64,000 bases of DNA from Amycolatopsis sp. 2-15 (GTDB lineage: Bacteria > Actinomycetota > Actinomycetes > Mycobacteriales > Pseudonocardiaceae), in contig NZ_CP127294.1 of the NCBI RefSeq assembly GCF_030285625.1, forward strand, positions 4,374,501 to 4,438,500, in the 5' to 3' direction. Below are positions 1-64,000 of this stretch, piece after piece. The notes under the pieces were generated by a model that worked only from the letters and a program-made list of their open reading frames with translations, was not told the DNA's origin and did not search any database. A program made the translations under genes and the position numbers. Within the stretch, counting starts at the first letter, position 1, and every line of letters starts with the position of its first letter.

Positions 1-131
1 GCGCGGCCGTGAGCAGGCGCGCCCGCATCCGGGCCCGGTTCGCCTCCCGTCGTCCAGTCACGGCACCAGCGTACCGAAACTTGGACTTGAGACTAAACTT
101 AGGCTGGAGACCACACTTTGAAGGAGTGCAC

Positions 132-896
132 ATGCAGGTGGACATCCGCGACAAGGTCATCGTCATCACCGGCGCGGCGCAGGGGCTGGGCCGCACGCTC
201 GCGCTGGGGCTGGCGCGCGAGGGCGCGCGGATCGCGGTGCTCGCGCGCAGCTCGGCGAAGGCGGCGGGCACCGTGGACGAGATCGTCGCTTCGGCGCCGG
301 ACGCACCGAAGCCGATGGCCGTGGTGGCGGACGTGTCCGACGAGAACCAGGTCCGCGCTGCGGCCGAGGCCGTCGACGCGCGCTGGGGCCGCGTCGACGC
401 GCTGATCAGCAACGCCGGCTGGATGCCACCCGCCGGCACGATGCGCGTGCTGGACTTCGAGCTGGCCGATCTGCGACGGATCCTCGACAGCAACCTCGTC
501 GGCTGCTTCCTCGTCACCAAGCACTTCGCGCCGATCATGATCCGCGGGGGCGGCGGGCGGATCATCTACGTCGGCAGCATGGTCGGCACCCAGGCCGGTC
601 CCGGCTCCGGCGCGTACGGCGCGTCGAAGGCCGGCGTGCACCTGCTGAGCAACGTGGTGCACCAGGAGCTGGCGGACCAGGGCATCCGCACGGTCGCGCT
701 GGCCCCCGGGCTCACGGTCACGCCGGGCATGCGCGTGGCGGCCAGCGAGGACCACATCGCGCGGGTGAGCGCTCGGTATCCGGGCGGGCGCGTCGGTCAG
801 CCGGAGGACATCGTGCCGTTCGCGGCCTTCCTGTGCAGCCCGGCGGCCGAGCACCTGTCGGGCACTCTGGTGGGGATCCGGCCGATCACCGGGTGA
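132..896 (+). CDS. SDR family NAD(P)-dependent oxidoreductase
   Basis: This 254-residue classical short-chain dehydrogenase/reductase should catalyse NAD(P)-dependent oxidation or reduction of an alcohol/carbonyl in the cytosol; the substrate is unknown. The Rossmann motif TGAAQGLG is near residue 12, SNAGW near 95, a catalytic Ser follows in YVGSMVG, and the YGASK Tyr/Lys pair lies near residue 160. The reading frame is open further upstream, but ATG at 132 has an AAGGAG ribosome binding site at 121-126 and starts the fold where the family starts. The C-terminal SGTLVGIRPITG matches the usual SDR tail. Confidence 0.9.
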   Translation: MQVDIRDKVIVITGAAQGLGRTLALGLAREGARIAVLARSSAKAAGTVDEIVASAPDAPKPMAVVADVSDENQVRAAAEAVDARWGRVDALISNAGWMPPAGTMRVLDFELADLRRILDSNLVGCFLVTKHFAPIMIRGGGGRIIYVGSMVGTQAGPGSGAYGASKAGVHLLSNVVHQELADQGIRTVALAPGLTVTPGMRVAASEDHIARVSARYPGGRVGQPEDIVPFAAFLCSPAAEHLSGTLVGIRPITG

Positions 897-1026
897 GTCC
901 GATGTGGACTCTGTCGACGAACTGGTTGGCGCGCTTCGGTTTGTGCGGATCACGGGAAACGGTGAAGGGCGCCTCGATGAACTTCGAGACGCCCTTCACC
1001 GTGTCGAGCTCTTGTTCGTGCGCGGG

Positions 1027-1836
1027 TCAGAAGTCGAAGCCGCCGCCGCCGAATCCGCCGCCGTCAAAGCCGCCGCCGTCGAAGCCGCCGAAGTCCTGGC
1101 CGCCGCCGTCGCCTCCGTCGAAGCCGCCGCCGTCACCGCCATCGCCGCCGTCGCCGCCCTGGTCGCCGGACTCGATGGCGTCCTGCTGGCCGGCGTCGTA
1201 GCCCGACTCCCAGGCCGAGGCGCTCGCGATGCCGCCCATGCCGGAGAACATGGCGCTGAACAGGAACATCGAGCCCAGGCCCCACGCGCCGGCCACGAGC
1301 GCGGGCTTCCACCACGGCTCGCTGTACCAGCCCTGCGGCACCGGGCGCCCCGCCACGCGGCCGCCGGGGTAGTAGTACGGCGTGTCCTGGCCGGGGTCGG
1401 GCGAGGCCTCGTAGTGCTGGCCCTCGACGTCGACCTTGCGGTGCTCGGTCACCTTGCCGGCGCGCTCGCGCTCGGCCTCGTCCGGCAGCGCCGGGCCCGG
1501 GTCGAGGCCCATGGCCGTGCGGGCGGCGCGGACGTAGTAGAGGCCCTCGACGGCGGTGTCCTTCACCAGCCGGGCCTGTTCCACGGTCTTGGCCTGTTCC
1601 ATCTGGGAGCCGGCGGCGTTGTAGCGCTCGCTGGCGTCGGCCATCGCCTGCTGGGAGGCCGTGTCGGTGCCGGAGATGTTGAGGACCTGCCCGCCGAGGC
1701 GTTCGACGAGGCGGCGCGCGTCGGCCTTCGCGTCGTCGAGCTGCCGCTGCCGCGAAGCGGCCTGCGACCGGGCGAAGTACAGCCCGCCTCCGACGATCAC
1801 GACGACGAGCACGATCAGCAGGATCGCGGTGCCCAT
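1027..1836 (-). CDS. Membrane-anchored protein with Gly/Asp-rich tail, unknown function
   Basis: I do not recognise a functional family. The 269-residue product starts with a membrane segment (MGTAILLIVLVVVIVGGG), continues into a charged helical region with likely coiled coil (residues 20-100), has a second hydrophobic stretch near 175-200, and ends in about 50 residues of low-complexity GGDGG/GGGFDGG repeats. The topology suggests a membrane-bound helical domain with a flexible acidic tail. The tail is encoded by CCGCCG-type repeats at 1030-1160, where assembly or slippage errors would be plausible. It stands alone between two plus-strand genes. Confidence 0.7.
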   Translation of the reverse strand: MGTAILLIVLVVVIVGGGLYFARSQAASRQRQLDDAKADARRLVERLGGQVLNISGTDTASQQAMADASERYNAAGSQMEQAKTVEQARLVKDTAVEGLYYVRAARTAMGLDPGPALPDEAERERAGKVTEHRKVDVEGQHYEASPDPGQDTPYYYPGGRVAGRPVPQGWYSEPWWKPALVAGAWGLGSMFLFSAMFSGMGGIASASAWESGYDAGQQDAIESGDQGGDGGDGGDGGGFDGGDGGGQDFGGFDGGGFDGGGFGGGGFDF

Positions 1837-1978
1837 TGGTCACTCCACGTGGTGAGCTTGTCTCGGCGGCCCCGCGGCCGCCTTTGAACCGGACAACGCG
1901 GACAGTACGCTGAGGGTTCCCGGGAGGTGACGGGGAGCACCCCTGGCCGGGCAAAGTAGAACACGTTACAGTCGGGGT

Positions 1979-2863
1979 ATGAAGTTCGCCCTGTCGATCG
2001 CGATGAACCCCCTCGATCAGCTGGGCGAGCTCGCCCGCGCCGCCGAAGAGGCCGGATTTTCCTCGATCGTCCTGCCGGATTCGCTGTTCTACTCGGAGAA
2101 GGTGTCGGCGGACTACCCGTACACGCCCGACGGCAGCCGGTTCTGGACCGAGGAGACGCCCTGGGTCGACCCGCTGGTGGCGGCCGCGTCGATGGGCGCG
2201 GTGACCGAGCGGCTCGAGTTCTACACGTCCGTGCTGAAGCTCGGCTCGCGCAATCCGGTGCTGCTGGCGCGTCAGGTGAACTCGGTGGCGGCGCTGACCG
2301 GCGGCCGGTTCGGTCTCGGGCTCGGTATCGGCTGGTCGCCGGAGGAGTTCGAGTGGTGCGGCGCGCCGTACGAGCGGCGCGGCAAGCGCTTCGACGAGGC
2401 CATCGAGGTGCTGCGCCTGATCCTCGACGGCGGCATGGTCGAGTTCCACGGCGAGTTCTTCGACTTCGACAAGCTGCGCATGAGCCCGACGCCGCCGAAG
2501 CGCGTGCCGTTCTACATCGGCGGGCACACGGACATCGCGTTGCGCCGGGCCGCGCGCGTGGGCGACGGCTGGTCGTCGGCGATGATGACGCTCGACCAGC
2601 TGCGCGACACGATCAAGCGGCTCAAGGAACTGCTGGCCGAACGCGGGCGCGAGGCCGATCCGTTCGAGTTCCAGGCGGTGTGCGTCGACCGGTTCGGGCT
2701 CGACGGCTTCCGCGAGCAGGCCGAGGTGGGCGTGACCGACGCGATCACCATGCCGTGGGTGTTCGAGGGCCTCGGGTTCGACGCCGCAGTGGGCCCGAAG
2801 GTCGACGCGATCCGCAAGTTCGGCGTCGAGGTCATCGCGAAGTTCCGCGAATCGGGGGAGTGA
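1979..2863 (+). CDS. LLM class F420-dependent oxidoreductase
   Basis: A 294-residue luciferase-like TIM-barrel enzyme of the F420-dependent type, probably reducing or oxidising a small organic substrate with coenzyme F420. Family features are the N-terminal MKFALSIAMNPLDQ strand, the GGRFGLGLGIGW motif (about residues 102-113), FYIGGHTDIALRRAARVGDGW (about 178-198) and the total length. There is no Shine-Dalgarno sequence; a TACAGT hexamer at 1967-1972 lies 6 bases upstream of the ATG, so a leaderless transcript is likely. The next gene starts one base after the stop, so the two form an operon. Confidence 0.88.
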   Translation: MKFALSIAMNPLDQLGELARAAEEAGFSSIVLPDSLFYSEKVSADYPYTPDGSRFWTEETPWVDPLVAAASMGAVTERLEFYTSVLKLGSRNPVLLARQVNSVAALTGGRFGLGLGIGWSPEEFEWCGAPYERRGKRFDEAIEVLRLILDGGMVEFHGEFFDFDKLRMSPTPPKRVPFYIGGHTDIALRRAARVGDGWSSAMMTLDQLRDTIKRLKELLAERGREADPFEFQAVCVDRFGLDGFREQAEVGVTDAITMPWVFEGLGFDAAVGPKVDAIRKFGVEVIAKFRESGE

Positions 2864-2864
2864 C

Positions 2865-3305
2865 ATGAGTGTCCAGGTCAGCTGGGACGTCGACGCGGAC
2901 CAGCCGCCGGCTCGCCTCGCGTCGTTCCGATCGATGACGTCGGTCGCGGCGGGCGACAAGGACGCCTGGCTGGCGCTGTTCGCGCCGGACGCCGTGGTGG
3001 AAGACCCGGTGGGCCCGTCGATGTTCGACGAGCCGGGCAAGGGCCACCGCGGCCACGAGGGCATCGGCGCGTTCTGGGACCTGACGATCGCGCACGTGGA
3101 ACGCTTCGAGTTCGTGATCCGCGACTCGTTCGCGGCGGGTGCGGAGTGCGCGAACGTCGGCACCATCACCACGTACCTGCCCGGCAGCTACCGCGTCGAC
3201 ACCGACGGCGTCTTCGTCTACCGCGTGGGCGGCGACGGGTTGATCACGTCGATGCGCGCCTTCTGGGAAACCGACCGCGCGATGGCGACGGCGCGCCAGG
3301 TCTGA
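2865..3305 (+). CDS. SnoaL-like / NTF2-fold protein
   Basis: A 146-residue protein of the nuclear-transport-factor-2/SnoaL superfamily, whose members act as small isomerases, cyclases or accessory domains in a cone-shaped alpha+beta barrel. Typical elements are the N-terminal helix with SVAAGDKDAWLALFAPDAVVEDPVG, a GHEGIGAFWD segment, and alternating beta strands to the end. It is co-transcribed with the F420-dependent oxidoreductase, so it may act on the same substrate. No single catalytic residue can be assigned with confidence. Confidence 0.82.
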   Translation: MSVQVSWDVDADQPPARLASFRSMTSVAAGDKDAWLALFAPDAVVEDPVGPSMFDEPGKGHRGHEGIGAFWDLTIAHVERFEFVIRDSFAAGAECANVGTITTYLPGSYRVDTDGVFVYRVGGDGLITSMRAFWETDRAMATARQV

Positions 3306-3399
3306 GCTGCCCGATCCCCTCCGCGGGCCGGCCGACCGGCCACTGTTCGGCGCGCGGCCCCTCCGGGACGCCGGCGCGCCGGCTTACGGTGAGCGCATC

Positions 3400-3605
3400 G
3401 TGACTCGTGGTGTGCACCTCGTCGGCAGCGTGCCGCTCGGGACTCGGAAACGGTGTTCCGCGCGGTCTCGTCGCACGTCGGCAAGTTCGTGCGGCGGGTG
3501 ACGGGCGGCGAGACGGGTGTCCGGTCGAACTGGACGTTCTGGCAGCGGGCGGAGTTCGATCGCACCCCCGGCCTGGTCACCGACGAGGTCCACCGCGGCG
3601 AGTAA
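3400..3605 (+). pseudogene. Frameshifted remnant of a UROD/MetE-like hypothetical protein
   Basis: GTG at 3400 opens VTRGVHLVGSVPL, then the frame shifts near 3440 and continues as DSETVFRAVSSHVGKFVRR, VTGGETGVRSNWTFWQRAEFD and on to TAA at 3603. From memory this is the N-terminus of roughly 350-residue UROD/MetE-like proteins, which carry HLVGSVPL and a GETG.R.NW motif. Only about 65 residues remain and they need a frame change, so the gene is dead. The following 200 bases hold nothing recognisable. Confidence 0.5.
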
Positions 3606-3803
3606 AGCAGCACGCCCCAGTACCGGCCGGCCGGTCCCGCTTCGGCGGTGTGTTTCGGCTCCCGCAAACGCATCGCCGCCGCACTATCCACTGTGGACTC
3701 CTTCGGCATCCCACGGAATGCGGCTTCGGCCGGCGCCCACCTGAGACGGTGCCGGGCTTGCTGGCCTTGCACGCGGCGGCGGCGGAGCTCACGCCCTGAC
3801 CCG

Positions 3804-4433
3804 TTACGGGGCGGAGGGCAGGGCCTTCATGCACTGGTCGGCATACGAGCACTGGTCGGCGATGAGGTCACGGGACTGGTCGAGCGACACCGGTACGTCG
3901 GCGAGATCAAGTGGGAACCTCGCGTGCAACCAGCGGGCCCAGGGGCCGTTGTCCGCCAGGAACTGGGCCGCGTGGTCGGTCCCGAGCAGCCCGTCCAGGT
4001 AGGTGAGCGCGCCCATGGCCGAGTCCTGCTCGCCGCGGTCGGTGCGGGGCAGGAACGCGTGGAGGTAGTCGACCAGCACGCGCGCGTCCGCCTCCGTGCC
4101 GAGTCGTGCCAGCGCGAAGCAGAACCCGCGGCCGGCGTAGGCGCGTTCGTTCGCGAGCAGCAGTTCGCCGATCCGTTCGCGGTGCGCCGCTCGCCGAGCG
4201 AACGCGACCAGCCACGAAGCCGTCAGCTGCGCGCGCCATTCGTAGCCGAGCAGCAGCTCGAGCTCGCCGTCGGTGACGCGCACTGCGTCCTCGGCCAGCG
4301 CGCGGCCGAAAGGCTGCCGCACCGCCGGGTCGCTCAGAAACGGGGTGTTGACCAGCTGCAGGTACCTACGGCCCGGCGTGACGTACGTTTCGACGACGGC
4401 GTTGAGCGCGGGCTCGTGCCGGTGGATGCGCAT
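3804..4433 (-). CDS. DUF6000-like hypothetical protein
   Basis: A 209-residue, largely helical soluble protein with no signal peptide or membrane segment. Motifs include VTPGRRYLQLVNTPFLSDP near the N-terminus, LLLGYEWRAQLTASWLVAF, and ARLGTEADARVLVDYLHAFLPRTD, the last suggesting HEAT-like helical repeats. I associate this pattern with the DUF6000 family from memory. I chose the start at MRIHRHEP (codon at 4433) because the frame upstream of it reads as non-conserved basic sequence. No operon partner is evident. Confidence 0.6.
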   Translation of the reverse strand: MRIHRHEPALNAVVETYVTPGRRYLQLVNTPFLSDPAVRQPFGRALAEDAVRVTDGELELLLGYEWRAQLTASWLVAFARRAAHRERIGELLLANERAYAGRGFCFALARLGTEADARVLVDYLHAFLPRTDRGEQDSAMGALTYLDGLLGTDHAAQFLADNGPWARWLHARFPLDLADVPVSLDQSRDLIADQCSYADQCMKALPSAP

Positions 4434-4522
4434 GCGAGGATTCTGCCCGCGAGAGCGCCTGACCACGAAGGCCTTTTCCTGGCAAGATCGCCGATCGGGA
4501 GCTGCCGAACAGGGGAGGCGTC

Positions 4523-5650
4523 ATGGTTGCTGCACATCCGCTCGGCCCGCCGGCTCACGAGCAGCACTGGGTGGACCTCGCGGCGCGGCTCGCCGGGGAG
4601 TTCGCGCGGACCGCCGCCGAGCGGGACCGGACCGGTGAGCTGCCCGTCGGGAATCTCCGCAGGCTCAACGCCAGCGGGCTCGACGCCGCGGTGCTGCCGG
4701 CGGAGTACGGCGGCCAGGACCTCAGCTACCGCAGCTACGGCGCGATCGTCCGGGTGCTGAGTGCGGCGTGCCCGTCGACGGCGTGTGTGTGGGTGATGCA
4801 CATCGGCGCGGTGGCGGGGCTGGTGGAGATGTCGGAGCCGGACGTGGCGCGGTTCTTCGCGGAGCGGCTGGGGGACGGGGCGCGGTTCGCGAACGCGTTG
4901 AGCGAGCCGGCGGGCGGGAACCTGTTCCTGCAGTCGCAGCAGCCTGCGGAGGCGGTCGAAGGCGGGTTCCGGCTGAGCGGGGAGAAGCGCTTCTCCTCCG
5001 GGTGCGAGATCGCCGACCACTTCCTCGTCAACGCGAAGGTCGACGGCGTCTCCACGTTCTTCGGGCTCGACGCCGACCCGGCGACGATGACGTTCCTCCC
5101 GAGCTGGGACGCGATGGGGCTGCGCGCGAGCGGCAGCCAGCTGATCCGCTTCGACGGCACGCTCCTGCCGCACGAACGCCGCTGCCCGCCGTCGAAACGG
5201 CGGCGCCCCAACCATATCGGGGCGGGCGTGGCGGCGTTGTCGCTCGGGGTGGCCGACGGCGCGCTGGCCGCGTTGCGGGAGCACGCGCGCGCCCGGAAGG
5301 TGCTGCCGGGCGGCGGGACGGTGGCGGAGCAGCAGTGGGTGCGCTTCGGCGTCGGCGAGCTGGAGAGCCGGCTGCAGGCCGCCGCGATGTTCGCGCAGTA
5401 CATGTGCTGGCTCGCCGACGAGAACTCGCCCGATTTCCTGTCCGCGACGGTGCGTGCGAAGCTGCTGGCCAACGAGATCGCGCGCGAGATCGCCGACCTC
5501 GGCGTGCGCGTGGGCGGCGGATCGGGGTACCTGAAGACGTCGCCGATCGAGCGCTGGTTCCGCGACGCGCAGGCGGGCTGGCTGATGGCCTACTCCGCCG
5601 AGATCTGCAAGGACGTGATCGGCGCGCAGGTGCTGGGCGACGATGCCTGA
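4523..5650 (+). CDS. Acyl-CoA-dehydrogenase-like flavoprotein (group D monooxygenase type)
   Basis: A 375-residue protein with the acyl-CoA dehydrogenase fold: an N-terminal helical domain (LNASGLDAAVLPAEYGGQDLS near residue 50), a central beta domain (FANALSEPAGGNLF; GFRLSGEKRFSSG) and a C-terminal helical bundle (GGGSGYLKTSPIERWFRDAQAG). The catalytic Glu of true acyl-CoA dehydrogenases is not obvious, which fits the branch that oxygenates small molecules with reduced flavin from a partner. Its last 8 bases overlap the next gene, an FMN-dependent monooxygenase. Translational coupling suggests a joint catabolic or desulfurising step. Confidence 0.82.
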   Translation: MVAAHPLGPPAHEQHWVDLAARLAGEFARTAAERDRTGELPVGNLRRLNASGLDAAVLPAEYGGQDLSYRSYGAIVRVLSAACPSTACVWVMHIGAVAGLVEMSEPDVARFFAERLGDGARFANALSEPAGGNLFLQSQQPAEAVEGGFRLSGEKRFSSGCEIADHFLVNAKVDGVSTFFGLDADPATMTFLPSWDAMGLRASGSQLIRFDGTLLPHERRCPPSKRRRPNHIGAGVAALSLGVADGALAALREHARARKVLPGGGTVAEQQWVRFGVGELESRLQAAAMFAQYMCWLADENSPDFLSATVRAKLLANEIAREIADLGVRVGGGSGYLKTSPIERWFRDAQAGWLMAYSAEICKDVIGAQVLGDDA

Positions 5651-7016
5651 GCGGATGTTGTTCAACGCGTTCCACATGTTCGCCGTTTCGCACCACGCGC
5701 AGGGGTTGTGGGCCGAGCCGGACAGCCGCCAGCTCGGCTACACCGATCCCGCGATGTGGCTCGACCTCGCGCGGACGCTGGAGCGCGGCCGGTTCGACAC
5801 GCTCTTCTTCGCCGATGTCCTTGCGCCGTACGACACCTACCGCGGCTCGCGCGACGCGGCGGTGCGCGAGGGGATGCAGTTCCCGACCGGTGATCCCTCG
5901 GTGCTGATCCCGCTGCTCGCCTACCACACGGAGCACCTGGGGTACACGTTCACGCAGAACATCCTGCAGGAGCACCCGTACCCGTTCGCCCGCAAAGTGT
6001 CCACTCTGGACCATCTGACCGGCGGGCGGGTGGCGTGGAACATCGTCACGTCGTTCCTGCCGGGCGCCGGGCGGAACCTCGGGTACGGCGGGCTGCCGGG
6101 CCACGAGGAACGCTACGGCCGCGCCGAGGACTTCACGCAGGCGGCTTTGAAGCTGTGGCTGCACAGCTGGGAAGACGGCGCGGTGCTGCGCGACCGTGCG
6201 CGGCGCGAGTTCGCGGATCCGGCCAAGGTGCACGCAATTGTCCACAATGGACCATGCTACCAGCTCGACGGGCCACACCTGAGCGAGCCGTCGCCGCAGC
6301 GGGTGCCGGTGCTGTTCAACGCCGGCGTCTCGCCGACCGGCCGCGCGTTCGCCGGCCGGTACGCGGAGTGCCTGTTCATCAACTCCCAGGACCCCGCCGA
6401 GGCGGCCCCGATCGTCGCCGACGTGCGCCGGGCGGCGGCCGCCGCGGGCCGGAACCCGGCGTACATCAAGGTTTTCGTGCCGCAGTCGTACCTGCTCGCC
6501 GGCACCGAGGCCGAGGCCCGGCGGCGCCACACCGAGCTGCTGGAGCGCCAGACGGTGGAGGGGAACCTGGCGCGCGCGTCGGTGTTCGCCGGGCACGATT
6601 TCGGTCTCGACGCCCCGGACGCGCTCGTCGGTGACCTGCGCCGGCGCGAGGTGTCGGAGCCCGTGCGCAAGCTCCTCGCCACGACCACGCGTGACGACTG
6701 GACGCTCGGCGAGCTGATCCTCAGCCGTACCAACAAACGTGTGGTGGGGACGCCGGAGCAGATCGTCGAGAACATCGCGCGCTGGCGCGACGCGGGTGTC
6801 GACGGGATCAACCTCGAGTACGTGATCTCGCCGACGAGCTTCACCGAGTTCGTGGACCACGTCGTGCCGCTGCTTCAGGCCCGCGGCCTGATGCAGCGCG
6901 AGTACCGGCCGGGGACGTTGCGCGAGAAGCTTTTCCCGGGCGGTGGCCCGCGGCCGCCGCGGGATCACCCGGCGTGGGAGCTCAGGCCGCGCTGTGGGCC
7001 AGCCAGTGGTCGATGA
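5643..7016 (+). CDS. LLM flavin-dependent monooxygenase, NtaA/SnaA/DmoA type
   Basis: A 457-residue long-type luciferase-like monooxygenase that would use FMNH2 supplied by a reductase to oxygenate an amine or sulfur compound. Features include FNAFHMFAVSHHAQGLW at the N-terminus, the loop with WLDLARTLERGRFDTLFFAD, GGRVAWNIVTSFLPGAGRNLG (about residues 128-148), and VLFNAGVSPTGRAFAGRYAE. The size and these motifs place it with nitrilotriacetate and dimethyl-sulfide monooxygenases rather than short F420 enzymes. No flavin reductase is adjacent. The 3' end overlaps the convergent gene at 6982 by 35 bases. Confidence 0.9.
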   Translation: MPERMLFNAFHMFAVSHHAQGLWAEPDSRQLGYTDPAMWLDLARTLERGRFDTLFFADVLAPYDTYRGSRDAAVREGMQFPTGDPSVLIPLLAYHTEHLGYTFTQNILQEHPYPFARKVSTLDHLTGGRVAWNIVTSFLPGAGRNLGYGGLPGHEERYGRAEDFTQAALKLWLHSWEDGAVLRDRARREFADPAKVHAIVHNGPCYQLDGPHLSEPSPQRVPVLFNAGVSPTGRAFAGRYAECLFINSQDPAEAAPIVADVRRAAAAAGRNPAYIKVFVPQSYLLAGTEAEARRRHTELLERQTVEGNLARASVFAGHDFGLDAPDALVGDLRRREVSEPVRKLLATTTRDDWTLGELILSRTNKRVVGTPEQIVENIARWRDAGVDGINLEYVISPTSFTEFVDHVVPLLQARGLMQREYRPGTLREKLFPGGGPRPPRDHPAWELRPRCGPASGR

Positions 7017-7707
7017 GGCGGCGATCGCCGGTGATCGTGACGTCGTCGGCGAGCCGGCGGCGGGTGAAGACGAGCAGGAGGTCGGTCAGCGGGCCGGCAA
7101 GTGTGACTTCGGCGTCGGCGGTGCCGCGGGTCCATTCGATGCCGTCCGGGGTGCGGGTGAGGTGCCAGCCCTCGGCGTGGTCGGGGAGGAGTCGCAGGGT
7201 CTGACCGGTGCCGCGCAGCTCGGCGACGTCGGGTTTGAGCGTCTGCGTGGCGGGGTGCGCGAGCAGTTCGAGCCAGTCGGTGATCGCGTCCTCGGCGAGC
7301 TCCGGGGCGACGGAGAACGCGCGGCCGGCGGCGTCGGCGTGGTGGACGATGGTGTCGTTGAGCATGCGGCGCAACCAGAACGTGGCGGGTCCCGGACCGA
7401 AGAACGTCCACACGGGACTGTCGGTGGTGGACACCGCGTCGACGAGGTCCGCGGCTCCGGCCTGCAGCCAGCCGGACCAGCCGGCCGGGTCACCGGGGTC
7501 CGCGTCGAACGGGTCGGGCACGGGCGAAGGGCCTGAGCGGACGATGCTCGCCGACCAGCGGTGCGCCTGGCCGACGTGCCCGACGAGCACGCGCAGCGGC
7601 CAGTCGGGGCACGTCGGCACGCGGGCGTCGGGGTCGGCTCCGGCCGCGGCTTTCGCGAGGGCGGCGGTGTGGTGCTGGAGAGCGTCGGCGAGTCGGGCGG
7701 TGTCCAT
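6982..7707 (-). CDS. Maleylpyruvate isomerase family mycothiol-dependent enzyme
   Basis: A 241-residue member of the DinB-like mycothiol-dependent maleylpyruvate isomerase family, which uses mycothiol as cofactor for isomerisation or S-transfer. Diagnostic elements are VPTCPDWPLRVLVGHVGQAHRW (about residues 30-51) with the metal-binding His, MLNDTIVHHADAAGR (about 115-129) with the paired His, and the C-terminal domain ending LTDLLLVFTRRRLADDVTITGDRRLIDHWL. It diverges from a MerR regulator across a 41-base gap containing a palindrome, so it is probably controlled by that regulator. Confidence 0.88.
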   Translation of the reverse strand: MDTARLADALQHHTAALAKAAAGADPDARVPTCPDWPLRVLVGHVGQAHRWSASIVRSGPSPVPDPFDADPGDPAGWSGWLQAGAADLVDAVSTTDSPVWTFFGPGPATFWLRRMLNDTIVHHADAAGRAFSVAPELAEDAITDWLELLAHPATQTLKPDVAELRGTGQTLRLLPDHAEGWHLTRTPDGIEWTRGTADAEVTLAGPLTDLLLVFTRRRLADDVTITGDRRLIDHWLAHSAA

Positions 7708-7716
7708 GGCCGTACC

Positions 7717-7746
7717 GTAGGAACTCCATCCGGCTGGAGGTTCTAC
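7717..7746. promoter_or_regulatory. Putative MerR operator in divergent promoter
   Basis: Imperfect inverted repeat GTAGGAACTCCA (7717-7728) and TGGAGGTTCTAC (7735-7746) separated by 6 bases; the inner arms CTCCA/TGGAG are perfect. It fills the gap between the divergent start codons at 7707 and 7749. Dyads with this arrangement between stretched -35 and -10 elements are typical MerR-family sites. Confidence 0.6.
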
Positions 7747-7748
7747 CG

Positions 7749-8657
7749 ATGGTGACCGGGGTCACACTGGGGATCGGCGACCTGGCGCGACGGACCGGCG
7801 TGCCCGTGCGCACGATCCGCTTCTACTGCGACGAAGGCCTGCTCGAACCCACCCGCAGCGCGGGCGGCCACCGCCGCTTCGCCGAGGACGCAGTCGAGCG
7901 GCTGACGCTCGTCCGCCGGATGCGCGGCCTGGGCCTGGGGCTGCCACTGATCACCGACGTCCTCGCCGGCCGCCGCTCCCTGGCCGACGCCGTGGCCGCC
8001 GAACGCGCCGCCCTCGACCGCGAGGTCGCCACGCTGGCCTGGCGACGGTCCGTCCTGCGCGCCGTCGAGGACGCGACCCCGCTCGACCGGCCCGCGCGGC
8101 TGGAGCTCCTGTCCGCCGTGGAGGACGGGTACGCCGCCCGCGACGTCCTCGTCCGCCTCTGGCGCCCCATGACCACCGGCCCTGTCCCTGCGGACTCGGC
8201 CCGCATGTTCCTGGACATCAGCGCCCCGCCGCCCCCGGAGCTGCCGACGCCCGCGCAGGTCGTGGCCTACGCGTCGCTGGTGCTGCTCGCCTCGGACCGC
8301 TCGTTCGTCGATGCCCTGCGCACCAGCACGCTGGTCAACCACGACCGGATCCCCGACCTCGCCGCCCTCCATGCCGAGGTCGCGCAGGCCTGCGAGCTCG
8401 CTTTCCCCGCCGTGACGTCCGGCACCCGCCCGGCGCCGGGCCCGGCCCTCGACCGCTTCGTCGCCGCCCACGCGGCCGCCGTGGGCACCACCGACACCCC
8501 GGCCTTCCGCCGCGCCCTCAACCACCGCACCGCCCCCGACCGCGACCCGCGCGTGCGCGCCTACTGGACCCTGGCCGGCCAGGTCACGGGCGAACCGGCT
8601 CCGATGGGCGTCACGCACACCTGGCTACTGGACGCGCTGAACGCTTCGGCCGGCTGA
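7749..8657 (+). CDS. MerR family transcriptional regulator
   Basis: A 302-residue regulator with an N-terminal MerR winged helix-turn-helix (IGDLARRTGVPVRTIRFYCDEGLLEPTRSAGGHRRFAED, about residues 8-46) and the following dimerisation helix (LVRRMRGLGLGLPLITDVLAGRRSL). The remaining 200 residues are a helical effector domain without the Cys residues used for metal sensing, so an organic ligand is more likely. It begins 2 bases after the palindrome shared with the divergent mycothiol-dependent enzyme gene, which suggests autoregulation and control of that gene. Confidence 0.88.
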   Translation: MVTGVTLGIGDLARRTGVPVRTIRFYCDEGLLEPTRSAGGHRRFAEDAVERLTLVRRMRGLGLGLPLITDVLAGRRSLADAVAAERAALDREVATLAWRRSVLRAVEDATPLDRPARLELLSAVEDGYAARDVLVRLWRPMTTGPVPADSARMFLDISAPPPPELPTPAQVVAYASLVLLASDRSFVDALRTSTLVNHDRIPDLAALHAEVAQACELAFPAVTSGTRPAPGPALDRFVAAHAAAVGTTDTPAFRRALNHRTAPDRDPRVRAYWTLAGQVTGEPAPMGVTHTWLLDALNASAG

Positions 8658-8660
8658 ACG

Positions 8661-9110
8661 GTGCGCCGTCCGGTGCAGGTGACCCCGAAGGTGGCGCTGC
8701 TCGCGCCGGTTGTCGCGCTGCTCGCCGCGTGCGGACAGCGCCGCCCGGCCCGCGCACGGATTCGATCCGGACGCGGATCGCCACGAGACCGGCGGCCACG
8801 CTGATCGCGCAGCCCGCGGCGACGGCCTCCGAGGAAGTCCGGGCCGTGGTGACCACCGCCGCGGCAGTGCGGAAGCTGCCGATCCTGCTGCTCGACGCGG
8901 ATCGGGCCGGTGCGTGTGCGGACGAGGGGGCGCGGTGGTTCGGAGAGGCGGTGCGAGGGCTGGGGGGAGGACGGTGCGCTGGTCGTCGTGCGGGGCCGGC
9001 GCTGCGATTCCGGTGACGCTGCACACGCTTTCGCGGCGGCCCACCCCGACCGTGCTGCTCGACGTGTCCGATGTCCCGACCTGGTCGCCGCTCTCGCTCG
9101 GCGGTGAGTC
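8661..9110 (+). pseudogene. Degraded gene with lipoprotein-like N-terminus
   Basis: This gap between two genes carries coding-like sequence in successive frames. A GTG-initiated segment near 8661 ends in a lipobox-like VALLAPVVALLAACG, followed in another frame by SEEVRAVVTTAAAVRKLPIL, LLDADRAGACADEGARWFGE, and then by GAAIPVTLHTLSRRPTPTVLL in a third frame. At least two frame changes are required, so I read it as a decayed gene of unknown family. It could also be non-coding GC-rich sequence. Confidence 0.3.
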
Positions 9111-9117
9111 CCAGATC

Positions 9118-9149
9118 TTGGACAGACTCGCCAGACGTCTGACGTCCAA
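9118..9149. promoter_or_regulatory. Dyad symmetry upstream of the SfnG/SsuD-like gene
   Basis: TTGGAC (9118-9123) and GTCCAA (9144-9149) form an inverted repeat around a perfect 10-base palindrome CAGACGTCTG (9132-9141). It lies about 35 bases upstream of the start codon at 9186, a usual place for an operator. The regulator is unknown. Confidence 0.35.
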
Positions 9150-9185
9150 CCTATTGTCGCGGCGGACGAGGGCGAGGAGTGGTGC

Positions 9186-10370
9186 ATGTCCGTACGTGAT
9201 CGGGCCGGGCTGGCGGAGCCGGCGCAACCGCAGGATTTCCCGGACAGCCCGTTGAGCCGCGTGTTGCGACAGCCGTTGCTGCTGGGTGTGTTCCTGCCGC
9301 TGCAGACGGGTGGGTGGTCGCAGTCGACGTTGCCGCGCGGGACGGACTGGACGTTCGACTACAACCGCGCGCTGACGCAGCAGGCGGAGAAGTTCGGGTT
9401 CGACATCGCGTTCGGGCTGTCGCAGTGGCTGCCCAAGGGCGGGTTCGGCGGGGAGACGCACTACCGCGAGAACTTCCTCGACCCGTTCGTCTCGGCGATC
9501 GCGCTCGCGTCGGCGACGGAGTCGATCCTGTTGCTGGGCACGGTGCACGTGCTCTACGGGCCGTGGCACCCCTTGCACCTGGCCAAGTTCCTCGCGACGG
9601 CCGACCACATCTCGGGTGGGCGCTTCGGCGCGAACATCGTCACCGGGTACGCCGACACCGAGCCCGCGATGTTCGGCCAGCTCAAGCCCGAGCACGACAA
9701 GCGCTACGCGATGGCCGACGAGTTCGTCGCCGTGTGCAAGGATCTCTGGGCGGGCGAGGACAACCTCACGTTCCACGGCGAGCACTACTCGCTGCAGGAG
9801 GCCTACGCCTCGCCGCGGCCGAAGTACGGGCGCCCGATCCTGGTGTCCGCCAGCGGCTCCCCGGCGGGCTTCGCGTTCGCGGGCCGCAACTCCGACCTCG
9901 TGTTCATCTCCAGCCCGGCGGGCGAGAACATCGACCGCGCGCTGGAGGCGTTGCCGGCGCACGTGGAAAAGGTCAAGCAGGCGGCGCGGGATCAGGGCCG
10001 CGAAGTGCGTGTGGTGATCAATCCCACGGTCGTCTCGGCGCCCACCAGCGCTGAGGCGCACGCGCGCTACCAGGCGATCATGGACCACGCCGACCTCGGC
10101 GCGATCGGCGCGTTCACCGACCGCCACACCGCGGGCGACAGCCAGTCGTGGCTCGAGCACTCCGCCCGTGGCCGCGCGGTCGGCGGGCACCTGCACATCG
10201 TCGGCTCGCCCGAGGAGGTCGCGGACAAGCTGCACCGGCTGCACGAAACGGGCATCGACGGCGTTCAGCTGACGTTCTACGACTACCAGCCCGAACTCGA
10301 CTTCTTCGGCACCCAGATCGTGCCGCTGCTGGAAGAGGCCGGGCTGCGCAAGAGTGTTACGAATCCCTGA
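9186..10370 (+). CDS. LLM flavin-dependent monooxygenase (SsuD/SfnG-like)
   Basis: A 394-residue luciferase-like monooxygenase related to FMNH2-dependent alkanesulfonate (SsuD) and dimethylsulfone (SfnG) monooxygenases, so desulfonation or sulfur-source use is likely but unproven. Motifs: GVFLPLQTGGWSQSTLPRGT (about residues 34-53), TWTFDYNRALTQQAEKFGFD-like block, GPWHPLHLAKFLATADHISGG (about 118-138), NIVTGYADTEPAMFGQ, and ILVSASGSPAGFAFAGRNSD. The start at 9186 follows GCGAGGAGTG. A dyad lies just upstream. dipZ follows 68 bases downstream and may be unrelated. Confidence 0.87.
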   Translation: MSVRDRAGLAEPAQPQDFPDSPLSRVLRQPLLLGVFLPLQTGGWSQSTLPRGTDWTFDYNRALTQQAEKFGFDIAFGLSQWLPKGGFGGETHYRENFLDPFVSAIALASATESILLLGTVHVLYGPWHPLHLAKFLATADHISGGRFGANIVTGYADTEPAMFGQLKPEHDKRYAMADEFVAVCKDLWAGEDNLTFHGEHYSLQEAYASPRPKYGRPILVSASGSPAGFAFAGRNSDLVFISSPAGENIDRALEALPAHVEKVKQAARDQGREVRVVINPTVVSAPTSAEAHARYQAIMDHADLGAIGAFTDRHTAGDSQSWLEHSARGRAVGGHLHIVGSPEEVADKLHRLHETGIDGVQLTFYDYQPELDFFGTQIVPLLEEAGLRKSVTNP

Positions 10371-10438
10371 CTGTCCACGCGGGACCGGCCGCCGCGGCCG
10401 GACCCGGCCTACTCTGTGCGAAGACAGAGGAGGTCACC

Positions 10439-12019
10439 CTGATCACGTTGGTGCTGATCGGCCTGGTGGGCGGGCTGATCACCGGCATTTCGCCCTGCGT
10501 TCTCCCGGTTCTGCCGGTGTTGTTCATGACGGGCGGGGCGAGCGGCGTGGTGGCCGCACCCACGCGTCGCCGGCCGTTCCTCATCGTCGCGGGGCTGGCG
10601 TTGAGCTTCAGCCTCGTCACGCTGCTGGGCACGCTCGTGCTGGCGGCGCTGCACCTGCCCGGCGACGTGCTGCGCTGGGCGGGGCTCGTGGTGCTGGTGG
10701 TGCTCGGCGTCGCGATGATGTTCCCGCGCGTGCAAGACCTCCTGGAACGCCCGTTTGTCCGCCTGGGCCGCAAATCCGTGCCCGGCGACCGCGGTGCGTT
10801 CGTGCTCGGGCTTGCGCTCGGCACCGTCTACGTGCCGTGCGCGGGGCCGGTGCTCGCGGCCATCACCGTGGCCGGCGCGACGCACACGATCGGCGCGTCG
10901 ACGGTCGCGCTCACCATCGCGTTCGCCGTCGGCACGGCGATTCCGCTGCTGTTCTTCGCGATGGCCGGCAACCGCGTCGCCGAGCGGGTGAAGGCGTTCC
11001 GCGACCGGCAGCGGCAGGTCCGCATCGCCGCGGGGATCGTGGTGATCGGCCTGGCCGTCGCGCTCACGTTCAACGTCACCGACGCGCTGCAGCGCGCCAT
11101 CCCCGACTACACCGCGGGGCTGAACCAGGCCCTCGGCGCGGACAAGGTGGGCGGCGGCCTGCAGGCGTGCGACCCGTCCGACGAGCTGCAGGACTGCGGT
11201 ACCGCGCCCCAGCTGGTCGGGATCAACCAGTGGCTGAACACGCCCGGCGGGAAACCGGCGGCGCTGCAAGGGAAATTCGTGCTCTACGACTTCTGGGCCT
11301 ACTCGTGCATCAACTGCCAGCGCGCCATCCCGCACGTCGAGGCGTGGTACCAGCGCTACCACGACGCGGGCCTGGAGATCGTCGGCGTCCACACGCCGGA
11401 GTACGCGTTCGAGCACGTGCCCGCCAACGTCGCGGCCGGCGCCGCCCGCCAGCACATCACCTATCCCGTGGCGATCGACAACGACTACGCCACCTGGAAC
11501 GCGTTCAAGAACGAGTCCTGGCCCGCCGAGTACCTCGCCGACGCCACCGGGCACGTCCGCCACGTCTCCATCGGCGAGGGTGACTACGACGGCACCGAGT
11601 CGCTCATCCGCGAACTGCTGACCACCGCCAACCCGGCCCAGACGCTGCCCCCGCGCACCGACGTCGCCGACGACACCCCCACGAACCCGTTGCAGAGCCC
11701 GGAAACCTATCTCGGATCCGAGCGCGGCGGCGCCGGCGGCGCCCCCGTCGACCTCCAGGGCAAGTGGACCACGACCCCCGAATACCTCACCGCCGGCGAC
11801 GACGCCTCCCTCACGCTCACCTACGACGCCTCCACGGTCTACCTCGACGTCGGTGGCACGGGCACCGTCACGGTGACCGCCGGCGGTGTCACGAAGACGA
11901 TCCCGGTCTCCGGCAGCCCGGACATCCACGCCGTCGTCCAGACCCCGACGCCCCAACAGGGCACGGTGACGCTGAAGCTGAGCCCGGGCCTTCAGGCGTA
12001 CTCGTTCACGTTCGGCTGA
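10439..12019 (+). CDS. dipZ: DipZ-type cytochrome c biogenesis / thioredoxin fusion protein
   Basis: A 526-residue membrane protein joining a CcdA-like transmembrane domain to an extracytoplasmic thioredoxin domain; it would carry reducing equivalents across the membrane for disulfide exchange outside the cell. Six helices span about residues 1-215, beginning LIGLVGGLITGISPCVLPVL with one redox Cys and later VPCAGPVLAA with the other. The TlpA/DsbE-like domain holds FWAYSCINCQRAIPHVEAWY (CxxC near residue 290) and GVHTPEYAFEHV. A C-terminal beta domain (about 420-526) is usual for DipZ. The best Shine-Dalgarno (AGGAGG, 10428-10433) is 5 bases before an in-frame CTG at 10439; TTG at 10448 is the alternative. 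Confidence 0.88.
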   Translation: MITLVLIGLVGGLITGISPCVLPVLPVLFMTGGASGVVAAPTRRRPFLIVAGLALSFSLVTLLGTLVLAALHLPGDVLRWAGLVVLVVLGVAMMFPRVQDLLERPFVRLGRKSVPGDRGAFVLGLALGTVYVPCAGPVLAAITVAGATHTIGASTVALTIAFAVGTAIPLLFFAMAGNRVAERVKAFRDRQRQVRIAAGIVVIGLAVALTFNVTDALQRAIPDYTAGLNQALGADKVGGGLQACDPSDELQDCGTAPQLVGINQWLNTPGGKPAALQGKFVLYDFWAYSCINCQRAIPHVEAWYQRYHDAGLEIVGVHTPEYAFEHVPANVAAGAARQHITYPVAIDNDYATWNAFKNESWPAEYLADATGHVRHVSIGEGDYDGTESLIRELLTTANPAQTLPPRTDVADDTPTNPLQSPETYLGSERGGAGGAPVDLQGKWTTTPEYLTAGDDASLTLTYDASTVYLDVGGTGTVTVTAGGVTKTIPVSGSPDIHAVVQTPTPQQGTVTLKLSPGLQAYSFTFG

Positions 12020-12038
12020 GGTTCGAGCACGGTCGAAA

Positions 12039-12080
12039 GGTCACCACCGGCCGCGCGGGACCGGGCGGCCGGTGGTGACC
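12039..12080. terminator. Bidirectional hairpin terminator
   Basis: A perfect 15-bp stem, GGTCACCACCGGCCG (12039-12053) with its complement at 12066-12080 and a 12-base loop, lies between the convergent ends of dipZ and the alpha/beta hydrolase gene. There is no U-tract, as is common in actinomycetes. Confidence 0.8.
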
Positions 12081-12088
12081 TCGAGCGG

Positions 12089-12787
12089 CTACGCCTGGTT
12101 CGCCTTGACCTTCGCGACCACTTCGCGGAGCAGGTCGGAAACCACGCCGGGGGCCGTCACCGATGGCGTGTGGTCGACGTCGTGCACGCGGATCTCGGCG
12201 CCCATGCGCTCGGCCATGAACCGCTGGTTTTCGGCCGGGATCATGCGGTCCTGTTCGGTGACCAAGTACCACGAGGGCACGCCGCGCCACCGTGGCCGGT
12301 TCACCGGGACCGTGATGCAGGCGCCGGAAATCGGCCGCTGCAACGCCCGCAGGCGCACCTGTTCTTCGGCCGTGGCGTTCGGCGCGAAGGCGGCGGCGAA
12401 GGCTTCGTCGGGCAGCCAGATCAAGCCGTGTGAATCGGGGGCCAGCGCCGGGGCTTGCGGATGGGGCGTGCCTCGGCCGAAGACGTCGCCGACGGTCTCG
12501 CCTTCGTCCGGGGCCAGCGCGGCGACGTAGACCAGAGCTTTGACGTTCGGCGCCGTCACCCCGCCGAGGACACCGCCGGCGTAAGCGTGCCCGACCAGCA
12601 CGACCGGGCCGCCCACGTGCTCCAGTGCGCGGTCCAGCGCTTCTGTGTCGCCGGCCAACGTCGTGAGCGGCAACGACGCCGCGAGAACCCGCACGCCGGT
12701 TTGTTCAAGCTGGTCGATCACCTTGCTCCAGCTGGAACCGTCGGCCCAAGCGCCGTGGGCCAGTACAACGGTGGGGTCGGAAGACAT
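12089..12787 (-). CDS. Alpha/beta-fold hydrolase homologue lacking the nucleophilic Ser
   Basis: A 232-residue protein with the alpha/beta hydrolase core of the small actinobacterial esterase-like family: VVLAHGAWADGSSWSKVI (about residues 7-24, oxyanion region), VVLVGHAYAGGVLGG (about 61-75), and VDHTPSVTAP near the C-terminus with the catalytic His. The nucleophile elbow is normally GHSYGG; here the Ser position is Ala (GHAYAGG). Canonical serine hydrolysis is therefore unlikely and a binding or non-hydrolytic role is possible. The 3' end shares a terminator with dipZ. Confidence 0.82.
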   Translation of the reverse strand: MSSDPTVVLAHGAWADGSSWSKVIDQLEQTGVRVLAASLPLTTLAGDTEALDRALEHVGGPVVLVGHAYAGGVLGGVTAPNVKALVYVAALAPDEGETVGDVFGRGTPHPQAPALAPDSHGLIWLPDEAFAAAFAPNATAEEQVRLRALQRPISGACITVPVNRPRWRGVPSWYLVTEQDRMIPAENQRFMAERMGAEIRVHDVDHTPSVTAPGVVSDLLREVVAKVKANQA

Positions 12788-12851
12788 TCGTGCTCCTCGG
12801 CTCGGGGGATTCGAAACGTGGTGATCGACTGCAACCTAGCCGATTTCGGGG

Positions 12852-13335
12852 CTATTCCGGGGAAGGCGGGTGGCCGCCGACTCGGTCCATGTGGAGTTTC
12901 TGCGCTATCGGAAGGAATTGTCGATGGGTTCGGGTCAGGCCGTGCACCCGGGCGATCCGCCGGTCGGCGCGGCGCCGGAAGCCGGCGGGTCTGATCTCGG
13001 TCACAGCGGCCAGCAGGCCGCCGATGACCGCGATGCGCGTCAGCAGCCCGAAGGTGGGGCCGAGGGCCACGCCGAGTTCCGCCAGGGGCAGGAACCCTTC
13101 GAAGAAGCCGAAGTTCGGCAGGACGACGCTGCCGTAGAACCAGTGCAGCGGCGCGATGTGCGTGCTGCTTACGGCCTGCTGGAGAATGCGGTGTCCTGGT
13201 TCACGAGGTTGAAATCGAAGAATCCCAGTCGAAGTGGTTCTGGCCGAGTATTTTCGCGATGACGTTGCTGAACCAGTCGAGGCCCACGAAAATTCGTAAG
13301 GCGATGGTAAGCCGTACACTGCCGAAATGTTTTCC
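12852..13335 (-). pseudogene. Broken DoxX-family membrane protein gene
   Basis: Reading right to left, one frame gives RLTIALRIFVGLDWFSNVIA and KILGQNHFDWD. A shift near 13215 gives FDFNLVNQDTAF, and a second shift returns THIAPLHWFYGSVVLPNFGF, FEGFLPLAELGVALG and then LLTRIAVIGGLLAAVTEI. These are the membrane segments of a DoxX/DoxD-like quinone-associated protein. Two frameshifts within about 60 bases inactivate it. The tail to 12852 is not conserved-looking. Confidence 0.6.
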
Positions 13336-13397
13336 GCGAAGGGATTCCGGTTGGGGTTCCACCCAGCCCACAGACAGTCCACTGTGGGCGGTTCTGG

Positions 13398-14030
13398 CTA
13401 CTTCCGCGCCGTGGCGTAGTGCTCGACGAGCTCGATCATCGCGTCGAGACCGGCTTCGAGGCCCTCGGTGTTGCGCTGCGCCTGGGCGAGGACGAGCCCG
13501 CCCTGCAGTGCGGCCAGTATGGCGAGCGACAGGTGGTGCGCGTCGGCGTCCTCGCGCAGCACGCCGTGCTCGATCATGTGCTGGAGCCCGTTGCGGATCG
13601 CTTCGGCCCAGAGTGTGAAGCTGCGGGCGATGGCGGCGCGCGCGGCGGCGTCGTGTTCGGCTAGCTCGCCCGAGAGGGTCGCCAGGGGGCAGCCGCCCTG
13701 GCACTGCAGGTCGTGCTGGATCCCCACGATCGCGTCGCGCCACGCGCGCAGGGCGGCGAAGCTGTCGAGCCGGGACAGCAGCTCGCTCTGGCCCCCGATG
13801 ATCCTGGTCGTCTGCAGCTCGATGACGGCCCTGGTCAGGGCGCCTTTGTCCGCGAAGTAGTGGTAGATCTGCGAAGAGCTGACCCCAGCGGCGTCGCGCA
13901 CGTCCGGGGTGCTGGTGCCCGCCACGCCGCGCTCGAACATCAGCTGCGCCGCCGCGGTCACGATCCGCTCCCGGGTGGCGAGCCCGCGCGCGGTCAGCCG
14001 AGTCGTCGCTGCGGCCGCCGTCTCGCTCAT
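13398..14030 (-). CDS. TetR/AcrR family transcriptional regulator
   Basis: A 210-residue repressor. The N-terminal TetR helix-turn-helix spans about residues 18-65 (RERIVTAAAQLMFERGVAGT; DVRDAAGVSSSQIYHYFADK). The C-terminal ligand domain contains CQGGCPLATLSGELAEHD (about 107-124), a Cys pair typical of the LmrA/YxaF-like subgroup, which could be redox- or electrophile-responsive. It is transcribed away from the peroxiredoxin-like gene, and the intergenic region holds two 20-bp palindromes that are its probable operators. Autoregulation is likely. Confidence 0.9.
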   Translation of the reverse strand: MSETAAAATTRLTARGLATRERIVTAAAQLMFERGVAGTSTPDVRDAAGVSSSQIYHYFADKGALTRAVIELQTTRIIGGQSELLSRLDSFAALRAWRDAIVGIQHDLQCQGGCPLATLSGELAEHDAAARAAIARSFTLWAEAIRNGLQHMIEHGVLREDADAHHLSLAILAALQGGLVLAQAQRNTEGLEAGLDAMIELVEHYATARK

Positions 14031-14057
14031 GCCCCCAGTCTACGGAGATCCTCGCAG

Positions 14058-14077
14058 ACTGGATTTGACTATCCAGT
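14058..14077. promoter_or_regulatory. TetR operator O1 overlapping a -35 element
   Basis: ACTGGAT (14058-14064), a 6-base spacer, and ATCCAGT (14071-14077). The spacer TTGACT (14065-14070) is also a good -35 hexamer, with TACTAC at 14088-14093 as -10 after a 17-base gap, so repressor binding here would cover the promoter of the peroxiredoxin-like gene. Confidence 0.7.
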
Positions 14078-14091
14078 CCGGCGTGAGTACT

Positions 14092-14111
14092 ACTGGATTG
14101 AGCAATCCAGT
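14092..14111. promoter_or_regulatory. TetR operator O2
   Basis: Perfect 8-bp inverted repeat ACTGGATT (14092-14099) and AATCCAGT (14104-14111) with a 4-base centre. It shares the ACTGGAT half-site with O1, 34 bases away centre to centre (about three helical turns), and sits over the predicted -10 and transcription start. Confidence 0.72.
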
Positions 14112-14156
14112 TCTCGCCGGTTGTCCCGGCACTCCCAGGACGTCGAAAGGTTTGAT

Positions 14157-14819
14157 GTGACGACCATCAACACCACCATCGCCGAGCGGGTCGAGGTACT
14201 CCAGGCGGGCATGGCCGGGCAGCTGCCGGCCGACGTCGCGACGGCGTTCGGCGATGAGCAGGCCGGGCTCGTCGCGGCCGGCATGCCCGCGGGCGTGCTG
14301 TCCGCCGGCGCGGCGATGCCCGACGGCGACCTGCTCGACGCGCACGGCACCGCCACCACGCTGGCCGCGGCGCGCGCCGGCAAGCCTGCCGTCGTCGTGA
14401 CCTACCGGGGCGCCTGGTGCCCGTTCTGCAACGTCGCGCTGCGCGCCTACCAGGAGCAGCTCGTGCCCGCGCTCGCCGGCCGCGGCGTCGAGCTCGTGGC
14501 CGTCAGCCCGCAGAAGCCGGACGGCTCGCTGACCATGGCGGAGAAGAACGAGCTCACCTTCACGGTGCTGTCCGACCCGGGCAACCAGATCGCCGCGGGC
14601 CTGGGCGTGCTCACCGCCCCGACCGACGAGGTCCGCGCCGCGCAGCAGTCCCTGGGCCTCGACCTGGCCGACCTCAACGCCGACGGCACCCGCGGCATCC
14701 CGATGCCCACCGTCGTCCTGGTCGACGCCGAGGGCACCATCCGCTGGATCGACGTCCACCCCGACTACACCACGCGCACCGAGACGTCGGCGATCGTCGC
14801 GGCTCTCGAACTGCTCTGA
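14157..14819 (+). CDS. Peroxiredoxin-like (AhpC/TSA superfamily) protein
   Basis: A 220-residue thioredoxin-fold peroxiredoxin-like protein, expected to reduce peroxides using the Cys in VTYRGAWCPFCNVALRAYQE (CxxC near residue 85). An N-terminal helical extension (residues 1-50) precedes the domain, as in the bacterial peroxiredoxin-like family. The GTG at 14157 follows GAAAGG at 14145-14150; the frame is open far upstream across the divergent regulator, which is not coding in this direction. It is controlled by the adjacent TetR through two operators and ends in a strong hairpin. Confidence 0.85.
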   Translation: MTTINTTIAERVEVLQAGMAGQLPADVATAFGDEQAGLVAAGMPAGVLSAGAAMPDGDLLDAHGTATTLAAARAGKPAVVVTYRGAWCPFCNVALRAYQEQLVPALAGRGVELVAVSPQKPDGSLTMAEKNELTFTVLSDPGNQIAAGLGVLTAPTDEVRAAQQSLGLDLADLNADGTRGIPMPTVVLVDAEGTIRWIDVHPDYTTRTETSAIVAALELL

Positions 14820-14824
14820 ACGGC

Positions 14825-14859
14825 GGAAAGTGCGCCGCGCGGTGCGTGGCGCACTTTCC
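14825..14859 (+). terminator. Hairpin terminator after the peroxiredoxin-like gene
   Basis: GGAAAGTGCGCC (14825-14836) pairs perfectly with GGCGCACTTTCC (14848-14859), leaving an 11-base loop, 5 bases after the stop codon. Confidence 0.8.
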
Positions 14860-15075
14860 ACCGGACGTATCACGAAGCACGAGGGACCCTGGGGTGTTCG
14901 CCGCGTCCTGTGCGCGGGGGAAGACCCGCTTCGTGCGCGCCGTCCGGGTGTCCGGTTCGCGAAGCGCGGGTTTCGCTTTTGGGCCGAACGCTGCGCGACG
15001 AGGACAGCGGCGCCCTGGGCGTGACCTACGATGGCGAGTGCCTCCGGCCGATGACCAGCGCAAAGGAGCGCGCCG

Positions 15076-16104
15076 ATGGACCACACAGCGGCGAAGACCG
15101 ATCCGGCCCCGCGAGTCGAAGGTGACGACTCGGGGCGGTGGAGTCTGCGCCAGCTGTGCCGGGCGACTGGGTTCGAGGTCTTCCGCGAGAATCTGAACAG
15201 CGTCTTCTACCCCGCGAAAGTCGAAGTGCGGGAACACGCCGCCCCGGTGCTCCCGAGCTCCCACCTCAGCGCGGCGGAGCTGAAGCACCTCACCGTCGGG
15301 TACGTCTGTTTCGGAACCGAAACCAGCGTCGACCCGGGGGCTCTGGGTGCCTACCACGTCAACATCCCGACGTTCGGGGCCATCGAGTCGCACTGCGGGC
15401 CGCGCGGGATGATCGCGACACCGGGGCACGCCGCGGTGTTCACCCCGTCGGAGCACACGTACCTGCCGCGCTGGGCGGCCGACGCCGAACAGATCTGCGT
15501 CAAGATCTCCACCCGGGCTCTGGAGGCGGAGCTGGAGGGCCTCCTCGGTCACCCGGTGGGCACCTCCGTCGGGTTCGATCTCGATTTCTCCCTCACGTCG
15601 GGCGCCGGGCGAAGCTGGTTGTCCACAGTGAAGCTCCTGCTGTCCGAGCTGGCCGATCCGGAAAGCCTGGTCCACCGCTCGGAGCGGCATCGCGAGCACC
15701 TGGAATCCATGGTCGTCGACGGCCTGGTGCTCGCCCACCTCCACAACTACTCGGCCGAGCTGTACGAACCGCGGCCACCGGCCCGTCCGCGCACGATCAA
15801 GCGAGTGCTGGACGTCCTCGACGCGGAGCCGGAGCGGTCCTGGTCGCTCGCCGACCTGGCCCGCCACGCCGGCGTCAGCGGCCGGCGAGTGCAGCAGGGC
15901 TTCCAGGAACACCTGGGTATGACCCCGATGACCTATCTGCGGCGCGTCCGCCTCGAACGCGCACGGCAGGACCTGCGGGCGAGCTCGGGTTCCGTGAGCG
16001 ACATCGCCAACCGCTGGGGGTTCTCGAACCTCGGGCGTTTCTCCCGCGCCTACCGCGAGCAGTTCGGCGAAACACCGTCGGCCACGCTGCGGAACGCGCG
16101 GTAG
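15076..16104 (+). CDS. AraC family transcriptional regulator
   Basis: A 342-residue regulator. Residues 1-220 form an AraC-binding-like sensory domain (RQLCRATGFEVFRENLNSVF near the start). The C-terminal DNA-binding domain has two helix-turn-helix units: WSLADLARHAGVSGRRVQQGF (about 256-276) and DIANRWGFSNLGRFSRAYRE (about 306-325), followed by the typical FGETPSATLRNAR tail. AAAGGAG at 15061-15067 precedes the ATG. It lies upstream of, and in the same direction as, the hydroxyquinol operon, so it is the likely activator of aromatic catabolism. Confidence 0.9.
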   Translation: MDHTAAKTDPAPRVEGDDSGRWSLRQLCRATGFEVFRENLNSVFYPAKVEVREHAAPVLPSSHLSAAELKHLTVGYVCFGTETSVDPGALGAYHVNIPTFGAIESHCGPRGMIATPGHAAVFTPSEHTYLPRWAADAEQICVKISTRALEAELEGLLGHPVGTSVGFDLDFSLTSGAGRSWLSTVKLLLSELADPESLVHRSERHREHLESMVVDGLVLAHLHNYSAELYEPRPPARPRTIKRVLDVLDAEPERSWSLADLARHAGVSGRRVQQGFQEHLGMTPMTYLRRVRLERARQDLRASSGSVSDIANRWGFSNLGRFSRAYREQFGETPSATLRNAR

Positions 16105-16243
16105 ACCGGGCCGCTGTTCCGTTCCCGGCAAAGGTTTCGCGATCCGTCCTGCGCCGTCGCGATCAGGGCACGCCGCAACCGACGGCTGTCCTACGGTCGA
16201 CGCGCGCGGGTGGCCGAAGCCCGCCGGACGGAATGGAGTGACA

Positions 16244-16555
16244 ATGGTGGTGGAGCAGGCTTACCTGCGGATCGCCGGCGGACGCGAGAGCGACTTCGAA
16301 GAGGCGTTCCGCGCAGCCAGGTCCCTGCTCGCGCAAGCGCAGGGCTGCACGAGCGTGGAACTCTTCCGCGACGCGGAGCATCGCTCGACGTATCTGCTCC
16401 GCGTCGGCTGGGAGCGGCTCGAGGACCACCTGGTGGCTTTTCCCGCGAGCGACGCGGGCAAACGGTTCGCCGAACACGTCGCGGGCTTCTTCGCCGACGA
16501 GCCCGAGGTCCGCCACTTCGAGAGCACCGACCGTTCCGTTCGGGGCGCGGCCTGA
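16244..16555 (+). CDS. Antibiotic biosynthesis monooxygenase (ABM) domain protein
   Basis: A 103-residue dimeric alpha/beta-barrel type protein (AYLRIAGGRESDFEEAFRAA; LLAQAQGCTSVELFRD; YLLRVGWERLEDHLVAF). ABM-fold proteins include cofactor-free oxygenases of quinols and accessory proteins. I chose ATG at 16244, with GGAG five bases upstream, over an in-frame GTG at 16238. Its TGA overlaps the next ATG by one base (TGATG), so it is translationally coupled to the hydroxyquinol dioxygenase and probably acts on a related aromatic. Confidence 0.8.
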   Translation: MVVEQAYLRIAGGRESDFEEAFRAARSLLAQAQGCTSVELFRDAEHRSTYLLRVGWERLEDHLVAFPASDAGKRFAEHVAGFFADEPEVRHFESTDRSVRGAA

Positions 16556-17412
16556 TGGACTTCTCCTGGGAGACGGCGACTTCGGCGGTGATCGACAGCT
16601 TTCGGGACACTCCTGACCGCCGGTTGCGGGAGATCATGGAGAGCGCGGTGCGGCACCTGCACGACTTCGTGCGCGAGGTGAAGCCGACCATGGCGGAGTG
16701 GAACGCCGCGGTCGAATTCGTTACCGCGCTGGGAAAGACGTGCACCGACACCCGGCAAGAGGTCATCCTGTTCTCGGACGTGCTCGGGGTGTCGATGATG
16801 GTGGAGACGCTCAACGGCCAGCAGGAAGGAACCGAAAGCACGGTCCTCGGGCCGTTTCATCTGACCGAGTCGCCCGCTCGTGCGCTGGGCGACTCGATCG
16901 ATCTGATGAACGGCCCCGATCAGTGTGTGGTGTCCGGCCGTGTCCTCGGCAGCGACGGCACTCCGCTCCCCGGCGCGGAGATCGATGTCTGGCAGTGCAA
17001 CGAGGAGGGGTTCTACGACGTCCAGCAGCCGGACGTGCAGCCCGCCGGGAACGGGCGGGGCCTCTTCCACGCGGACGCCGAAGGGCGGTACTGGTTCCGT
17101 TCGGTGGTCCCGAGCCACTATCCGATTCCGACCGACGGTCCGGTGGGCGTGCTGCTGGAGAAGGCGAACCGCCATCCGTTCCGGCCCGCGCACGTCCACT
17201 TCATCGTCCGGGCCGAAGGCCACGAAGAAGTCACCACGCACGCGTTCGTCAGGAACAGCCCCTACGTCGAGTCCGACGCCGTGTTCGCGGTGAAACGCAG
17301 TCTGCTCACCGATTTCGCGGTGAAGCGCGACGAAGCGACCGCGAAGCGGTTCGGCGTGGCCGCGCCCTTCACCCACGCCGAGGTCGACTTCGTGCTGCAG
17401 AGGAAGCCGTGA
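16555..17412 (+). CDS. Intradiol ring-cleavage dioxygenase, hydroxyquinol 1,2-dioxygenase type
   Basis: A 285-residue non-haem Fe(III) enzyme that would open hydroxyquinol (1,2,4-trihydroxybenzene) to maleylacetate. It has the N-terminal helical linker domain of catechol/hydroxyquinol dioxygenases (residues 1-100) and the catalytic beta-sandwich with the four iron ligands: Tyr in EEGFYDVQQPD (about 160), Tyr in VVPSHYPIPTDG (about 192), and the two His in HPFRPAHVHF (about 211-220). The hydroxyquinol rather than catechol assignment rests on the maleylacetate reductase gene that overlaps it by 4 bases. Confidence 0.9.
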   Translation: MDFSWETATSAVIDSFRDTPDRRLREIMESAVRHLHDFVREVKPTMAEWNAAVEFVTALGKTCTDTRQEVILFSDVLGVSMMVETLNGQQEGTESTVLGPFHLTESPARALGDSIDLMNGPDQCVVSGRVLGSDGTPLPGAEIDVWQCNEEGFYDVQQPDVQPAGNGRGLFHADAEGRYWFRSVVPSHYPIPTDGPVGVLLEKANRHPFRPAHVHFIVRAEGHEEVTTHAFVRNSPYVESDAVFAVKRSLLTDFAVKRDEATAKRFGVAAPFTHAEVDFVLQRKP

Positions 17413-18482
17413 GCACGCCCGGTTTCACCTACGAGCCGCTACCCGTGCGCGTGGTGTTCGGTGCGGGCCGGGTGGCCGAGCTGCCGGCCGAGGCGGATCG
17501 GTTCGGCCTTGACCGCCTCGTCGTCGTCGGCACGCCCGGACGTGCCGAGGACGTGAAGCTGGTGTCCACGCTCCTTGGGCGCCGGGTCGCCGGACACTTC
17601 GAAGACGCCCGCATGCACGTCCCGGCATCGGTGGTGCGGGCGGCGTGCGAGGAGGTCGGCCGCCTCGGCGCGGACGGTTGCGTCGCGATCGGCGGCGGCT
17701 CCGTCATCGGGCTGGGCAAGGCCGTCGCCCGACGGACCGGTTTACCCGTGATCGTGGTCCCGACCACGTACTCGGGCTCGGAGATGACCCCGATCTGGGG
17801 AATCACCGAAGACGGCCGGAAACGCACCGGACGCGACATCGGGGTTCTGCCGCGCAGCGTCGTCTACGACCCGGAGCTGACGCGGCGGCTGCCGCCGCGA
17901 GTATCGGGACTCAGCGGCCTCAACGCCATCGCGCACGCGATGGAGGCCCTGTATGCCCCGGACGCGTCGCCGGTCACGTCACTGATGGCCGAGGAGGGCA
18001 CCCGAGCCCTAGCGACAGCGCTGCCGATCCTGATCGACGAACCGGGCGATCTCCCCGCACGCACGCTGGCGCTTCGCGGCTCCTGGCTGTGCGGCCTCTG
18101 CCTGGGCCAGACCACGATGTCGCTGCACCACAAGCTGTGTCACATCCTCGGCGGCACCTTCGACCTGCCGCACGCGGAAACCCACAGCATCCTGATGCCG
18201 TACGTGGCCGCATTCAATCTGCCGGCCGCGCCGGCGGCCGATGCCGCGATGTCCCGCGCCCTCGGCGTGGCGGCGCCCGCATCGGAACTGGCACGCCTCG
18301 GCGCGCTCGCCGGCGCCGCCCCGTCACTGGGCGAGCTGGGACTCGCGGAAAGCGACCTCGACGAAGTGATGCGGCAGGTCTTCTCGCAGCCGTACGCGAA
18401 CCCGCGCCGGCTGTGGCCGGATGAGGTCCGCGGCCTCTTGCTCGCAGCGCTGAGGGGCACGCCAGTCCAGGCTTCAGGATGA
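17409..18482 (+). CDS. Maleylacetate reductase
   Basis: A 357-residue iron-containing alcohol-dehydrogenase-fold enzyme that reduces maleylacetate to 3-oxoadipate with NAD(P)H. Key regions: FGAGRVAELPAEADRFGLDR at the N-terminus, the GGGSVIGLGKAVA nucleotide loop (about residues 97-109), PTTYSGSEMTPIWGITEDGRK (about 119-139), and the metal-site region LNAIAHAMEALYAPDASP and HHKLCHILGGTFDLPHAETH. GTG at 17409 overlaps the dioxygenase stop (GTGA), so the two are co-translated. Together they take hydroxyquinol to the beta-ketoadipate pathway. Confidence 0.9.
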   Translation: MSTPGFTYEPLPVRVVFGAGRVAELPAEADRFGLDRLVVVGTPGRAEDVKLVSTLLGRRVAGHFEDARMHVPASVVRAACEEVGRLGADGCVAIGGGSVIGLGKAVARRTGLPVIVVPTTYSGSEMTPIWGITEDGRKRTGRDIGVLPRSVVYDPELTRRLPPRVSGLSGLNAIAHAMEALYAPDASPVTSLMAEEGTRALATALPILIDEPGDLPARTLALRGSWLCGLCLGQTTMSLHHKLCHILGGTFDLPHAETHSILMPYVAAFNLPAAPAADAAMSRALGVAAPASELARLGALAGAAPSLGELGLAESDLDEVMRQVFSQPYANPRRLWPDEVRGLLLAALRGTPVQASG

Positions 18483-18507
18483 GGTTCGCCGCACGGCTTC
18501 GAACACG

Positions 18508-18545
18508 AAAGTGCTGGGCACCGCAACCACGGTGCCCAGCACTTC
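18508..18545. terminator. Bidirectional hairpin terminator
   Basis: A perfect 14-bp stem, AAGTGCTGGGCACC (18509-18522) with its complement at 18531-18544, separates the convergent maleylacetate reductase and flavin reductase genes. Confidence 0.85.
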
Positions 18546-18573
18546 TTTCGCAGCAGGTGTCATCTCCGGGGTG

Positions 18574-19140
18574 TCAAGCCACGCGAGAGCGACCGCTCAG
18601 CTCGTGCCACGCACGGTCGTGGTACACGAGCGCTCCTCGTGCCTGTGCCGTGACCGAGAGGTCGGCCTGGAGAGCCTGCGCCACGACGACCGTGGAGCTT
18701 CCCGCCGCCACGGTGCTCACAACGCGAGCCCTGATCCGCACCGGAACGCCGTGGTAGTGCGGCTCGCCGGTGGGCAGGCGGCTCCACGGGATCGTGCCGT
18801 CGAACCGGTCCACCCCGCTGGTGGCCGCGAGTTTCGCGAGGCTGAGCTGCTCCGCGGCCAGCAGGTGGATCACCACCGTCTTCGCCCGCAGGATCGTGGG
18901 CGTGCTGGAGGACCGGGCAGACGCCGAAAACATGATCAGGGGCGGGTCGGCACTCACCGACGCGACCGAGCTCGAAGTCATCGCGACCGGCCCGTCACCC
19001 GCGTCGGCGGTGATGACCGCGACCCCGGCCGGATGGTTGCGGAAGGCCGCTTTCAGCTCCTCGACCGACACCCCGGTCGCCGGCGGTTCGCCGGGACCGG
19101 AGTGCGCGGGCCCGTCCGGCGGCACAGTTCGTGCGTCCAT
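18574..19140 (-). CDS. Flavin reductase (HpaC/GraD-like) of a two-component monooxygenase
   Basis: A 188-residue flavin reductase-like domain protein that would reduce FAD/FMN with NAD(P)H and pass it to the oxygenase encoded just upstream. Characteristic blocks are LKAAFRNHPAGVAVITADAG, VAMTSSSVASVSADPPLIMF, the helix TPTILRAKTVVIHLLAAEQ, and VDRFDGTIPWSRLPTGEPHY. Its start (19138-19140) has AGGAGA upstream and lies 26 bases after the oxygenase stop. It faces the hydroxyquinol operon across a shared terminator. Confidence 0.88.
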   Translation of the reverse strand: MDARTVPPDGPAHSGPGEPPATGVSVEELKAAFRNHPAGVAVITADAGDGPVAMTSSSVASVSADPPLIMFSASARSSSTPTILRAKTVVIHLLAAEQLSLAKLAATSGVDRFDGTIPWSRLPTGEPHYHGVPVRIRARVVSTVAAGSSTVVVAQALQADLSVTAQARGALVYHDRAWHELSGRSRVA

Positions 19141-19166
19141 GGGATCTCCTGGAAGGTGGGTCGGCG

Positions 19167-20381
19167 TCAGATGTCCATCGTGAGCGCGTCTTCGGTGCCC
19201 AGCAGGACCCGGCCGTAGACCTCTTTGCCGACCTCGGGGGTGACGTAGGCGTGCCGGGCGCCGATGGCCGCGTCGCGCCAGATCCGGTTCAGCACGTTGA
19301 CGTCCGCGAACGAGCCGGCGCCGTTGGCCGTCATCAGCGAGTCGATCCCCGAGTTCACCAGCTCCGCGACGACGCCCGTGTCGTTCCGGATTCGTGCGCG
19401 GGTCTCGATGTCGGGCAGACGACGGTCGGCGGCCCAGGCATCGATCTCGTCGGCGGCCGCCCTCGCGAGAAGGTGGGCGAGGTTGATGTTCGTCGCCGCC
19501 TTCGCCACGCCGAGCTGGTGCGCGGGGGAGTTCCGTGCCTCCCGGTACACGGTGTAGGCGACTGGCTTGCCCCCGAGCTTCTTGCGCGTGATCTCCAGCG
19601 CGTGCCGGGCGAGGCCCAGCTGCGGTGAGATGAGAACCAGTGCGGCGACCGCGATGAAGGCCATGTTGGAGTTCTGCTCTTCGGCCTGGTACGGGGTCAG
19701 GTACCGGGCCTGCTGCATGTCCGCGAACGGCTGGATCCGGTGATCGGGCACGAAGTGGTCTTCCACGACGATCGTGTCGCTGCCGGAGCCCTGCATGCCC
19801 GCGACGTACCAGGTCGGGTCGATCGTCCACGCTTCCTTCGGCACGAGCGCCAGCGCCCTCGGGTCCTGGCCGGGTTCGACCGACAACGCGATCCCGAGTG
19901 CCGCCCAGTCGGCCGCGAACGAGCCCGAGGAGTAGGGCCACCGTCCACTGAGGAGGTAACCGCCGTCGACGCGTTCGGCCTTCGAACCCGGGGTGAAGAT
20001 GCCCGAGACCTTCGCGTTCGGGTTCTCGCCGAAGACATCGTGCTGCGCCTGGAGCGAGAAGGTCGTGGCGAACCAGGTACACACGTTCAGCAAAGACGCG
20101 GCCCACGCCGTCGAGCCGTCACCACGGCCGATCTCCGACAGGACCTCCATCGTGGTCCGCATTCCGACGCCGTGGCCACCGAAGCGCTTCGGGACGAAGA
20201 GCTTGAACAATTCCGCGTCCTCCAGGGCCTTCATCACCTGCGGCACCACGGCCCGGTTGGCGGACGACTCCGCCGCGTGCTCCCGGATCATCGGCACGAG
20301 CTCGGTCGCCCGCCCGACGAGTTCGCGTTCCAGGCCGGCTGCGGTCGCTGAGGACTCAGCGGCATTGCTGGTGAGTGTCAT
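19167..20381 (-). CDS. Two-component flavin-dependent aromatic monooxygenase (HsaA/GraA-like)
   Basis: A 404-residue group D flavin monooxygenase with the acyl-CoA dehydrogenase fold, expected to hydroxylate a phenol with FADH2 from the adjacent reductase. It shows VPKRFGGHGVGMRTTMEVLS and GDGSTAWAASLLNVCTWFAT (about residues 63-100), SGIFTPGSKAERVDGGYLLS with GRWPYSSGS (about 125-155), QGSGSDTIVVEDHFVPDHR, and the C-terminal IWRDAAIGARHAYVTPEVG. Given the neighbouring hydroxyquinol genes, resorcinol or a related phenol giving hydroxyquinol is the best guess. The arrangement matches known resorcinol clusters (oxygenase, reductase, dioxygenase, maleylacetate reductase), though here in two facing units. 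Confidence 0.85.
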   Translation of the reverse strand: MTLTSNAAESSATAAGLERELVGRATELVPMIREHAAESSANRAVVPQVMKALEDAELFKLFVPKRFGGHGVGMRTTMEVLSEIGRGDGSTAWAASLLNVCTWFATTFSLQAQHDVFGENPNAKVSGIFTPGSKAERVDGGYLLSGRWPYSSGSFAADWAALGIALSVEPGQDPRALALVPKEAWTIDPTWYVAGMQGSGSDTIVVEDHFVPDHRIQPFADMQQARYLTPYQAEEQNSNMAFIAVAALVLISPQLGLARHALEITRKKLGGKPVAYTVYREARNSPAHQLGVAKAATNINLAHLLARAAADEIDAWAADRRLPDIETRARIRNDTGVVAELVNSGIDSLMTANGAGSFADVNVLNRIWRDAAIGARHAYVTPEVGKEVYGRVLLGTEDALTMDI

Positions 20382-20539
20382 GGCTTCCTCTATCCGTTCT
20401 GCGCGGTGACCACCGTGTCACCACCGGTCCACCGTGGACCGGGTCGTGACGACGAAGTTAGGAGGAGCAACGGAACCGGCCCAGCCGCTCCACGTACCCG
20501 CCGGCCGGAATGCGCAACGAGGCTCAGGGTGGCCGCCAA

Positions 20540-20870
20540 GGTGGCCGTGGGACGCCCGCGAAAAAGCGCCCTGGCCTCGCGGGTAAATCCACTGTTCGTT
20601 GATCGTGCGCTTGAGTTCCTTCGCGATGTGCTCGGTCATCCGCACGTCGCGGTCCTAGCCCGAGGTCACCACCGCGCCCGCCGGTCCCAGAGAAAGACAG
20701 GTGACGTACGGGACCGGCTCGAACCGCACGAGCTCCTCACCGAGAAGATCGGCAGCGACGTTGTGCCCGGCGAACTTCCCCTGCGGGAGCGCGTGCTGGC
20801 AGCTCTGCATGACAACTCGCCCTTCCGAGGGCGAAACAGCTGCCGCGGTGTTCCCTGCGGCGTACACGGG
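20540..20870 (-). pseudogene. NADH dehydrogenase (FAD/NAD(P) oxidoreductase) C-terminal fragment
   Basis: The minus strand reads MQSCQHALPQGKFAGHNVAA, DLLGEELVRFEPVPYVTCLS, LGPAGAVVTSG, then an in-frame TAG near 20655, then DRDVRMTEHIAKELKRTINE and QWIYP. These are the C-terminal motifs of type II NADH dehydrogenase-like flavoproteins, where the position of the stop is Trp (TGG to TAG). The N-terminal two thirds, with the FAD-binding Rossmann fold, is absent: at about 20870 the frame runs into the antisense of a Thr/Ser-rich gene. It is therefore a truncated gene that also has a nonsense mutation. Confidence 0.72.
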
Positions 20871-21285
20871 TACCTCAACCTCGACTTCGACCCGCACGTC
20901 GACGAGCTCGCCCACGTCGACGACCACCACCCCGCGGACGTCGACGACCTCGCCCAGAACCACCACCACGCCGACTTCGACGACCGTCACGACGACGTCC
21001 TCGGGTCCGGTCTCCGACACCCGGACGACCTCGGCCACCGACGCGTCGTCGAGCACGTCCACAAGCGACACTTCGGTGACCGTCCCGCCCGGTGACACCG
21101 GCACGCCCGGCTCGGGTGGCGGCGCGGGGGAGAACCTCGGCACCTCCGTGCCCGGTCGCACGCTGGCTTACACCGGCTTCGACCTCGGGTTCTTCGTTCT
21201 GGCCGCGGCCGTGCTGATCGGGCTGGGCGCCGTGGCGCTCATCGCGGTCCGGCGCCGCAGGGCGGACGCCCGCCGCACATGGTGA
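20871..21285 (+). pseudogene. 5'-truncated LPXTG-like cell-wall-anchored Thr/Ser-rich protein
   Basis: About 85 residues of Thr/Ser/Pro-rich spacer are followed by a Gly-rich linker, the sorting-type motif LAYTG (near 21165), a hydrophobic helix (FFVLAAAVLIGLGAVALIAV) and a basic RRRR tail. This is the C-terminal sorting signal of a surface protein handled by class E-like sortases. The N-terminus is missing: upstream of about 20870 the sequence belongs to the antisense NADH dehydrogenase fragment. The stop overlaps the start of the sortase fragment that follows, so an operon of substrate and sortase once existed here. Confidence 0.65.
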
Positions 21286-21680
21286 CCATCGAGATGGTCA
21301 CCGCCGCACCGCCGACGGGGAAATCCGCGGCGGTGTGGGTGACCGGGCAGGCGCTGTCGATCGTCGGCGCGCTGATGCTGTGCCTGGTCGTGCAGATCGC
21401 CGTGATCGGGCAGCTGGCGCACAACCGTGACCAGGACCGGGCGTACGCGGCGTTTCGCGACCAGCTCGCCAACGCCACCGCGCCGGCCGGCGGCCGAGTA
21501 CTTCACCGCCGCCAGCACGGCAGCGGCCGCCTGATCGGCAACTTCCGCTGCCACGGGGCGAAGTTCCTGGACTGTGCGTGGTTCAGCGGCACGTCGTTCG
21601 CCGAGCACGTGGACTTCACCGCGACGACGTTCGCCGGGCGGCCCCAGGAGCTGGTGACAGAAGTCGTGCACATCCGGTGA
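21279..21680 (+). pseudogene. Sortase N-terminal fragment joined to a pentapeptide-repeat fragment
   Basis: The first 65 residues look like the membrane-anchoring N-terminus of an actinobacterial class E-type sortase or its partner: WVTGQALSIVGALMLCLVVQ, IAVIGQLAHNRDQDRAYAAF, RDQLANATAPAG. The catalytic beta-barrel (His, Cys, Arg) is absent. From about 21540 the frame reads FRCHGAKFLDCAWFSGTSFA and EHVDFTATTFAG, a pentapeptide-repeat pattern from an unrelated gene. The chimera probably arose by deletion. ATG at 21279 overlaps the upstream stop. Confidence 0.55.
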
Positions 21681-21738
21681 CAACCATCCCGCACACGAAC
21701 GACCAAACCGCGGCGTCGCTCACGCCGCTTGGTGACAA

Positions 21739-22185
21739 CTAGGCGTGCACAGTCACAATCACGTGTGCGCTCAACGGGTGGCTAGCGCACCCTCTGCGGC
21801 CCGCGACGGGAAAGCCGCGAACGTCACACAGCACGAGCGCATGTCGTGTGGGGACGTCGAACACGAAGTAGGCGACCGCGGCGGCGTTGGTGCCGCGGTT
21901 CTTCAGCAGCCCGAAGTCCGGCCGCCCCGCGTCGTCGAGGGCGACGATCTCCCCGTCCAGCACTGCCCGCCGGCCGCGCAGCGCGTCGGCCAGGGCACCA
22001 GCGAGCTCGGGGAACCGGCCGGTGAAGTCGTTGTTGTTGCGGCTGGTCAGCACCGTCGTGCCGTCGGCCGCGACCCGCATGATGGAGCGGTAGCCGTCCC
22101 ACTTGAACTCGTAGCTGTACTTCGGGTCGTCGCGCAGTCGACCGCCGTCCGCAATGGCCGGCATCGGCTCCACATAGCCGGGCAC
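21739..22185 (-). pseudogene. ATP-dependent DNA ligase (LigD-ligase type), N-terminal fragment
   Basis: The first 110 codons match the adenylation domain of an ATP-dependent DNA ligase: EFKWDGYRSIMRVAADG carries motif I with the adenylated Lys, then LTSRNNNDFTGRFPELAGAL and VLDGEIVALDDAGRPDFGLL (motif III region), ending AYFVFDV. After FDV the frame becomes unrelated (PTRHALVLCDVRGFP) and stops. Motifs IIIa-V and the OB domain are missing, so the product would be inactive. The native start at MPGYVEPMPAIADGG is kept. Confidence 0.78.
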
Positions 22186-22189
22186 CAGA

Positions 22190-22815
22190 GACCGGTCGTC
22201 CCGCGCGCGTGGCCATCGACCTCCCCGGCTTGCCGGTCGCCCGGCAGTACTAGGCGCGAGCCTAACCCGCCAGGCCGCCCGGCGCCGGTGGAAACGTGCA
22301 GGTCACCAGCCCTGACGGGTGGTTTTGCGGCACCGCCGGGCGGGTACCGCCCATGCCATGGTTGGCGGGGGCGCCGGCCCGAGGACGAACGCCAATCCGC
22401 GATCCGGCAGTCCACAAACGACGATCGTCTACCAGTGCAGACAGTCGTCAGGGGGCAGGGCGCCGCGGTCGCGGCGCGCAGATCGCGCCCGAGGCTGGCG
22501 GTGGCTGGTCGGCCGCGCGGCGGGTGGCCCAGAGCGAGGATGAGGTGGCCCTGGGGCACCCACCGCGGACCTGGCCTACGGGGCGGAGGAGGTGTCGGCG
22601 CCGTCGACGATGTGGATCGGGCGATGTCGATCTGGGAGACGTCCATCGTGCGCAGCGCCGCGAATGATCAGCCCGGCTGCGACCGTGGCAACCGTCGCTG
22701 AGAACTGTGGAGGTGGCGCTGCCGGCCGACTGCTTGACCGGCAGCGCCCTCGCGCGCCGCCCGTGCGACGCACGGTCCTCGGGCCGCCGCCCATGGCTCC
22801 GTCCGGTTTCAGCCG
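22190..22815. other. Gene-poor stretch
   Basis: No frame here shows a recognisable domain, a plausible ribosome binding site with codon bias, or a strong hairpin. It may contain further decayed coding sequence. Confidence 0.4.
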
Positions 22816-22816
22816 A

Positions 22817-22996
22817 TTACTTCCTAAGTTCGGTTGCCTTGCGGTGTGCCGCCGCGGCGGAGGCAGCTGCGAGCGTGCTGCCTTCGGCGGCCAGGGCGTC
22901 CAGCACGAGCGCGCGGCGCTCGTGCCAGGCGGCCCAGGTGTCCGGCCCGGCGGCGGTACCTGGGCGGGTCAGGTGCAGCGCGCCGAGCTCACTCAA
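22817..22996 (-). CDS. Small helical hypothetical protein
   Basis: A 59-codon frame starting at TTG (22994-22996) gives SELGALHLTRPGTAAGPDTW, then AAWHERRALVLDALAAEGST, then an Ala-rich helix ending HRKATELRK. Codon usage is convincingly actinobacterial and the sequence looks like small proteins seen in actinomycete integrative elements. The start is uncertain: GAGGAAGGA lies about 15 bases upstream and the frame stays open further upstream. Function unknown. Confidence 0.4.
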   Translation of the reverse strand: MSELGALHLTRPGTAAGPDTWAAWHERRALVLDALAAEGSTLAAASAAAAHRKATELRK

Positions 22997-23249
22997 GGTG
23001 TTCGTCGCTTTTCCTTCCTCGTGCGCGGGTGTTTCGTACCCATTCAGAGTGGCTGGCGGCCTCGGGGTTCGCTTCGGAAGAACTACGGAAGAGTTACGTA
23101 CGCAGCGTCAGTGGGGGTATAAGCCCCGCGCGTGTGGATCAGGCCGATCCGGCGCGGAGATCGGCACGGCGCTGGGAATAGGCAAGAAGCGGGGCCTGAA
23201 CCTGGCACCGGAAGAAGATCGCCGACCCCGTCGCCGGCGGCAAGGACGG

Positions 23250-25982
23250 TCACGGTGGCGCCGGAGGAGACGGCGGTTTCGGTGGTGTCATGAGCTTGTC
23301 GTAGATGCGGGTGAGGTGCTGTTCGATGGTGCGGGGGCTGAGGAACAGCCGTTCGGCGATGTCGGGGTTGGTGTGGCCGTTCTGGACGAGGTGGGCGATC
23401 TGGGCTTCCTGGGCGGTGAGGTCGCTGCTGGTCTCGGTGGCGTGGGTGCGGATGGTTTCGCCAGTCGCTTCCAGCTCGCGGGCGGCGCGCTCGGCGAAGC
23501 CGGTCATGCCCATCGTCGAGTACAGGTTGTGCGCGGCACGCAGCTGGTCTTTGGCGTCGCGACGGCGGCGTTCCCGGCGCAGCCATTCGCCGTAGAGCAG
23601 GTGCGCCCGGGCCAGGTCGGGTCGGACGAGGGTGCGGCCGAGATGGTCGATGGCGTCGCGGTAGGCGTCCTCCGCGGCCGGCCCGTCGGCGAGCAGCGCG
23701 CGTGAGCGGGCCTCGACGCCCAATGCCCAGTCGGTGCCGGCGGCCCGCAGCAGCGGCGAGAACCAGGCCCACGTCTCGGCAGCGGCGTCGCGTGCCCCGG
23801 TCCGGACGGCCGCCTCGATCAGCTCTGCCGCACCCCATTGGGAAACGAACCGCTGGCCCGGGTTGTCCGACTCGATGAGCCGCTGGGCTGCCCTGAGCGC
23901 GTTGTCGTAGCGGGCCAGCCCCAAGTACAGCACCACGCTCGTCCACGCCGTAGCGGCCAGCGCAATGCCCTCGCCCCGCGCGGCCGCGCCCGCGACGACC
24001 GGTTCGCTCAGGTTGTGGAACTCGGTTTCCCGCCCTTGCCAGGCCTTGAGCAGCAGGCCGCCGTAGGGTGGGAGCTCGGTTCCGGTCGCCTCGGCGGCCG
24101 ATGCGCTCTCCTCGAGCAACGGCGCGACCGCGGTCAGCTCGCCGGCGACCACTTGTGCGCACACGCGCGTTTGCAGGGCGAGGGGAAGCTCGGCGAGCGT
24201 GCCGGTGTCTCGGGCGATCCGGACGTGCTGGCGCGTGAGCAGGTCGAATGTCTCGTCATCCCACAGGTTGCGGGCGGTGACCAGGGCGAACCACGTCCAG
24301 CGAAGGCCGTCCTCGGGGGCGAGGTCCGGGCTGCGGAATGCGTCAAGCGCTCGCTTCAGCGGCGACACGGCGGCCGCGTAACCCTCCGTGACCTGCAGGG
24401 TCAGACCGTCGAGCAGCAGGTCGAGGGGGCGTGGCGGCTGCGGGGCCGGGGGCGCGCCCCGCGCGGCTTCGGCGACCTCCCGGATTCCCCCGCCTCTGGC
24501 CAGCGGGCCGGCGAAAGCCGCCGCCTCCAGTGCCCCAAGGAAGGTGTCGCGGGCCAGCCGCGCGTCGAGTGGCGCGAGCCGGACGGCCGCCCTCAGCAGC
24601 AGCGGCGGAGCGTCGCGGCCGCGCCTATTGACCAACGCGATCTGGGCACGCAGCAGCTCGCACCGGGCACGGCGGAATTCGTCGGGCGGGCCCGCCTCAG
24701 CAGTGGCCAGCAGTCCCAGCGCCGCATCCGGCGCGCCGGCCTGGTGCTTGGCCTGCGCGGCGGCGAGTGCTCGCTCGGCGCGCAGGACCGGGTCGAGGGT
24801 CAGTTCGGTGGCCCGTTCCAGGAACGCCGCGGCCGCGGCCACGCCCCCGCGGGCCTGGGCCCGCCCGGCCGAGCGTTCCAGCTCGGCCGCGACCTCCTCG
24901 TCGGGCCCCGCGGCCGCGTGGGCGCGGTGCCACGCCCGTCGATCCGGTTCCCGCTCCGGGTCGGTGACCGCGCCCAGCGCGGCGTGCACGCGGCGCCGAT
25001 CCTCCGGAGAGGCGCCCCGGTAGACGGTCGAGCGCACCAGCGGATGCCGGAACCACACCCGCGGACCGAACGTGACCAGGCCCGTCTCCTCCGCCGGCGC
25101 CGCCGCTGCGATTCCGGTGCCGAGGCGCTCGGCCGCGCGCCACAACAGCACCGGCTCGCCACTCTGCTCGGCGGCCGCGACCAGCAGCAGCAACCGCGTC
25201 TCGGGCGGCAGCAGCGCCAGCCGCCGGTGGAAACTCTCCTCGACCCGGCTCGGTAGCCCCTTGATGCTCGGCAGCCCGAACCCACCCGCCAGCTCGGCTA
25301 GGCTCAGCCCGCTTGGAAGCTCCAACAGCGCCAGCGGATTGCCCCGTGTCTCGGCCAGGAGCCGGTCCCGCACCTGCGGGTCCAGCGGTCCTTGCAGCGC
25401 CGAGTCCAGCAACTCCCGCGCGTCCTCGTCGCGAAGACCACCGATCACCAGCTCCGGAAGCCCCGTCAGCTCTCCGGTCTCGTGCGACTCTCGCAGGGCG
25501 AAGACCACGCCCACCGACTCGGCCGACAGCCGCCGCGCCACGAACGCCAGCGTCTGCACCGAGGCCTGATCCAGCCACTGCGCGTCGTCCACCAGGCACA
25601 TCAGCGGCCGCCTGCGGGCGGCCTCCGCCAGCAGGCTCAGCACGGCCAACCCGACCAGGAACCGATCCGGCGGGCTCGCGCTGGTGCCCAGCCCCAGAAC
25701 CGTTTCCAGCGCGACCCGCTGCGGGTCCGGCAACCACGCCAGCCGATCCAGCATCGGCGCGCACACCTGGTGCAGGCCCGCGAAGGCCAGCTCCGTCTCC
25801 GACTCGATTCCGGCCGCGCGCACCACCCGACACCCCCGGGCGACCTCGGCGACGTACTCCAGCAAGGCCGTCTTGCCCACACCCGGCTCGCCGCGCACCA
25901 CCAGGACCCGGCTCTGGCCCGCCCGCACGGCGTCGACCAACCGGTCGAACTCAACCCGCTCGCTGTGTCGGTTTCGCAGCAT
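23250..25982 (-). CDS. Large ATPase-LuxR (LAL) family transcriptional regulator
   Basis: A 910-residue LAL regulator. The N-terminal AAA/STAND ATPase has Walker A GEPGVGKTALLEYV (about residues 31-44) and Walker B LMCLVDDAQWLDQ (about 125-137). A long helical tetratricopeptide-like middle follows, and the C-terminal LuxR helix-turn-helix covers LTAQEAQIAHLVQNGHTNPD and IAERLFLSPRTIEQHLTRIY (about 850-895). Such proteins are ATP-dependent activators, often of secondary metabolism or sugar use. A Pro-rich tail (KPPSPPAPP) is encoded at 23250-23285. No obvious target operon is adjacent. Confidence 0.9.
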   Translation of the reverse strand: MLRNRHSERVEFDRLVDAVRAGQSRVLVVRGEPGVGKTALLEYVAEVARGCRVVRAAGIESETELAFAGLHQVCAPMLDRLAWLPDPQRVALETVLGLGTSASPPDRFLVGLAVLSLLAEAARRRPLMCLVDDAQWLDQASVQTLAFVARRLSAESVGVVFALRESHETGELTGLPELVIGGLRDEDARELLDSALQGPLDPQVRDRLLAETRGNPLALLELPSGLSLAELAGGFGLPSIKGLPSRVEESFHRRLALLPPETRLLLLVAAAEQSGEPVLLWRAAERLGTGIAAAAPAEETGLVTFGPRVWFRHPLVRSTVYRGASPEDRRRVHAALGAVTDPEREPDRRAWHRAHAAAGPDEEVAAELERSAGRAQARGGVAAAAAFLERATELTLDPVLRAERALAAAQAKHQAGAPDAALGLLATAEAGPPDEFRRARCELLRAQIALVNRRGRDAPPLLLRAAVRLAPLDARLARDTFLGALEAAAFAGPLARGGGIREVAEAARGAPPAPQPPRPLDLLLDGLTLQVTEGYAAAVSPLKRALDAFRSPDLAPEDGLRWTWFALVTARNLWDDETFDLLTRQHVRIARDTGTLAELPLALQTRVCAQVVAGELTAVAPLLEESASAAEATGTELPPYGGLLLKAWQGRETEFHNLSEPVVAGAAARGEGIALAATAWTSVVLYLGLARYDNALRAAQRLIESDNPGQRFVSQWGAAELIEAAVRTGARDAAAETWAWFSPLLRAAGTDWALGVEARSRALLADGPAAEDAYRDAIDHLGRTLVRPDLARAHLLYGEWLRRERRRRDAKDQLRAAHNLYSTMGMTGFAERAARELEATGETIRTHATETSSDLTAQEAQIAHLVQNGHTNPDIAERLFLSPRTIEQHLTRIYDKLMTPPKPPSPPAPP

Positions 25983-26262
25983 CTCGCACCACCGCCCCCA
26001 GCTCCTCCGCCACCACGCCGGCCTGATCAGACAGACCCCGGGGCGACCTCAGTGGGCCCTTGAATATAACTCCGTCCCTCGTATTCCCGCCGTGTGCTTT
26101 CACATCTCCGCGCGCAGTCGCAGGGCTCACCATTCGCGCCAGCTCTGCTCCACCGGGTTGGGGCCGCGGGCCCCGGGGGATGAACTGCAGCAGGCAGGGG
26201 GAGCAGGGGACGTCGCCGTCGACGAGTTCGATGCTGTCGTGGGGCAGTTCGGTGCCGGCCAA
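25951..26262 (-). CDS. Hypothetical small protein with CxxC
   Basis: The frame gives MAGTELPHDSIELVDGDVPC, SPCLLQFIPRGPRPQPGGAE and a basic tail. A single CSPC motif could bind zinc or be redox-active. It overlaps the start of the LuxR gene by 32 bases and lies next to a repeat that itself encodes the start of another short frame (MTVIDQL, ATG at 26367-26369). Expression is uncertain. Confidence 0.3.
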   Translation of the reverse strand: MAGTELPHDSIELVDGDVPCSPCLLQFIPRGPRPQPGGAELARMVSPATARGDVKAHGGNTRDGVIFKGPLRSPRGLSDQAGVVAEELGAVVRDAAKPTQRAG

Positions 26263-26350
26263 TCGGTCGACGCAGCGGTCTTACTCAGTGCTGCGGCCGG
26301 CAGCGCCGGCGCAGCCAAGTTCGTGCGGGTGTCGAGCACGACGAGGCGAA

Positions 26351-26482
26351 GTTGATCAATGACGGTCATGATGACTGCGAAACGACGTCTGCACCATCCA
26401 GCGAGGCAGCGGAGACAACAGCAGGGTCAGTCTGACCAGCAGAGGACGCCGGGGATGGTGTTGGCCGGCGCTTTTGCAAGGC
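26351..26482 (+). repeat. Dispersed attachment-site repeat, copy 1
   Basis: A 132-bp unit starting GTTGATCAATGACGGTCATG and ending at the tRNA-Ala anticodon-loop sequence CTTTTGCAAGG. It shares most positions with 29388-29520 and 34349-34481, all in the same orientation. This copy is followed directly by a tRNA-Ala 3' half and lies next to an integrase remnant, so I read the unit as the element-side arm of an attachment site. Confidence 0.75.
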
Positions 26483-26513
26483 GGGGGTCAGGGTTCGATT
26501 CCCCTCAGCTCCA
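26471..26513 (+). tRNA. tRNA-Ala(TGC) 3'-half remnant (attachment site)
   Basis: CTTTTGCAAGGCG is an Ala(TGC) anticodon loop with its 3' flank; it continues into GGTCAGGG, the T-loop TTCGATT and the acceptor end CAGCTCC with discriminator A. The 5' half is replaced by the 132-bp repeat, so this is a partial tRNA, as left by integrases that recombine in the anticodon loop. The T-stem has mismatches. The 3' end alone would also fit a tmRNA, but the TTTGCA loop favours tRNA-Ala. Confidence 0.65.
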
Positions 26514-26532
26514 CTCCACTGTAGACATGACG

Positions 26533-26570
26533 AAGGCCAGGTCAGAGGGCATTTCCTCTTACCTGGCCTT
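26533..26570 (+). terminator. Hairpin terminator downstream of the tRNA-Ala remnant
   Basis: A 16-bp stem with one mismatch: AAGGCCAGGTCAGAGG (26533-26548) against CCTCTTACCTGGCCTT (26555-26570). It sits 20 bases after the tRNA 3' end, as expected for the original tRNA terminator. Confidence 0.7.
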
Positions 26571-26939
26571 GCCATATCAGGCGGCCGTACCTCCCGCCTT
26601 GCCCCTGCGTGCCCCTCGCCCCAGCCGCGCCCCCGCCGACGGGCGCGCTTGCCCTGCGTGCGCTTGCGCGCGGACTCGATGTTGCGGCTCATCGAGTCGG
26701 CGATCGTGTGGTCACGCTCGCGCTGTGCACGCTGGTACCGCAGCGCGGCCCGCGTGGTCGAGTGGCCCATCCGGGCCATCAGCTCACGCGCCGTCGCGCC
26801 ACCTTCGGCGGCCAGCTCGTTGCCGCTGTGGCGGAGGTCGTGGAAGTGCACGTCATCCGGGATGTGCGCGTCCTTCCGCCGGAAGTTGTGCCGACGTGGC
26901 CGGCGGGGTGCGATCGGGTTCACCGCGAGGGGAGAGGGG

Positions 26940-27298
26940 AGGGCCACCTGTCCGTCCCTGACCGCGAAACCACCCGATACCGGGGACCGCGGGAGGCCGT
27001 TCCCCTCGTTCCCCTTCTCCCCTTCCGTGTAGAAACCGCAGGTGGCAACAGCGGAGCGGGGGAGGGGAGCCGGGGAAGCAGATCCTTCTCCGGCGCGACG
27101 GCTCCCCGCCACTTCCCCGCGCCGACGTTGCCAGGTCGGGAGTCCGGGTGAGGCAAGGGCGCACGGGCCCTGTGACTCCGTGCGCTCTTGCGCCCTTGAC
27201 CGAAAACCCCGGTTCAAGGCCGGTTCTCAAGAGCGTACGAGGCCGTGCGCCCTTGAATCTCTGCTCCCTTCGGGGCTGGCAAGCGTCTCTGCTCGCGT
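26940..27298. other. Low-complexity GC-rich intergenic stretch
   Basis: Runs of CCCCTTCTCCCC and GGGGGAGGGGAGCCGGGG type sequence; frames are open only because of composition. No gene or regulatory element is supported. Confidence 0.4.
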
Positions 27299-27325
27299 TT
27301 GTCATGCCTCGATAGGGTGCCCTCC

Positions 27326-27985
27326 GTGCAGCCATCCGATCTTCTGCCGGTCCGTGAGTCCTATGACCGGGTCGCCGACGTCTATGTGGAGCTTGGTGTG
27401 GGTCGGTTGGAGGAGGTGCCGTGGCTACGGGCCGCGCTTGCCGCCTTCGCCGAGTCCGTCCGCGGGCTCGGCCCGGTCCTGGACGTCGGCTGCGGCCCGG
27501 GCACCATCACTGCGCACCTCACCGAGCTCGGGCTGGACGCTGCGGGTGTCGACCTGTCTCCGCGCATGGTCGAGCACGCCCGGCGGCTTTACCCCGACCT
27601 GCGGTTTTCTGTCGCTTCGGCGACCGAACTCGACCTCGCGCCGGCATCGCTCGGCGGCGTGCTCGGCTGGTGGTCGCTGTTCAACCTTCCGCGTGAGGAG
27701 CTACCCGGTGTGCTGAAGACCTTCGCTGAGGCGCTCGTGCCCGGTGGTCAGGCCCTTGTTGGCACGCATGTCGGCGACGGCGACGTGCCGCGGACCAAGG
27801 GCTACGGCGGCCTGCCGGTGTCCTGGACGACTCACCTGTACCGCCCCGAAGAGCTGGCCGGAATGCTGGCCGACGCCGGTCTGGAGTTGATCGCCGACCT
27901 GCGGATGCCTGCGCAGCCACCGCAGCGCCCGCAGGTGCTGCTCGCCGCGCGACGCCCGGCACTGCCGGAGGCTAGCGGCGAGTAG
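27326..27985 (+). CDS. Class I SAM-dependent methyltransferase
   Basis: A roughly 219-residue methyltransferase with the Rossmann-like SAM fold. Motif I is VLDVGCGPGTITAHLTELG (about residues 50-68), motif II covers AAGVDLSPRMVEHARRLYPD, and motif III-IV continues through LPREELPGVLKTFAEALVPGG. The substrate is unknown. I prefer GTG at 27326, giving VQPSDLLPVRESYDRVADVY, over an earlier in-frame start at 27299. It is cargo of the island, between an integrase remnant and attachment-like repeats. Confidence 0.82.
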   Translation: MQPSDLLPVRESYDRVADVYVELGVGRLEEVPWLRAALAAFAESVRGLGPVLDVGCGPGTITAHLTELGLDAAGVDLSPRMVEHARRLYPDLRFSVASATELDLAPASLGGVLGWWSLFNLPREELPGVLKTFAEALVPGGQALVGTHVGDGDVPRTKGYGGLPVSWTTHLYRPEELAGMLADAGLELIADLRMPAQPPQRPQVLLAARRPALPEASGE

Positions 27986-28117
27986 CGCGGACTCGCGCGC
28001 CCCCGCGTGCCGATCAACGGGGCGCACGCGGGGACTCACGGGGAACGCCAGCGTAATGCGCATCGCTGCCGGTGACGTCGTTAGCAACGTCGCCAATGAG
28101 CCGGCGAAACCATGGCG

Positions 28118-28731
28118 ATGTACGCGGGTATGGATCCGATGTCTGCCGCCGCCATCGGAGGCGCTGCGGCAGGGCTGGGTAAGACCGCCGAGATGGCATT
28201 CACACGTCTGGTAGTGCGACGACGAGCACGGGTCGAGGCGGCGCTGCGCGCGACCGGCCAGAACTCAGAGCACTGTTGGCCACCGCGATGGATGACGACC
28301 GGAAGCTCGAGCTCCTCGGTCGCGCGCTCGAAGTTGCTCAGCGGACGGTCGACGAGGAGCGGGTGCGGTTCTATGGGCGCATCGCGGCGGAGGGTGTGCT
28401 GGCAACAGATACGGCTGTCGTCGACGAGAAGGACCGGATCTTTTCGAGCGTTGCCGTGCTCGACCCCTCGGATCTAAAGGTTCTTCTGCACATGGTCGCT
28501 GGGCAGGCCTGGCAGAAGCGTGAAGCTGCAGGTCAGAACCGTGCCATCGCCGACGAGTTGCCGGAGGTTGGCCACGTTCTCGACGCGATATTTGCGCGGT
28601 TGGAGACGCTCGGCATGATCACGGGGCAGGGTGAGGGCGGCCTGATGTTTGGCAATGAGTGGACTGTCAGTGAGTTTGGGCGACTCTGTATGGACGAACT
28701 GCGGAGGCTTGGATCACACGCCGAGGCGTAG
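28118..28731 (+). pseudogene. Frameshifted hypothetical protein
   Basis: ATG near 28118 begins MYAGMDPMSAAAIGGAAAGL and runs to ARVEAALRATGQ. The frame then changes near 28255, after which PELRALLATAMDDDRKLELL, GRALEVAQRTVDEERVRFYG and so on reads to the stop at 28731. Both halves look like one roughly 205-residue protein with an N-terminal Gly/Ala-rich segment and a helical domain. No family is recognised. A single-base indel, sequencing error or programmed shift are all possible. The second half could be expressed alone from ATG near 28276. Confidence 0.55.
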
Positions 28732-28755
28732 CACTAGACGTACGTTCAGCTTCTG

Positions 28756-28873
28756 GATCTTGGTCCACACTCTGGTCCACGAACTGCTGCTCACAGGTGC
28801 CCAGTTCGCGCAACTCCGGCCTGTCGCGATCAGGCGTTCCGTGTATCCCCAGGTCAGCGTTAGAACTACGGAT
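28756..28873 (+). repeat. Direct repeat A ending in a tRNA-Arg(ACG) anticodon-loop sequence
   Basis: The unit starts GATCTTGGTCCAC and ends with GTATCCCCAGG and GCGTTAGAACTACGGAT. It is similar to 31450-31577, in the same orientation. AACTACGGAT is the anticodon loop of tRNA-Arg(ACG), but in this copy the sequence after GGAT is not tRNA. Confidence 0.65.
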
Positions 28874-28896
28874 TGGGCGGTCAGGTGTTCTTGTGT

Positions 28897-28962
28897 CATG
28901 CCAGAACGACGGGAGCCGCCGGTGTCCGGTTGGACGGCAGCGGCTCCCGTCGTTCTGGCATG
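28897..28962. terminator. Long perfect inverted repeat / bidirectional terminator
   Basis: A 23-bp perfect stem (28897-28919 with 28940-28962; arm begins CATGCCAGAACGACGGG) and a 20-base loop lie between the plus-strand gene ending at 28731 and the DUF2180-like gene ending at 28970. It would terminate both transcripts. Confidence 0.75.
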
Positions 28963-28969
28963 ACGAGAC

Positions 28970-29203
28970 TTACCGGTCGATCACAGTGGCCTTGTGCCGG
29001 GCGCGGGTTGGAGTGGTTCGGGGTTCGCCGCAGTGGGCGCAGGTGATCATGCGCCGGGCCTGGCGAGGTGCCACGACGCCCGGCGCCGAGGCCGACAACG
29101 TCTGGATGGCCACGTGCACAAGGCAGGTGGCGGCGCCGCAGTGCACACAGACCCCGACGGCCGGTTCGCTCATGCCTTGTGTCGCGCAGTCAATGCAGAT
29201 CAT
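28970..29203 (-). CDS. DUF2180-like zinc-binding small protein
   Basis: A 77-residue cytosolic protein with several Cys pairs: MICIDCATQGMSEPAVGVCV, HCGAATCLVHV, and MITCAHCGEPR near the C-terminus. The CxxC...CxxCG...CxxH pattern matches DUF2180-type B-box-like zinc proteins as I remember them. ATG at 29201-29203 has AAGGAGA five bases upstream. It follows attachment-repeat copy 2 and ends in a strong hairpin. Function unknown; a regulatory or chaperone-like role is only a guess. Confidence 0.7.
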   Translation of the reverse strand: MICIDCATQGMSEPAVGVCVHCGAATCLVHVAIQTLSASAPGVVAPRQARRMITCAHCGEPRTTPTRARHKATVIDR

Positions 29204-29289
29204 GGTTCTCCTTGAAAAAACGGCGGGAGAAGCCACGGTAAGCAGGTCTCCGTCGGATAACGATGTTCTCGTTCGGAACCAGTGCGACA

Positions 29290-29406
29290 TCACATCGCAG
29301 GTGCCGTCGCGAGGCCGAGCACGTCGAGGTTCGCGATGCGGTCGAGCTTCTCAGCGGAGAGGGTGCGGCTACCCAGGTGGCCACTTAGTTGATCAATGAC
29401 AGCCAT
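29290..29406 (-). CDS. Short peptide frame initiated inside the attachment repeat
   Basis: ATG at 29404-29406, inside repeat copy 2, gives MAVIDQLSGHLGSRTLSAEK then LDRIANLDVLGLATAPAM and stops. Copies 1 and 3 place the same start (MTVIDQL) before different downstream sequence. No Shine-Dalgarno is visible. It may be a leader peptide or the start of a small element gene; expression is unproven. Confidence 0.35.
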   Translation of the reverse strand: MAVIDQLSGHLGSRTLSAEKLDRIANLDVLGLATAPAM

Positions 29407-29520
29407 GATGACTGCGAGCACGCGGCGGCCAGGGACATCAGAGCCAGTCCAGACAACCGTCGGATCCGTCTGACCAGTAACAGGCGCGCCTGAAAGGGAC
29501 GGACCCCCACTTTTGCAAGG
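29388..29520 (+). repeat. Dispersed attachment-site repeat, copy 2
   Basis: A 133-bp unit related to copies at 26351 and 34349, from GTTGATCAATGACAGCCATG to CTTTTGCAAGG. The right flank (TGAAGGGTCAGTGGTTGGGA) still resembles a degraded tRNA-Ala T-arm. Confidence 0.72.
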
Positions 29521-29565
29521 TGAAGGGTCAGTGGTTGGGACGCCGGAAGCCTATTTCTACCTGGG

Positions 29566-31353
29566 TCATGTCTTGCGGACCGCGCCGGTAAATCCTGCGA
29601 TGAAGAGGGTGGCGAAGCCCCACGCGAGCAGCCGGAGTCCCCAGCCCAGCACGGTGAGCGTCTGGCCGGTGGCGCTGTTGGTGGTGTCGCAGCGTGTGCG
29701 CGTTCCGGTTGAGATCAACGGTGTGCCGAGGTCGAGTCCGACTCCGACGCGTTCGACAAACGTGCACGCAGCTGGTGTCGGGGTCGATGGCGTTTGGGTT
29801 CGCGCTAGTCCGCCATGGGCTCCCAAACTCGTGGTGAATAGGGCAGCGAGGATGAGCGTGGCGAGCAGGCCCACGAGCGCTCGCCAGGGCTGGTAGCCGT
29901 AGCCGAGGAGGAGCCCGGTGAGACGGGCCCACGTACGCGCGGCTCGTCCAGTCAGCGCACGTCGTCGGATCTGGTCCCGTCGTTGCTCGATCAGCACGCG
30001 CCGAGCTTCTCGGTCATGCCCCGCCGCCCGATGCGCCGCGGCCAGCTGCCGGTACGGTTGGGCTGCGTACGCCGGAGTGGCCTCGCTCAGCAACCTCAGC
30101 CACGCGTCGGACGAGATACCCCGCGGCAACCCCGTGTAGTCCAATCCGTCGACTTTCAGCCGAGCATGCATGTCGTCGACGTGCTGTAACAACGTCGGAT
30201 CGAAAAAGAATGCCCCTCCGACTCGAAGGTCGGTCAGATCCAGCACCGGGCCCTCTCCGCCCCCGCTCGCCGACAAGCCGCACTCGAGAAACAAGGGCCC
30301 GTTGGTCTGGAGTTTGCCGGCAGCCAGGGCAGGGCCTGTGTCGTTGTGGAGCGTCGCTCCGTGACACTCCAGTTGGCCACCAACGCGGACCATGCGTAGA
30401 TGTACTGCTCCGTCCTTTCCTGCGCCGGTCGCTGAGAATCCGCCGCGCAGAAGTAGAGAGCTGTCGGTCCGAAGGTGATTGGCCATCAGTGCGGGGCCTG
30501 TGTCGTTGCGGAGCGTCGCTCCGCCGCAGGCCAGCTGGCCACCAATGTGGGCACCCGCTAGATCCGCTGTCCCGCCGCCTCCGGCGCCGGTCGCTGAGAA
30601 TGCGCGGTTTAGGAATACGGGACCATCGGTTCGGAGGTTATTGGCCATCAGGGCGGGGCCCGAGTCGTTGCGTAGGGTCGCCCCGTGGCAATCAAACGGC
30701 CCACTGATATGGGCGGCGGGTAGACGTACCGCCCCGAGTATTCCGTCACCGGTTGCTGAGAATCCCACGCATAGGAACACCGCACCGCTGGTGCGGAGTC
30801 CGTCTGCCCTCAGCGCCGGACCTGAGTCGTTGCGTAGGGTGGCCCCAACACAAGTGACTTCACCAATTTGAGCTGTGATCAAGCTTACACCACCGCGCGC
30901 GCTGTGGGCTTGCACTGTTGTTCGATTCAAGTTGAGCGTGGTTGTAACCGCCCCGTTGGCGGTGAGCGGTGGGTTACTGGGATGTTCGAGTCGGCATTCA
31001 GGAATGGCAAGGACTGGCAGGTCGCTGGCGTTGGCTGAGCATCCCTCTTCCAGCCAGCAGTCGGTCAGCGTGAGGGCAACTGGGCTGGTGATGTTGTCGA
31101 GGTCCAGGCGGCCGGCGATGCGGGCCCCTCGTAGACGTAGCCCGTGCGGGTCCGCGTCGGGAGCGAGGCGACCACGGACGATGTCACGCACGACCCATGC
31201 GCGAATCGTCCGCTCTTCTCCCCACGGTTGCGTGGCAAGTTTGCCCTTGGGTCCGTTCGCAGTCAGGTCGAGAACTTCGCCATGCTCGACATGATCGACC
31301 AACTCACGTTCGACAGAGGTCAGCTTTTCGTGGATGCCATCTTCTGTCGTCAC
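29566..31353 (-). CDS. Beta-helix repeat membrane protein (pentapeptide-like)
   Basis: A 595-residue protein. After a 90-residue start region come about five tandem repeats of roughly 46 residues (about 130-390) with the consensus ATLRNDSGPALMANNLRTDG then VFLNRGFSATGAG, a right-handed beta-helix pattern. A helical segment (PYRQLAAAHRAAGHDREARR) and three C-terminal membrane helices follow (ALVGLLATLILAALFTTSLG; TVLGWGLRLLAWGFATLFIA). Similar proteins in streptomycetes are often labelled membrane-associated oxidoreductase without clear evidence. The repeat domain probably faces the cytosol. Role unknown; it is cargo between the tRNA-Arg-type repeats. Confidence 0.75.
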   Translation of the reverse strand: MTTEDGIHEKLTSVERELVDHVEHGEVLDLTANGPKGKLATQPWGEERTIRAWVVRDIVRGRLAPDADPHGLRLRGARIAGRLDLDNITSPVALTLTDCWLEEGCSANASDLPVLAIPECRLEHPSNPPLTANGAVTTTLNLNRTTVQAHSARGGVSLITAQIGEVTCVGATLRNDSGPALRADGLRTSGAVFLCVGFSATGDGILGAVRLPAAHISGPFDCHGATLRNDSGPALMANNLRTDGPVFLNRAFSATGAGGGGTADLAGAHIGGQLACGGATLRNDTGPALMANHLRTDSSLLLRGGFSATGAGKDGAVHLRMVRVGGQLECHGATLHNDTGPALAAGKLQTNGPLFLECGLSASGGGEGPVLDLTDLRVGGAFFFDPTLLQHVDDMHARLKVDGLDYTGLPRGISSDAWLRLLSEATPAYAAQPYRQLAAAHRAAGHDREARRVLIEQRRDQIRRRALTGRAARTWARLTGLLLGYGYQPWRALVGLLATLILAALFTTSLGAHGGLARTQTPSTPTPAACTFVERVGVGLDLGTPLISTGTRTRCDTTNSATGQTLTVLGWGLRLLAWGFATLFIAGFTGAVRKT

Positions 31354-31449
31354 GCGCTAAAACGTTATCGGCAGCGACCGGAGAAGAGACACCTTGAGGG
31401 GGTTGCTCGCGCGTCGGTAGCATCGCGGTCGGGACCGCCGGCAGAGGTT
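31354..31449 (-). promoter_or_regulatory. Upstream region of the beta-helix protein gene
   Basis: A short non-coding gap that must hold the promoter of the minus-strand gene; no consensus hexamers stand out. Confidence 0.3.
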
Positions 31450-31577
31450 GATCTTGGTCCACGCTCTGGTGCACGAACTGCTGCCCATCGATGCCGGACA
31501 CGCCCAGTTTGGTGTAACTGCTGCCTGCGGCGACCAGGGGTTCCGCGTATCCCCAGGCCAGCGTTAGAACTACGGAT
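31450..31577 (+). repeat. Direct repeat B ending in a tRNA-Arg(ACG) anticodon-loop sequence
   Basis: Second copy of the 28756-28873 unit: GATCTTGGTCCACGCTCTGG at the left, GGTTCCGCGTATCCCCAGG and GCGTTAGAACTACGGAT at the right. It is 10 bases longer in the middle. Confidence 0.65.
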
Positions 31578-31610
31578 CAGAAGGTCGGGATCCGAATCCT
31601 TTCGGGCGCA
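31568..31610 (+). tRNA. tRNA-Arg(ACG) 3'-half remnant
   Basis: AACTACGGATCAGAAGGTCG gives the anticodon loop CTACGGA (anticodon ACG), its 3' stem and variable region; GGATCCGAATCC is a mutated T-arm and TTCGGGCGCA the acceptor 3' strand. The 5' half is absent. This is the pattern left by integration at the anticodon loop. Confidence 0.6.
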
Positions 31611-31989
31611 CGTCTGGTTGAGACAATGAGAAACCCTCCTGTTGACTACCGGAGCCGCAACGTCGTCGAACGCCGCTCACCTGGTCAAACAATGTCGCGT
31701 CGAGGCCTGCAGTAGCGACGGCGTCTGCTTGACCACCTGCCCTGCGTTGCGCGACGTGGACAAGATCGCGGGAAGCGCCACGCTGCCGTTCTGGTAGTGC
31801 GATCAAGTCCGGTCGAGTCAGTCGTACAGGTGCGCGGCCAGCCGGATCCGCCGGCCCCGGACGTCCGCGAGGTCGATCGAGAAATCTTTCGTTGGTGATC
31901 GGGAAGAGCGGAACCCTTACCCGGCCGAAGCGGTCGAGATCGCGGACGTGCGAGCGGGGCCGGCTGTAGCACATATCCCGCAGGACGCA
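31611..31989. other. Gene-poor stretch
   Basis: No convincing gene, RNA or repeat is visible between the tRNA-Arg remnant and the phosphoesterase gene. Confidence 0.4.
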
Positions 31990-33552
31990 TCAACCGCGCG
32001 AGCGGGCCCCGGCGCGTTCGGGCCGCCGGAGGCCGGAGAGATCGACCTTCTTGACGATGTTGCGGTCCACCACGTTGTTCCCCAACGCGAACTGACCCCA
32101 GCTGCCTGCGAGCTCCTGACGGCTGCGCTCGCTCCACTCGCGGGCCAGGTCGCTGCGCGACTTGTGGAAGTTCAGCGCGAACCCCTCGCTGTGCAGCCGG
32201 AGGATCGAGAAACCTCCCGGGTACTCCTTGGCCGCGGCGACCTCCTGCAGGGTCACCCGCGGTGCGGTCGGGCTGACCGTGTGGTGGTTGCGGTGAGTGT
32301 GTCCCGCGTGGTGCAGGAAGACGCCCGGAGTCTTCGCGTAGGTCTCCAGGATCGACGCGGCCTGGGCGGCGTCCAGTGAACTGCTCGACTTGATCGGCTT
32401 CGACGACTCCTGGACGACGAGCGGGTGGTGACCGAACACGAGGGTCGGCTGCTCCTTGTGCTCGGCCAGGTCCTTCATGAACCAGGCGTACTGCTCCGCC
32501 GCCAGCGCACCCGCGTCGCCTCCGCCACCGGCCTTGTCGTAGGTGTCGAGTCCGATCACGTGCAGACCGGAGAGATCGGTCGAGTAGAAGGCGACCTCGT
32601 CGTCGGCGAAATAGCGGTCCTGGAAGCAGTCGTTGCCCTGCCAGCGACCGACCCGGCAGTTCGCGTATGGGTCACCGACGTGCGCCCGGTCGTGGTTGCC
32701 GCGCGTGACGAAGTAGTCCTCGCGGTACTTGCCGAACCGGTCCAGCAACTGACCGGCTCGGCTGAGGTCGCCGGGTACCGCCTCGGCGGAAATGTCACCA
32801 GCGGCCAGGAGGTACGTCGGGTCGAAGCTCCGGACGTCGCGCACCAGGGATTCCAGCATGACCTCGGGATACGGCGGCTCGCCCGGGACCTGGACGATCG
32901 GGATGACCGACGGGTCCCCGCCGACGAGCCCCGCCTGCGTCTCGCCCATGTGCAGGTCGTTGCACAGCACCACGGAGAAGAGGTAGCGCCCCGGCGGCGG
33001 CTGCGGCGTGGTGAACGAGAACGGGCCGCCCGGCGTGCCGAGGCCGTAGTCGCTGGTGCCGACGGCGTTGCCGGCGATGAGCGTGAACACCATGGGAGCG
33101 GCCAGCTTCCCACGGGAACGCGCCTGGTAGTAGTACGTCTGCCCCGGCTCCAAGTCGGTCAGCTCGACGTGGTGGTAGGGGGTAAGTGGACCACTCTGGC
33201 CGACGACGCGGTTGAGCCGGCGGGGGTTGGTGCCGTACCAGACCTCACCGTCAGCGGGCAGCGGCACCATTCTGCCCGTGCCATCGTTCGTGCCGGCTTC
33301 GCCGGTGTACCAGGTCACCACGGCCCGGTCTTCCGTCAGTGTCACCAGTTCCAGGTTGACCGGCACGACTTCACCGGTCCCGGCAGCGCCGGTGGACGCG
33401 GAGCTTCGAGCGGGATCGACCACGCTTGCCAGCGGTATGGCTGCAGCCGCGATCGCGCTCCAGCGAAGAATGTCTCGACGGGTCACATCACAACCAGGCA
33501 CGCACAGCCTCCGGAATGTCTCCCCGGTCCGAGTCGCCGGGGTCGTCAACAT
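31990..33552 (-). CDS. Tat-exported metallophosphoesterase (purple acid phosphatase-like)
   Basis: A 520-residue exported phosphoesterase. The Tat signal TRRDILRWSAIAAAAIPLAS lies at about residues 24-43; ATG at 33552 follows GAGG, and a later GTG at 33486 is the alternative. A fibronectin-like N-terminal domain contains WYGTNPRRLNRVV and YYYQARSRGK. The calcineurin-like core has the metal motifs NDLHMG, AAGDISAE, TRGNHDR, FGHHPL and HAGHTHRNHH. It probably hydrolyses phosphate monoesters or diesters outside the cell. It lies in the island but is intact, with complete active-site motifs. Confidence 0.87.
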   Translation of the reverse strand: MLTTPATRTGETFRRLCVPGCDVTRRDILRWSAIAAAAIPLASVVDPARSSASTGAAGTGEVVPVNLELVTLTEDRAVVTWYTGEAGTNDGTGRMVPLPADGEVWYGTNPRRLNRVVGQSGPLTPYHHVELTDLEPGQTYYYQARSRGKLAAPMVFTLIAGNAVGTSDYGLGTPGGPFSFTTPQPPPGRYLFSVVLCNDLHMGETQAGLVGGDPSVIPIVQVPGEPPYPEVMLESLVRDVRSFDPTYLLAAGDISAEAVPGDLSRAGQLLDRFGKYREDYFVTRGNHDRAHVGDPYANCRVGRWQGNDCFQDRYFADDEVAFYSTDLSGLHVIGLDTYDKAGGGGDAGALAAEQYAWFMKDLAEHKEQPTLVFGHHPLVVQESSKPIKSSSSLDAAQAASILETYAKTPGVFLHHAGHTHRNHHTVSPTAPRVTLQEVAAAKEYPGGFSILRLHSEGFALNFHKSRSDLAREWSERSRQELAGSWGQFALGNNVVDRNIVKKVDLSGLRRPERAGARSRG

Positions 33553-34348
33553 CGCACCTCATGAGGCCGTGGCCTGAAAAGAACCACCGCCGTGAACACC
33601 TTGTGTCGAGGTCGGATCGTCGACACGAACACCGTCGCTGTCAACAGCCAGACGGCGCACGAAGACCGGCGCGAAACTCCCAGCGACCCCATACCAGGCA
33701 CCGGCCGCGGCAGCTTCCTCGCCGACCACGGCGAATCCCTTCAACACTCGGTCCGGCCAAGTCCTCGACATCGTTTACGTGGTCAACCAGATGCTGTGTC
33801 TGCGGCGAATGCATTGCCATGGCGATAACGCCGGCGTGAACTCCAACTCCGTCGACGGCTGGTCCCTCCACCCGCCGGGACGCCCGGTCCGATTGTTACC
33901 TTTCCTGCGCCTCCGGCGGGCATCCTCCCCCTCGGCCCGTCGGAGGCCCTACCCTCGATCTCGCCCGCAGAACCGACGATCAGCTCCTGTGGAGCCCTGC
34001 CCAGGGCGTAGCAGGTGTCGAGCCACTCCCGCTGATTCCGCGCGTCCGGCCACGCGGCGGTTCACCAGATGACGGCATGACCATTCGCGACGTCTACATC
34101 GCTGCCCGCAGTGACCGCGACGACCGCTACACCGCCGGAGTGCGTGGCTCGTGACGACGCCTACCTCGCGCGGGTGGACGTCGACGTGCAGGACTGGATC
34201 CGCGCGGATTCCTACCCAATTGTCCCCGCACGCTCGCTACTGCTCGCGCTGCAGATGCTGTTGGAAGACGATCGCCGAGTTCTCGCTGGCCGCAGGGGCC
34301 CATCATCATCGTCGGATGGAGCGTCGCGGTAGGCCGCAGAGAGTCGAA
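33553..34348. other. Mostly non-coding stretch with a possible degraded small gene
   Basis: Near 34079 ATG gives MTIRDVYIAARSDRDDRYTA then stops, while another frame nearby reads DDAYLARVDVDVQDWIRADS, YPIVPARSLLLALQMLLEDD before the repeat at 34349. These may be two halves of one frameshifted small protein. Nothing else is recognisable. Confidence 0.3.
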
Positions 34349-34481
34349 GTTGATCAATGACCGTCATGATGACTGCGAAACCCCGTCGGGTGGGGGCATC
34401 AGAGCCAGTTCAGGCAACCGCCGGGTCGGCTGATCAGCAGCGGACGTCGGAGTTGGTATTGACCAGCGCTTTTGCAAGGCG
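34349..34481 (+). repeat. Dispersed attachment-site repeat, copy 3
   Basis: A 133-bp unit from GTTGATCAATGACCGTCATG to CTTTTGCAAGGC. It abuts the 3' end of the excisionase-like gene at 34486. On the minus strand it again contains the start MTVIDQLRL. Confidence 0.75.
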
Positions 34482-34485
34482 GTGC

Positions 34486-34680
34486 TCACCACTTTACGTC
34501 TTCCTCCCGCTCGTCGATCCAGCGATCGGGGTCGGCGCGTCGGATCCGGAACTCCCCGTTCGGAAGCTTGATGCACCTCGGCCCACGCCTCTTCATGCGC
34601 CACTCGTAGAAGGTGCTCCGGGCTACGGGTAACTCGTCGCGTACCTCCATGACCGTCAGCAATCTACTGGGGCGGTTCAT
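34486..34680 (-). CDS. Excisionase/AlpA-like helix-turn-helix protein
   Basis: A 64-residue DNA-binding protein with a MerR/excisionase-like winged helix: LLTVMEVRDELPVARSTFYE, WRMKRRGPRCIKLPNGEFRI and RADPDRWIDEREE. Proteins of this size and type direct integrase towards excision or regulate element genes. Its start overlaps the end of a second, frameshifted excisionase-like gene. The stop lies 5 bases from attachment-repeat copy 3. The nearby integrase that would have been its partner is broken. Confidence 0.82.
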   Translation of the reverse strand: MNRPSRLLTVMEVRDELPVARSTFYEWRMKRRGPRCIKLPNGEFRIRRADPDRWIDEREEDVKW

Positions 34681-34877
34681 GCTGCTCCCTGCGAAGTCGC
34701 GCTACGAAGTCGTCGACGGCGAGAACCGGCACGCGTCGATTGCGACCGATGGTCACCGATTCAAGCTGACCTGACCTCAGTGGCTCGTAGATCACACTGC
34801 GGCTAATCGCCAGCCGGTTGGCTGCCTCTTCTGGTCTCGATCTCCATGCACGGTCTTCTCTGTGAAGTGGCGCTCAT
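34664..34877 (-). pseudogene. Second excisionase-like gene, frameshifted
   Basis: ATG at 34875-34877 opens MSATSQRRPCMEIET. The frame then shifts and continues EEAANRLAISRSVIYEPLRS, GQLESVTIGRNRRVPVLAVD, DFVARLRREQHEPPQ to TAG at 34664-34666. This is a typical excisionase helix-turn-helix of about 65 residues with one indel near 34825. It overlaps the following excisionase-like gene by 17 bases. Confidence 0.65.
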
Positions 34878-35156
34878 CGTGTTCGGCGGACCCGCCGCGG
34901 CCGTGAGGCTAGCGCTCATCCGAGCCCCGCGCAGCTGGGTACGTCGCCCTTTCCGGCGTACCGCTTGGTCGCGGCCCTTCTTGCGCGACCAGGACTGGCG
35001 GCTACGGTGATTAGAGCCTCTTTGTGCAATGTCAGCGAAACGTGCGACGCGCGCAAATTATGAAAATAGAGTGAAGAAATGAACTTGCAATTGGCCGGCG
35101 CCGTCCTTCGGATCTGAAGCACGATTCTTTTCATGTCGAACGCAGAACACGGGTAG
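34878..35156. other. Divergent intergenic region
   Basis: Unusually AT-rich in its right part (around 35030-35100) compared with the rest of the window, as expected for a promoter region of an acquired element between divergent excisionase-like genes. No specific site can be assigned. Confidence 0.35.
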
Positions 35157-35162
35157 TTGCAT

Positions 35163-35537
35163 ATGGCGACTGAGGTGAGCTCGGGTCAAGGCCCGGCTGG
35201 CCCGCGGCGGATGCTGACGGTCGAGCAGGCCGCTGATTGGCTCGCAGTCAGTCGTACCACCATGTTCGCCCTCATTAAGGCCGAGGTTGTGCCAAGCGTC
35301 CTGGTCGGCCGCCACAGGCGAGTGCCAGCCAATGAGCCGACGGCGTATGTCGAGCGCCTTATCGCTGAAGCGGGAGGATTCGCAGGCATGGACGGTCGAG
35401 CAGTGGCTGAGCCACTGGGTGGAGAACGTGGCAGCCCCTTCCGTGCGGGAAAGCACGCTGACCGGGTATCGGGTTGCGGTTTACAAGGACCTGATCCCCG
35501 GACTTGGGGCGCACCGGCTCCGCAAGCTGGAGCCTGA
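35163..35537 (+). pseudogene. Excisionase-like gene fused to shifted integrase sequence
   Basis: The first 75 residues are an intact HTH_17 excisionase domain: MLTVEQAADWLAVSRTTMFA, LIKAEVVPSVLVGRHRRVPA, NEPTAYVERLIAEAGGF. From about 35390 the frame reads integrase DNA out of frame up to a stop at 35537. The normal stop of the excisionase and the start of the integrase have been lost together, which indicates a deletion across the xis-int junction. Confidence 0.65.
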
Positions 35538-36552
35538 GCACCTGGAGAAGCTCTACGTCAAGATGGCCAAGGCCGGCTCACGGTCGCGGTCGACCGCGGA
35601 CGCCTGGCTGTCAATCCGGCGAAACTGGCGAGGGCGCCACGACTTGACGAGGACGAGATCGTTCCACTGGCCGCGGTGGAGGCCAGGCGGGTACTCGCAG
35701 CGGCCCGCAATCGGCGAAACGGCATACGCTTCGTGATTGCTCTCGCGCTCGGCCTGCGTCGCGGTGAGGCGCTCGGGCTGAAGTGGTCGCGGATCGATCT
35801 GGACGCCGGTTTGCTCCGCACGCCCCGACAGCTTCAACGCCACAAGTGGAAGCACGGCTGCGACGACCCGGCACAATTGCGGCGGGCGACTCCACAAAAT
35901 GAAGCCGTGCCCGCTCGGGTGCACCCGGCATGCGAAGTGCCCGCCGGACTGCGTACGGCACGCCAGCTCTCGTCCGGAACGTCATGGCGGCGGGTTGCGG
36001 GAGGTGGACGTGAAGTCGAAAGCCGGCCGCCGCACGGTCGGCATTCCCGGACCGCTCCTCGAGCTGCTGCGCAAGCACAAGGTGAAGCAGGACCAGGAAC
36101 GCGAGTTTGCCGGCACCGAATGGCAGGAAGGGGGCTGGGTGTTCGCGCAGCCAACCGGCCGGCCGCTGGATCCGCGGGCGTATCACGATGAGTGGAAGAC
36201 GTTGCTGGCCGAGGCTCAGGTTCGCGACGCCCGATTGCACGATGCTCGTCACACGGCAGCGACGATGCTGCTCGTCTTGCGGGTGCCGCTGCCCGCGATC
36301 ATGGAGGTGATGGGCTGGGGCGATGCGGCAGTGGCGAAGCGATACGTCCACGTGCCGACGGAGGTCGCCACGGGAATCGCCGACCAGGTCGGCAACTTCC
36401 TCTTGAGCGAAGCGCCACAGCAGGCGCCCCCTGCGGCGCTTGCTGACGCAGCCTCGCTGATCGACCAGCTCCAGCAACTCCTCGATGCCGCGAAATCGTC
36501 CGGCCGCGACTCCGATGGCGACGACCCGCCCGGGCTGCGCGCGGTGGTCTGA
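35370..36552 (+). pseudogene. pSAM2-type tyrosine integrase, multiply disrupted
   Basis: Segments in three frames add up to a site-specific recombinase: AWTVEQWLSHWVENVAAPSV and YRVAVYKDLIPGLGAHRLRK; VNPAKLARAPRLDEDEIVPL and IALALGLRRGEALGLKWSRI with the first catalytic Arg; then CPLGCTRHAKCPPDCVRHAS and VDVKSKAGRRTVGIPGPLLE; HDARHTAATMLLVL, VMGWGDAAVAKRYVHVP with the Tyr nucleophile. The N-terminal arm-binding domain is deleted, about 20 residues are missing near 35600, and a frameshift lies near 35870. It points at the tRNA-Pro 3' end 100 bases away, its presumed target. Confidence 0.78.
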
Positions 36553-36652
36553 ACGCCGTATAACGGCTTGTACTGAGACGGAAACTGAGACGGCGGGGCT
36601 TCTCCTCTCGGAGAAGCCCCGCCGTTTTCGCTGGTCACACCAATTGCCTGAG

Positions 36653-36726
36653 TCGGGATGACAGGATTTGAACCTGCGACCCTTCGCTCCCAAAGCGAAT
36701 GCGCTACCAAGCTGCGCCACATCCCG
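36653..36726 (-). tRNA. tRNA-Pro(TGG)
   Basis: A complete 74-nt cloverleaf: acceptor CGGGATG/CATCCCG with discriminator A, D-arm GCGC...GCGC, anticodon stem TTCGC/GCGAA around loop TTTGGGA (anticodon TGG), T-arm GCAGG TTCAAAT CCTGT. CCA is not encoded. The 3' end faces the broken integrase, as for pSAM2-like elements, which insert at tRNA-Pro. Confidence 0.95.
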
Positions 36727-36846
36727 ATGCCCGCCACCCGCCGAAACCCGAGCCGAGCCGGGGTCCGGAGGGGGTGTGCGGCACCAGCCTAGCCCTCACG
36801 CTAAGCTGAGCGCGCCTCCGGGTCCACTGGGTCCCCACGAGGCGCT

Positions 36847-36920
36847 GCGGGTGTAGCTCAATGGTAGAGCCCTAGTCTTCCAAACTAGCTACGCGGGTTC
36901 GATTCCCGTCACCCGCTCCA
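36847..36920 (+). tRNA. tRNA-Gly(TCC)
   Basis: A complete cloverleaf: acceptor GCGGGTG/CACCCGC, anticodon loop CTTCCAA (anticodon TCC), T-arm CGGG TTCGATT CCCG, and an encoded CCA at 36918-36920. The last 49 bases are antisense to the 3' end of the histidine kinase reading frame. Confidence 0.95.
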
Positions 36921-39900
36921 TATCCGTTCACCTGCGAAGACGAGGCCGCGTCGGCCTCGAGGCGGGTGGCGATCACGTCCAGGAGCAGGTCGGTGTCCAC
37001 CGGCTTGGTGATGTATTCGTCGGCGCCCGAGGCGAGGGTGCGTGCGCGGTCCTCGGCGGTGGCCTTGGCTGTGACGGCAATCACGGGCAGATCTTCGTGG
37101 GCCGCCTCGGCGCGGATGGCCGCGATGGTGGCGTTGCCGTCGAGCTCGGGCATCATCACGTCCATCAGCACCAGCGCCGTGTCCTCGTGGCGTTCCAGGG
37201 CGCGGATGCCCGCGACGCCCGTGTCGGCGTAGATCACCTCCAGGCCGGCCTGTTCGAGCACTGCCGCGAGGGCGAAGACGTTGCGCAGGTCGTCGTCGAC
37301 GATGAGGACCTTCTCGCCGTTGAAACGCTTCGGGGCGCTGTCCGGTTCGGTCACGGTGATCGTGCTCGGCAGGACCGGCAGCTTCGGCTTGGGCCGCACG
37401 GGGATGGCGGGCGCGATGAGGTTCGCTGCGCCCACGGGCAGGTACAGCGTGAACGTGCTGCCCTTGCCCGGTTCGCTGCGCACGCGCAGCTCGCCGCCGA
37501 TGAGTTCCGTGAGCTGCTGGCTGATCGAGAGCCCGAGGCCGGTGCCGCCGTACTTGCGGCTGGTGGTGCCGTCGGCCTGGCGGAACGCGTCGAAGATGAT
37601 CGCCAGCTTCTCCTCGGGGATGCCGATGCCGGTGTCCTCCACGGCGAACGCGATGATCCCCGCCGCCGACTGCAGCGCCTCCTGCTCGACCTCCTCGGCC
37701 GAGGCCATGCGGATGTGCAGCCGCACGCCGCCCTCGTCGGTGAACTTGGCGGCGTTGGACAGCAAGTTGCGCAGCACCTGCTGCAACCGGTGTTCGTCGG
37801 TGTGCACGCTGCCGGGCACGGGCGGATCGATGCGGACCGCGAACTCCAGCCCCTTGTCCGACGTGAGCGGGCGGCACAGGGATTCGACGTAGTTGACCAG
37901 CTCCGGCAGCGTCACGTCGGACATCTGCAGGTCCATGCGCCCGGCCTCGACCTTCGCGAGGTCGAGGATGTCGTTGATCAGCTGCTGCAGATCGCTGCCC
38001 GCCGCCCAGATCGTCTTGGCGAACTGGATCTGCTTCTCCGTGAGGTTGCCCTCCGGGTTCTCCGACAGCAGCTTCGCGAGGATCAGCGCGCTGTTGAGCG
38101 GGGTGCGCAGCTCGTGCGACATGTTCGCCATGAACTCGGTCTTGTACTGCGACGCCACGGTGAGCTGCCCGGCGCGCTCCTCCAGCTCCTGGCGCGCCTG
38201 CTCGATCTCGATGTTCTTGACCTCGATGTCGCGGTTCTGCTGGGCCAGCAGCGCCGCCTTCTCGGCCAGCTCCGTGTTGGAGCGCCGCAGCTCGCCCTGC
38301 TGCGCCTGCAGTTGTTCCGAACGCGCGCGCAGTTCCTGGGCCAGCCGCTGCGATTCGGTCAGCAGCGCCTCGGTACGCGAGTTCGACAGGATCGTGTTCA
38401 CGTTGACGCCGATGGTGTGGCGCAGCTGCTCCAGCAGATCCAGGTGCACGGCGGAGAACTCGTTGACCGACGCCAGTTCCAGCACCCCGAGTACTTCGCC
38501 CTGGAACAGCACGGGCAGCACGATCACGTTCACCGGCGGCGCCGAGCCGAGGCCTGAGGACACCAGCGCGTACTCCGGCGGCGCCTCACGGACAAGGATC
38601 GTCTGCCGGTCGACGGCGGCCTGCCCGATCAGCGACTCGCCGAGCGTGAACCGCAGGCCGGCGCGCGACTGCGCGAGCCCGTAGGCGGCGATGCAGTCGA
38701 GCACCTTGCGGCCGGGGTCGCTGCCGTCGTCGTGGGCCAGGAAAAACGCGCCTTGCTGTGCGCTCACCAGCGGCGCCAGCTCGGACAGGATGAGCGTGGC
38801 CACGGACGCGAGGTCGCGGTGGCCCTGCATCCGCCCGCCGAGGCGCGCGAGGTTGGTCTTCAGCCAGTCCTGCTCGCGGTTCGCCGAAGTCGTCGACTTC
38901 AGGTTCGCGATCATCTGGTTGATGTTGTCCTTGAGGTCCGCCAGCTCACCGGACGCGTCCACGGTGATGTGGCGGGTCAGATCGCCCGCGGTCACGGCCG
39001 TGGCGACCTGGCCGATCGCGCGCACCTGGGTGGTGAGGTTGCCGGCCAGCTGGTTCACGCTCTCGGTGAGCCGCTTCCACGTGCCGGACACGCCTTCGAC
39101 CTCGGCCTGACCACCCAGCTTGCCCTCGGTGCCGACCTCGCGCGCCACGCGCGTGACCTCCGAGGCGAACGCGGAGAGCTGGTCGACCATCGTGTTCATC
39201 GTGGTCTTGAGCTCCAGGATCTCGCCGCGCGCGTCGACGTCGATCTTGCGCGAGAGGTCCCCTCGCGCCACCGCCGTGGTCACCTGCGAGATGTTGCGCA
39301 CCTGGCTGGTCAGGTTGTGCGCCATGAAGTTGACGTTCTCGGTCAGGTCCTTCCACGTGCCGGCCACGCCGGGCACGCGCGCCTGACCGCCGAGGATGCC
39401 TTCCGTGCCGACCTCGCGCGCCACGCGCGTGACCTCGTCGGCGAACGCGCGCAGCGTCTCGACCATGCTGTTCAGCGTGGCCGCCAGCGCCGCGACCTCA
39501 CCGGCGGCGTCGATGGAGATCTTCTTCGACAGGTCGCCGTTGGCCACCGCGCTCGCCATGGTGGCGATGCTGCGGACCTGCTCGGTGAGGTTGTCGGCCA
39601 TGCCGTTGACGTTGTCGGTGAGGTCCTTCCACGTGCCGGCCACGCCGGGCACGCGGGCCTGGCCGCCGAGCTTGCCCTCGGTGCCGACCTCGCGGGACAC
39701 GCGCGTGACCTCGTCCGCGAACGCGGAAAGCTGGTCCACCATCGTGTTCAGCGTGTTCTTGAGCTCCAGGATCTCGCCGCGCGCGTCGACGCTGATCTTC
39801 TGCGTCAGGTCGCCCTTCGCCACCGCGGAGGTGACCTGCGAGATGTTGCGCACCTGGTCGGTGAGGTTGTTGGCCATGAAGTTGACGTTGTCCGTCAGGT

Positions 39901-41593
39901 CCTTCCAGGTGCCGGCCACACCCGGCACGGCCGCCTGACCACCCAGCTTGCCCTCGGTGCCGACCTCACGGGCCACTCGGGTGACCTCGTCGGCGAACGC
40001 GGAGAGCTGGTCGACCATCGTGTTCAGCGTGGTCTTGAGTTCCAGGATCTCGCCGCGCGCGTCCACCGCGATCTTCTTGGTCAGGTCGCCGCGCGCGACG
40101 GCCGTGGCCACCTGCGCGATGTTGCGGACCTGCGCGGTGAGGTTGTTGGCCATGAAGTTCACGGATCCGGTGAGGTCGCGCCAGATGCCGGCGACGCCGG
40201 GTACCTGCGCCTGGCCGCCCAGCATGCCCTCGGTGCCGACTTCGCGCGCGACGCGGGTGACCTCGTCGGCGAAGGCCGACAGCTGGTCGACCATCGTGTT
40301 CATCGTCGTCTTGAGCTCGAGGATCTCGCCGCGGGCGTCGACGGTGATCTTCTGCGTCAGGTCGCCCTTCGCCACGGCGGTGGTCACGTGGGAGATGTTG
40401 CGGACCTGGTCGGTGAGGTTGTCGGCCATCTGGTTCACCGAGTCGGTGAGCCCGCGCCAGGTGCCGGCCGCACCGGGGACCTCGGCCTGGCCGCCGAGCC
40501 GGCCGTCGCTGCCGACTTCGCGCGCGACGCGGGTGACCTCGTCTGCGAACGCGGAGAGCTGGTCGACCATCGTGTTCAGCGTGGTCTTGAGCTGCAGGAT
40601 CTCGCCGCGGGCGTCGACGTCGATCTTCTTGGTCAGGTCGCCCGCCGCGACCGCCGTGGCGACCTGCGAGATGTTGCGGACCTGGTCGGTGAGGTTGTCG
40701 GCCATCAGGTTCACCGAGTCGGTGAGGTCGCGCCAGGTGCCGGCGACGCCCGGCACGCGCGCCTGGCCGCCGAGGCGGCCCTCGCTGCCGACTTCGCGCG
40801 AGACGCGGGTGACCTCGTCGGCGAAGGCCGAGAGCTGGTCGACCATCGTGTTGATGGTGGTCTTGAGTTCGAGGATCTCGCCGCGGGCGTCGACGTCGAT
40901 CTTCTTGGTCAGGTCGCCGCGCGCCACGGCCGTGGTGACCTGGGCGATGTTGCGGACCTGCTCGGTGAGGTTGTCGGCGAGGAAGTTCACGGAGTCGGTG
41001 AGGTCGCGCCAGGTGCCCGCGACGCCGGGGACCTCGGCCTGGCCGCCGAGGCGGCCCTCGCCGGCGATCTCGCGCGACAGCCGGATCACTTCGGCGGCGA
41101 AGCGCGAAAGCTGTGCGAGCAGGCCGTTGACAGTCTTCGCGAGGTCGGCGTACTGGCCCTGCAGCGGCTTTCCGTCCAGCTGCAGCGCCATCGGTTGCGA
41201 GAGGTCGCCCTCGGCCACGGCGCCGAGCACCCGGTCGAGCTCCACCACGGGCTTGCTGACGTCCTCGATCAGCCCGTTGACCGTCTCGACGGCGGTGGTC
41301 CAACCACCGGGGCCGATCTCGGCGCGCACGCGCTCGGTGAGCTGGCCCTCCTGCCCGACGGCGCCGCGCACGCGCATGAGTTCCGTCACGAGCTTCTGGT
41401 TGCGCTCGGCGATGTCGTTGAACGCGCCCGCGAGCTGAGCGGCGATCCCGTCTCCGCTCGCCACGAGCCGACGGCGGAAGTTGCCTTCGCCGAGGTCACG
41501 GACGGCGGCCAGGAGCCGCTCCAGCGCGGCCGCCTCACCGGCGGCGATGCCGTTGCCACCGGTGATCTCGTCCCGCTCGGAACCGGTTGTCAT
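36872..41593 (-). CDS. Hybrid histidine kinase with a tandem HAMP array (Nik1/Os-1-like)
   Basis: A 1573-residue soluble hybrid sensor kinase. After an N-terminal helix come about nine HAMP domains joined by eight near-identical ~92-residue units (about residues 170-900; [57 protein letters not shown]). A GAF domain (about 920-1070), coiled coil, HisKA with [17 protein letters not shown] (phospho-His near 1160), HATPase (about 1240-1385) and a receiver domain with VLIVDDD and [13 protein letters not shown] (Asp near 1478) follow. No membrane segment is seen. The start is ATG at 41591-41593; the frame is open further upstream but non-coding. The domain order resembles fungal group III osmosensors. 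It diverges from a SpoIIE phosphatase gene. Confidence 0.93.
38900..41080 (-). repeat. Eight tandem ~276-bp coding repeats (HAMP units)
   Basis: In-frame tandem duplication units within the kinase gene, each encoding one HAMP plus the [11 protein letters not shown] linker. Many units are almost identical at DNA level, for example the stretches around 39150, 39700, 39990, 40270 and 40540. This favours recombination and unit-number variation. Confidence 0.9.
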
Positions 41594-41747
41594 GTGTGCC
41601 GACCCTCTCCACCACGCGTGTGCCAGCCATGGTCGTCGACCCAGCGTGCCACGGTTCGCCCTACACTTCGAGCCAGTCCGCCCGCTCACGCTGTGCCAAC
41701 CTTGTACTGACGACAAGTCGGTCGACCCGGAGGCAGGAGGTTCGTGC

Positions 41748-43289
41748 ATGGTGTCACGGCCCGCTCCGGCGTCGGCCCTGCCACCCGGCGCCGAGCTGCC
41801 CGAGTACGGGGGTTTCTGGCGTTCGGTGCTCGAAGACGTGCGGGACCCGGTGTTCGTGCAGGACCCGGCCGGAGCTGTGCGCTGGGCCAACGCGGCCGCG
41901 CGCACGCTCGCGGCCGAGGGGCCGCCCGTGCTCGACGCCGTGACGGAGACCACCGGCCGCGTCGACCTCGGCGACGTCCGCCGCGCCGCGCACGTGCGCG
42001 CGCTGCCGGAGGGCTGGCGCGTGTGGACGGTGGTCGACGACAGTCCTCGTCGCCCTGAGGAGTTCCTCGCCGAGGCCGGTCCGAAACTCGCCGCGGCCCG
42101 AGGCCGCCATGGCACGGCGCGCGTGATCGCCGAGCTGGCCGCGTCGGCGCTGGGCGACTGCGTGTTCGTGCTGCTGCCCACCACCCGTGGCCGCTGGGAG
42201 TGGTGGAGCTGCGAGGACCACGGCGCGCCCGGCCACGGCCGCATCCGGCGGGTGCCGGCGCAGCACGCGCCGGCCGTGGCCGAGACGTTCGTGGCCGTCG
42301 GCCCGCCCGAGGTGCGCGTGGTGCCCGCCGCCGAGGTGGCCACGATGCCCGCCGTGGTGGCCGAGCGGTTCTCCGGCCACGCCGAGGTTTCGGTGGTGTC
42401 GCTGGGCGTCGACGAGGGCGGGGTCACCGGTGCGGTGCTGATCGGGCGGCGCACGGAACCGGCGTTCGGCGCCGGGCAACCGCGCGCGATCGAGGCGTTC
42501 GCCACGGCCGCTGGCACGGCGCTGGCCAACGCGCAGCGCTACGCGCGTCAGGAAGAAGCCACGCGCGGCCTGGAGACCACGCTGAAGCCGACCCCGCCGG
42601 CCGAGGTCGAGGGCGCCAACTTCGAGCTCTGGTACGAGCCGGCCGGCGGTGTTCTCGGGGTGGGCGGCGACTTCTACGACGTCCTCGCGCGCGAGGACGG
42701 CAGCGCGTTTGTGGTGGTCGGCGACATCTGCGGCAAGGGCGCCGAGGCGGCCGCGCTCACGGGCCGCGTGCGGCATTCGCTGGCCGCGCTGCAGCTCGTG
42801 GAACGCGACGGGCGCACGATGCTGCGCCTGCTCAACGAACTGCTCATCGCCGGCGGCTCCAACCGCTTCGCGACGCTCGTGCTCGGCTCGGTCGCGCCGA
42901 CGGAATCGGGGCTCGACGTCACGCTCGCCTCGGGCGGACATCCGGCGCCACTCGTGCTGCGCCGCGACGGCGGGGTCGAGGAGGTGAGCGTGCCGGGCAC
43001 GCTCGTCGGGATCTCGCCGCAGGCCCGCTTCGCCGAGGCGACGGTGCACCTGGACGAGGGCGACGTCTGCCTGCTCTACACCGACGGCGTCACGGAAGCG
43101 CGCAACCGCACGGAATCGGCCGAGCTGTTCGGCGACGAGCGCTTCCACAGCGTCCTCGCCGACTGCGTCGGGCTGCCCGCGCACAAGGTCGTGGCGCGGC
43201 TGCGCGAGGCCGTGCGCGCGTGGCTGGGCAACTCCGGCCACGACGACATCGCCGTGCTCGCGATCGAAGCCGCGCCGCGCGCGGATTGA
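41748..43289 (+). CDS. PAS/GAF-SpoIIE (PP2C-type) serine phosphatase
   Basis: A 513-residue RsbU-like phosphatase. A PAS-like segment (WRSVLEDVRDPVFVQDPAGA, about residues 26-60) and a GAF-like region (about 120-270) precede the SpoIIE catalytic domain. That domain has the metal-binding motifs VGGDFYDVLAREDGSAFVVV and GDICGKGAEAAALTG (about 305-345), FATLVLGSV, LYTDGVTEARN and SGHDDIAVLAIE. It would dephosphorylate an anti-anti-sigma factor to switch on a stress sigma factor. ATG at 41748 has GGCAGGAGG just upstream. It diverges from the giant kinase, so a shared stress pathway is plausible. Confidence 0.9.
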   Translation: MVSRPAPASALPPGAELPEYGGFWRSVLEDVRDPVFVQDPAGAVRWANAAARTLAAEGPPVLDAVTETTGRVDLGDVRRAAHVRALPEGWRVWTVVDDSPRRPEEFLAEAGPKLAAARGRHGTARVIAELAASALGDCVFVLLPTTRGRWEWWSCEDHGAPGHGRIRRVPAQHAPAVAETFVAVGPPEVRVVPAAEVATMPAVVAERFSGHAEVSVVSLGVDEGGVTGAVLIGRRTEPAFGAGQPRAIEAFATAAGTALANAQRYARQEEATRGLETTLKPTPPAEVEGANFELWYEPAGGVLGVGGDFYDVLAREDGSAFVVVGDICGKGAEAAALTGRVRHSLAALQLVERDGRTMLRLLNELLIAGGSNRFATLVLGSVAPTESGLDVTLASGGHPAPLVLRRDGGVEEVSVPGTLVGISPQARFAEATVHLDEGDVCLLYTDGVTEARNRTESAELFGDERFHSVLADCVGLPAHKVVARLREAVRAWLGNSGHDDIAVLAIEAAPRAD

Positions 43290-43348
43290 GCGGTCGGCCA
43301 CGCGGGTAGCCGGGGGTGAGTCAGTTGGACCCGGATGGAGGAAACCCG

Positions 43349-43909
43349 ATGGCGAACGCACTCCAGGGCCGCAAGGTGGCCATCCTGGCCGCCGACGGCG
43401 TCGAGCAGGTGGAGCTCGAACAGCCGCGCAAGGCGGTCACCGCCGAAGGCGCGACCGTGGACCTGGTCTCCCTCTCGGAAGGCGAGATCCAGGCCATGAA
43501 CGGCGACATCGACAAGGGCGCCACGTTCCCGGTCGACCGGCTCGTCGCCGACGTCTCCGCGGACGACTACGACGCCCTCCTGCTGCCCGGCGGCACGATG
43601 AACCCCGACAACCTGCGCCGCGACCCGGCGGCCGTGCGGTTCGCGGGCGATTTCGTGCGCGCCGGCAAACCCGTCGGCGTGATCTGCCACGGCCCGTGGA
43701 CGCTCGTGGAGGCCGACGTGGTCCGCGGGCGCACCCTGACGTCGTTTCCCAGCGTGCGCACGGACATCCGCAACGCGGGCGGCACCGTGGTCGACGAAGA
43801 AGTGGTGGTGGACAACGGTCTCGTGTCCAGCCGGAACCCGGACGACCTGCCGGCCTTCTGCGCGAAGGTGATCGAGGAGTTCGCCGAGGGGCGCCACCCG
43901 GTCGGCTGA
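43349..43909 (+). CDS. DJ-1/PfpI family protein (deglycase/protease-like)
   Basis: A 186-residue class I glutamine-amidotransferase-like protein of the PfpI/YhbO type, linked to stress protection and to removal of glyoxal adducts. Motifs: VAILAADGVEQVELEQPRKA, YDALLLPGGTMNPDNLR, and the nucleophile elbow GVICHGPWTLVEADVVRGR with Cys near 112 followed by His. ATG at 43349 follows GGAGG. It lies 60 bases after the SpoIIE phosphatase gene and may be in its stress regulon. Confidence 0.9.
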   Translation: MANALQGRKVAILAADGVEQVELEQPRKAVTAEGATVDLVSLSEGEIQAMNGDIDKGATFPVDRLVADVSADDYDALLLPGGTMNPDNLRRDPAAVRFAGDFVRAGKPVGVICHGPWTLVEADVVRGRTLTSFPSVRTDIRNAGGTVVDEEVVVDNGLVSSRNPDDLPAFCAKVIEEFAEGRHPVG

Positions 43910-44005
43910 GGCTCGTCACCGAGCCGCGCAAAGCACTGGCGCACTTCCGGTCGGCGGGGGACCCTGGTGGGGTCCGCGCCGAGCAGTCCGGGAGGAGGTG
44001 ACGTG

Positions 44006-44161
44006 ATGACAGTGCATTCGAGGCGGTATGGCCGTTGGTGCCGGGACCACTTCGACGCGCCCGCCCCCGCCGGGGACAAGGCCGTGAAAGAGGTTCAGGT
44101 TCCCCAGCCGGAACCTCCGGGGCCGCCCGCGCCTCCGTCGCCGCGGAAGCCGAAGGGCTGA
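44006..44161 (+). CDS. Small Pro-rich protein
   Basis: A 51-residue frame with a strong Shine-Dalgarno (GGAGGAGG, 43991-43998): basic N-terminus MTVHSRRYGRWCRDHFDAP, then VKEVQVPQPEPPGPPAPPSP ending RKPKG. It carries one Cys and no membrane segment. An in-frame GTG at 44003 is an alternative start. Function unknown. Confidence 0.55.
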   Translation: MTVHSRRYGRWCRDHFDAPAPAGDKAVKEVQVPQPEPPGPPAPPSPRKPKG

Positions 44162-44221
44162 ATTCCGGGCTGTCCGGGGGAAGGCGGGCAACCTCGGTGA
44201 GGGCCGCACGTCCTGCCGATC

Positions 44222-45322
44222 ATGAAACCCACCCGGTGCGCCGCCGTCGTCGCGGCCGCACTCGCCGTGCTGGCCCTCGTCCCCGCCTCTGCTGTTGCTG
44301 CTGATGTTTCTGCTGTTCCCGCCGGCTTCGCGCCCGCGTCCACGAGCTGGACCGGGCCGGCGCACGGCTTCGTGCTCGGCTACACCGACTGCGGCGAACC
44401 GGGCTGGTGCCCGGTTCTGCTCGCCACGACCGACGGCGGCGCGCGCTGGCGGCGGCTGGGCGCGCCGCCGATGTCGTTGCCGGACAACCACAACCACGTC
44501 CGGCTCGTTGCCGTTAGCGCCCAGCACCTGTACGTCACCGACGGCTCCCGCATCCTCGCCACCCGCGACGGCGGGCGGCACTGGTTCACGGTGCTGGTGG
44601 CCGGTGGCGGTCAGCGTTACGTGTCCGCGCTGGCCGAGACTGGCGGCCGGATTTTCGCCGTGGTCACGAGCAGCTCCTACGGCAACACCACGTCCGTGTA
44701 TTCGGGCCTGGCGGGCGGGCCCGTGCTGGCGCCGCTGCCGGGGTTCGAGGTCACGGGCGGCATCACCTACGGCGACGTGGCCACCGGGGGAGGTCTGCAG
44801 ATCGCGCTGGGCGCCGACTACCGCACCGAGGAGTACTGGACTTCGCGTGACGGGGTGGTGTTCACGCCCGCTTCGCCGCCGTGCCCGTCCGGGACCACGG
44901 CGTCGCTGGGCGGCGTGCGGGCCGGGCAGGTGATCGCGTTGTGCAGCAGCAGCCCGGGTTCACCGCAGCCGGGTTCGTCGCAGCGGCGGATGTGGCGCGC
45001 GCCGAAGCTGGGCGGCACGTTCAGCGGCACGGCCGACGCGCCGGCCGTCGGCATCACGCAGGGCTTCAGCGCCGCGACCGCCGACACCGCGACCGTCGCG
45101 GCCGAGGGCGGCGGCGACGGCTTCCTCCACCACACCACCGACGGCGGCCGCACGTGGACCACCACGGTGCTGTCCGAGCGCGGCGTCGGGCTCTCGGATC
45201 TGGCTTTCGTGGGCGACGGCGTCGGCGTGGTCGTCGACGGCCTGCCGGACGCCGAAAGCGGCTCCGCTGTGTATCGGACGACCGACGCCGGGAACACGTG
45301 GGCAGAACTCTCGTTCTCCTGA
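44222..45322 (+). CDS. Secreted Asp-box (sialidase/BNR-like) beta-propeller protein
   Basis: A 366-residue exported protein with a Sec signal peptide (AAVVAAALAVLALVPASAVAA, cleavage near residue 27). It has several Asp-box turns: TTDGGARWRRL, TRDGGRHWFTV, TTDGGRTWTTT, TTDAGNTWAEL. These are typical of beta-propellers such as sialidase-like and photosystem-assembly-like folds. The catalytic residues of true sialidases are not apparent, so a binding role outside the cell is more likely. Confidence 0.8.
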   Translation: MKPTRCAAVVAAALAVLALVPASAVAADVSAVPAGFAPASTSWTGPAHGFVLGYTDCGEPGWCPVLLATTDGGARWRRLGAPPMSLPDNHNHVRLVAVSAQHLYVTDGSRILATRDGGRHWFTVLVAGGGQRYVSALAETGGRIFAVVTSSSYGNTTSVYSGLAGGPVLAPLPGFEVTGGITYGDVATGGGLQIALGADYRTEEYWTSRDGVVFTPASPPCPSGTTASLGGVRAGQVIALCSSSPGSPQPGSSQRRMWRAPKLGGTFSGTADAPAVGITQGFSAATADTATVAAEGGGDGFLHHTTDGGRTWTTTVLSERGVGLSDLAFVGDGVGVVVDGLPDAESGSAVYRTTDAGNTWAELSFS

Positions 45323-45415
45323 GGATTACTGCAGGTGGGGCAGGCTGCCGGGAGTGGGTTCACGCGGTGAACGCGGTGTCGTAGGCTGTGCACTGTCCGT
45401 GGTGCGAAGGGGGCA

Positions 45416-46234
45416 GTGGTGGTTTCGGGGACCTCGACGCGCTTCGACCACGACCGGCCCAGCCTGGCCCGCCTGTCCGACGCCCTCCTCGGCGGCTGCG
45501 ACCACTACGAAGCCGACCGCGTGATGCTCCAGCGCCTGCTCGCCGTCGCCCCCGGCTCCCAGATCATGGCGCGCGAGCACCGCGAATGGCTCATGCGCGT
45601 GGTCCGTCACCTCGCCGCCGACCGCGGCATCGACCAGTTCCTCGACCTGGGCTCCGGCATGCCCACGGCGGAGAACACCCACGAGGTCGCCCAACGCCAC
45701 AACCCCGCCGCGCGCGTCGTGTACGTCGACAACGACCCGGTCGTCCAGGTCCACGGCCGCGCCGTCCTGGAGACCAACGACCGCACCCACGTCTCCGGCG
45801 CCGACCTCACCGACCCGGGCGCCACCCTGGGCGACCCCATCGTCTACCGCCACCTCGACTTCGACCGCCCGATGGCCCTGCTCCTCTGCTCGATCGTCCA
45901 CCACATCGACAACCTCGACCGCGCGCAGTTCATCGTGCGCAGCTACGTCGACCAGCTGGCCCCCGGCTCGTACCTCCTGCTCACCCACCACCACCAACCC
46001 CCGGCCGACCCCCCTCGGCAGGCCCTGGCGCACCTGATCGACTCGACGTTCCAGGGCACCGGGCTCGGCACGGTGCACCGGTCGCGGGAGGAGATCGAGT
46101 CGTTTTTCGCGGGGCTGGAGCTGCTGGAGCCGGGCCTGGGGATGCTGCACGAGTGGTGGCCGGACGGCCCGCGGATGAGTCCGTTGGGGGATTTGAACTA
46201 TCTGACGTTGGGTGGAGTGGCCAGGAAGCCGTGA
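45416..46234 (+). CDS. SAM-dependent methyltransferase (PF04672-type)
   Basis: A 272-residue actinobacterial S-adenosylmethionine methyltransferase of the SAV2177/DUF574 group: RPSLARLSDALLGGCDHYEA near the N-terminus, FLDLGSGMPTAENTHEVAQR as the SAM-binding motif, VVYVDNDPVVQVHGRAVLE, and MALLLCSIVHHIDN. Paralogues are abundant in these genomes, with unknown substrates. It begins with GTG at 45416 or 45419. Its 3' end overlaps a convergent reading frame. Confidence 0.85.
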   Translation: MVVSGTSTRFDHDRPSLARLSDALLGGCDHYEADRVMLQRLLAVAPGSQIMAREHREWLMRVVRHLAADRGIDQFLDLGSGMPTAENTHEVAQRHNPAARVVYVDNDPVVQVHGRAVLETNDRTHVSGADLTDPGATLGDPIVYRHLDFDRPMALLLCSIVHHIDNLDRAQFIVRSYVDQLAPGSYLLLTHHHQPPADPPRQALAHLIDSTFQGTGLGTVHRSREEIESFFAGLELLEPGLGMLHEWWPDGPRMSPLGDLNYLTLGGVARKP

Positions 46235-46709
46235 GCCGGCGGTAGTGGAAAACCGGCCAGGCCTGGCCGCCGACCTCTTTCGTGGGCGGGCCTTCGACTC
46301 GGCTGAAACCGGCGTGCTCGGCCGCTCGCTGCGAAGCGACGTTGTCCGCGTGCGTCCAGAGGCGGATCTCGGTGCCGGGCCACACGGCGCTCACCCTCCG
46401 GCACAAATCGGCGAGCGCGCGGCGCGCGACTCCGCGGCGTCGCGCGGGGGCTGCCACCCAGTAGCTGACCTCGGCGACGGCACCGCCGCGCTCCGCGGCG
46501 AGGTTGGCCAGCCGCTCGCCGGACTCGGCGGCGATGGCGACGAAGCCGAGCGCGTTCTCGTTGCGGTGCAACGCTTCCAGTGCACGCCGGAACTCCGCGA
46601 TCGTCAGCGTCGCCCGCTCCGTGGTGAAACGCAGCGTGTCCGGGTCCTGCACCTGCGCGACGTACCACGCCGCGTCCTCGGGCAGCCAGTCCCGCAGCTC
46701 GATCTCCAT
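45981..46709 (-). CDS. GNAT family N-acetyltransferase with run-on C-terminus
   Basis: Residues 1-165 form a GNAT acetyltransferase (RDWLPEDAAWYVAQVQDPDT; EVSYWVAAPARRRGVARRAL with the acetyl-CoA R-R-x-G-x-A-type loop; NVASQRAAEHAGFSRV). The normal end would be near 46210, but no stop occurs and the frame continues about 75 codons in Pro/Ser/Arg-rich sequence antisense to the methyltransferase gene, ending at 45981. The extension is probably non-functional or due to a lost stop. Substrate unknown. Confidence 0.75.
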   Translation of the reverse strand: MEIELRDWLPEDAAWYVAQVQDPDTLRFTTERATLTIAEFRRALEALHRNENALGFVAIAAESGERLANLAAERGGAVAEVSYWVAAPARRRGVARRALADLCRRVSAVWPGTEIRLWTHADNVASQRAAEHAGFSRVEGPPTKEVGGQAWPVFHYRRLTASWPLHPTSDSSNPPTDSSAGRPATTRAASPGPAPAAPAPRKTTRSPPATGAPCRARCPGTSSRSGAPGPAEGGRPGVGGGG

Positions 46710-46728
46710 ACCGCACCGTAGAACAGAA

Positions 46729-46763
46729 AAACGGGCGGCTCCCCACGAGGGAAGCCGCCCGTT
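46729..46763 (-). terminator. Hairpin terminator of the aldo/keto reductase gene
   Basis: AAACGGGCGGCT (46729-46740) pairs with AGCCGCCCGTTT (46753-46764 region) around CCC/GGG and a short loop. It lies between the end of the aldo/keto reductase gene and the start of the GNAT gene. Confidence 0.7.
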
Positions 46764-46790
46764 TCACTTCATGCCAACGTCAAGGCGACC

Positions 46791-47624
46791 TCACGCCACG
46801 TCGAACGTGTCCGGGTCCGGCCCCGTGCGCAGGCCGCGGTCGAGGGCCGAGAGGGCGGCGAGGTCGTCGTCGGTGAGGGTGAAGCCGAAGACGTCGATGT
46901 TCTCGGCCACGCGTGAGGGTGTGACGGATTTCGGGATGACCACGTTGCCCAGCTGCAGGTGCCAGCGCAGCACCACCTGGGCAGGCGTCTTACCGTGGCG
47001 CGAGGCCACCTCGGCGACGGCCTGCTCGCCCAGGAGGTCGCCGCCCTTGGCGAGCGGGCTCCAGGCTTCCGTGGCGATGCCGTGGTCGGCGTGGAAGGCG
47101 CGCAGCTCCTGCTGAACGAGGTACGGCGACAGCTCGATCTGGTTCACGGCCGGCACCACGCTGCCCTCGTCGAGGATGCGGCGCAAGTGCGACGGCTGGA
47201 AGTTGGACACGCCGATGGCGCGCACGCGGCCGTCGGCGTACAGCTTCTCCAGCGCCTTCCACGTGGCGACGTACTTGTCGCGGGCGGGCAGCGGCCAGTG
47301 GATGAGGTAGAGGTCGAGCTGCTCGAGCCCGAGGGCGGCGACGCTGGCGTCGAAGGCGCGCAGCGTCTGGTCGTAGCCCTGGTCGCTGTTCCACAGTTTG
47401 GTGGTGATGAACAGTTCGTCGCGGGTGATGCCGGATTCGGCGAGCGCCTCGCCGACGGCGGCTTCGTTGCCGTACGCGGTGGCGGTGTCGATGCTGCGGT
47501 AGCCGGCGCCCAGTGCGGTCTTGACCGCGGTCTTCGTCTCGGCGGGCGGTACCTGGAAGACGCCGAAGCCGAGCTGCGGCATCTCGACGCCGTTGTTCAA
47601 CTTGGTGACTGGAACGTTGGTCAA
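46791..47624 (-). CDS. Aldo/keto reductase
   Basis: A 277-residue NADPH-dependent aldo/keto reductase (2,5-diketo-gluconate reductase-like). Catalytic residues are visible: Asp in YRSIDTATAYGNE, Tyr in the same motif, Lys in ELFITTKLWNSDQ and His in LYLIHWPLP. NADPH binding is suggested by VVIPKSVTPSRVAENIDVF. TTG at 47622-47624 follows AAGGG at a good distance and is preferred over a TTG seven codons earlier. It lies 27 bases downstream of the SDR gene on the same strand, probably an operon for aldehyde or ketone reduction. Confidence 0.88.
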   Translation of the reverse strand: MTNVPVTKLNNGVEMPQLGFGVFQVPPAETKTAVKTALGAGYRSIDTATAYGNEAAVGEALAESGITRDELFITTKLWNSDQGYDQTLRAFDASVAALGLEQLDLYLIHWPLPARDKYVATWKALEKLYADGRVRAIGVSNFQPSHLRRILDEGSVVPAVNQIELSPYLVQQELRAFHADHGIATEAWSPLAKGGDLLGEQAVAEVASRHGKTPAQVVLRWHLQLGNVVIPKSVTPSRVAENIDVFGFTLTDDDLAALSALDRGLRTGPDPDTFDVA

Positions 47625-47651
47625 CTCAAAACCCTTCGGTAGCAAAGAAAC

Positions 47652-48422
47652 TCAGGGAATGATCGCCGACGCGACCCCGCCGTCGACGCGCAGAGCGCCC
47701 CCGGTGGTCGCGGCGGCCTGGTCGGAGGCGACGTAGGTGATGAGGTTCGCCACCTCCTCCGGGCGGATCAGGCGGCCCAGCAGGGAGGTCGGACGGTCCT
47801 GGGCCATGAACCGCCGCTCGGCCTCGGCGAAGTCGAGGTCCGGGTACAGGCTGCGCACGAACTCGCGCACGCCCTCGGTGAGCGTGGGTCCGGGCAGCAC
47901 GCTGTTGACGGTGACGCCCGTGCCGGCCACCTCCTGCGCCATCCCGCGGGACAACGCCAGCTGGGCCGTCTTCGTCATACCGTAGTGGACCATCTCGGTC
48001 GGCGGCTGAACCGCCGATTCACTGCTGACGAAGATCACCCGGCCCCACCCGCGATTCACCATCCTGGGTGCGTAGTGCCGCGTGAGGCGCACGCCCGAGA
48101 GCACGTTGACCTGGTAGATCCGCAGCCATTCGGCGTCGCTGATCTCGAACACCGGGATCGGCGAGAAGACGCCCGCGTTGTTCACCAGCACGTCCACGTC
48201 CGGCAGCTGCTCGACGATCTCGGCCACGCCCTCGGCCGTGCCGACGTCGGCGGCGATCCCGCGCACGCCCAGGCGCTTCGCGACCTCGTCGACGCGGTCG
48301 GCGTCACGACCGTTCACCACCACGTCGGCGCCCGCGGCGGCGAGCGCGGCGGCCGCGGCCTCGCCGATGCCGGCGGTGGACCCGGTGACCAGGGCGGTGC
48401 GCCCGCTCAGGTCGATGTTCAT
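47652..48422 (-). CDS. SDR family oxidoreductase
   Basis: A 256-residue classical SDR: TGSTAGIGE cofactor loop (about residues 14-22), VNNAGVF (about 82-88), Ser in VIFVSSESA and YGMTK (about 146-150) as active site, and a C-terminal GGALRVDGGV. It starts the operon with the aldo/keto reductase and is divergent from a MarR-family gene, which probably represses it. Confidence 0.9.
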   Translation of the reverse strand: MNIDLSGRTALVTGSTAGIGEAAAAALAAAGADVVVNGRDADRVDEVAKRLGVRGIAADVGTAEGVAEIVEQLPDVDVLVNNAGVFSPIPVFEISDAEWLRIYQVNVLSGVRLTRHYAPRMVNRGWGRVIFVSSESAVQPPTEMVHYGMTKTAQLALSRGMAQEVAGTGVTVNSVLPGPTLTEGVREFVRSLYPDLDFAEAERRFMAQDRPTSLLGRLIRPEEVANLITYVASDQAAATTGGALRVDGGVASAIIP

Positions 48423-48489
48423 CGGGTGGATACCCCTTCCTGCGTTCGCGAGTACAGTGACACCAGACGATTACGAGCGTCAGCAATAC

Positions 48490-48515
48490 TTGCACACGCG
48501 GTTATTTGCACACGC
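48490..48515. promoter_or_regulatory. Direct repeats TTGCACACGC in the SDR/MarR divergent promoter
   Basis: TTGCACACGC occurs at 48490-48499 and again at 48506-48515, 16 bases apart, in the 154-base gap between the divergent genes. They may be half-sites for the MarR regulator or overlapping -35 elements. Confidence 0.45.
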
Positions 48516-48576
48516 TCGATAGTGCCCGAAGGGTGAACTGCCCGCAACCGCGGGTGTCGGCGAGAAGGGGTGAACC

Positions 48577-49029
48577 GTGTCACTGGCTGACGACGCCGTG
48601 GAGGCCCGGGCGCAGGGCTGGCGCACTCTGGCCGCGTTGCACGCGCGCATCGAAGACCGGCTGCAGCGCGCGCTCGAGCGCGACCACGAGCTGTCGGTGA
48701 GCGAGTACACCGTGCTCGACGTGCTCGCCCGCCAGGACGGCTTCCACCTGCGGATGAACCAGCTGGCCAACGCCGTGGTGCTGAGCCAGTCGGCCACCAC
48801 CCGCCTGGTGACGCGGCTCGAGGATCGCGGCCTGCTGTCGCGTTACCTCTGCCCGACGGACCGGCGCGGCATCTACACCGAGGTGACCGTCGCCGGCCGC
48901 GAGCTGCTCGACGAGGCCCGCCCGACTCACGACGCCACGCTGTCGGCCGCGCTCGCCGAGGCCGAGGAGCTGCCGGAGCTGGCGCCCCTCGTCGGCGCGC
49001 TGGGTTCACTCGCCTTCGCGAAGCAGTAA
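48577..49029 (+). CDS. MarR family transcriptional regulator
   Basis: A 150-residue winged-helix regulator: YTVLDVLARQDGFHLRMNQL, AVVLSQSATTRLVTRLEDRG with the recognition helix, and the wing YLCPTDRRGIYTEVTVAG. Flanking helices form the dimer interface. It is divergent from the SDR and aldo/keto reductase operon, so it most likely represses that operon and itself in response to a small organic or reactive carbonyl ligand. Confidence 0.9.
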   Translation: MSLADDAVEARAQGWRTLAALHARIEDRLQRALERDHELSVSEYTVLDVLARQDGFHLRMNQLANAVVLSQSATTRLVTRLEDRGLLSRYLCPTDRRGIYTEVTVAGRELLDEARPTHDATLSAALAEAEELPELAPLVGALGSLAFAKQ

Positions 49030-49137
49030 CACACCGTCACCATCCGGCCGGGGCCGTCCGAGGACCTTCGGCCCTAGGCCTACACCATTCGCCGCGTGAG
49101 GCTGAACCGGGAAAACTTCCGGAAGCCAAGTGGCGAA

Positions 49138-49815
49138 ATGACGGAAAACGCTCGTACCACGGAAGAATCACCCGCCGGAATCCTCGAGCGCCTCGGCCGC
49201 TGGTGCGCCGGGCACCCGTGGCCGGTGATCGTGATCTGGATCCTCGTGCTGGCCGGCTCGACAGTGGCCAACAACCTCGTGGGCGGCACATACAGTGACG
49301 ACTTCAGCCTGCCCGACGCCGAATCCGGAAGCGGCAGCACCGTGCTCGCCGAGCACGGCATCGTCGGCGGATCCAACAGCGCACGTCTGGTCTTCACCAT
49401 CGACTCCGGCACGCTGAGCGGCCAGAGCGCGGCCATCGAGCAGGCCGCGGCGCAGGTTCGTGCCGTGCCCCACGTCGTGTCGCTGTCCGATCCGCTCGCG
49501 CCGGGCACCACCGCGCCCGACGGCCGCGTCGCCTTCGCCAACATCCAGTTCGACGACAAGCCCGCCGCGCTCGGCGGCGATCTCGTCGACGGCATCGACA
49601 AGGCCACCGACCCCGTCCGCGCGACCGGCGTCCAGGTCGACTACAGCGGCGCGCTCGGCAAGGCGGCCGAACCCGGCAGCGGCGACCTGCGCTCGGAGTC
49701 TGTGGGCATCCCGCCTTGGCTGGATCGGCTGTTGCCGCACCTCGAGCCTGAGCCTGAGGGGGTGCCGAAGCCGGTGACTCCTTCGCCTTCGCCGGAGTCG
49801 GCACCGTCCACTTAG
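49138..49815 (+). pseudogene. MMPL-family transporter with large internal deletion
   Basis: The N-terminal 190 residues are those of an MMPL/RND-type transporter: GRWCAGHPWPVIVIWILVLA (first membrane helix), then NNLVGGTYSDDFSLPDAESG, and the periplasmic domain up to GALGKAAEPGSGDLRSE. The frame then jumps directly to GIPPWLDRLLPHLEPEPEGV and a Pro/Ser tail, which is the usual C-terminal end. About 500 residues with the other membrane helices and the proton-relay Asp residues are missing in frame. Transport activity is not possible; a truncated exported stub could still be made. Confidence 0.75.
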
Positions 49816-49820
49816 GTCTC

Positions 49821-51203
49821 TTACGGCCGCAGTCGGTGCAGGTCGCGGGGGAACAGCGTCGTGCCGCGGATGTTGGGTACCTTCAGGACCCGCGCGACCC
49901 AGCGTTCGAGGCCGATGGCGAAGCCGCCGTGGGGTGGCATGCCGTGCGCGAACGTTGCCAGGTAGTCGCGGTACTGCTCCGCTTCCGGGCCTAGGGCGGC
50001 GAGGTAATCGGCGTGGTGGTGCAGCCGTTGGCCGCCGGTGACCAGTTCCAGGCCGCGGAAGAGGAGGTCGAAGCTGTTGGACAGCTCCGGCGCGCTCGGG
50101 TCGGGGTGGGTGTAGAAGGGGCGTTTGGTCATGGGGTAGCCGGTGACGTAGAGGAATTCCGAGTTGTGGTTGTCCAGCGCCCATTCGCCGAGCCGGCGTT
50201 CGTCCTCGGGGGAGAGGTCGGGTTCGGTGCTGTGCAGGATCTCCTGTGCTGCGGGGTAGGAGATGGTCGGGATCGCGGCGGGGACGGCCGGCGCTTCGGG
50301 CCCGACCGCGGTGGCCATCTCGGCGATGACGTCCCGCAGCACAGCCATCACGTCGCGATGGTCGGTGATGAAACCGAGTTCCGCGTCGAGGCTCGTGTAC
50401 TGCGCGAGGTGGCGCGCGGTGTCGTGGGGTTCGGCGCGGAAGACCGGGCCGACTTCGTAGAAGCGTTCGAAGACGCCGACCAACGCCTGTTTGAAGAACT
50501 GCGGTGACTGGGCGAGGTAGGCGGGTTTGCCGAAGTAGTCGAGTTGGAAGACGTTGGCGCCGGATTCCGTGCTGGTGGCCACGATTTTGGGTGTGTGAAC
50601 CTCGGTGAAGCCGCGGTGGTCGAGGGCGCGCCGGAACGCCGCGACGCTTCGGGCCGCGATCTCGTGGCGCCGCTTCAGCTCGGGATGCCTGAGTGCGACG
50701 GCCGCGTTGTCCAGCACCGTGGGCAACGCGGCGGGAATCGTCGGCCGGTAGAGGTCGAATGGCGGCCGTTTCTCAGGTGTGGCAAGGACTTCGATGGTCG
50801 CTTCCACGATCTCGATGCCGCCGGGTGCCTGTTTGTTGGCTACGACTCGTCCGGTGACCTCGACAACGGTTTCTTCGCTCAGCTGCGCGATTTCGGTGCC
50901 GTCGGAAAACTTGTCCACACCCGCGCCGAGTTGTGGGCAACTCGGGCGCATTTCGGCTTGGTGCCCGTTTTTGTCGGGGGTGGGCGATAGAATTGACTCG
51001 GGGACGCCCCCCTGGGAGGGCGGGGGCGTGTTCGGGCCGGGGTGAGGCGGCGCACTGAACACCACCTGAGCCAGCCCCGTCCGGTCCCGGATCACCAGGA
51101 ACGGCACGGATTTCAGGGCGCGCCGGCGGTGGAGCCAGCCGGCGATGGTCACGGTGGCGCCCGCGTGCGCGGGCAGGTCGGCCACCAGGGTGCGAGGGGA
51201 CAT
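49821..51203 (-). CDS. aspS: Aspartate--tRNA ligase (archaeal/non-discriminating type)
   Basis: A 460-residue class IIb aminoacyl-tRNA synthetase. The N-terminal OB fold (AGATVTIAGWLHRRRALKSV; LVIRDRTGLAQVVF) is followed by the catalytic core with motif 2 (GPVFRAEPHDTARHLAQYTS), and motif 3 (GGFAIGLERWVARVLKVPNI). The short, GAD-domain-free form suggests the archaeal-type AspRS, often able to charge tRNA-Asn as well. About 45 residues of Pro/Gly/Ser-rich sequence (about 55-100, SQGGVPESILSPTPDKNG) interrupt the OB fold. ATG at 51201-51203 follows GAGGAGA. A T-box leader lies upstream. Confidence 0.9.
   Translation of the reverse strand: MSPRTLVADLPAHAGATVTIAGWLHRRRALKSVPFLVIRDRTGLAQVVFSAPPHPGPNTPPPSQGGVPESILSPTPDKNGHQAEMRPSCPQLGAGVDKFSDGTEIAQLSEETVVEVTGRVVANKQAPGGIEIVEATIEVLATPEKRPPFDLYRPTIPAALPTVLDNAAVALRHPELKRRHEIAARSVAAFRRALDHRGFTEVHTPKIVATSTESGANVFQLDYFGKPAYLAQSPQFFKQALVGVFERFYEVGPVFRAEPHDTARHLAQYTSLDAELGFITDHRDVMAVLRDVIAEMATAVGPEAPAVPAAIPTISYPAAQEILHSTEPDLSPEDERRLGEWALDNHNSEFLYVTGYPMTKRPFYTHPDPSAPELSNSFDLLFRGLELVTGGQRLHHHADYLAALGPEAEQYRDYLATFAHGMPPHGGFAIGLERWVARVLKVPNIRGTTLFPRDLHRLRP
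51004..51029. repeat. Palindromic insertion inside aspS
   Basis: ACGCCCCC (51004-51011) and GGGGGCGT (51022-51029) form a hairpin within the part of aspS that encodes the extra Pro/Gly-rich segment. It looks like a small REP-type palindrome that kept the frame open. Confidence 0.45.
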
Positions 51204-51470
51204 CCACTCTCCTCGAGTGAACTGGGCGAACCCTTGGGGGTGCGGGCGAGAAGGGAACTCGCGGTACCACCGCACCTTCGCCGCCGGGACAACGGCAGCC
51301 TCGAAAACTGAGCCCGGTGTCGGGGGCCGGCCGGCGGGGCATTGCCTCCCCGCTACTCGGGAGTGTCTTCGCGGCGGGGGCGCGGCGCCGCCTCTCAGCG
51401 ATGGCGGCTCTCTGTGGGCGCGGAACCCCGCGCTACTCGGTTCCGTCAGCGCGTTGGGCGGAAGTGTAGG
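51204..51470 (-). promoter_or_regulatory. T-box riboswitch leader of aspS
   Basis: On the minus strand the leader contains GCGGTGGTACCGCG (51257-51270), the conserved T-box sequence that pairs with the uncharged tRNA acceptor end. Upstream are an AGAGA motif followed by stem GCCGCC...GGCGGC, and two hairpins with a GAGTAG loop (around 51352 and 51437). Just before aspS, CACTC and GAGTG flank the ribosome binding site, so regulation is probably translational, as in actinobacterial T-boxes. I could not fix the specifier codon; GAC occurs at the expected region. Uncharged tRNA would raise aspS expression. Confidence 0.75.
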
Positions 51471-51859
51471 CACAGGCGACACTGAACGTCGCGCGAATAA
51501 ATCCGGAGCCGTGCAGGACTTTCGACTTGCCGCGCCGAACGGTGACAAACAGCCGTTTCCAACGAATTCCCACGCAGCCACCCCGCGGCGTTCACCCGGG
51601 TGGCCCAGCGGCCGACGCGAAGCCGTCCGGCCGGCTCATCCGGGCGACTGAAGCCGAACGGGTGAGTGGTTCGGGCGTCGATTGTCTCAATCGGTGCTCC
51701 ATCCGAAGGACTGCCCACGCCGCCCCGAAGAACAGTTTCCCCAGGTCACGTCGGCAATTCGGGCCTTTTGCCGGGATCGTTACCATCCCTCCATCGTTGA
51801 CCCCTCCGTTCGCGCTGACCTAATTTGTTGCCCCACCAGACGAACTTGGCGGTGTCGGC

Positions 51860-53149
51860 GTGGACTCCTCCCTGCCTCTGAGACCCGTCGGCCCACCGCG
51901 GCCGGCGGACCAGGCCTCGGTGCGGCGCAGCAACCTCGCGCTCGTGCTGCGGCACCTGCGTGACGCGGGGCCGCGGTCGCGGGCGGGCATCGCGGCGGAG
52001 ACGGGCCTGAACAAGGCCACGGTGTCGAGCCTCGTCGCGGAGCTGGTCGAGCGCGGGCTGGCGCGGGAGGGCGAGCTGGACCGCGCGGGGTCGGTCGGGC
52101 GGCCGGGCACGATCGTGGAGCTCGACGGGCGTGGGGTGGGCGGAGTGGGCGTCGAGGTGAACGTCGACTACCTCACCGCGCTGGCCCTGGATCTCACCGG
52201 CACCGTCCTCTTCGAACAGCGCGTGGCGCTCGACGTGCAAGCGCTTCCTCCGGCCAAGGTCCTCGACGCGACGGCCGAACTGGCCGCGAGAGCGCTGCGG
52301 GAGTGCCGTCGCCTCAAGGTCGCGCCGGTCGGGCTGACGCTGGCGATTCCGGCCCTCGTCGACGTGGAGGCCGGCACCGTGGCGTTCGCGCCCAACCTGC
52401 ACTGGACCGACGTCCCCGTGGTCACCGGCCTGACCGAACGGCTCACCCAACGCCTGGGCCGCCTGGGATTCCCGATCCGCATGGCCAACGACGCCAACCT
52501 CGGCGCGCTCGGCGAGCACGCGATGGGCAGCGTCGCCGGCACCGCGGACCTCGTGTACCTCACCGGCGAGATCGGCGTCGGCGGCGGCGTGATCTCCGGG
52601 GGCCGGCTCCTCGGTGGCGCGGAAGGGTTTTCCGGCGAGATCGGCCACATCCAGCTCGACCCGAACGGCCGGCGCTGCGGCTGCGGCCGGCGCGGCTGCT
52701 GGGAGACGATCGTGGGCCTCGCCGGGATGCTGCGGCTCGCGGCCGAGCCCAACGACCCGGTGCACGATCCGTCGCTGGACCTCGAACAGCGCCTCGACAT
52801 GCTGCGCCGCCGCGCGGAGCTGAAGGATCGCCGCACGCTCGACGCACTCGCCCAGGTGGGCACCGGGCTCGGCATCGGCGCGGCCGTGCTCGTGAACGTG
52901 TTCAACCCGCGCGTGGTGCTGCTCGGCGGCTATTTCGCGCAGCTCGGCCCATATCTGCTCGGCCCGATGATGGCCGAGCTCAAGGCCCGCGTGGTCGCGC
53001 CCGACATCGGCGGTTGCCGCGTGGAGCTGTCGTGGCTGGGCTTCTCGGCCGCCTCGCGCGGCGGGGCCAACGTGGCGCTGGACGCCGTGTTCGACGACCC
53101 CGCACGGGTCGCCGCCGGAGCTGGAGCTGGGGAGAGGGACAGCGGATGA
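51860..53149 (+). CDS. ROK family transcriptional regulator (NagC/XylR type)
   Basis: A 429-residue repressor. The N-terminal winged helix-turn-helix is at about residues 22-75 (SNLALVLRHLRDAGPRSRAG; ETGLNKATVSSLVAELVERG). The ROK kinase-like domain follows with VGVEVNVDYLTALALDLTG and the zinc signature EIGHIQLDPNGRRCGCGRRG then CWET. It heads an operon whose next three starts each overlap the preceding stop by ATGA, so it should respond to the sugar imported by that transporter. GTG at 51860 is the likely start; no clear Shine-Dalgarno is seen. Confidence 0.9.
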   Translation: MDSSLPLRPVGPPRPADQASVRRSNLALVLRHLRDAGPRSRAGIAAETGLNKATVSSLVAELVERGLAREGELDRAGSVGRPGTIVELDGRGVGGVGVEVNVDYLTALALDLTGTVLFEQRVALDVQALPPAKVLDATAELAARALRECRRLKVAPVGLTLAIPALVDVEAGTVAFAPNLHWTDVPVVTGLTERLTQRLGRLGFPIRMANDANLGALGEHAMGSVAGTADLVYLTGEIGVGGGVISGGRLLGGAEGFSGEIGHIQLDPNGRRCGCGRRGCWETIVGLAGMLRLAAEPNDPVHDPSLDLEQRLDMLRRRAELKDRRTLDALAQVGTGLGIGAAVLVNVFNPRVVLLGGYFAQLGPYLLGPMMAELKARVVAPDIGGCRVELSWLGFSAASRGGANVALDAVFDDPARVAAGAGAGERDSG

Positions 53150-54654
53150 CGCTTCTCGAAATGACCGGGATCGGCAAGGGTTTCCCCGGCGTGCGCGCCC
53201 TCGACGACGTCGAGCTGAGCGTGGCCGAAGGCGAAGTGCACTGCCTGCTCGGCCAGAACGGCGCCGGCAAGTCCACGTTGATCAAGGTGCTCGCCGGCGC
53301 CCACCGGCCCGACACGGGGGAGATCCGTGTCGGCGGCGAGCCCGTGGAGCTGCCCAACCCCACCGCCGCCATCAAGTGCGGCATCGCGACGCTGTACCAG
53401 GAGCTCGACCTCGTCGACGGGCTTTCCGTGGCGGAGAACATCTTCCTCGGCCACGAGCAGGCCAGCGTGGGCTGGGTGCGCCGCACGACCATGCGAGCCG
53501 AGGCGCGGAAACTCCTGGATCGCCTGGGCCACCGCGAGATCCGCGTGGAACGCGAGGTCGGCTCCCTCTCGGCCGCGGGCAAGCAGATCGTGAGCCTCGC
53601 CCGCGCGCTGTCACTCGACGCGCGGCTGATCGTGCTCGACGAACCCTCGGCCGTCCTCGCCAGTGACGAAGTCGCGAACCTCTTCCGCGTGATCCGCGGC
53701 CTCACCGAACGCGGCGTTGCCGTCGTCTACATCTCCCACCGGCTCGAAGAGATCCGCGAGATCGGCGACCGCGTCACGGTCCTGAAAGACGGCCACACCG
53801 TGGCCACCGGGCTCCCGGCCCGCACCACGCCGACCACCGAACTGGTCGCGCTGATGACCGGCCGCCGCGTCGAGTACCTCTTCCCGCCCCGGCCGGCCGA
53901 AGACGTGTTCGACGACCGCCCGGTGCTGCTGGAGGTCGAGAACCTGACCGTGGCCGGCTCGTTCGAAGACGTGTCGTTCACCGTGCGGGAAGGCGAGATC
54001 GTCGGGCTCGCGGGGCTGGTCGGGTCGGGCCGGTCCGAAGTCCTGGAAACCGTCTACGGCGCGAGGAAACCCACCACCGGCCACGTGAAGCTCGCCGGCA
54101 AACCATTGCGGAAAGGCGTGACCTCAGCCGTCCGCGCCGGCCTCGGCCTCGCGCCGGAGGAACGCAAGAGCCAGGCCCTGCTGCTCCAGGAATCCGTGGC
54201 CCGCAACGTCTCCCTCGCCTCGCTGCGCCGCTACGCGCGGTTCGGCTGGTTCAATTCCCGCGCCGAGACCGCCGCCGTCCGCCGCCACACCGAGGCCCTC
54301 GACCTGCGCCCGCCCGACATCCGCCGGCCCGCGGGCAAGCTGTCCGGTGGCAACCAGCAGAAGGCGGTGCTCGCGCGCTGGCTGCTCAAGGGCTGCCGTG
54401 TGTTGCTGCTCGACGAGCCGACCCGTGGCGTCGACGTCGGCGCGCGGGCCGAGCTGTACCGCGTGATCCGCGACCTGGCCGATTCCGGCGTCGCGATCGT
54501 GCTCGTCTCCAGCGAGCTGCCGGAGGTGCTCGGCCTGGCCGACCGGGTGCTGGTGCTGCGCGAAGGCCGCGTGCTCACCGAGGCGCGCGGGCGCGACCTC
54601 GACGAATCGGCCGTGCTGGATCTCATCCTCGAGGAGCAGGAGCGTGCGGAATGA
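53146..54654 (+). CDS. Sugar ABC transporter ATP-binding protein (RbsA/MglA type)
   Basis: A 502-residue duplicated ATPase for a carbohydrate importer. The first domain has Walker A GQNGAGKSTLIK (about residues 37-48), a variant signature LSAAGKQIVSLARAL and Walker B LIVLDEPSAVL. The second has a degenerate Walker A (GLVGSGRSEVLE), the signature LSGGNQQKAVLARWL and VLLLDEPTRGVDVG. It overlaps both neighbours by ATGA. The subunit organisation fits ribose/xylose/inositol-type uptake systems. Confidence 0.92.
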   Translation: MTLLEMTGIGKGFPGVRALDDVELSVAEGEVHCLLGQNGAGKSTLIKVLAGAHRPDTGEIRVGGEPVELPNPTAAIKCGIATLYQELDLVDGLSVAENIFLGHEQASVGWVRRTTMRAEARKLLDRLGHREIRVEREVGSLSAAGKQIVSLARALSLDARLIVLDEPSAVLASDEVANLFRVIRGLTERGVAVVYISHRLEEIREIGDRVTVLKDGHTVATGLPARTTPTTELVALMTGRRVEYLFPPRPAEDVFDDRPVLLEVENLTVAGSFEDVSFTVREGEIVGLAGLVGSGRSEVLETVYGARKPTTGHVKLAGKPLRKGVTSAVRAGLGLAPEERKSQALLLQESVARNVSLASLRRYARFGWFNSRAETAAVRRHTEALDLRPPDIRRPAGKLSGGNQQKAVLARWLLKGCRVLLLDEPTRGVDVGARAELYRVIRDLADSGVAIVLVSSELPEVLGLADRVLVLREGRVLTEARGRDLDESAVLDLILEEQERAE

Positions 54655-55661
54655 ACGCTGACCAGGCGGTGGCACCCGAGCCTGCGCGCCGGTTCTCGGT
54701 GCGGCTGCGGGAGGCACGCAACCTCGGGCTGGTCGGGGTGCTGGCCGTGCTGGTGCTGATCGGCGCGCTGACCGAACCGGGCCAGTTCCTCACCACCGGC
54801 ACGGTGGTGCTGGTGCTCACGCAGGCGTCGGTCATCGGCGTGATCACCGTGGGCATGACGTTCGTGATCATCGGTGGCGGCATCGACCTGTCCGTCGGGG
54901 CGGTGGTCGCGCTCGCGACGGTGTGGGCGACCACGCGCTCCACCCAGCAGTTCGGCATCACCGGGATCGTGTTCACCGCCGTGGCCGTCGGAGTCGGCTG
55001 CGGTCTGGTCAGCGGGCTGCTCATCGCGTACGGGCGCCTGGTCGCGTTCATCGGCACGCTGGCGATGCTCGCATCGGCCCGCGGCCTGGCGATCCAGCTC
55101 TCGCAAGGGCGCACGCAGACGGTGACGTCGAGCAACCAGGCGCTCGTCGACCTCGGCTACCAGGACAGCTACGTGCTCGGCATCCCGCCGCTGGTGCTGA
55201 TCTTCGCGGCCGTCGCGCTCGTCGGCTGGCTCGTGCTCAACCGCACCACCTTCGGCCGCCGCACCTACGCGATCGGCGGCAACCTGGAGGCCGCGCGCCT
55301 GGCCGGCATCAACGTGAAGCTGCACACCTGCCTGCTGTATGTCCTTTCCGGACTGTGCTGCGGCATCGCCAGCGTGATGCTGATCATCCTCACCTCCAGT
55401 GGCACGTCGGGCAACGGCAACCTCTACGAGCTCGACGCCATCGCCGCGGTGATCATCGGCGGCACCCTGCTCTCCGGTGGCCGCGGCACCCTCGTCGGCT
55501 CCGTGCTCGGGGTGCTCGTGTTCACGGTCATCAGCGTGCTGTTCACCCTCAACAACCTGCCCACGGCCGTGCAGCAGCTGGCCAAGGGCGTGATCATCGT
55601 GCTCGCCGTGCTCGTGCAGCGGCGGGCTTCGCTCTACTCGAGTGAGAGGACCACCCGATGA
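54651..55661 (+). CDS. Sugar ABC transporter permease (RbsC type)
   Basis: A 336-residue membrane permease with about eight to ten helices. It includes the family motif VGMTFVIIGGGIDLSVGAVV (about residues 68-87) and the late GNLYELDAIAAVIIGGTLLSGGRGT motif characteristic of BPD_transp_2 sugar permeases. It would form the membrane channel with the preceding ATPase. ATGA overlaps on both sides indicate tight co-translation. Confidence 0.92.
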   Translation: MNADQAVAPEPARRFSVRLREARNLGLVGVLAVLVLIGALTEPGQFLTTGTVVLVLTQASVIGVITVGMTFVIIGGGIDLSVGAVVALATVWATTRSTQQFGITGIVFTAVAVGVGCGLVSGLLIAYGRLVAFIGTLAMLASARGLAIQLSQGRTQTVTSSNQALVDLGYQDSYVLGIPPLVLIFAAVALVGWLVLNRTTFGRRTYAIGGNLEAARLAGINVKLHTCLLYVLSGLCCGIASVMLIILTSSGTSGNGNLYELDAIAAVIIGGTLLSGGRGTLVGSVLGVLVFTVISVLFTLNNLPTAVQQLAKGVIIVLAVLVQRRASLYSSERTTR

Positions 55662-56686
55662 ACACCGACATCCGCCGCCGTGCGTTCCTGACCGGAGCGA
55701 CCCTTGCGGGCGTGGGCGCGCTCGCCGCGTGCACGAGCAACGAGGAACCACCACCCGCCGCCGCGACCGCTCCCCAAGGCGCCCAGGACGCGCCGGGCAA
55801 GCGAGTCACGGTCGGGTTCGCCGGGCCGCAGGCCGACCACGGCTGGCTCAACGCGATCACCGTCAACGCGCGAGCCGAAGCGCAGCGTCATTCCGATGTG
55901 GAGCTCGTCGTCGCCGAAGGCTCGAACGACGCCGCCACGCAGTCGGCGCAGATCGACGCGCTGATCAACCGCAAGGTCGACGTGCTCGTGGTGCTGCCGG
56001 CCGACGGCAAGCAGCTCACGCCGGCCGGGCGCAAGGCGATGGACGCGGGCATCCCCGTGATCAACCTGGACCGGATCTTCGATTCGCCGCAGGCCTACCG
56101 CACGTGGGTGGGCGGGGACAACTACCGAATGGGCGTGAACGCGGGCAACTACATCGGCCAGCAGCTCAAGGGGCAGGGCACCGTGCTCGAGCTCGCCGGC
56201 ATCGACACGCTCGAGCTCACCGCCCAGCGCACCCAGGGCTTCGACGACGCGCTGGCGAACTACCCGGGTATCCGCAAGGTCGGCCGCGCCGCCGCCGAGT
56301 TCACCGTGCCGACCGGGCAGGCGCGCATGGCCGAGCTGCTACAGGCGCACCCGCAGTTCAACGCGATCTGGAACCACGACGACGACCAGGGAGTGGGCGC
56401 GCTGCAGGCCGTGCGCCAGGCCGGCCGGTCGGACTTCCTGATGGTCGGCGGCGCCGGGTCGAAGGCCGCGATGGAGGCGATCAAGAGCGACAACTCCGTC
56501 CTCAAGGCCACCGTGCTCTACCCGCCGACGATGGCCGCGTCCGCCGTGCGCCTGGCGCGGCTGCTCGGGCAGGCGAAGGGCGTGTCGGACCTGGCGGAGC
56601 AGGAGATCCCCGCTTCGGTGACCACGTTCTCGGCGGTCGTGACGAAGGAGAACGTGGACAAGTACCTGCCGGTTTCGTTCGAGTGA
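55658..56686 (+). CDS. Sugar ABC transporter substrate-binding lipoprotein
   Basis: A 342-residue periplasmic-binding-type protein with twin-Arg start DIRRRAFLTGATLAGVGALA and lipobox LAAC (Cys near 24), so it is anchored outside the membrane. The two-lobed PBP1/RbsB fold shows GFAGPQADHGWLNAITVNAR, ALINRKVDVLVVLPADGKQL, VINLDRIFDSPQAYRTWVGG and HPQFNAIWNHDDDQGVGALQ. It defines the specificity of the importer, probably a monosaccharide or polyol. Confidence 0.92.
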   Translation: MNTDIRRRAFLTGATLAGVGALAACTSNEEPPPAAATAPQGAQDAPGKRVTVGFAGPQADHGWLNAITVNARAEAQRHSDVELVVAEGSNDAATQSAQIDALINRKVDVLVVLPADGKQLTPAGRKAMDAGIPVINLDRIFDSPQAYRTWVGGDNYRMGVNAGNYIGQQLKGQGTVLELAGIDTLELTAQRTQGFDDALANYPGIRKVGRAAAEFTVPTGQARMAELLQAHPQFNAIWNHDDDQGVGALQAVRQAGRSDFLMVGGAGSKAAMEAIKSDNSVLKATVLYPPTMAASAVRLARLLGQAKGVSDLAEQEIPASVTTFSAVVTKENVDKYLPVSFE

Positions 56687-56697
56687 AAGGGCTTTCG

Positions 56698-57861
56698 ATG
56701 GCCGGGCAGATCGGCGTCGGGATGGTGGGCTACGCCTTCATGGGCGCGGCCCACTCCCAGGCCTGGCGGACCGTGCACCATGCCTTCGACGTGCCGCTGA
56801 CACCGCGGATGGCGGTGCTGTGCGGACGTGACGCCGCGGCGGCGTCGGCTGCCGCGGAGAAGCTCGGCTGGGCTTCCGTGGAGACGGACTGGAAACGGCT
56901 TGTGGAGTCGGACGAGGTGGGGCTCGTCGACATCTGCACGCCGGGGGACACGCACGCGGAGATCGCGCTGGCCGCGCTCGCGGCCGGCAAGCACGTGCTG
57001 TGTGAGAAACCGCTGGCCAACACGGTCGCCGAAGCCGCGGCGATGGCCGCTGCCGCCGAGGAAGCGGCCGCGCGCGGGGTGCGGTCGATGGTGGCGTTCA
57101 ACTACCGGCGGGTGCCGGCGCTGGCGTTCGCGCGGTCGCTGGTGGCCGACGGGCGGCTGGGGGAGCTGCGGCACGTGCGGGCGCAGTACCTGCAGGACTG
57201 GATCGTCGATCCCGAATTCCCGCTGGTGTGGCGGTTGCAGAAGGAGCGCGCGGGGTCGGGCGCTCTCGGCGATATCGGCGCGCACATAGTGGATCTCGCG
57301 CAGTTCCTGACGGGGTCACGGATTTCGGGCGTGAGCGCGGTGACGGAGACGTTCGTCCGGGAGCGGCCGCTGGTGGCGTCGTCGTCGGGGCCGGCGGCTT
57401 CCTCGGGGTCCGCCCGGGGTGAGGTGACGGTGGACGACGCCGCATTGTTCACGGCGCGCTTCTCCTCGGGCGCGCTGGGCAGCTTCGAAGCGACGCGGTT
57501 CGCGGCTGGGCGCAAGAACTCGATGCGCATCGAGCTGAACGGTTCCGCGGGCAGCCTCGCCTTCGACTTCGAGGCCATGAACGAGCTGCACTTCCACGAC
57601 CACACCCTGGACCCGTCGGTCGCCGGGTTCCGCCGGATCCTCGTGACCGAGCCCGAGCATCCGTACGTCGGGGCGTGGTGGCCGCCGGGTCACGGCCTGG
57701 GTTACGAGCACACCTTCACCCACGAGGTGCGCGATTTCCTCGTGGCGCTCGGCTCGGGCACCGACCCGGCGCCGTCGTTCGCCGACGGGCTGCAGGTGCA
57801 GCGTGTGCTCGACGCGGTGGAACGCAGCGCCGCCGCCGATTCCGTGTGGACCGTTGTCTGA
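56698..57861 (+). CDS. Gfo/Idh/MocA family oxidoreductase
   Basis: A 387-residue NAD(P)-dependent dehydrogenase acting on a sugar or inositol-like substrate. N-terminal Rossmann fold with GVGMVGYAFMGAAHSQAWRT (about residues 5-24), the CTPGDTHAEIALAALAAGKH stretch, the catalytic-site CEKPLANTVAEA (EKP Lys near 103) and the C-terminal beta domain (GSGALGDIGAHIVDLAQFLT; FEATRFAAGRKNSMRIELNG). It follows the transporter by 11 bases and is co-transcribed with an isomerase, which is typical of inositol or rare-sugar catabolic operons. Confidence 0.9.
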   Translation: MAGQIGVGMVGYAFMGAAHSQAWRTVHHAFDVPLTPRMAVLCGRDAAAASAAAEKLGWASVETDWKRLVESDEVGLVDICTPGDTHAEIALAALAAGKHVLCEKPLANTVAEAAAMAAAAEEAAARGVRSMVAFNYRRVPALAFARSLVADGRLGELRHVRAQYLQDWIVDPEFPLVWRLQKERAGSGALGDIGAHIVDLAQFLTGSRISGVSAVTETFVRERPLVASSSGPAASSGSARGEVTVDDAALFTARFSSGALGSFEATRFAAGRKNSMRIELNGSAGSLAFDFEAMNELHFHDHTLDPSVAGFRRILVTEPEHPYVGAWWPPGHGLGYEHTFTHEVRDFLVALGSGTDPAPSFADGLQVQRVLDAVERSAAADSVWTVV

Positions 57862-57876
57862 TCAGGAGGTTTTTCG

Positions 57877-58884
57877 ATGGCACGACCGCTGACGCTGTTC
57901 ACCGGGCAGTGGGCCGACCTGCCGTTCGAGGAGGTCTGCCGCCTCGCGAGCGGGTGGGGTTACGACGGCCTCGAGCTCGCCTGCTGGGGTGACCACTTCG
58001 AAGTCGACAAAGCGCTTTCCGACGGCGGGTACGTGCAGTCCAAACTGGACACCCTCGCCAAGTACGACCTTCGGGTGTGGACGATCTCGAACCATCTGGT
58101 GGGCCAGGCCGTGTGCGACCACCCCATCGACGAGCGCCACGAGGCCATCCTGCCCGCCCGCATCTGGGGCGACGGCGCACCGGAGGGCGTGCGGCAGCGG
58201 GCGGCCGCGGAGATGCAGGACACCGCGCGGGCGGCCGCGTTGCTGGGGGTGTCCACTGTGGTCGGTTTCACGGGATCGTCGGTCTGGCACACCGTGGCGA
58301 TGTTCCCGCCGGTGCCGCAGTCGATGATCGACCGCGGCTACGAGGACTTCGCGGCGCGCTGGAACCCGATCCTCGACGTGTTCGACGAGGTCGGCGTCCG
58401 CTTCGCCCACGAGGTCCACCCGAGTGAGATCGCCTACGACTACTGGACGACCGTGCGCACGCTGGAGGCGATCGGCCACCGCCCGGCCTTCGGCCTGAAC
58501 TTCGACCCGTCGCACTTCGTCTGGCAGGACCTCGACCCCGTGGGGTTCCTGTGGGACTTCAAGGACCGGATCTACCACGTGGACTGCAAGGAGGCCCGCA
58601 AGCAGCTCAACGGCCGCAACGGCCGGCTGGGCTCCCACCTGCCGTGGGCCGACCCGCGCCGCGGCTGGGACTTCGTGTCCACCGGCCACGGCCACGTCCC
58701 GTGGGAAGACGTCTTCCGCATGCTCAACGCCATCGCCTACGACGGCCCCGTCTCCATCGAATGGGAAGACGCCGGCATGGACCGCCTGACCGGCGCGCCG
58801 GAGGCGCTGGAGTTCGTGAAGCGGCTGAACTTCACACCCCCGACGGCGGCGTTCGACGCGGCGTTCTCGTCGAAGCGGGACTGA
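57877..58884 (+). CDS. Sugar phosphate isomerase/epimerase (xylose isomerase-like TIM barrel)
   Basis: A 335-residue AP_endonuc_2-type TIM barrel. [20 protein letters not shown] and [20 protein letters not shown] are the first strands. Probable metal ligands are Glu in [14 protein letters not shown], Asp/His in [12 protein letters not shown], His-x-Asp in [13 protein letters not shown] and Glu in [19 protein letters not shown] precedes the ATG. It likely isomerises or epimerises the product of the neighbouring dehydrogenase. It ends 16 bases before the convergent P450 gene. Confidence 0.9.
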
Positions 58885-58900
58885 GGCCGGTCGGCGGTGT

Positions 58901-59953
58901 TCATCGGGAGTGGCGGCCGACCCGTACGCCGGTGGGTTCCATCAGCCCGGCGAGCGGCACGGTGGCCTGGGTCTGCCGGGGGTCGACCGAGTAGCCGTCG
59001 CGGCGCAGGAGGTCGAGCAGCCGTTCGGCCAGCGGCATGACCATGCGGCGGCCCCAGCAGCGTTCGTTCGAGTGGCCGAACGGCAGATAACCCGGGTGGG
59101 TCTCGGGGTCGAGGTCGCGCCAGCGCTGCGGCCGGAACTCGTCGGGAGCTTCCCACAGGCGCGGGTCGCGGTGGCTGAGCAGGGGGAGCAGGAGCACATC
59201 GTCGTCGAGGCCGATCCTGCTGTCGATTTCGGAGAACTCCGGCGATGCCCGGCGCAGGATGTTCCACGACGGCGGCAGCATCCGCAGTGCTTCGTGGATG
59301 AGGTGAGCGTTCGGCACGTCGTCGTCGAACGGCGAGCCGAGCCAGAGTACGGCGGTGACGGTCGCGGCGATGGTGAAGCAGATCGGGCCCGCGACCCGTC
59401 GGTACAGGAACAGCGCGCGCCGTCGCTGCTGGTAGCCCGTCGCGTTGGCGGTCAGGCCGGCGACCGAGGACAGCGGGTCGTCCGGTTGCGGGCGGCCGGG
59501 CAGCGCGGCACCGGTGGCGACCACGGTCCAGGTCAGTTTGGGCGTCAGCTCCAGCGAGCGATCCACCAGCACCTTGAGCCGGTACGGGTCGGGACCGAAC
59601 ACCAGGTCGCGCAGGTAGTTGTGCCCGACGAGCGGCCATTCGCCGGAAAGGTCGACGTGGTCCTCGAGGGGGGTCTTCAAGGCCGTCCGCACGTCGTGCC
59701 CCAGCGCCTGCATCAGTGCGGAGGACTCACGTCGCTCGACGGGTTTCCCGCTCACCGGTTTGAACGTCGGCCGTTCGACGTCGGTTGCCGGCCGGGCCCG
59801 CAACACCGCGTCCATCGCCTCGGCGCCCGCTACTCCGATCGTGTCTTTCTCCAACCGGAAAACATCTGCGCCGCGATACTTCCGCAACAAGTTTTCGAGT
59901 CGCGGGCTGAATTTCGTCTGCCGCGAGAGGCGGCCTGCTTCTGAAATGCTCAC
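58901..59953 (-). CDS. Short cytochrome P450, probable atropopeptide cyclase (TrpB-like)
   Basis: A 350-residue P450 that, from its context, probably cross-links aromatic side chains of the 26-residue peptide encoded just upstream. Visible P450 features: K-helix ExxR in LIHEALRMLPPSWN, the following FRPQRWRDLDPETHPGYLPF, and haem loop FGHSNERCWGRRMV with the axial Cys near residue 299. It is shorter than usual bacterial P450s (about 400), and the I-helix region FTIAATVTAVLWLG lacks the usual acid-alcohol pair. Residue 4 of the haem motif is Ser instead of Gly. GTG at 59953 follows GAGGA; a longer frame extends to 60010. The peptide gene lies 79 bases upstream, separated by a hairpin. Confidence 0.85.
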   Translation of the reverse strand: MSISEAGRLSRQTKFSPRLENLLRKYRGADVFRLEKDTIGVAGAEAMDAVLRARPATDVERPTFKPVSGKPVERRESSALMQALGHDVRTALKTPLEDHVDLSGEWPLVGHNYLRDLVFGPDPYRLKVLVDRSLELTPKLTWTVVATGAALPGRPQPDDPLSSVAGLTANATGYQQRRRALFLYRRVAGPICFTIAATVTAVLWLGSPFDDDVPNAHLIHEALRMLPPSWNILRRASPEFSEIDSRIGLDDDVLLLPLLSHRDPRLWEAPDEFRPQRWRDLDPETHPGYLPFGHSNERCWGRRMVMPLAERLLDLLRRDGYSVDPRQTQATVPLAGLMEPTGVRVGRHSR

Positions 59954-59974
59954 AACCGTCCTCGAAGTCGGGCC

Positions 59975-60003
59975 GCGGCGCCCGGTCGGAAACCGGACGC
60001 CGC
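59975..60003 (-). terminator. Attenuator-like hairpin between precursor and P450
   Basis: A 12-bp stem with one wobble pair (59975-59986 against 59992-60003) and a 5-base loop lies in the 79-base gap. Such partial terminators commonly keep RiPP precursor transcripts in excess over the modifying enzyme. Confidence 0.6.
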
Positions 60004-60032
60004 AGCACAAAAGTCGACTATCTGGTTACCGC

Positions 60033-60113
60033 TCAGATCCACTGGTACCAGGCGAACGCCTTCAGGCTCTTGTGTCCGGAGAGCTTGTTCTTGAGGAAGA
60101 ATGCGAGCTTCAT
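60033..60113 (-). CDS. Atropopeptide-like RiPP precursor peptide
   Basis: A 26-codon gene: leader MKLAFFLKNKLSG then HKSLKA and the C-terminal FAWYQWI. ATG at 60111-60113 has a strong GGGAGG Shine-Dalgarno 8 bases upstream. From memory, atropopeptide precursors such as that of tryptorubin A are about this short, begin with a basic MKL... leader and end in a core like AWYIWY that one P450 cross-links. Here the core would be AWYQWI, with Trp, Tyr and Trp available for cross-links, Gln in place of Ile and a terminal Ile instead of Tyr. No dedicated protease or transporter is adjacent, which also fits that family. Tiny ORF, but signal, spacing and partner agree. Confidence 0.82.
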   Translation of the reverse strand: MKLAFFLKNKLSGHKSLKAFAWYQWI

Positions 60114-60124
60114 AAACAGAACCT

Positions 60125-60185
60125 CCCTTTGTCGAACTGGTGACCATCGGCCGCCAGCTGCCACCATTTCGTGGCTTGTCAACGA
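60125..60185 (-). promoter_or_regulatory. Probable promoter of the precursor/P450 operon
   Basis: A consensus -35 TTGACA (minus strand, 60178-60183) lies about 65 bases upstream of the precursor start; the -10 is not consensus. A TTGATG hexamer further upstream followed after 17 bases by TACTCG is an alternative. Confidence 0.4.
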
Positions 60186-60297
60186 GTACCAGGAAGGTTT
60201 GTTGTCATCAACGGACAAGTGTGATCGCGCAACACTCGACGGGTAAAACGGGCGGCCGGCATTTTCAGCAGGCAATTGCGCCGTTACAGTGCCTCCG

Positions 60298-60891
60298 CTA
60301 CCGGTTCGCCGGCACGGCCACTGGCGCCGCATGGGCATCGGCGGCCACCCGGTTGCCGACCATGATCACACCTGCCACCAGCGCCAGGCCGGCGCACACG
60401 ATCCCGATCACGGCCAGCGCCTTCATCGGCCGCCGCCCCACGCAGCCCGCGATCCCCAGCGCCAGCCCGACCACGGCGAACGGAAACGCGATCCACACCC
60501 GCACGTTGTCCAGCGGCAAGGGCAGGAACGGCACCACCAGCCCGAGAACGCCGAACACCAACGCGAGGACGGCGGGGGTGACGTTGCCTTCGCCCGGCTT
60601 CGGCTGGAGAGTCGCGGGCTGTCCGGCCCACTGCTGGGGAACGCCGGGCTGTTGCTGCTGGGGAGAGCCGGGCTGCTGCGGCGCTCCGGCGAACCCTGCG
60701 GCGGCCGGCTGTTGCGCCGCTCCGGCCGGAGTACTCCACGCCTCCTGCGTCCCGCCACTCAGCCGCCCGGCCTCGTACGCGGGCGGCTGCCCCGGCGTGT
60801 ACCGCAACACCGGCCCTTGCGGCGGCGGCGGGAAGCTCGCGTCCGGCTGGGGTTCCGGCGCGTCCGGGCTCTGCTGTGGACCGTCGATCAT
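60298..60891 (-). CDS. DUF4190-like small membrane protein
   Basis: A 197-residue protein. A disordered Pro/Gln/Gly-rich N-terminus (residues 1-110, with QQPGSPQQQQPGVPQQW) precedes two membrane helices with the DUF4190-type pattern: TPAVLALVFGVLGLVVPFLP, then WIAFPFAVVGLALGIAGCVG, RRPMKALAVIGIVCAGLALV. ATG at 60889-60891 follows GAGGAG. Function unknown. It is transcribed in the same direction as the RiPP genes but probably from its own promoter. Confidence 0.7.
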   Translation of the reverse strand: MIDGPQQSPDAPEPQPDASFPPPPQGPVLRYTPGQPPAYEAGRLSGGTQEAWSTPAGAAQQPAAAGFAGAPQQPGSPQQQQPGVPQQWAGQPATLQPKPGEGNVTPAVLALVFGVLGLVVPFLPLPLDNVRVWIAFPFAVVGLALGIAGCVGRRPMKALAVIGIVCAGLALVAGVIMVGNRVAADAHAAPVAVPANR

Positions 60892-60998
60892 GGTGGGGAC
60901 TCCTCGGTGGCGGGGACCGTGCTGGCGAGTACACAAGATAGTCGTCCGGACCACCTCGCGACCAGCAAACGGCCTACCCCGCCACCGGGGAAAATCCG

Positions 60999-62147
60999 TC
61001 ACCGGGTGCCGAGCAGGTGCTCCAACGCCAGCTGGTTCAACCGGGTGAAGTGATACCCCCGCTTACCCGCCGCCTCGACGTCGAACGAGTCCGCCGCCAG
61101 GTCGTCGAGAGTCTCACCAGGGGCCACCGTCGGCACTGACAGCTCGTCGACGCGCGAAGCCGACAGCGCGGCGGCCACCTCGGGGTCCGCCCGGAACGCG
61201 GCGGCCTTTTCCTTCAGGATCAAGTACATCCGCATGTTCGCGGCGGCCGAGTCCCACACGTCGGCGGCGTCCTCGGTGCGCGGCGGCTTGTAGTCGAAGT
61301 GGCGCGGGCCGTCGTAGCCGGCGGTCTCCAGCAGGTCCACCAGGAAGAACGCCGACGTCAGGTCGCCGTGGCCGAAGATGAGGTCCTGGTCGTACTTGGG
61401 GCCGTGCTGGCCGTTGAGGTCGATGTGGAAGAGCTTGCCCTGCCACAGGGCCTGCGCGATGCCGTGCACGAAGTTCAGGCCGGCCATCTGCTCGTGGCCG
61501 ACCTCGGGGTTGAGGCCGAACAGCTCCGGGCGCTCCAGCTGCGAGATGAGGCCGAGCGCGTGCCCGATCGTGGGCAGGAGGATGTCGCCGCGGGGTTCGT
61601 TGGGCTTGGGCTCCAGGGCGAACCGGATGCCGTAACCCTGGGACACGGCGTAGTCGGCCAGGAGGTCGAGGCCCTCCTTGTAGCGGTCCAGCGCGGCGCG
61701 CACGTCCTTCGCCGCGTCGGACTCGGCGCCTTCGCGGCCACCCCACAGCACGTACGTGGAGGCGCCGAGCTCGGCGGCCAGGTCGAGGTTGCGGCGCACC
61801 TTCGTCAGCGCGTAGCGGCGGATGTCGCGGTCGTTGCTGGTCAGGCCGCCGTCCTTGAACACGGGGTGCGTGAACAGGTTGGTGGTCGCCATCGGCACCT
61901 TCAGGCCCGTGGCCTCCAGCGCCGCCTTGAACTTCTTGATCGCCGTGTCGCGGTCGGGCTCGGTGGCGAGCAGGTCGTCGTCGTGGAAGGACACGCCGTA
62001 GGCGCCCAGTTCGGCCAGGCGGTGCACGCTCTCCACCGGGTCCAGCGCCGGCCGCGTCGCCACGCCGAACGGGTCGGCGGCGGGCCAGCCCACGGTCCAC
62101 AGGCCGAACGAGAACTTGTCGTCCGGAGTGGGCGCGAAGTCGGTCAT
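60999..62147 (-). CDS. xylA: Xylose isomerase
   Basis: A 382-residue class I (actinobacterial) xylose isomerase converting D-xylose to D-xylulose in a TIM barrel with two divalent metals. Signature regions: [36 protein letters not shown] with the catalytic His, [54 protein letters not shown] (metal Glu), [20 protein letters not shown], and [20 protein letters not shown] (metal Asp/His). The start is ATG at 62147 with AGGGG upstream. It is divergent from a ROK regulator with a palindromic operator between them. Confidence 0.95.
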
Positions 62148-62184
62148 GACGGTCCCCTTCAATCCAGTTTCAGTCCAGTGCACC

Positions 62185-62209
62185 ATTTAGTTCACGTTGT
62201 AGACTAAAT
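62185..62209. promoter_or_regulatory. Probable ROK/XylR operator between xylA and the regulator
   Basis: Perfect 7-bp inverted repeat ATTTAGT (62185-62191) and ACTAAAT (62203-62209) with an 11-base spacer. It is an AT-rich island in very GC-rich DNA, centred 50 bases from the xylA start. ROK repressors bind such split palindromes. Confidence 0.75.
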
Positions 62210-62287
62210 ATGCGCCCCGGAGGCCCGCCCGTCAAGGGCCACCGCTTCACCGGGGCCTCGGTACAGTTCCGGAAGGAGGCCACGGGG

Positions 62288-63454
62288 ATGACGCAGGCGG
62301 TGCGGCACGACTCGATGCGCGCGCGCAACCTCGAGCTGGTGCTCGGCGAGGTCGCCGGGCGCGGCCCGCTCACCCGCGCGGCGCTCGCGGAGCTCACCGG
62401 CCTCACCAAGTCCACCGTGTCGAAGCTCGTCGGCGACCTGCTCGACGCCGGTTTCCTCGCCGAGACCGGCCCGGCCCGCGCGGGCGAACGCGGCCGTCCC
62501 GGCGTCGAGGTCGTGCTCTCCGGCGCGCGCGTGGCGTCGCTGGGGCTGGAGATCAACGTCGACTACCTCGCCGTCTGCCTGCTCGACCTCGCCCGCACCG
62601 TGCGCTTCACCGAACGCCGCGAGCGCGACAACCGCGGTTCCCGCCCCGAGGAAGTGCTGGGGGAGCTGCAAAACCTCGCCGAGGCGGCCCTCGCCGCGGC
62701 GGAAGACCTGACCGTCGCCGGCGCCGTCCTCGCCGTGTCCGGCCCGGTCGGCGACGGCGTGCTGTTCAGCGCCCCCAACCTCGGCTGGAGCGACGTCCGC
62801 GCCGCCGACATGCTGCACCTGCCCGTGTCCGTCACGCTCGACAACGAGGCCAACCTCGGCGCGCTGGGCGAGCTCTGGTTCGGCGCCGGCCCGTCCGACT
62901 TCCTGTTCGTCTCCGGCGAGGTCGGCATCGGCGCCGGTCTGGTCGTGGACTCGGCGCTGTTCCCCGGCACCCATGGCCTCGCCGGCGAGCTGGGCCACGT
63001 CGTCGTCTCCCCGAGGGGCCCGCGCTGCCGCTGCGGCGCGTCCGGCTGCCTGGAAACCTATGCGGGACAAGAGGCTCTGCTCGAAGCCGCGGGCGTGGCG
63101 AGCGTCCACGAGCTGCTCGGCAACCTCGGCACGAACGATCCCGCCGCCGTCCAGGCCACCACCGCGGCGGGCGAAGCGGTCGGCCTCGCGCTGTCCTCGG
63201 CCGTCAACCTGCTCGACCTCGACCACGTGGTGCTCGGCGGTGTCTTCGCCCCGCTGTTCCCGTGGCTGGCGCCCGCCGCGGAAACCGTGCTGGCCGACCG
63301 CCTGGGCCGGCTGCGCGGCTCCGTCCCGACGCTCGCACCGTCCACTGTGGGCGGTGACGCCGCCACCCTGGGCGCGGCCGGGCGCACGATCCACCACGTG
63401 CTGGCCGACCCGGGACCGTTCCTGACCCCGGCTCATCCCCGACGGGTGAGGTGA
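62288..63454 (+). CDS. ROK family transcriptional regulator (XylR-like)
   Basis: A 388-residue repressor: winged helix-turn-helix NLELVLGEVAGRGPLTRAAL and LTGLTKSTVSKLVGDLLDAG (about residues 15-60), then the ROK sugar-kinase-like domain with LGLEINVDYLAVCLLDLAR, DNEANLGALGELWFGAG and zinc signature GPRCRCGASGCLETYAG. ATG at 62288 is preceded by AAGGAGG; upstream in-frame starts lie in the operator region. It presumably represses xylA and itself until xylose binds. Confidence 0.92.
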   Translation: MTQAVRHDSMRARNLELVLGEVAGRGPLTRAALAELTGLTKSTVSKLVGDLLDAGFLAETGPARAGERGRPGVEVVLSGARVASLGLEINVDYLAVCLLDLARTVRFTERRERDNRGSRPEEVLGELQNLAEAALAAAEDLTVAGAVLAVSGPVGDGVLFSAPNLGWSDVRAADMLHLPVSVTLDNEANLGALGELWFGAGPSDFLFVSGEVGIGAGLVVDSALFPGTHGLAGELGHVVVSPRGPRCRCGASGCLETYAGQEALLEAAGVASVHELLGNLGTNDPAAVQATTAAGEAVGLALSSAVNLLDLDHVVLGGVFAPLFPWLAPAAETVLADRLGRLRGSVPTLAPSTVGGDAATLGAAGRTIHHVLADPGPFLTPAHPRRVR

Positions 63455-63501
63455 CCGCGGCACCGGCGGGCCGACGGTGACGGCGAAGCCCCCGAAGCGA
63501 G

Positions 63502-64000
63502 GTGTTCGATGACGCCCAGCCGACTGCCCGGACAGCCGACCAGGCGCGCGTGCGCCACGCCGAAGTCGCGTTGCGCTCGATGGGCCAGCCGAACTCCGTG
63601 GCCGGCGAGTTCGACTTCTGGAACGACCGCTACGAGGGGCGGCGGTTGTTCTCCGAGCTGTTCGGCACCTTCCTGCTGGTCCTCGTCGCCGTGGGCGGCG
63701 GAGTCGTCAACGCCCGGTTCGGCGGCTCGGTGATCCTGACGTCGGCGCAGGTCGTGGCCCCGGCGTTGATGGTGGCCGCGATCATCCTGTTCATGCGCAC
63801 GGTCCCCGGCGCCCACCTCAACCCGGCGGTGACGCTGGCGTTCGCGACGCGCGGTGACTTTCCCTGGAAACGCGTGCCCGCCTACCTCGTGACGCAGTTC
63901 GTCGGCGCGGCGCTGGCCACGCTGCTGCTGTGTGTGCTGCTCGGCAAGCAGGGCGACGCCGGGCTGACGCTGCCCGGCAGCGGGATCAGCACCGTCACGG
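63502..64000 (+). CDS. MIP/aquaporin family channel, 3' end beyond the window
   Basis: A partial gene. The likely GTG start at 63502 gives VFDDAQPTARTADQ..., with ATG at 63580 (MGQPNSVAGEFDFW) as an alternative. Membrane helices follow: LFSELFGTFLLVLVAVGGGV, VVAPALMVAAIILFMRTV, then the first pore motif GAHLNPAVTLAFATRG (NPA), and AYLVTQFVGAALATLLLCVL. The second NPA lies outside the window. It would move water, glycerol or another small neutral solute across the membrane. Confidence 0.85.
   Translation, partial: MFDDAQPTARTADQARVRHAEVALRSMGQPNSVAGEFDFWNDRYEGRRLFSELFGTFLLVLVAVGGGVVNARFGGSVILTSAQVVAPALMVAAIILFMRTVPGAHLNPAVTLAFATRGDFPWKRVPAYLVTQFVGAALATLLLCVLLGKQGDAGLTLPGSGISTVT

Follow-up and report, generated by a model that had tools for sequence, protein, structure and literature searches.

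Does a 26-codon gene lying ahead of a cytochrome P450 gene in Amycolatopsis sp. 2-15 form, together with that P450, a minimal atropopeptide cluster, and which cross-linked peptide would such a pair make? For the 64,000 nucleotide stretch of DNA analysed here (the window), the original prediction was of a tiny precursor gene and a P450 on one strand that together yield a new tryptorubin-like product, with no other dedicated enzyme. Both genes lie on the minus strand within 58901..60185, their frames intact (Table 1), the P450 gene beginning 79 bp downstream of the precursor gene.

Table 1. Features of the precursor and P450 locus, in window coordinates
Feature	Position	Strand	Basis
Cassette missing from the closest relative examined (G059)	58901..60349	.	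blastn and junction inspection
Atropopeptide-modifying cytochrome P450, 350 aa, GTG start	58901..59953	-	PF00067, 49.7 bits; relatives; P450 fold
Probable P450 ribosome-binding site, GAGGA	59959..59963	-	read from sequence
Atropopeptide precursor gene, 26 aa, MKLAFFLKNKLSGHKSLKAFAWYQWI	60033..60113	-	NF038372, 46.1 bits, cut-off 33
Core AWYQWI codons, residues 21-26	60036..60053	-	borders set against published cores
KSLK leader motif codons, residues 15-18	60060..60071	-	read from sequence; family motif as given in PMC11450843
Ribosome-binding site GGGAGG, 8 nt ahead of ATG	60122..60127	-	read from sequence

The precursor gene runs from an ATG (60113-60111) to a stop codon at 60035-60033, and GGAGG or a near form occurs at the place equivalent to its ribosome-binding site in many relatives' precursor genes. 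Over all 26 positions (E = 4.3e-12), the encoded peptide matched NF038372, a curated model of NCBIfam named 'tryptorubin family RiPP precursor'. This was the single match in the genome of Amycolatopsis sp. 2-15 (10,050,063 bases), ruling out a second precursor of this model elsewhere in that genome, and the model had no match in 14 control genomes. Atropopeptides are defined by a P450 of the class, a KSLK leader motif and a Trp at core position 2 (PMC11450843). Here, KSLK occupies residues 15-18, core position 2 is Trp (residue 22), and the adjoining P450 lies inside the family tree, a placement made by phylogeny and sequence identity. Core position 5 is also Trp (residue 25), giving the xWxxWx pattern with KSLK that is described for the bitryptide subfamily (PMC11450843). 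A biarylitide would be expected to have a five-residue precursor (PMC13417212); with 26 residues and KSLK in the precursor identified here, that reading was rejected.

The pairing of the two genes recurs among relatives. A P450 search, run on contigs of named genomes and limited to the best 80 of 85 relatives, gave 79 distinct loci, and a motif scan placed a precursor just upstream of the P450 in 78 of them, a count that includes two loci (L020, KNLK; L064, RSFK) whose peptides were read by eye before the motif was widened. The one locus without a precursor, L085, matches the P450 only in part (35%), over its C-terminal portion. Within the genus, the P450 was detected in 25 of 80 genomes (E ≤ 1e-60) and a precursor match in the same 25 (E ≤ 0.001), all except G017 exceeding the NF038372 cut-off (24 of 25). 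The P450s of four of these genus genomes, G016, G018, G039 and G040 (L088, L091, L093 and L089), are identical to P450s at named Amycolatopsis loci (L024, L060, L069 and L079, respectively), in line with an assignment of the genus to Amycolatopsis. Short ORFs are frequent in the GC-rich DNA of the window, but an ordinary small-molecule P450 beside a chance ORF is scarcely conceivable, being contradicted by the curated-model match at one place in the genome, by the pairing at 78 of 79 loci and by the position of the P450 inside the atropopeptide tree.

Among precursor genes, synonymous differences were proportionally more common than non-synonymous ones: across 44 distinct 26-codon genes, mean pS was 0.47 and mean pN 0.22 (raw proportions of differences, computed without a tree), and comparisons of the window precursor with L008, L007, L113 and L017 gave pS of 0.28-0.61 and pN of 0.17-0.28. 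In G017 (L110), the precursor reads KSLKYYA*YGWI, with TGA replacing the first core Trp, and the P450 frame is without reported stops. A scan of 58600-60700, of a type that is weak in actinomycetes, returned no sigma-70-type consensus promoter and one terminator-like site, within the P450 gene, fewer than the 1.6 expected. The sporadic distribution in the genus, the stop codon in the core of G017 and the missing promoter consensus are what might be seen if the pair were silent or decaying and made nothing in this host; with both frames intact, ribosome-binding sites present and non-synonymous differences proportionally rarer than synonymous ones in the family, this appears quite unlikely.

The P450 gene starts with GTG (59953-59951) and stops with TGA (58903-58901), and the VSISE at the start of the protein agrees with the MSISE that begins its near relatives P0002-P0004. 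The protein carries EALR at residues 221-224 and the heme loop FGHSNERCWG at 292-301, and E221, R224 and C299 are invariant in all 106 aligned family P450s. It is 60-76% identical to 24 aligned relatives and ~55-76% identical to the P450s of loci with precursors, while other matching P450s of the same genome reach just 29-33%, over the C-terminal part. A structure model built from 25 sequences was of moderate quality (pLDDT 69.6, pTM 0.75) and matched the P450 fold in a fold search, with TM of ~0.4-0.6 and no close structural neighbour among the 50 matches listed. By sequence, the 60 solved structures listed among 149 matches were other P450s, aligned mostly over the C-terminal part.

Six neighbouring genes, excluding a seventh at ~56.7-57.9 kb, were scanned against Pfam. 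Five had a match (a ROK regulator, a permease, a sugar-binding protein and two TIM barrels of xylose-isomerase-like type), whereas ORF 61002-60298 had none; none of the six was recognised as a protease or tailoring gene, in keeping with the claim that the pair has no other dedicated enzyme. Previously characterised atropopeptide clusters are described as consisting of two genes and depending on outside proteases, tailoring genes being present in a substantial subset of clusters, and 684 putative clusters have been published (PMC11450843). That the pair is a minimal two-gene atropopeptide cluster, with the general mechanism of the family, can be held with high confidence.

Comparison with the closest relative examined (G059, L137) showed that its match to the window ends at 58900 and restarts at 60350, with 15 bp between the flanks, and that its proteins for the flanking TIM-barrel genes are 98% identical to those in the window. 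The cassette borders were set by alignment and are approximate, the right border falling inside the 3' end of ORF 61002-60298, the last codons of which differ from G059. In both G050 and G077, the flanking genes converge, ~50 bp separates the matches and ORF 61002-60298 is missing too; other DNA occupies the site in G055 (~1.4 kb, L138) and G018 (~4 kb, L141). On this alignment evidence, 58901-60349 behaves as a cassette gained in the window lineage or lost in G059, at a site that varies within the genus. GC drops to 0.59 near the precursor, compared with 0.67-0.71 across the P450 gene. A transposon-borne cassette was rejected, as borders 58901 and 60349 do not share a repeat of at least 12 nt. 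The imperfect inverted pair of 14 nt at 58907-58920 and 60426-60439 is close to the borders, not at them, and may be due to chance. By Pfam, the cassette interrupts a region of sugar uptake and catabolism (window 54651-63454, an ABC permease among its genes), in which an oxidoreductase-like gene was recognised by eye only.

The phylogeny was built with FastTree and midpoint-rooted, from 106 P450s: P0002, P0004, P0007 and P0008, and 102 drawn from the loci after L085, five loci whose P450s were identical to others and 21 repeat fetches had been set aside. The window P450 pairs with P0002 of Amycolatopsis sp. NPDC004368 (support 0.998) within a nine-member clade (support 0.995), and no P450 as close as P0002 was found in the 80 genus genomes. 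Cores read for four of the other eight clade members were AWYLWY (two), AWYGWY and AWALWY. Over the whole tree, cores were read for 101 of the 106 (AWYGWI, n = 34; AWYLWY, n = 21; AWYIWY, n = 13; AWYHWY, n = 8; AWYFWY, n = 8; SWYIWY, n = 4; and 13 single cores), with AWYQWI (window alone), SWYQWL and AWYNWI among the single ones. AWYQWI occurred in no other locus read, and a pattern search for WYQW precursors in 394 genomes of the class recovered only that of the window; reversing the pattern as a control also gave one match each in two genomes, such that a lone WYQW match would by itself prove nothing. The AWYNWI core belongs to a member of the same genus (L094/L115, G073) and places another amide residue at the Gln position. 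Further single cores in relatives from the genus or family are AWYIWW (L108, G079), AWYLWI (L109, G070) and AWYGWD (L114, G183), the precursors of L108 and L109 being short (23 residues each).

The nearest published counterpart is the sva cluster of Streptomyces varsoviensis (L040; PMC11450843), which likewise consists of a precursor and a P450, with a KSLK leader and a core of Trp-Tyr-Gln-Trp plus an aliphatic residue. The cores differ in the first residue (Ser in sva, Ala here) and the last (Leu in sva, Ile here), and the leaders differ, whereas the pentapeptides WYQWL and WYQWI have equal mass. As read, then, the core lies two residues from a published core with solved products. The sva P450, SvaB, is 58% identical to the window P450 and lies 1.23 substitutions per site away in the tree. 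Since the window P450 groups with AWYLWY and AWYGWY clusters, far from SvaB, the core with Gln and an aliphatic end probably evolved independently of the one in S. varsoviensis. The closest P450s with a precursor read (75-76% identical) are those of the Kutzneria buriramensis AWYLWY cluster (L008) and the AWYGWY cluster L113, in both of which the core ends in Tyr, unlike that of the window, with Leu or Gly at the Gln position; a Kutzneria precursor (L111, the same peptide as L008) is 72% identical to the window precursor over 25 residues. Amycolatopsis clusters of the AWYGWI type share the genus, the precursor and P450 arrangement and the terminal Ile, but differ in having Gly as the fourth core residue, leaders of a different type that start with GTG, and P450s that are ~59-68% identical. 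The tryptorubin A and B clusters (trp, lau) share the precursor family, the P450 family and a WYxW core, but the LauA core is WYIWY, with Ile for Gln and Tyr at the end (PMC12352619), and lau is described as having a second P450 (PMC11450843). Of the newness originally claimed for the product, what stands is the exact string: AWYQWI and WYQWI were absent from the main texts of the papers searched, a search that did not extend to the supplementary precursor list of PMC11450843. The family, the two-gene architecture, the WYQW motif and Gln with an aliphatic end are already published.

The window P450 departs from the family at five columns that are at least 95% conserved (L181, T198, V202, M225 and R303), which ranks it 101st of 106 when ordered from the fewest departures (family median, 0). 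Two of these residues, T198 and V202, differ from 104 of the 106 family members and sit in a long helix of the structure model (174-206), called the I-helix by its place. The centre of this helix (residues 198-202, window 59348-59362) reads ATVTAV compared to ALVTNA or ALVTGA in the family, and residues 201-202 are AV in the window P450, AT in P0002 and GA in the rest of the clade. The canonical P450 I-helix motif carries an acid; by eye, this acid seems to be missing family-wide, with residue 199 being Val in 104 of 106 sequences and Ala in two. The departures could reflect a retuned active site or drift along a long branch. Among the 106 aligned P450s, no convergent active-site signature was seen between the window P450 and SvaB (ranked 42nd of 105), which share F182 as the only residue rare elsewhere. 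Given the identity of 58% to SvaB and the changes at T198 and V202, the bond pattern could differ, but it is very unlikely that the P450 was retuned jointly with the core, from a Tyr end to QWI, to give a pattern unseen in varsorubins and tryptorubins.

By analogy with published relatives, the 26-residue precursor would be translated and its basic leader with KSLK would dock to the P450, threading AWYQWI into the active site. There, the enzyme would join aromatic side chains, most likely as in varsorubin B1, through a Trp2-Trp5 C-C bond with a pyrroloindoline and a Trp2-Tyr3 C-N bond, and the leader, probably also the core Ala, would be cut off by host proteases encoded away from the pair. The steps of docking, cross-linking and proteolysis are inferred from those relatives. 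The sva genes (core SWYQWL) have been expressed together in a heterologous host, and the products of the cluster are the WYQWL pentapeptides varsorubin B1, B2a and B2b (PMC11450843). Varsorubin B1 adopts the usual 'bridge-above' form and contains a Trp-Trp C-C bond, a Trp-Tyr C-N bond and a Trp-amide pyrroloindoline bond, B2a has a single Trp-Trp bond made by the same P450, and B2b is an isomer of unsolved structure; the sixth core residue lies outside the bicyclic system (PMC11450843). The P450 ScaB also accepts SvaA, yet forms one C-N bond (PMC12352619). These precedents point to a WYQWI pentapeptide that has lost 4 H ([M+H]+ 791.351) and is isomeric with varsorubin B1 as the likeliest main product; a mono-bridged form is possible as well. 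The calculated [M+H]+ is 793.367 for WYQWI minus 2 H, and 862.388 and 864.404 for AWYQWI minus 4 H and minus 2 H, respectively. The expectation of a cross-link pattern and shape altered by Gln and the terminal Ile finds no support in varsorubin B1, which keeps the usual three bridges with the core SWYQWL.

A main product with three bonds is somewhat favoured, as most characterised atropopeptides are described as carrying three, varsorubin B1 from the nearest core included (PMC11450843). That precedent weighs against a P450 of the same family that mainly makes one bond, giving a mono-bridged peptide like scabrirubin or varsorubin B2a, owing to the changed I-helix or the Gln and Ile of the core. 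Such an outcome is unlikely, though SvaB alone turns WYQWL into complex as well as mono-bridged products (PMC11450843), the ScaB products described are mono-bridged (PMC12352619), and the window P450 has changes of its own at family-conserved columns. The enzyme, and not the core alone, may decide the bond pattern.

With this pair, a core absent from the papers searched joins a family of rigid, cross-linked peptides. For varsorubin B1, no antimicrobial activity was reported, but it boosted the growth of two bacteria, and its authors suggested signalling (PMC11450843). The window P450 and SvaB, distant in the tree, seem to have reached a near-identical WYQW-aliphatic core independently, and comparing their products would show whether the core or the enzyme sets the bond pattern, a question posed by the varsorubins, in which one P450 makes several patterns.
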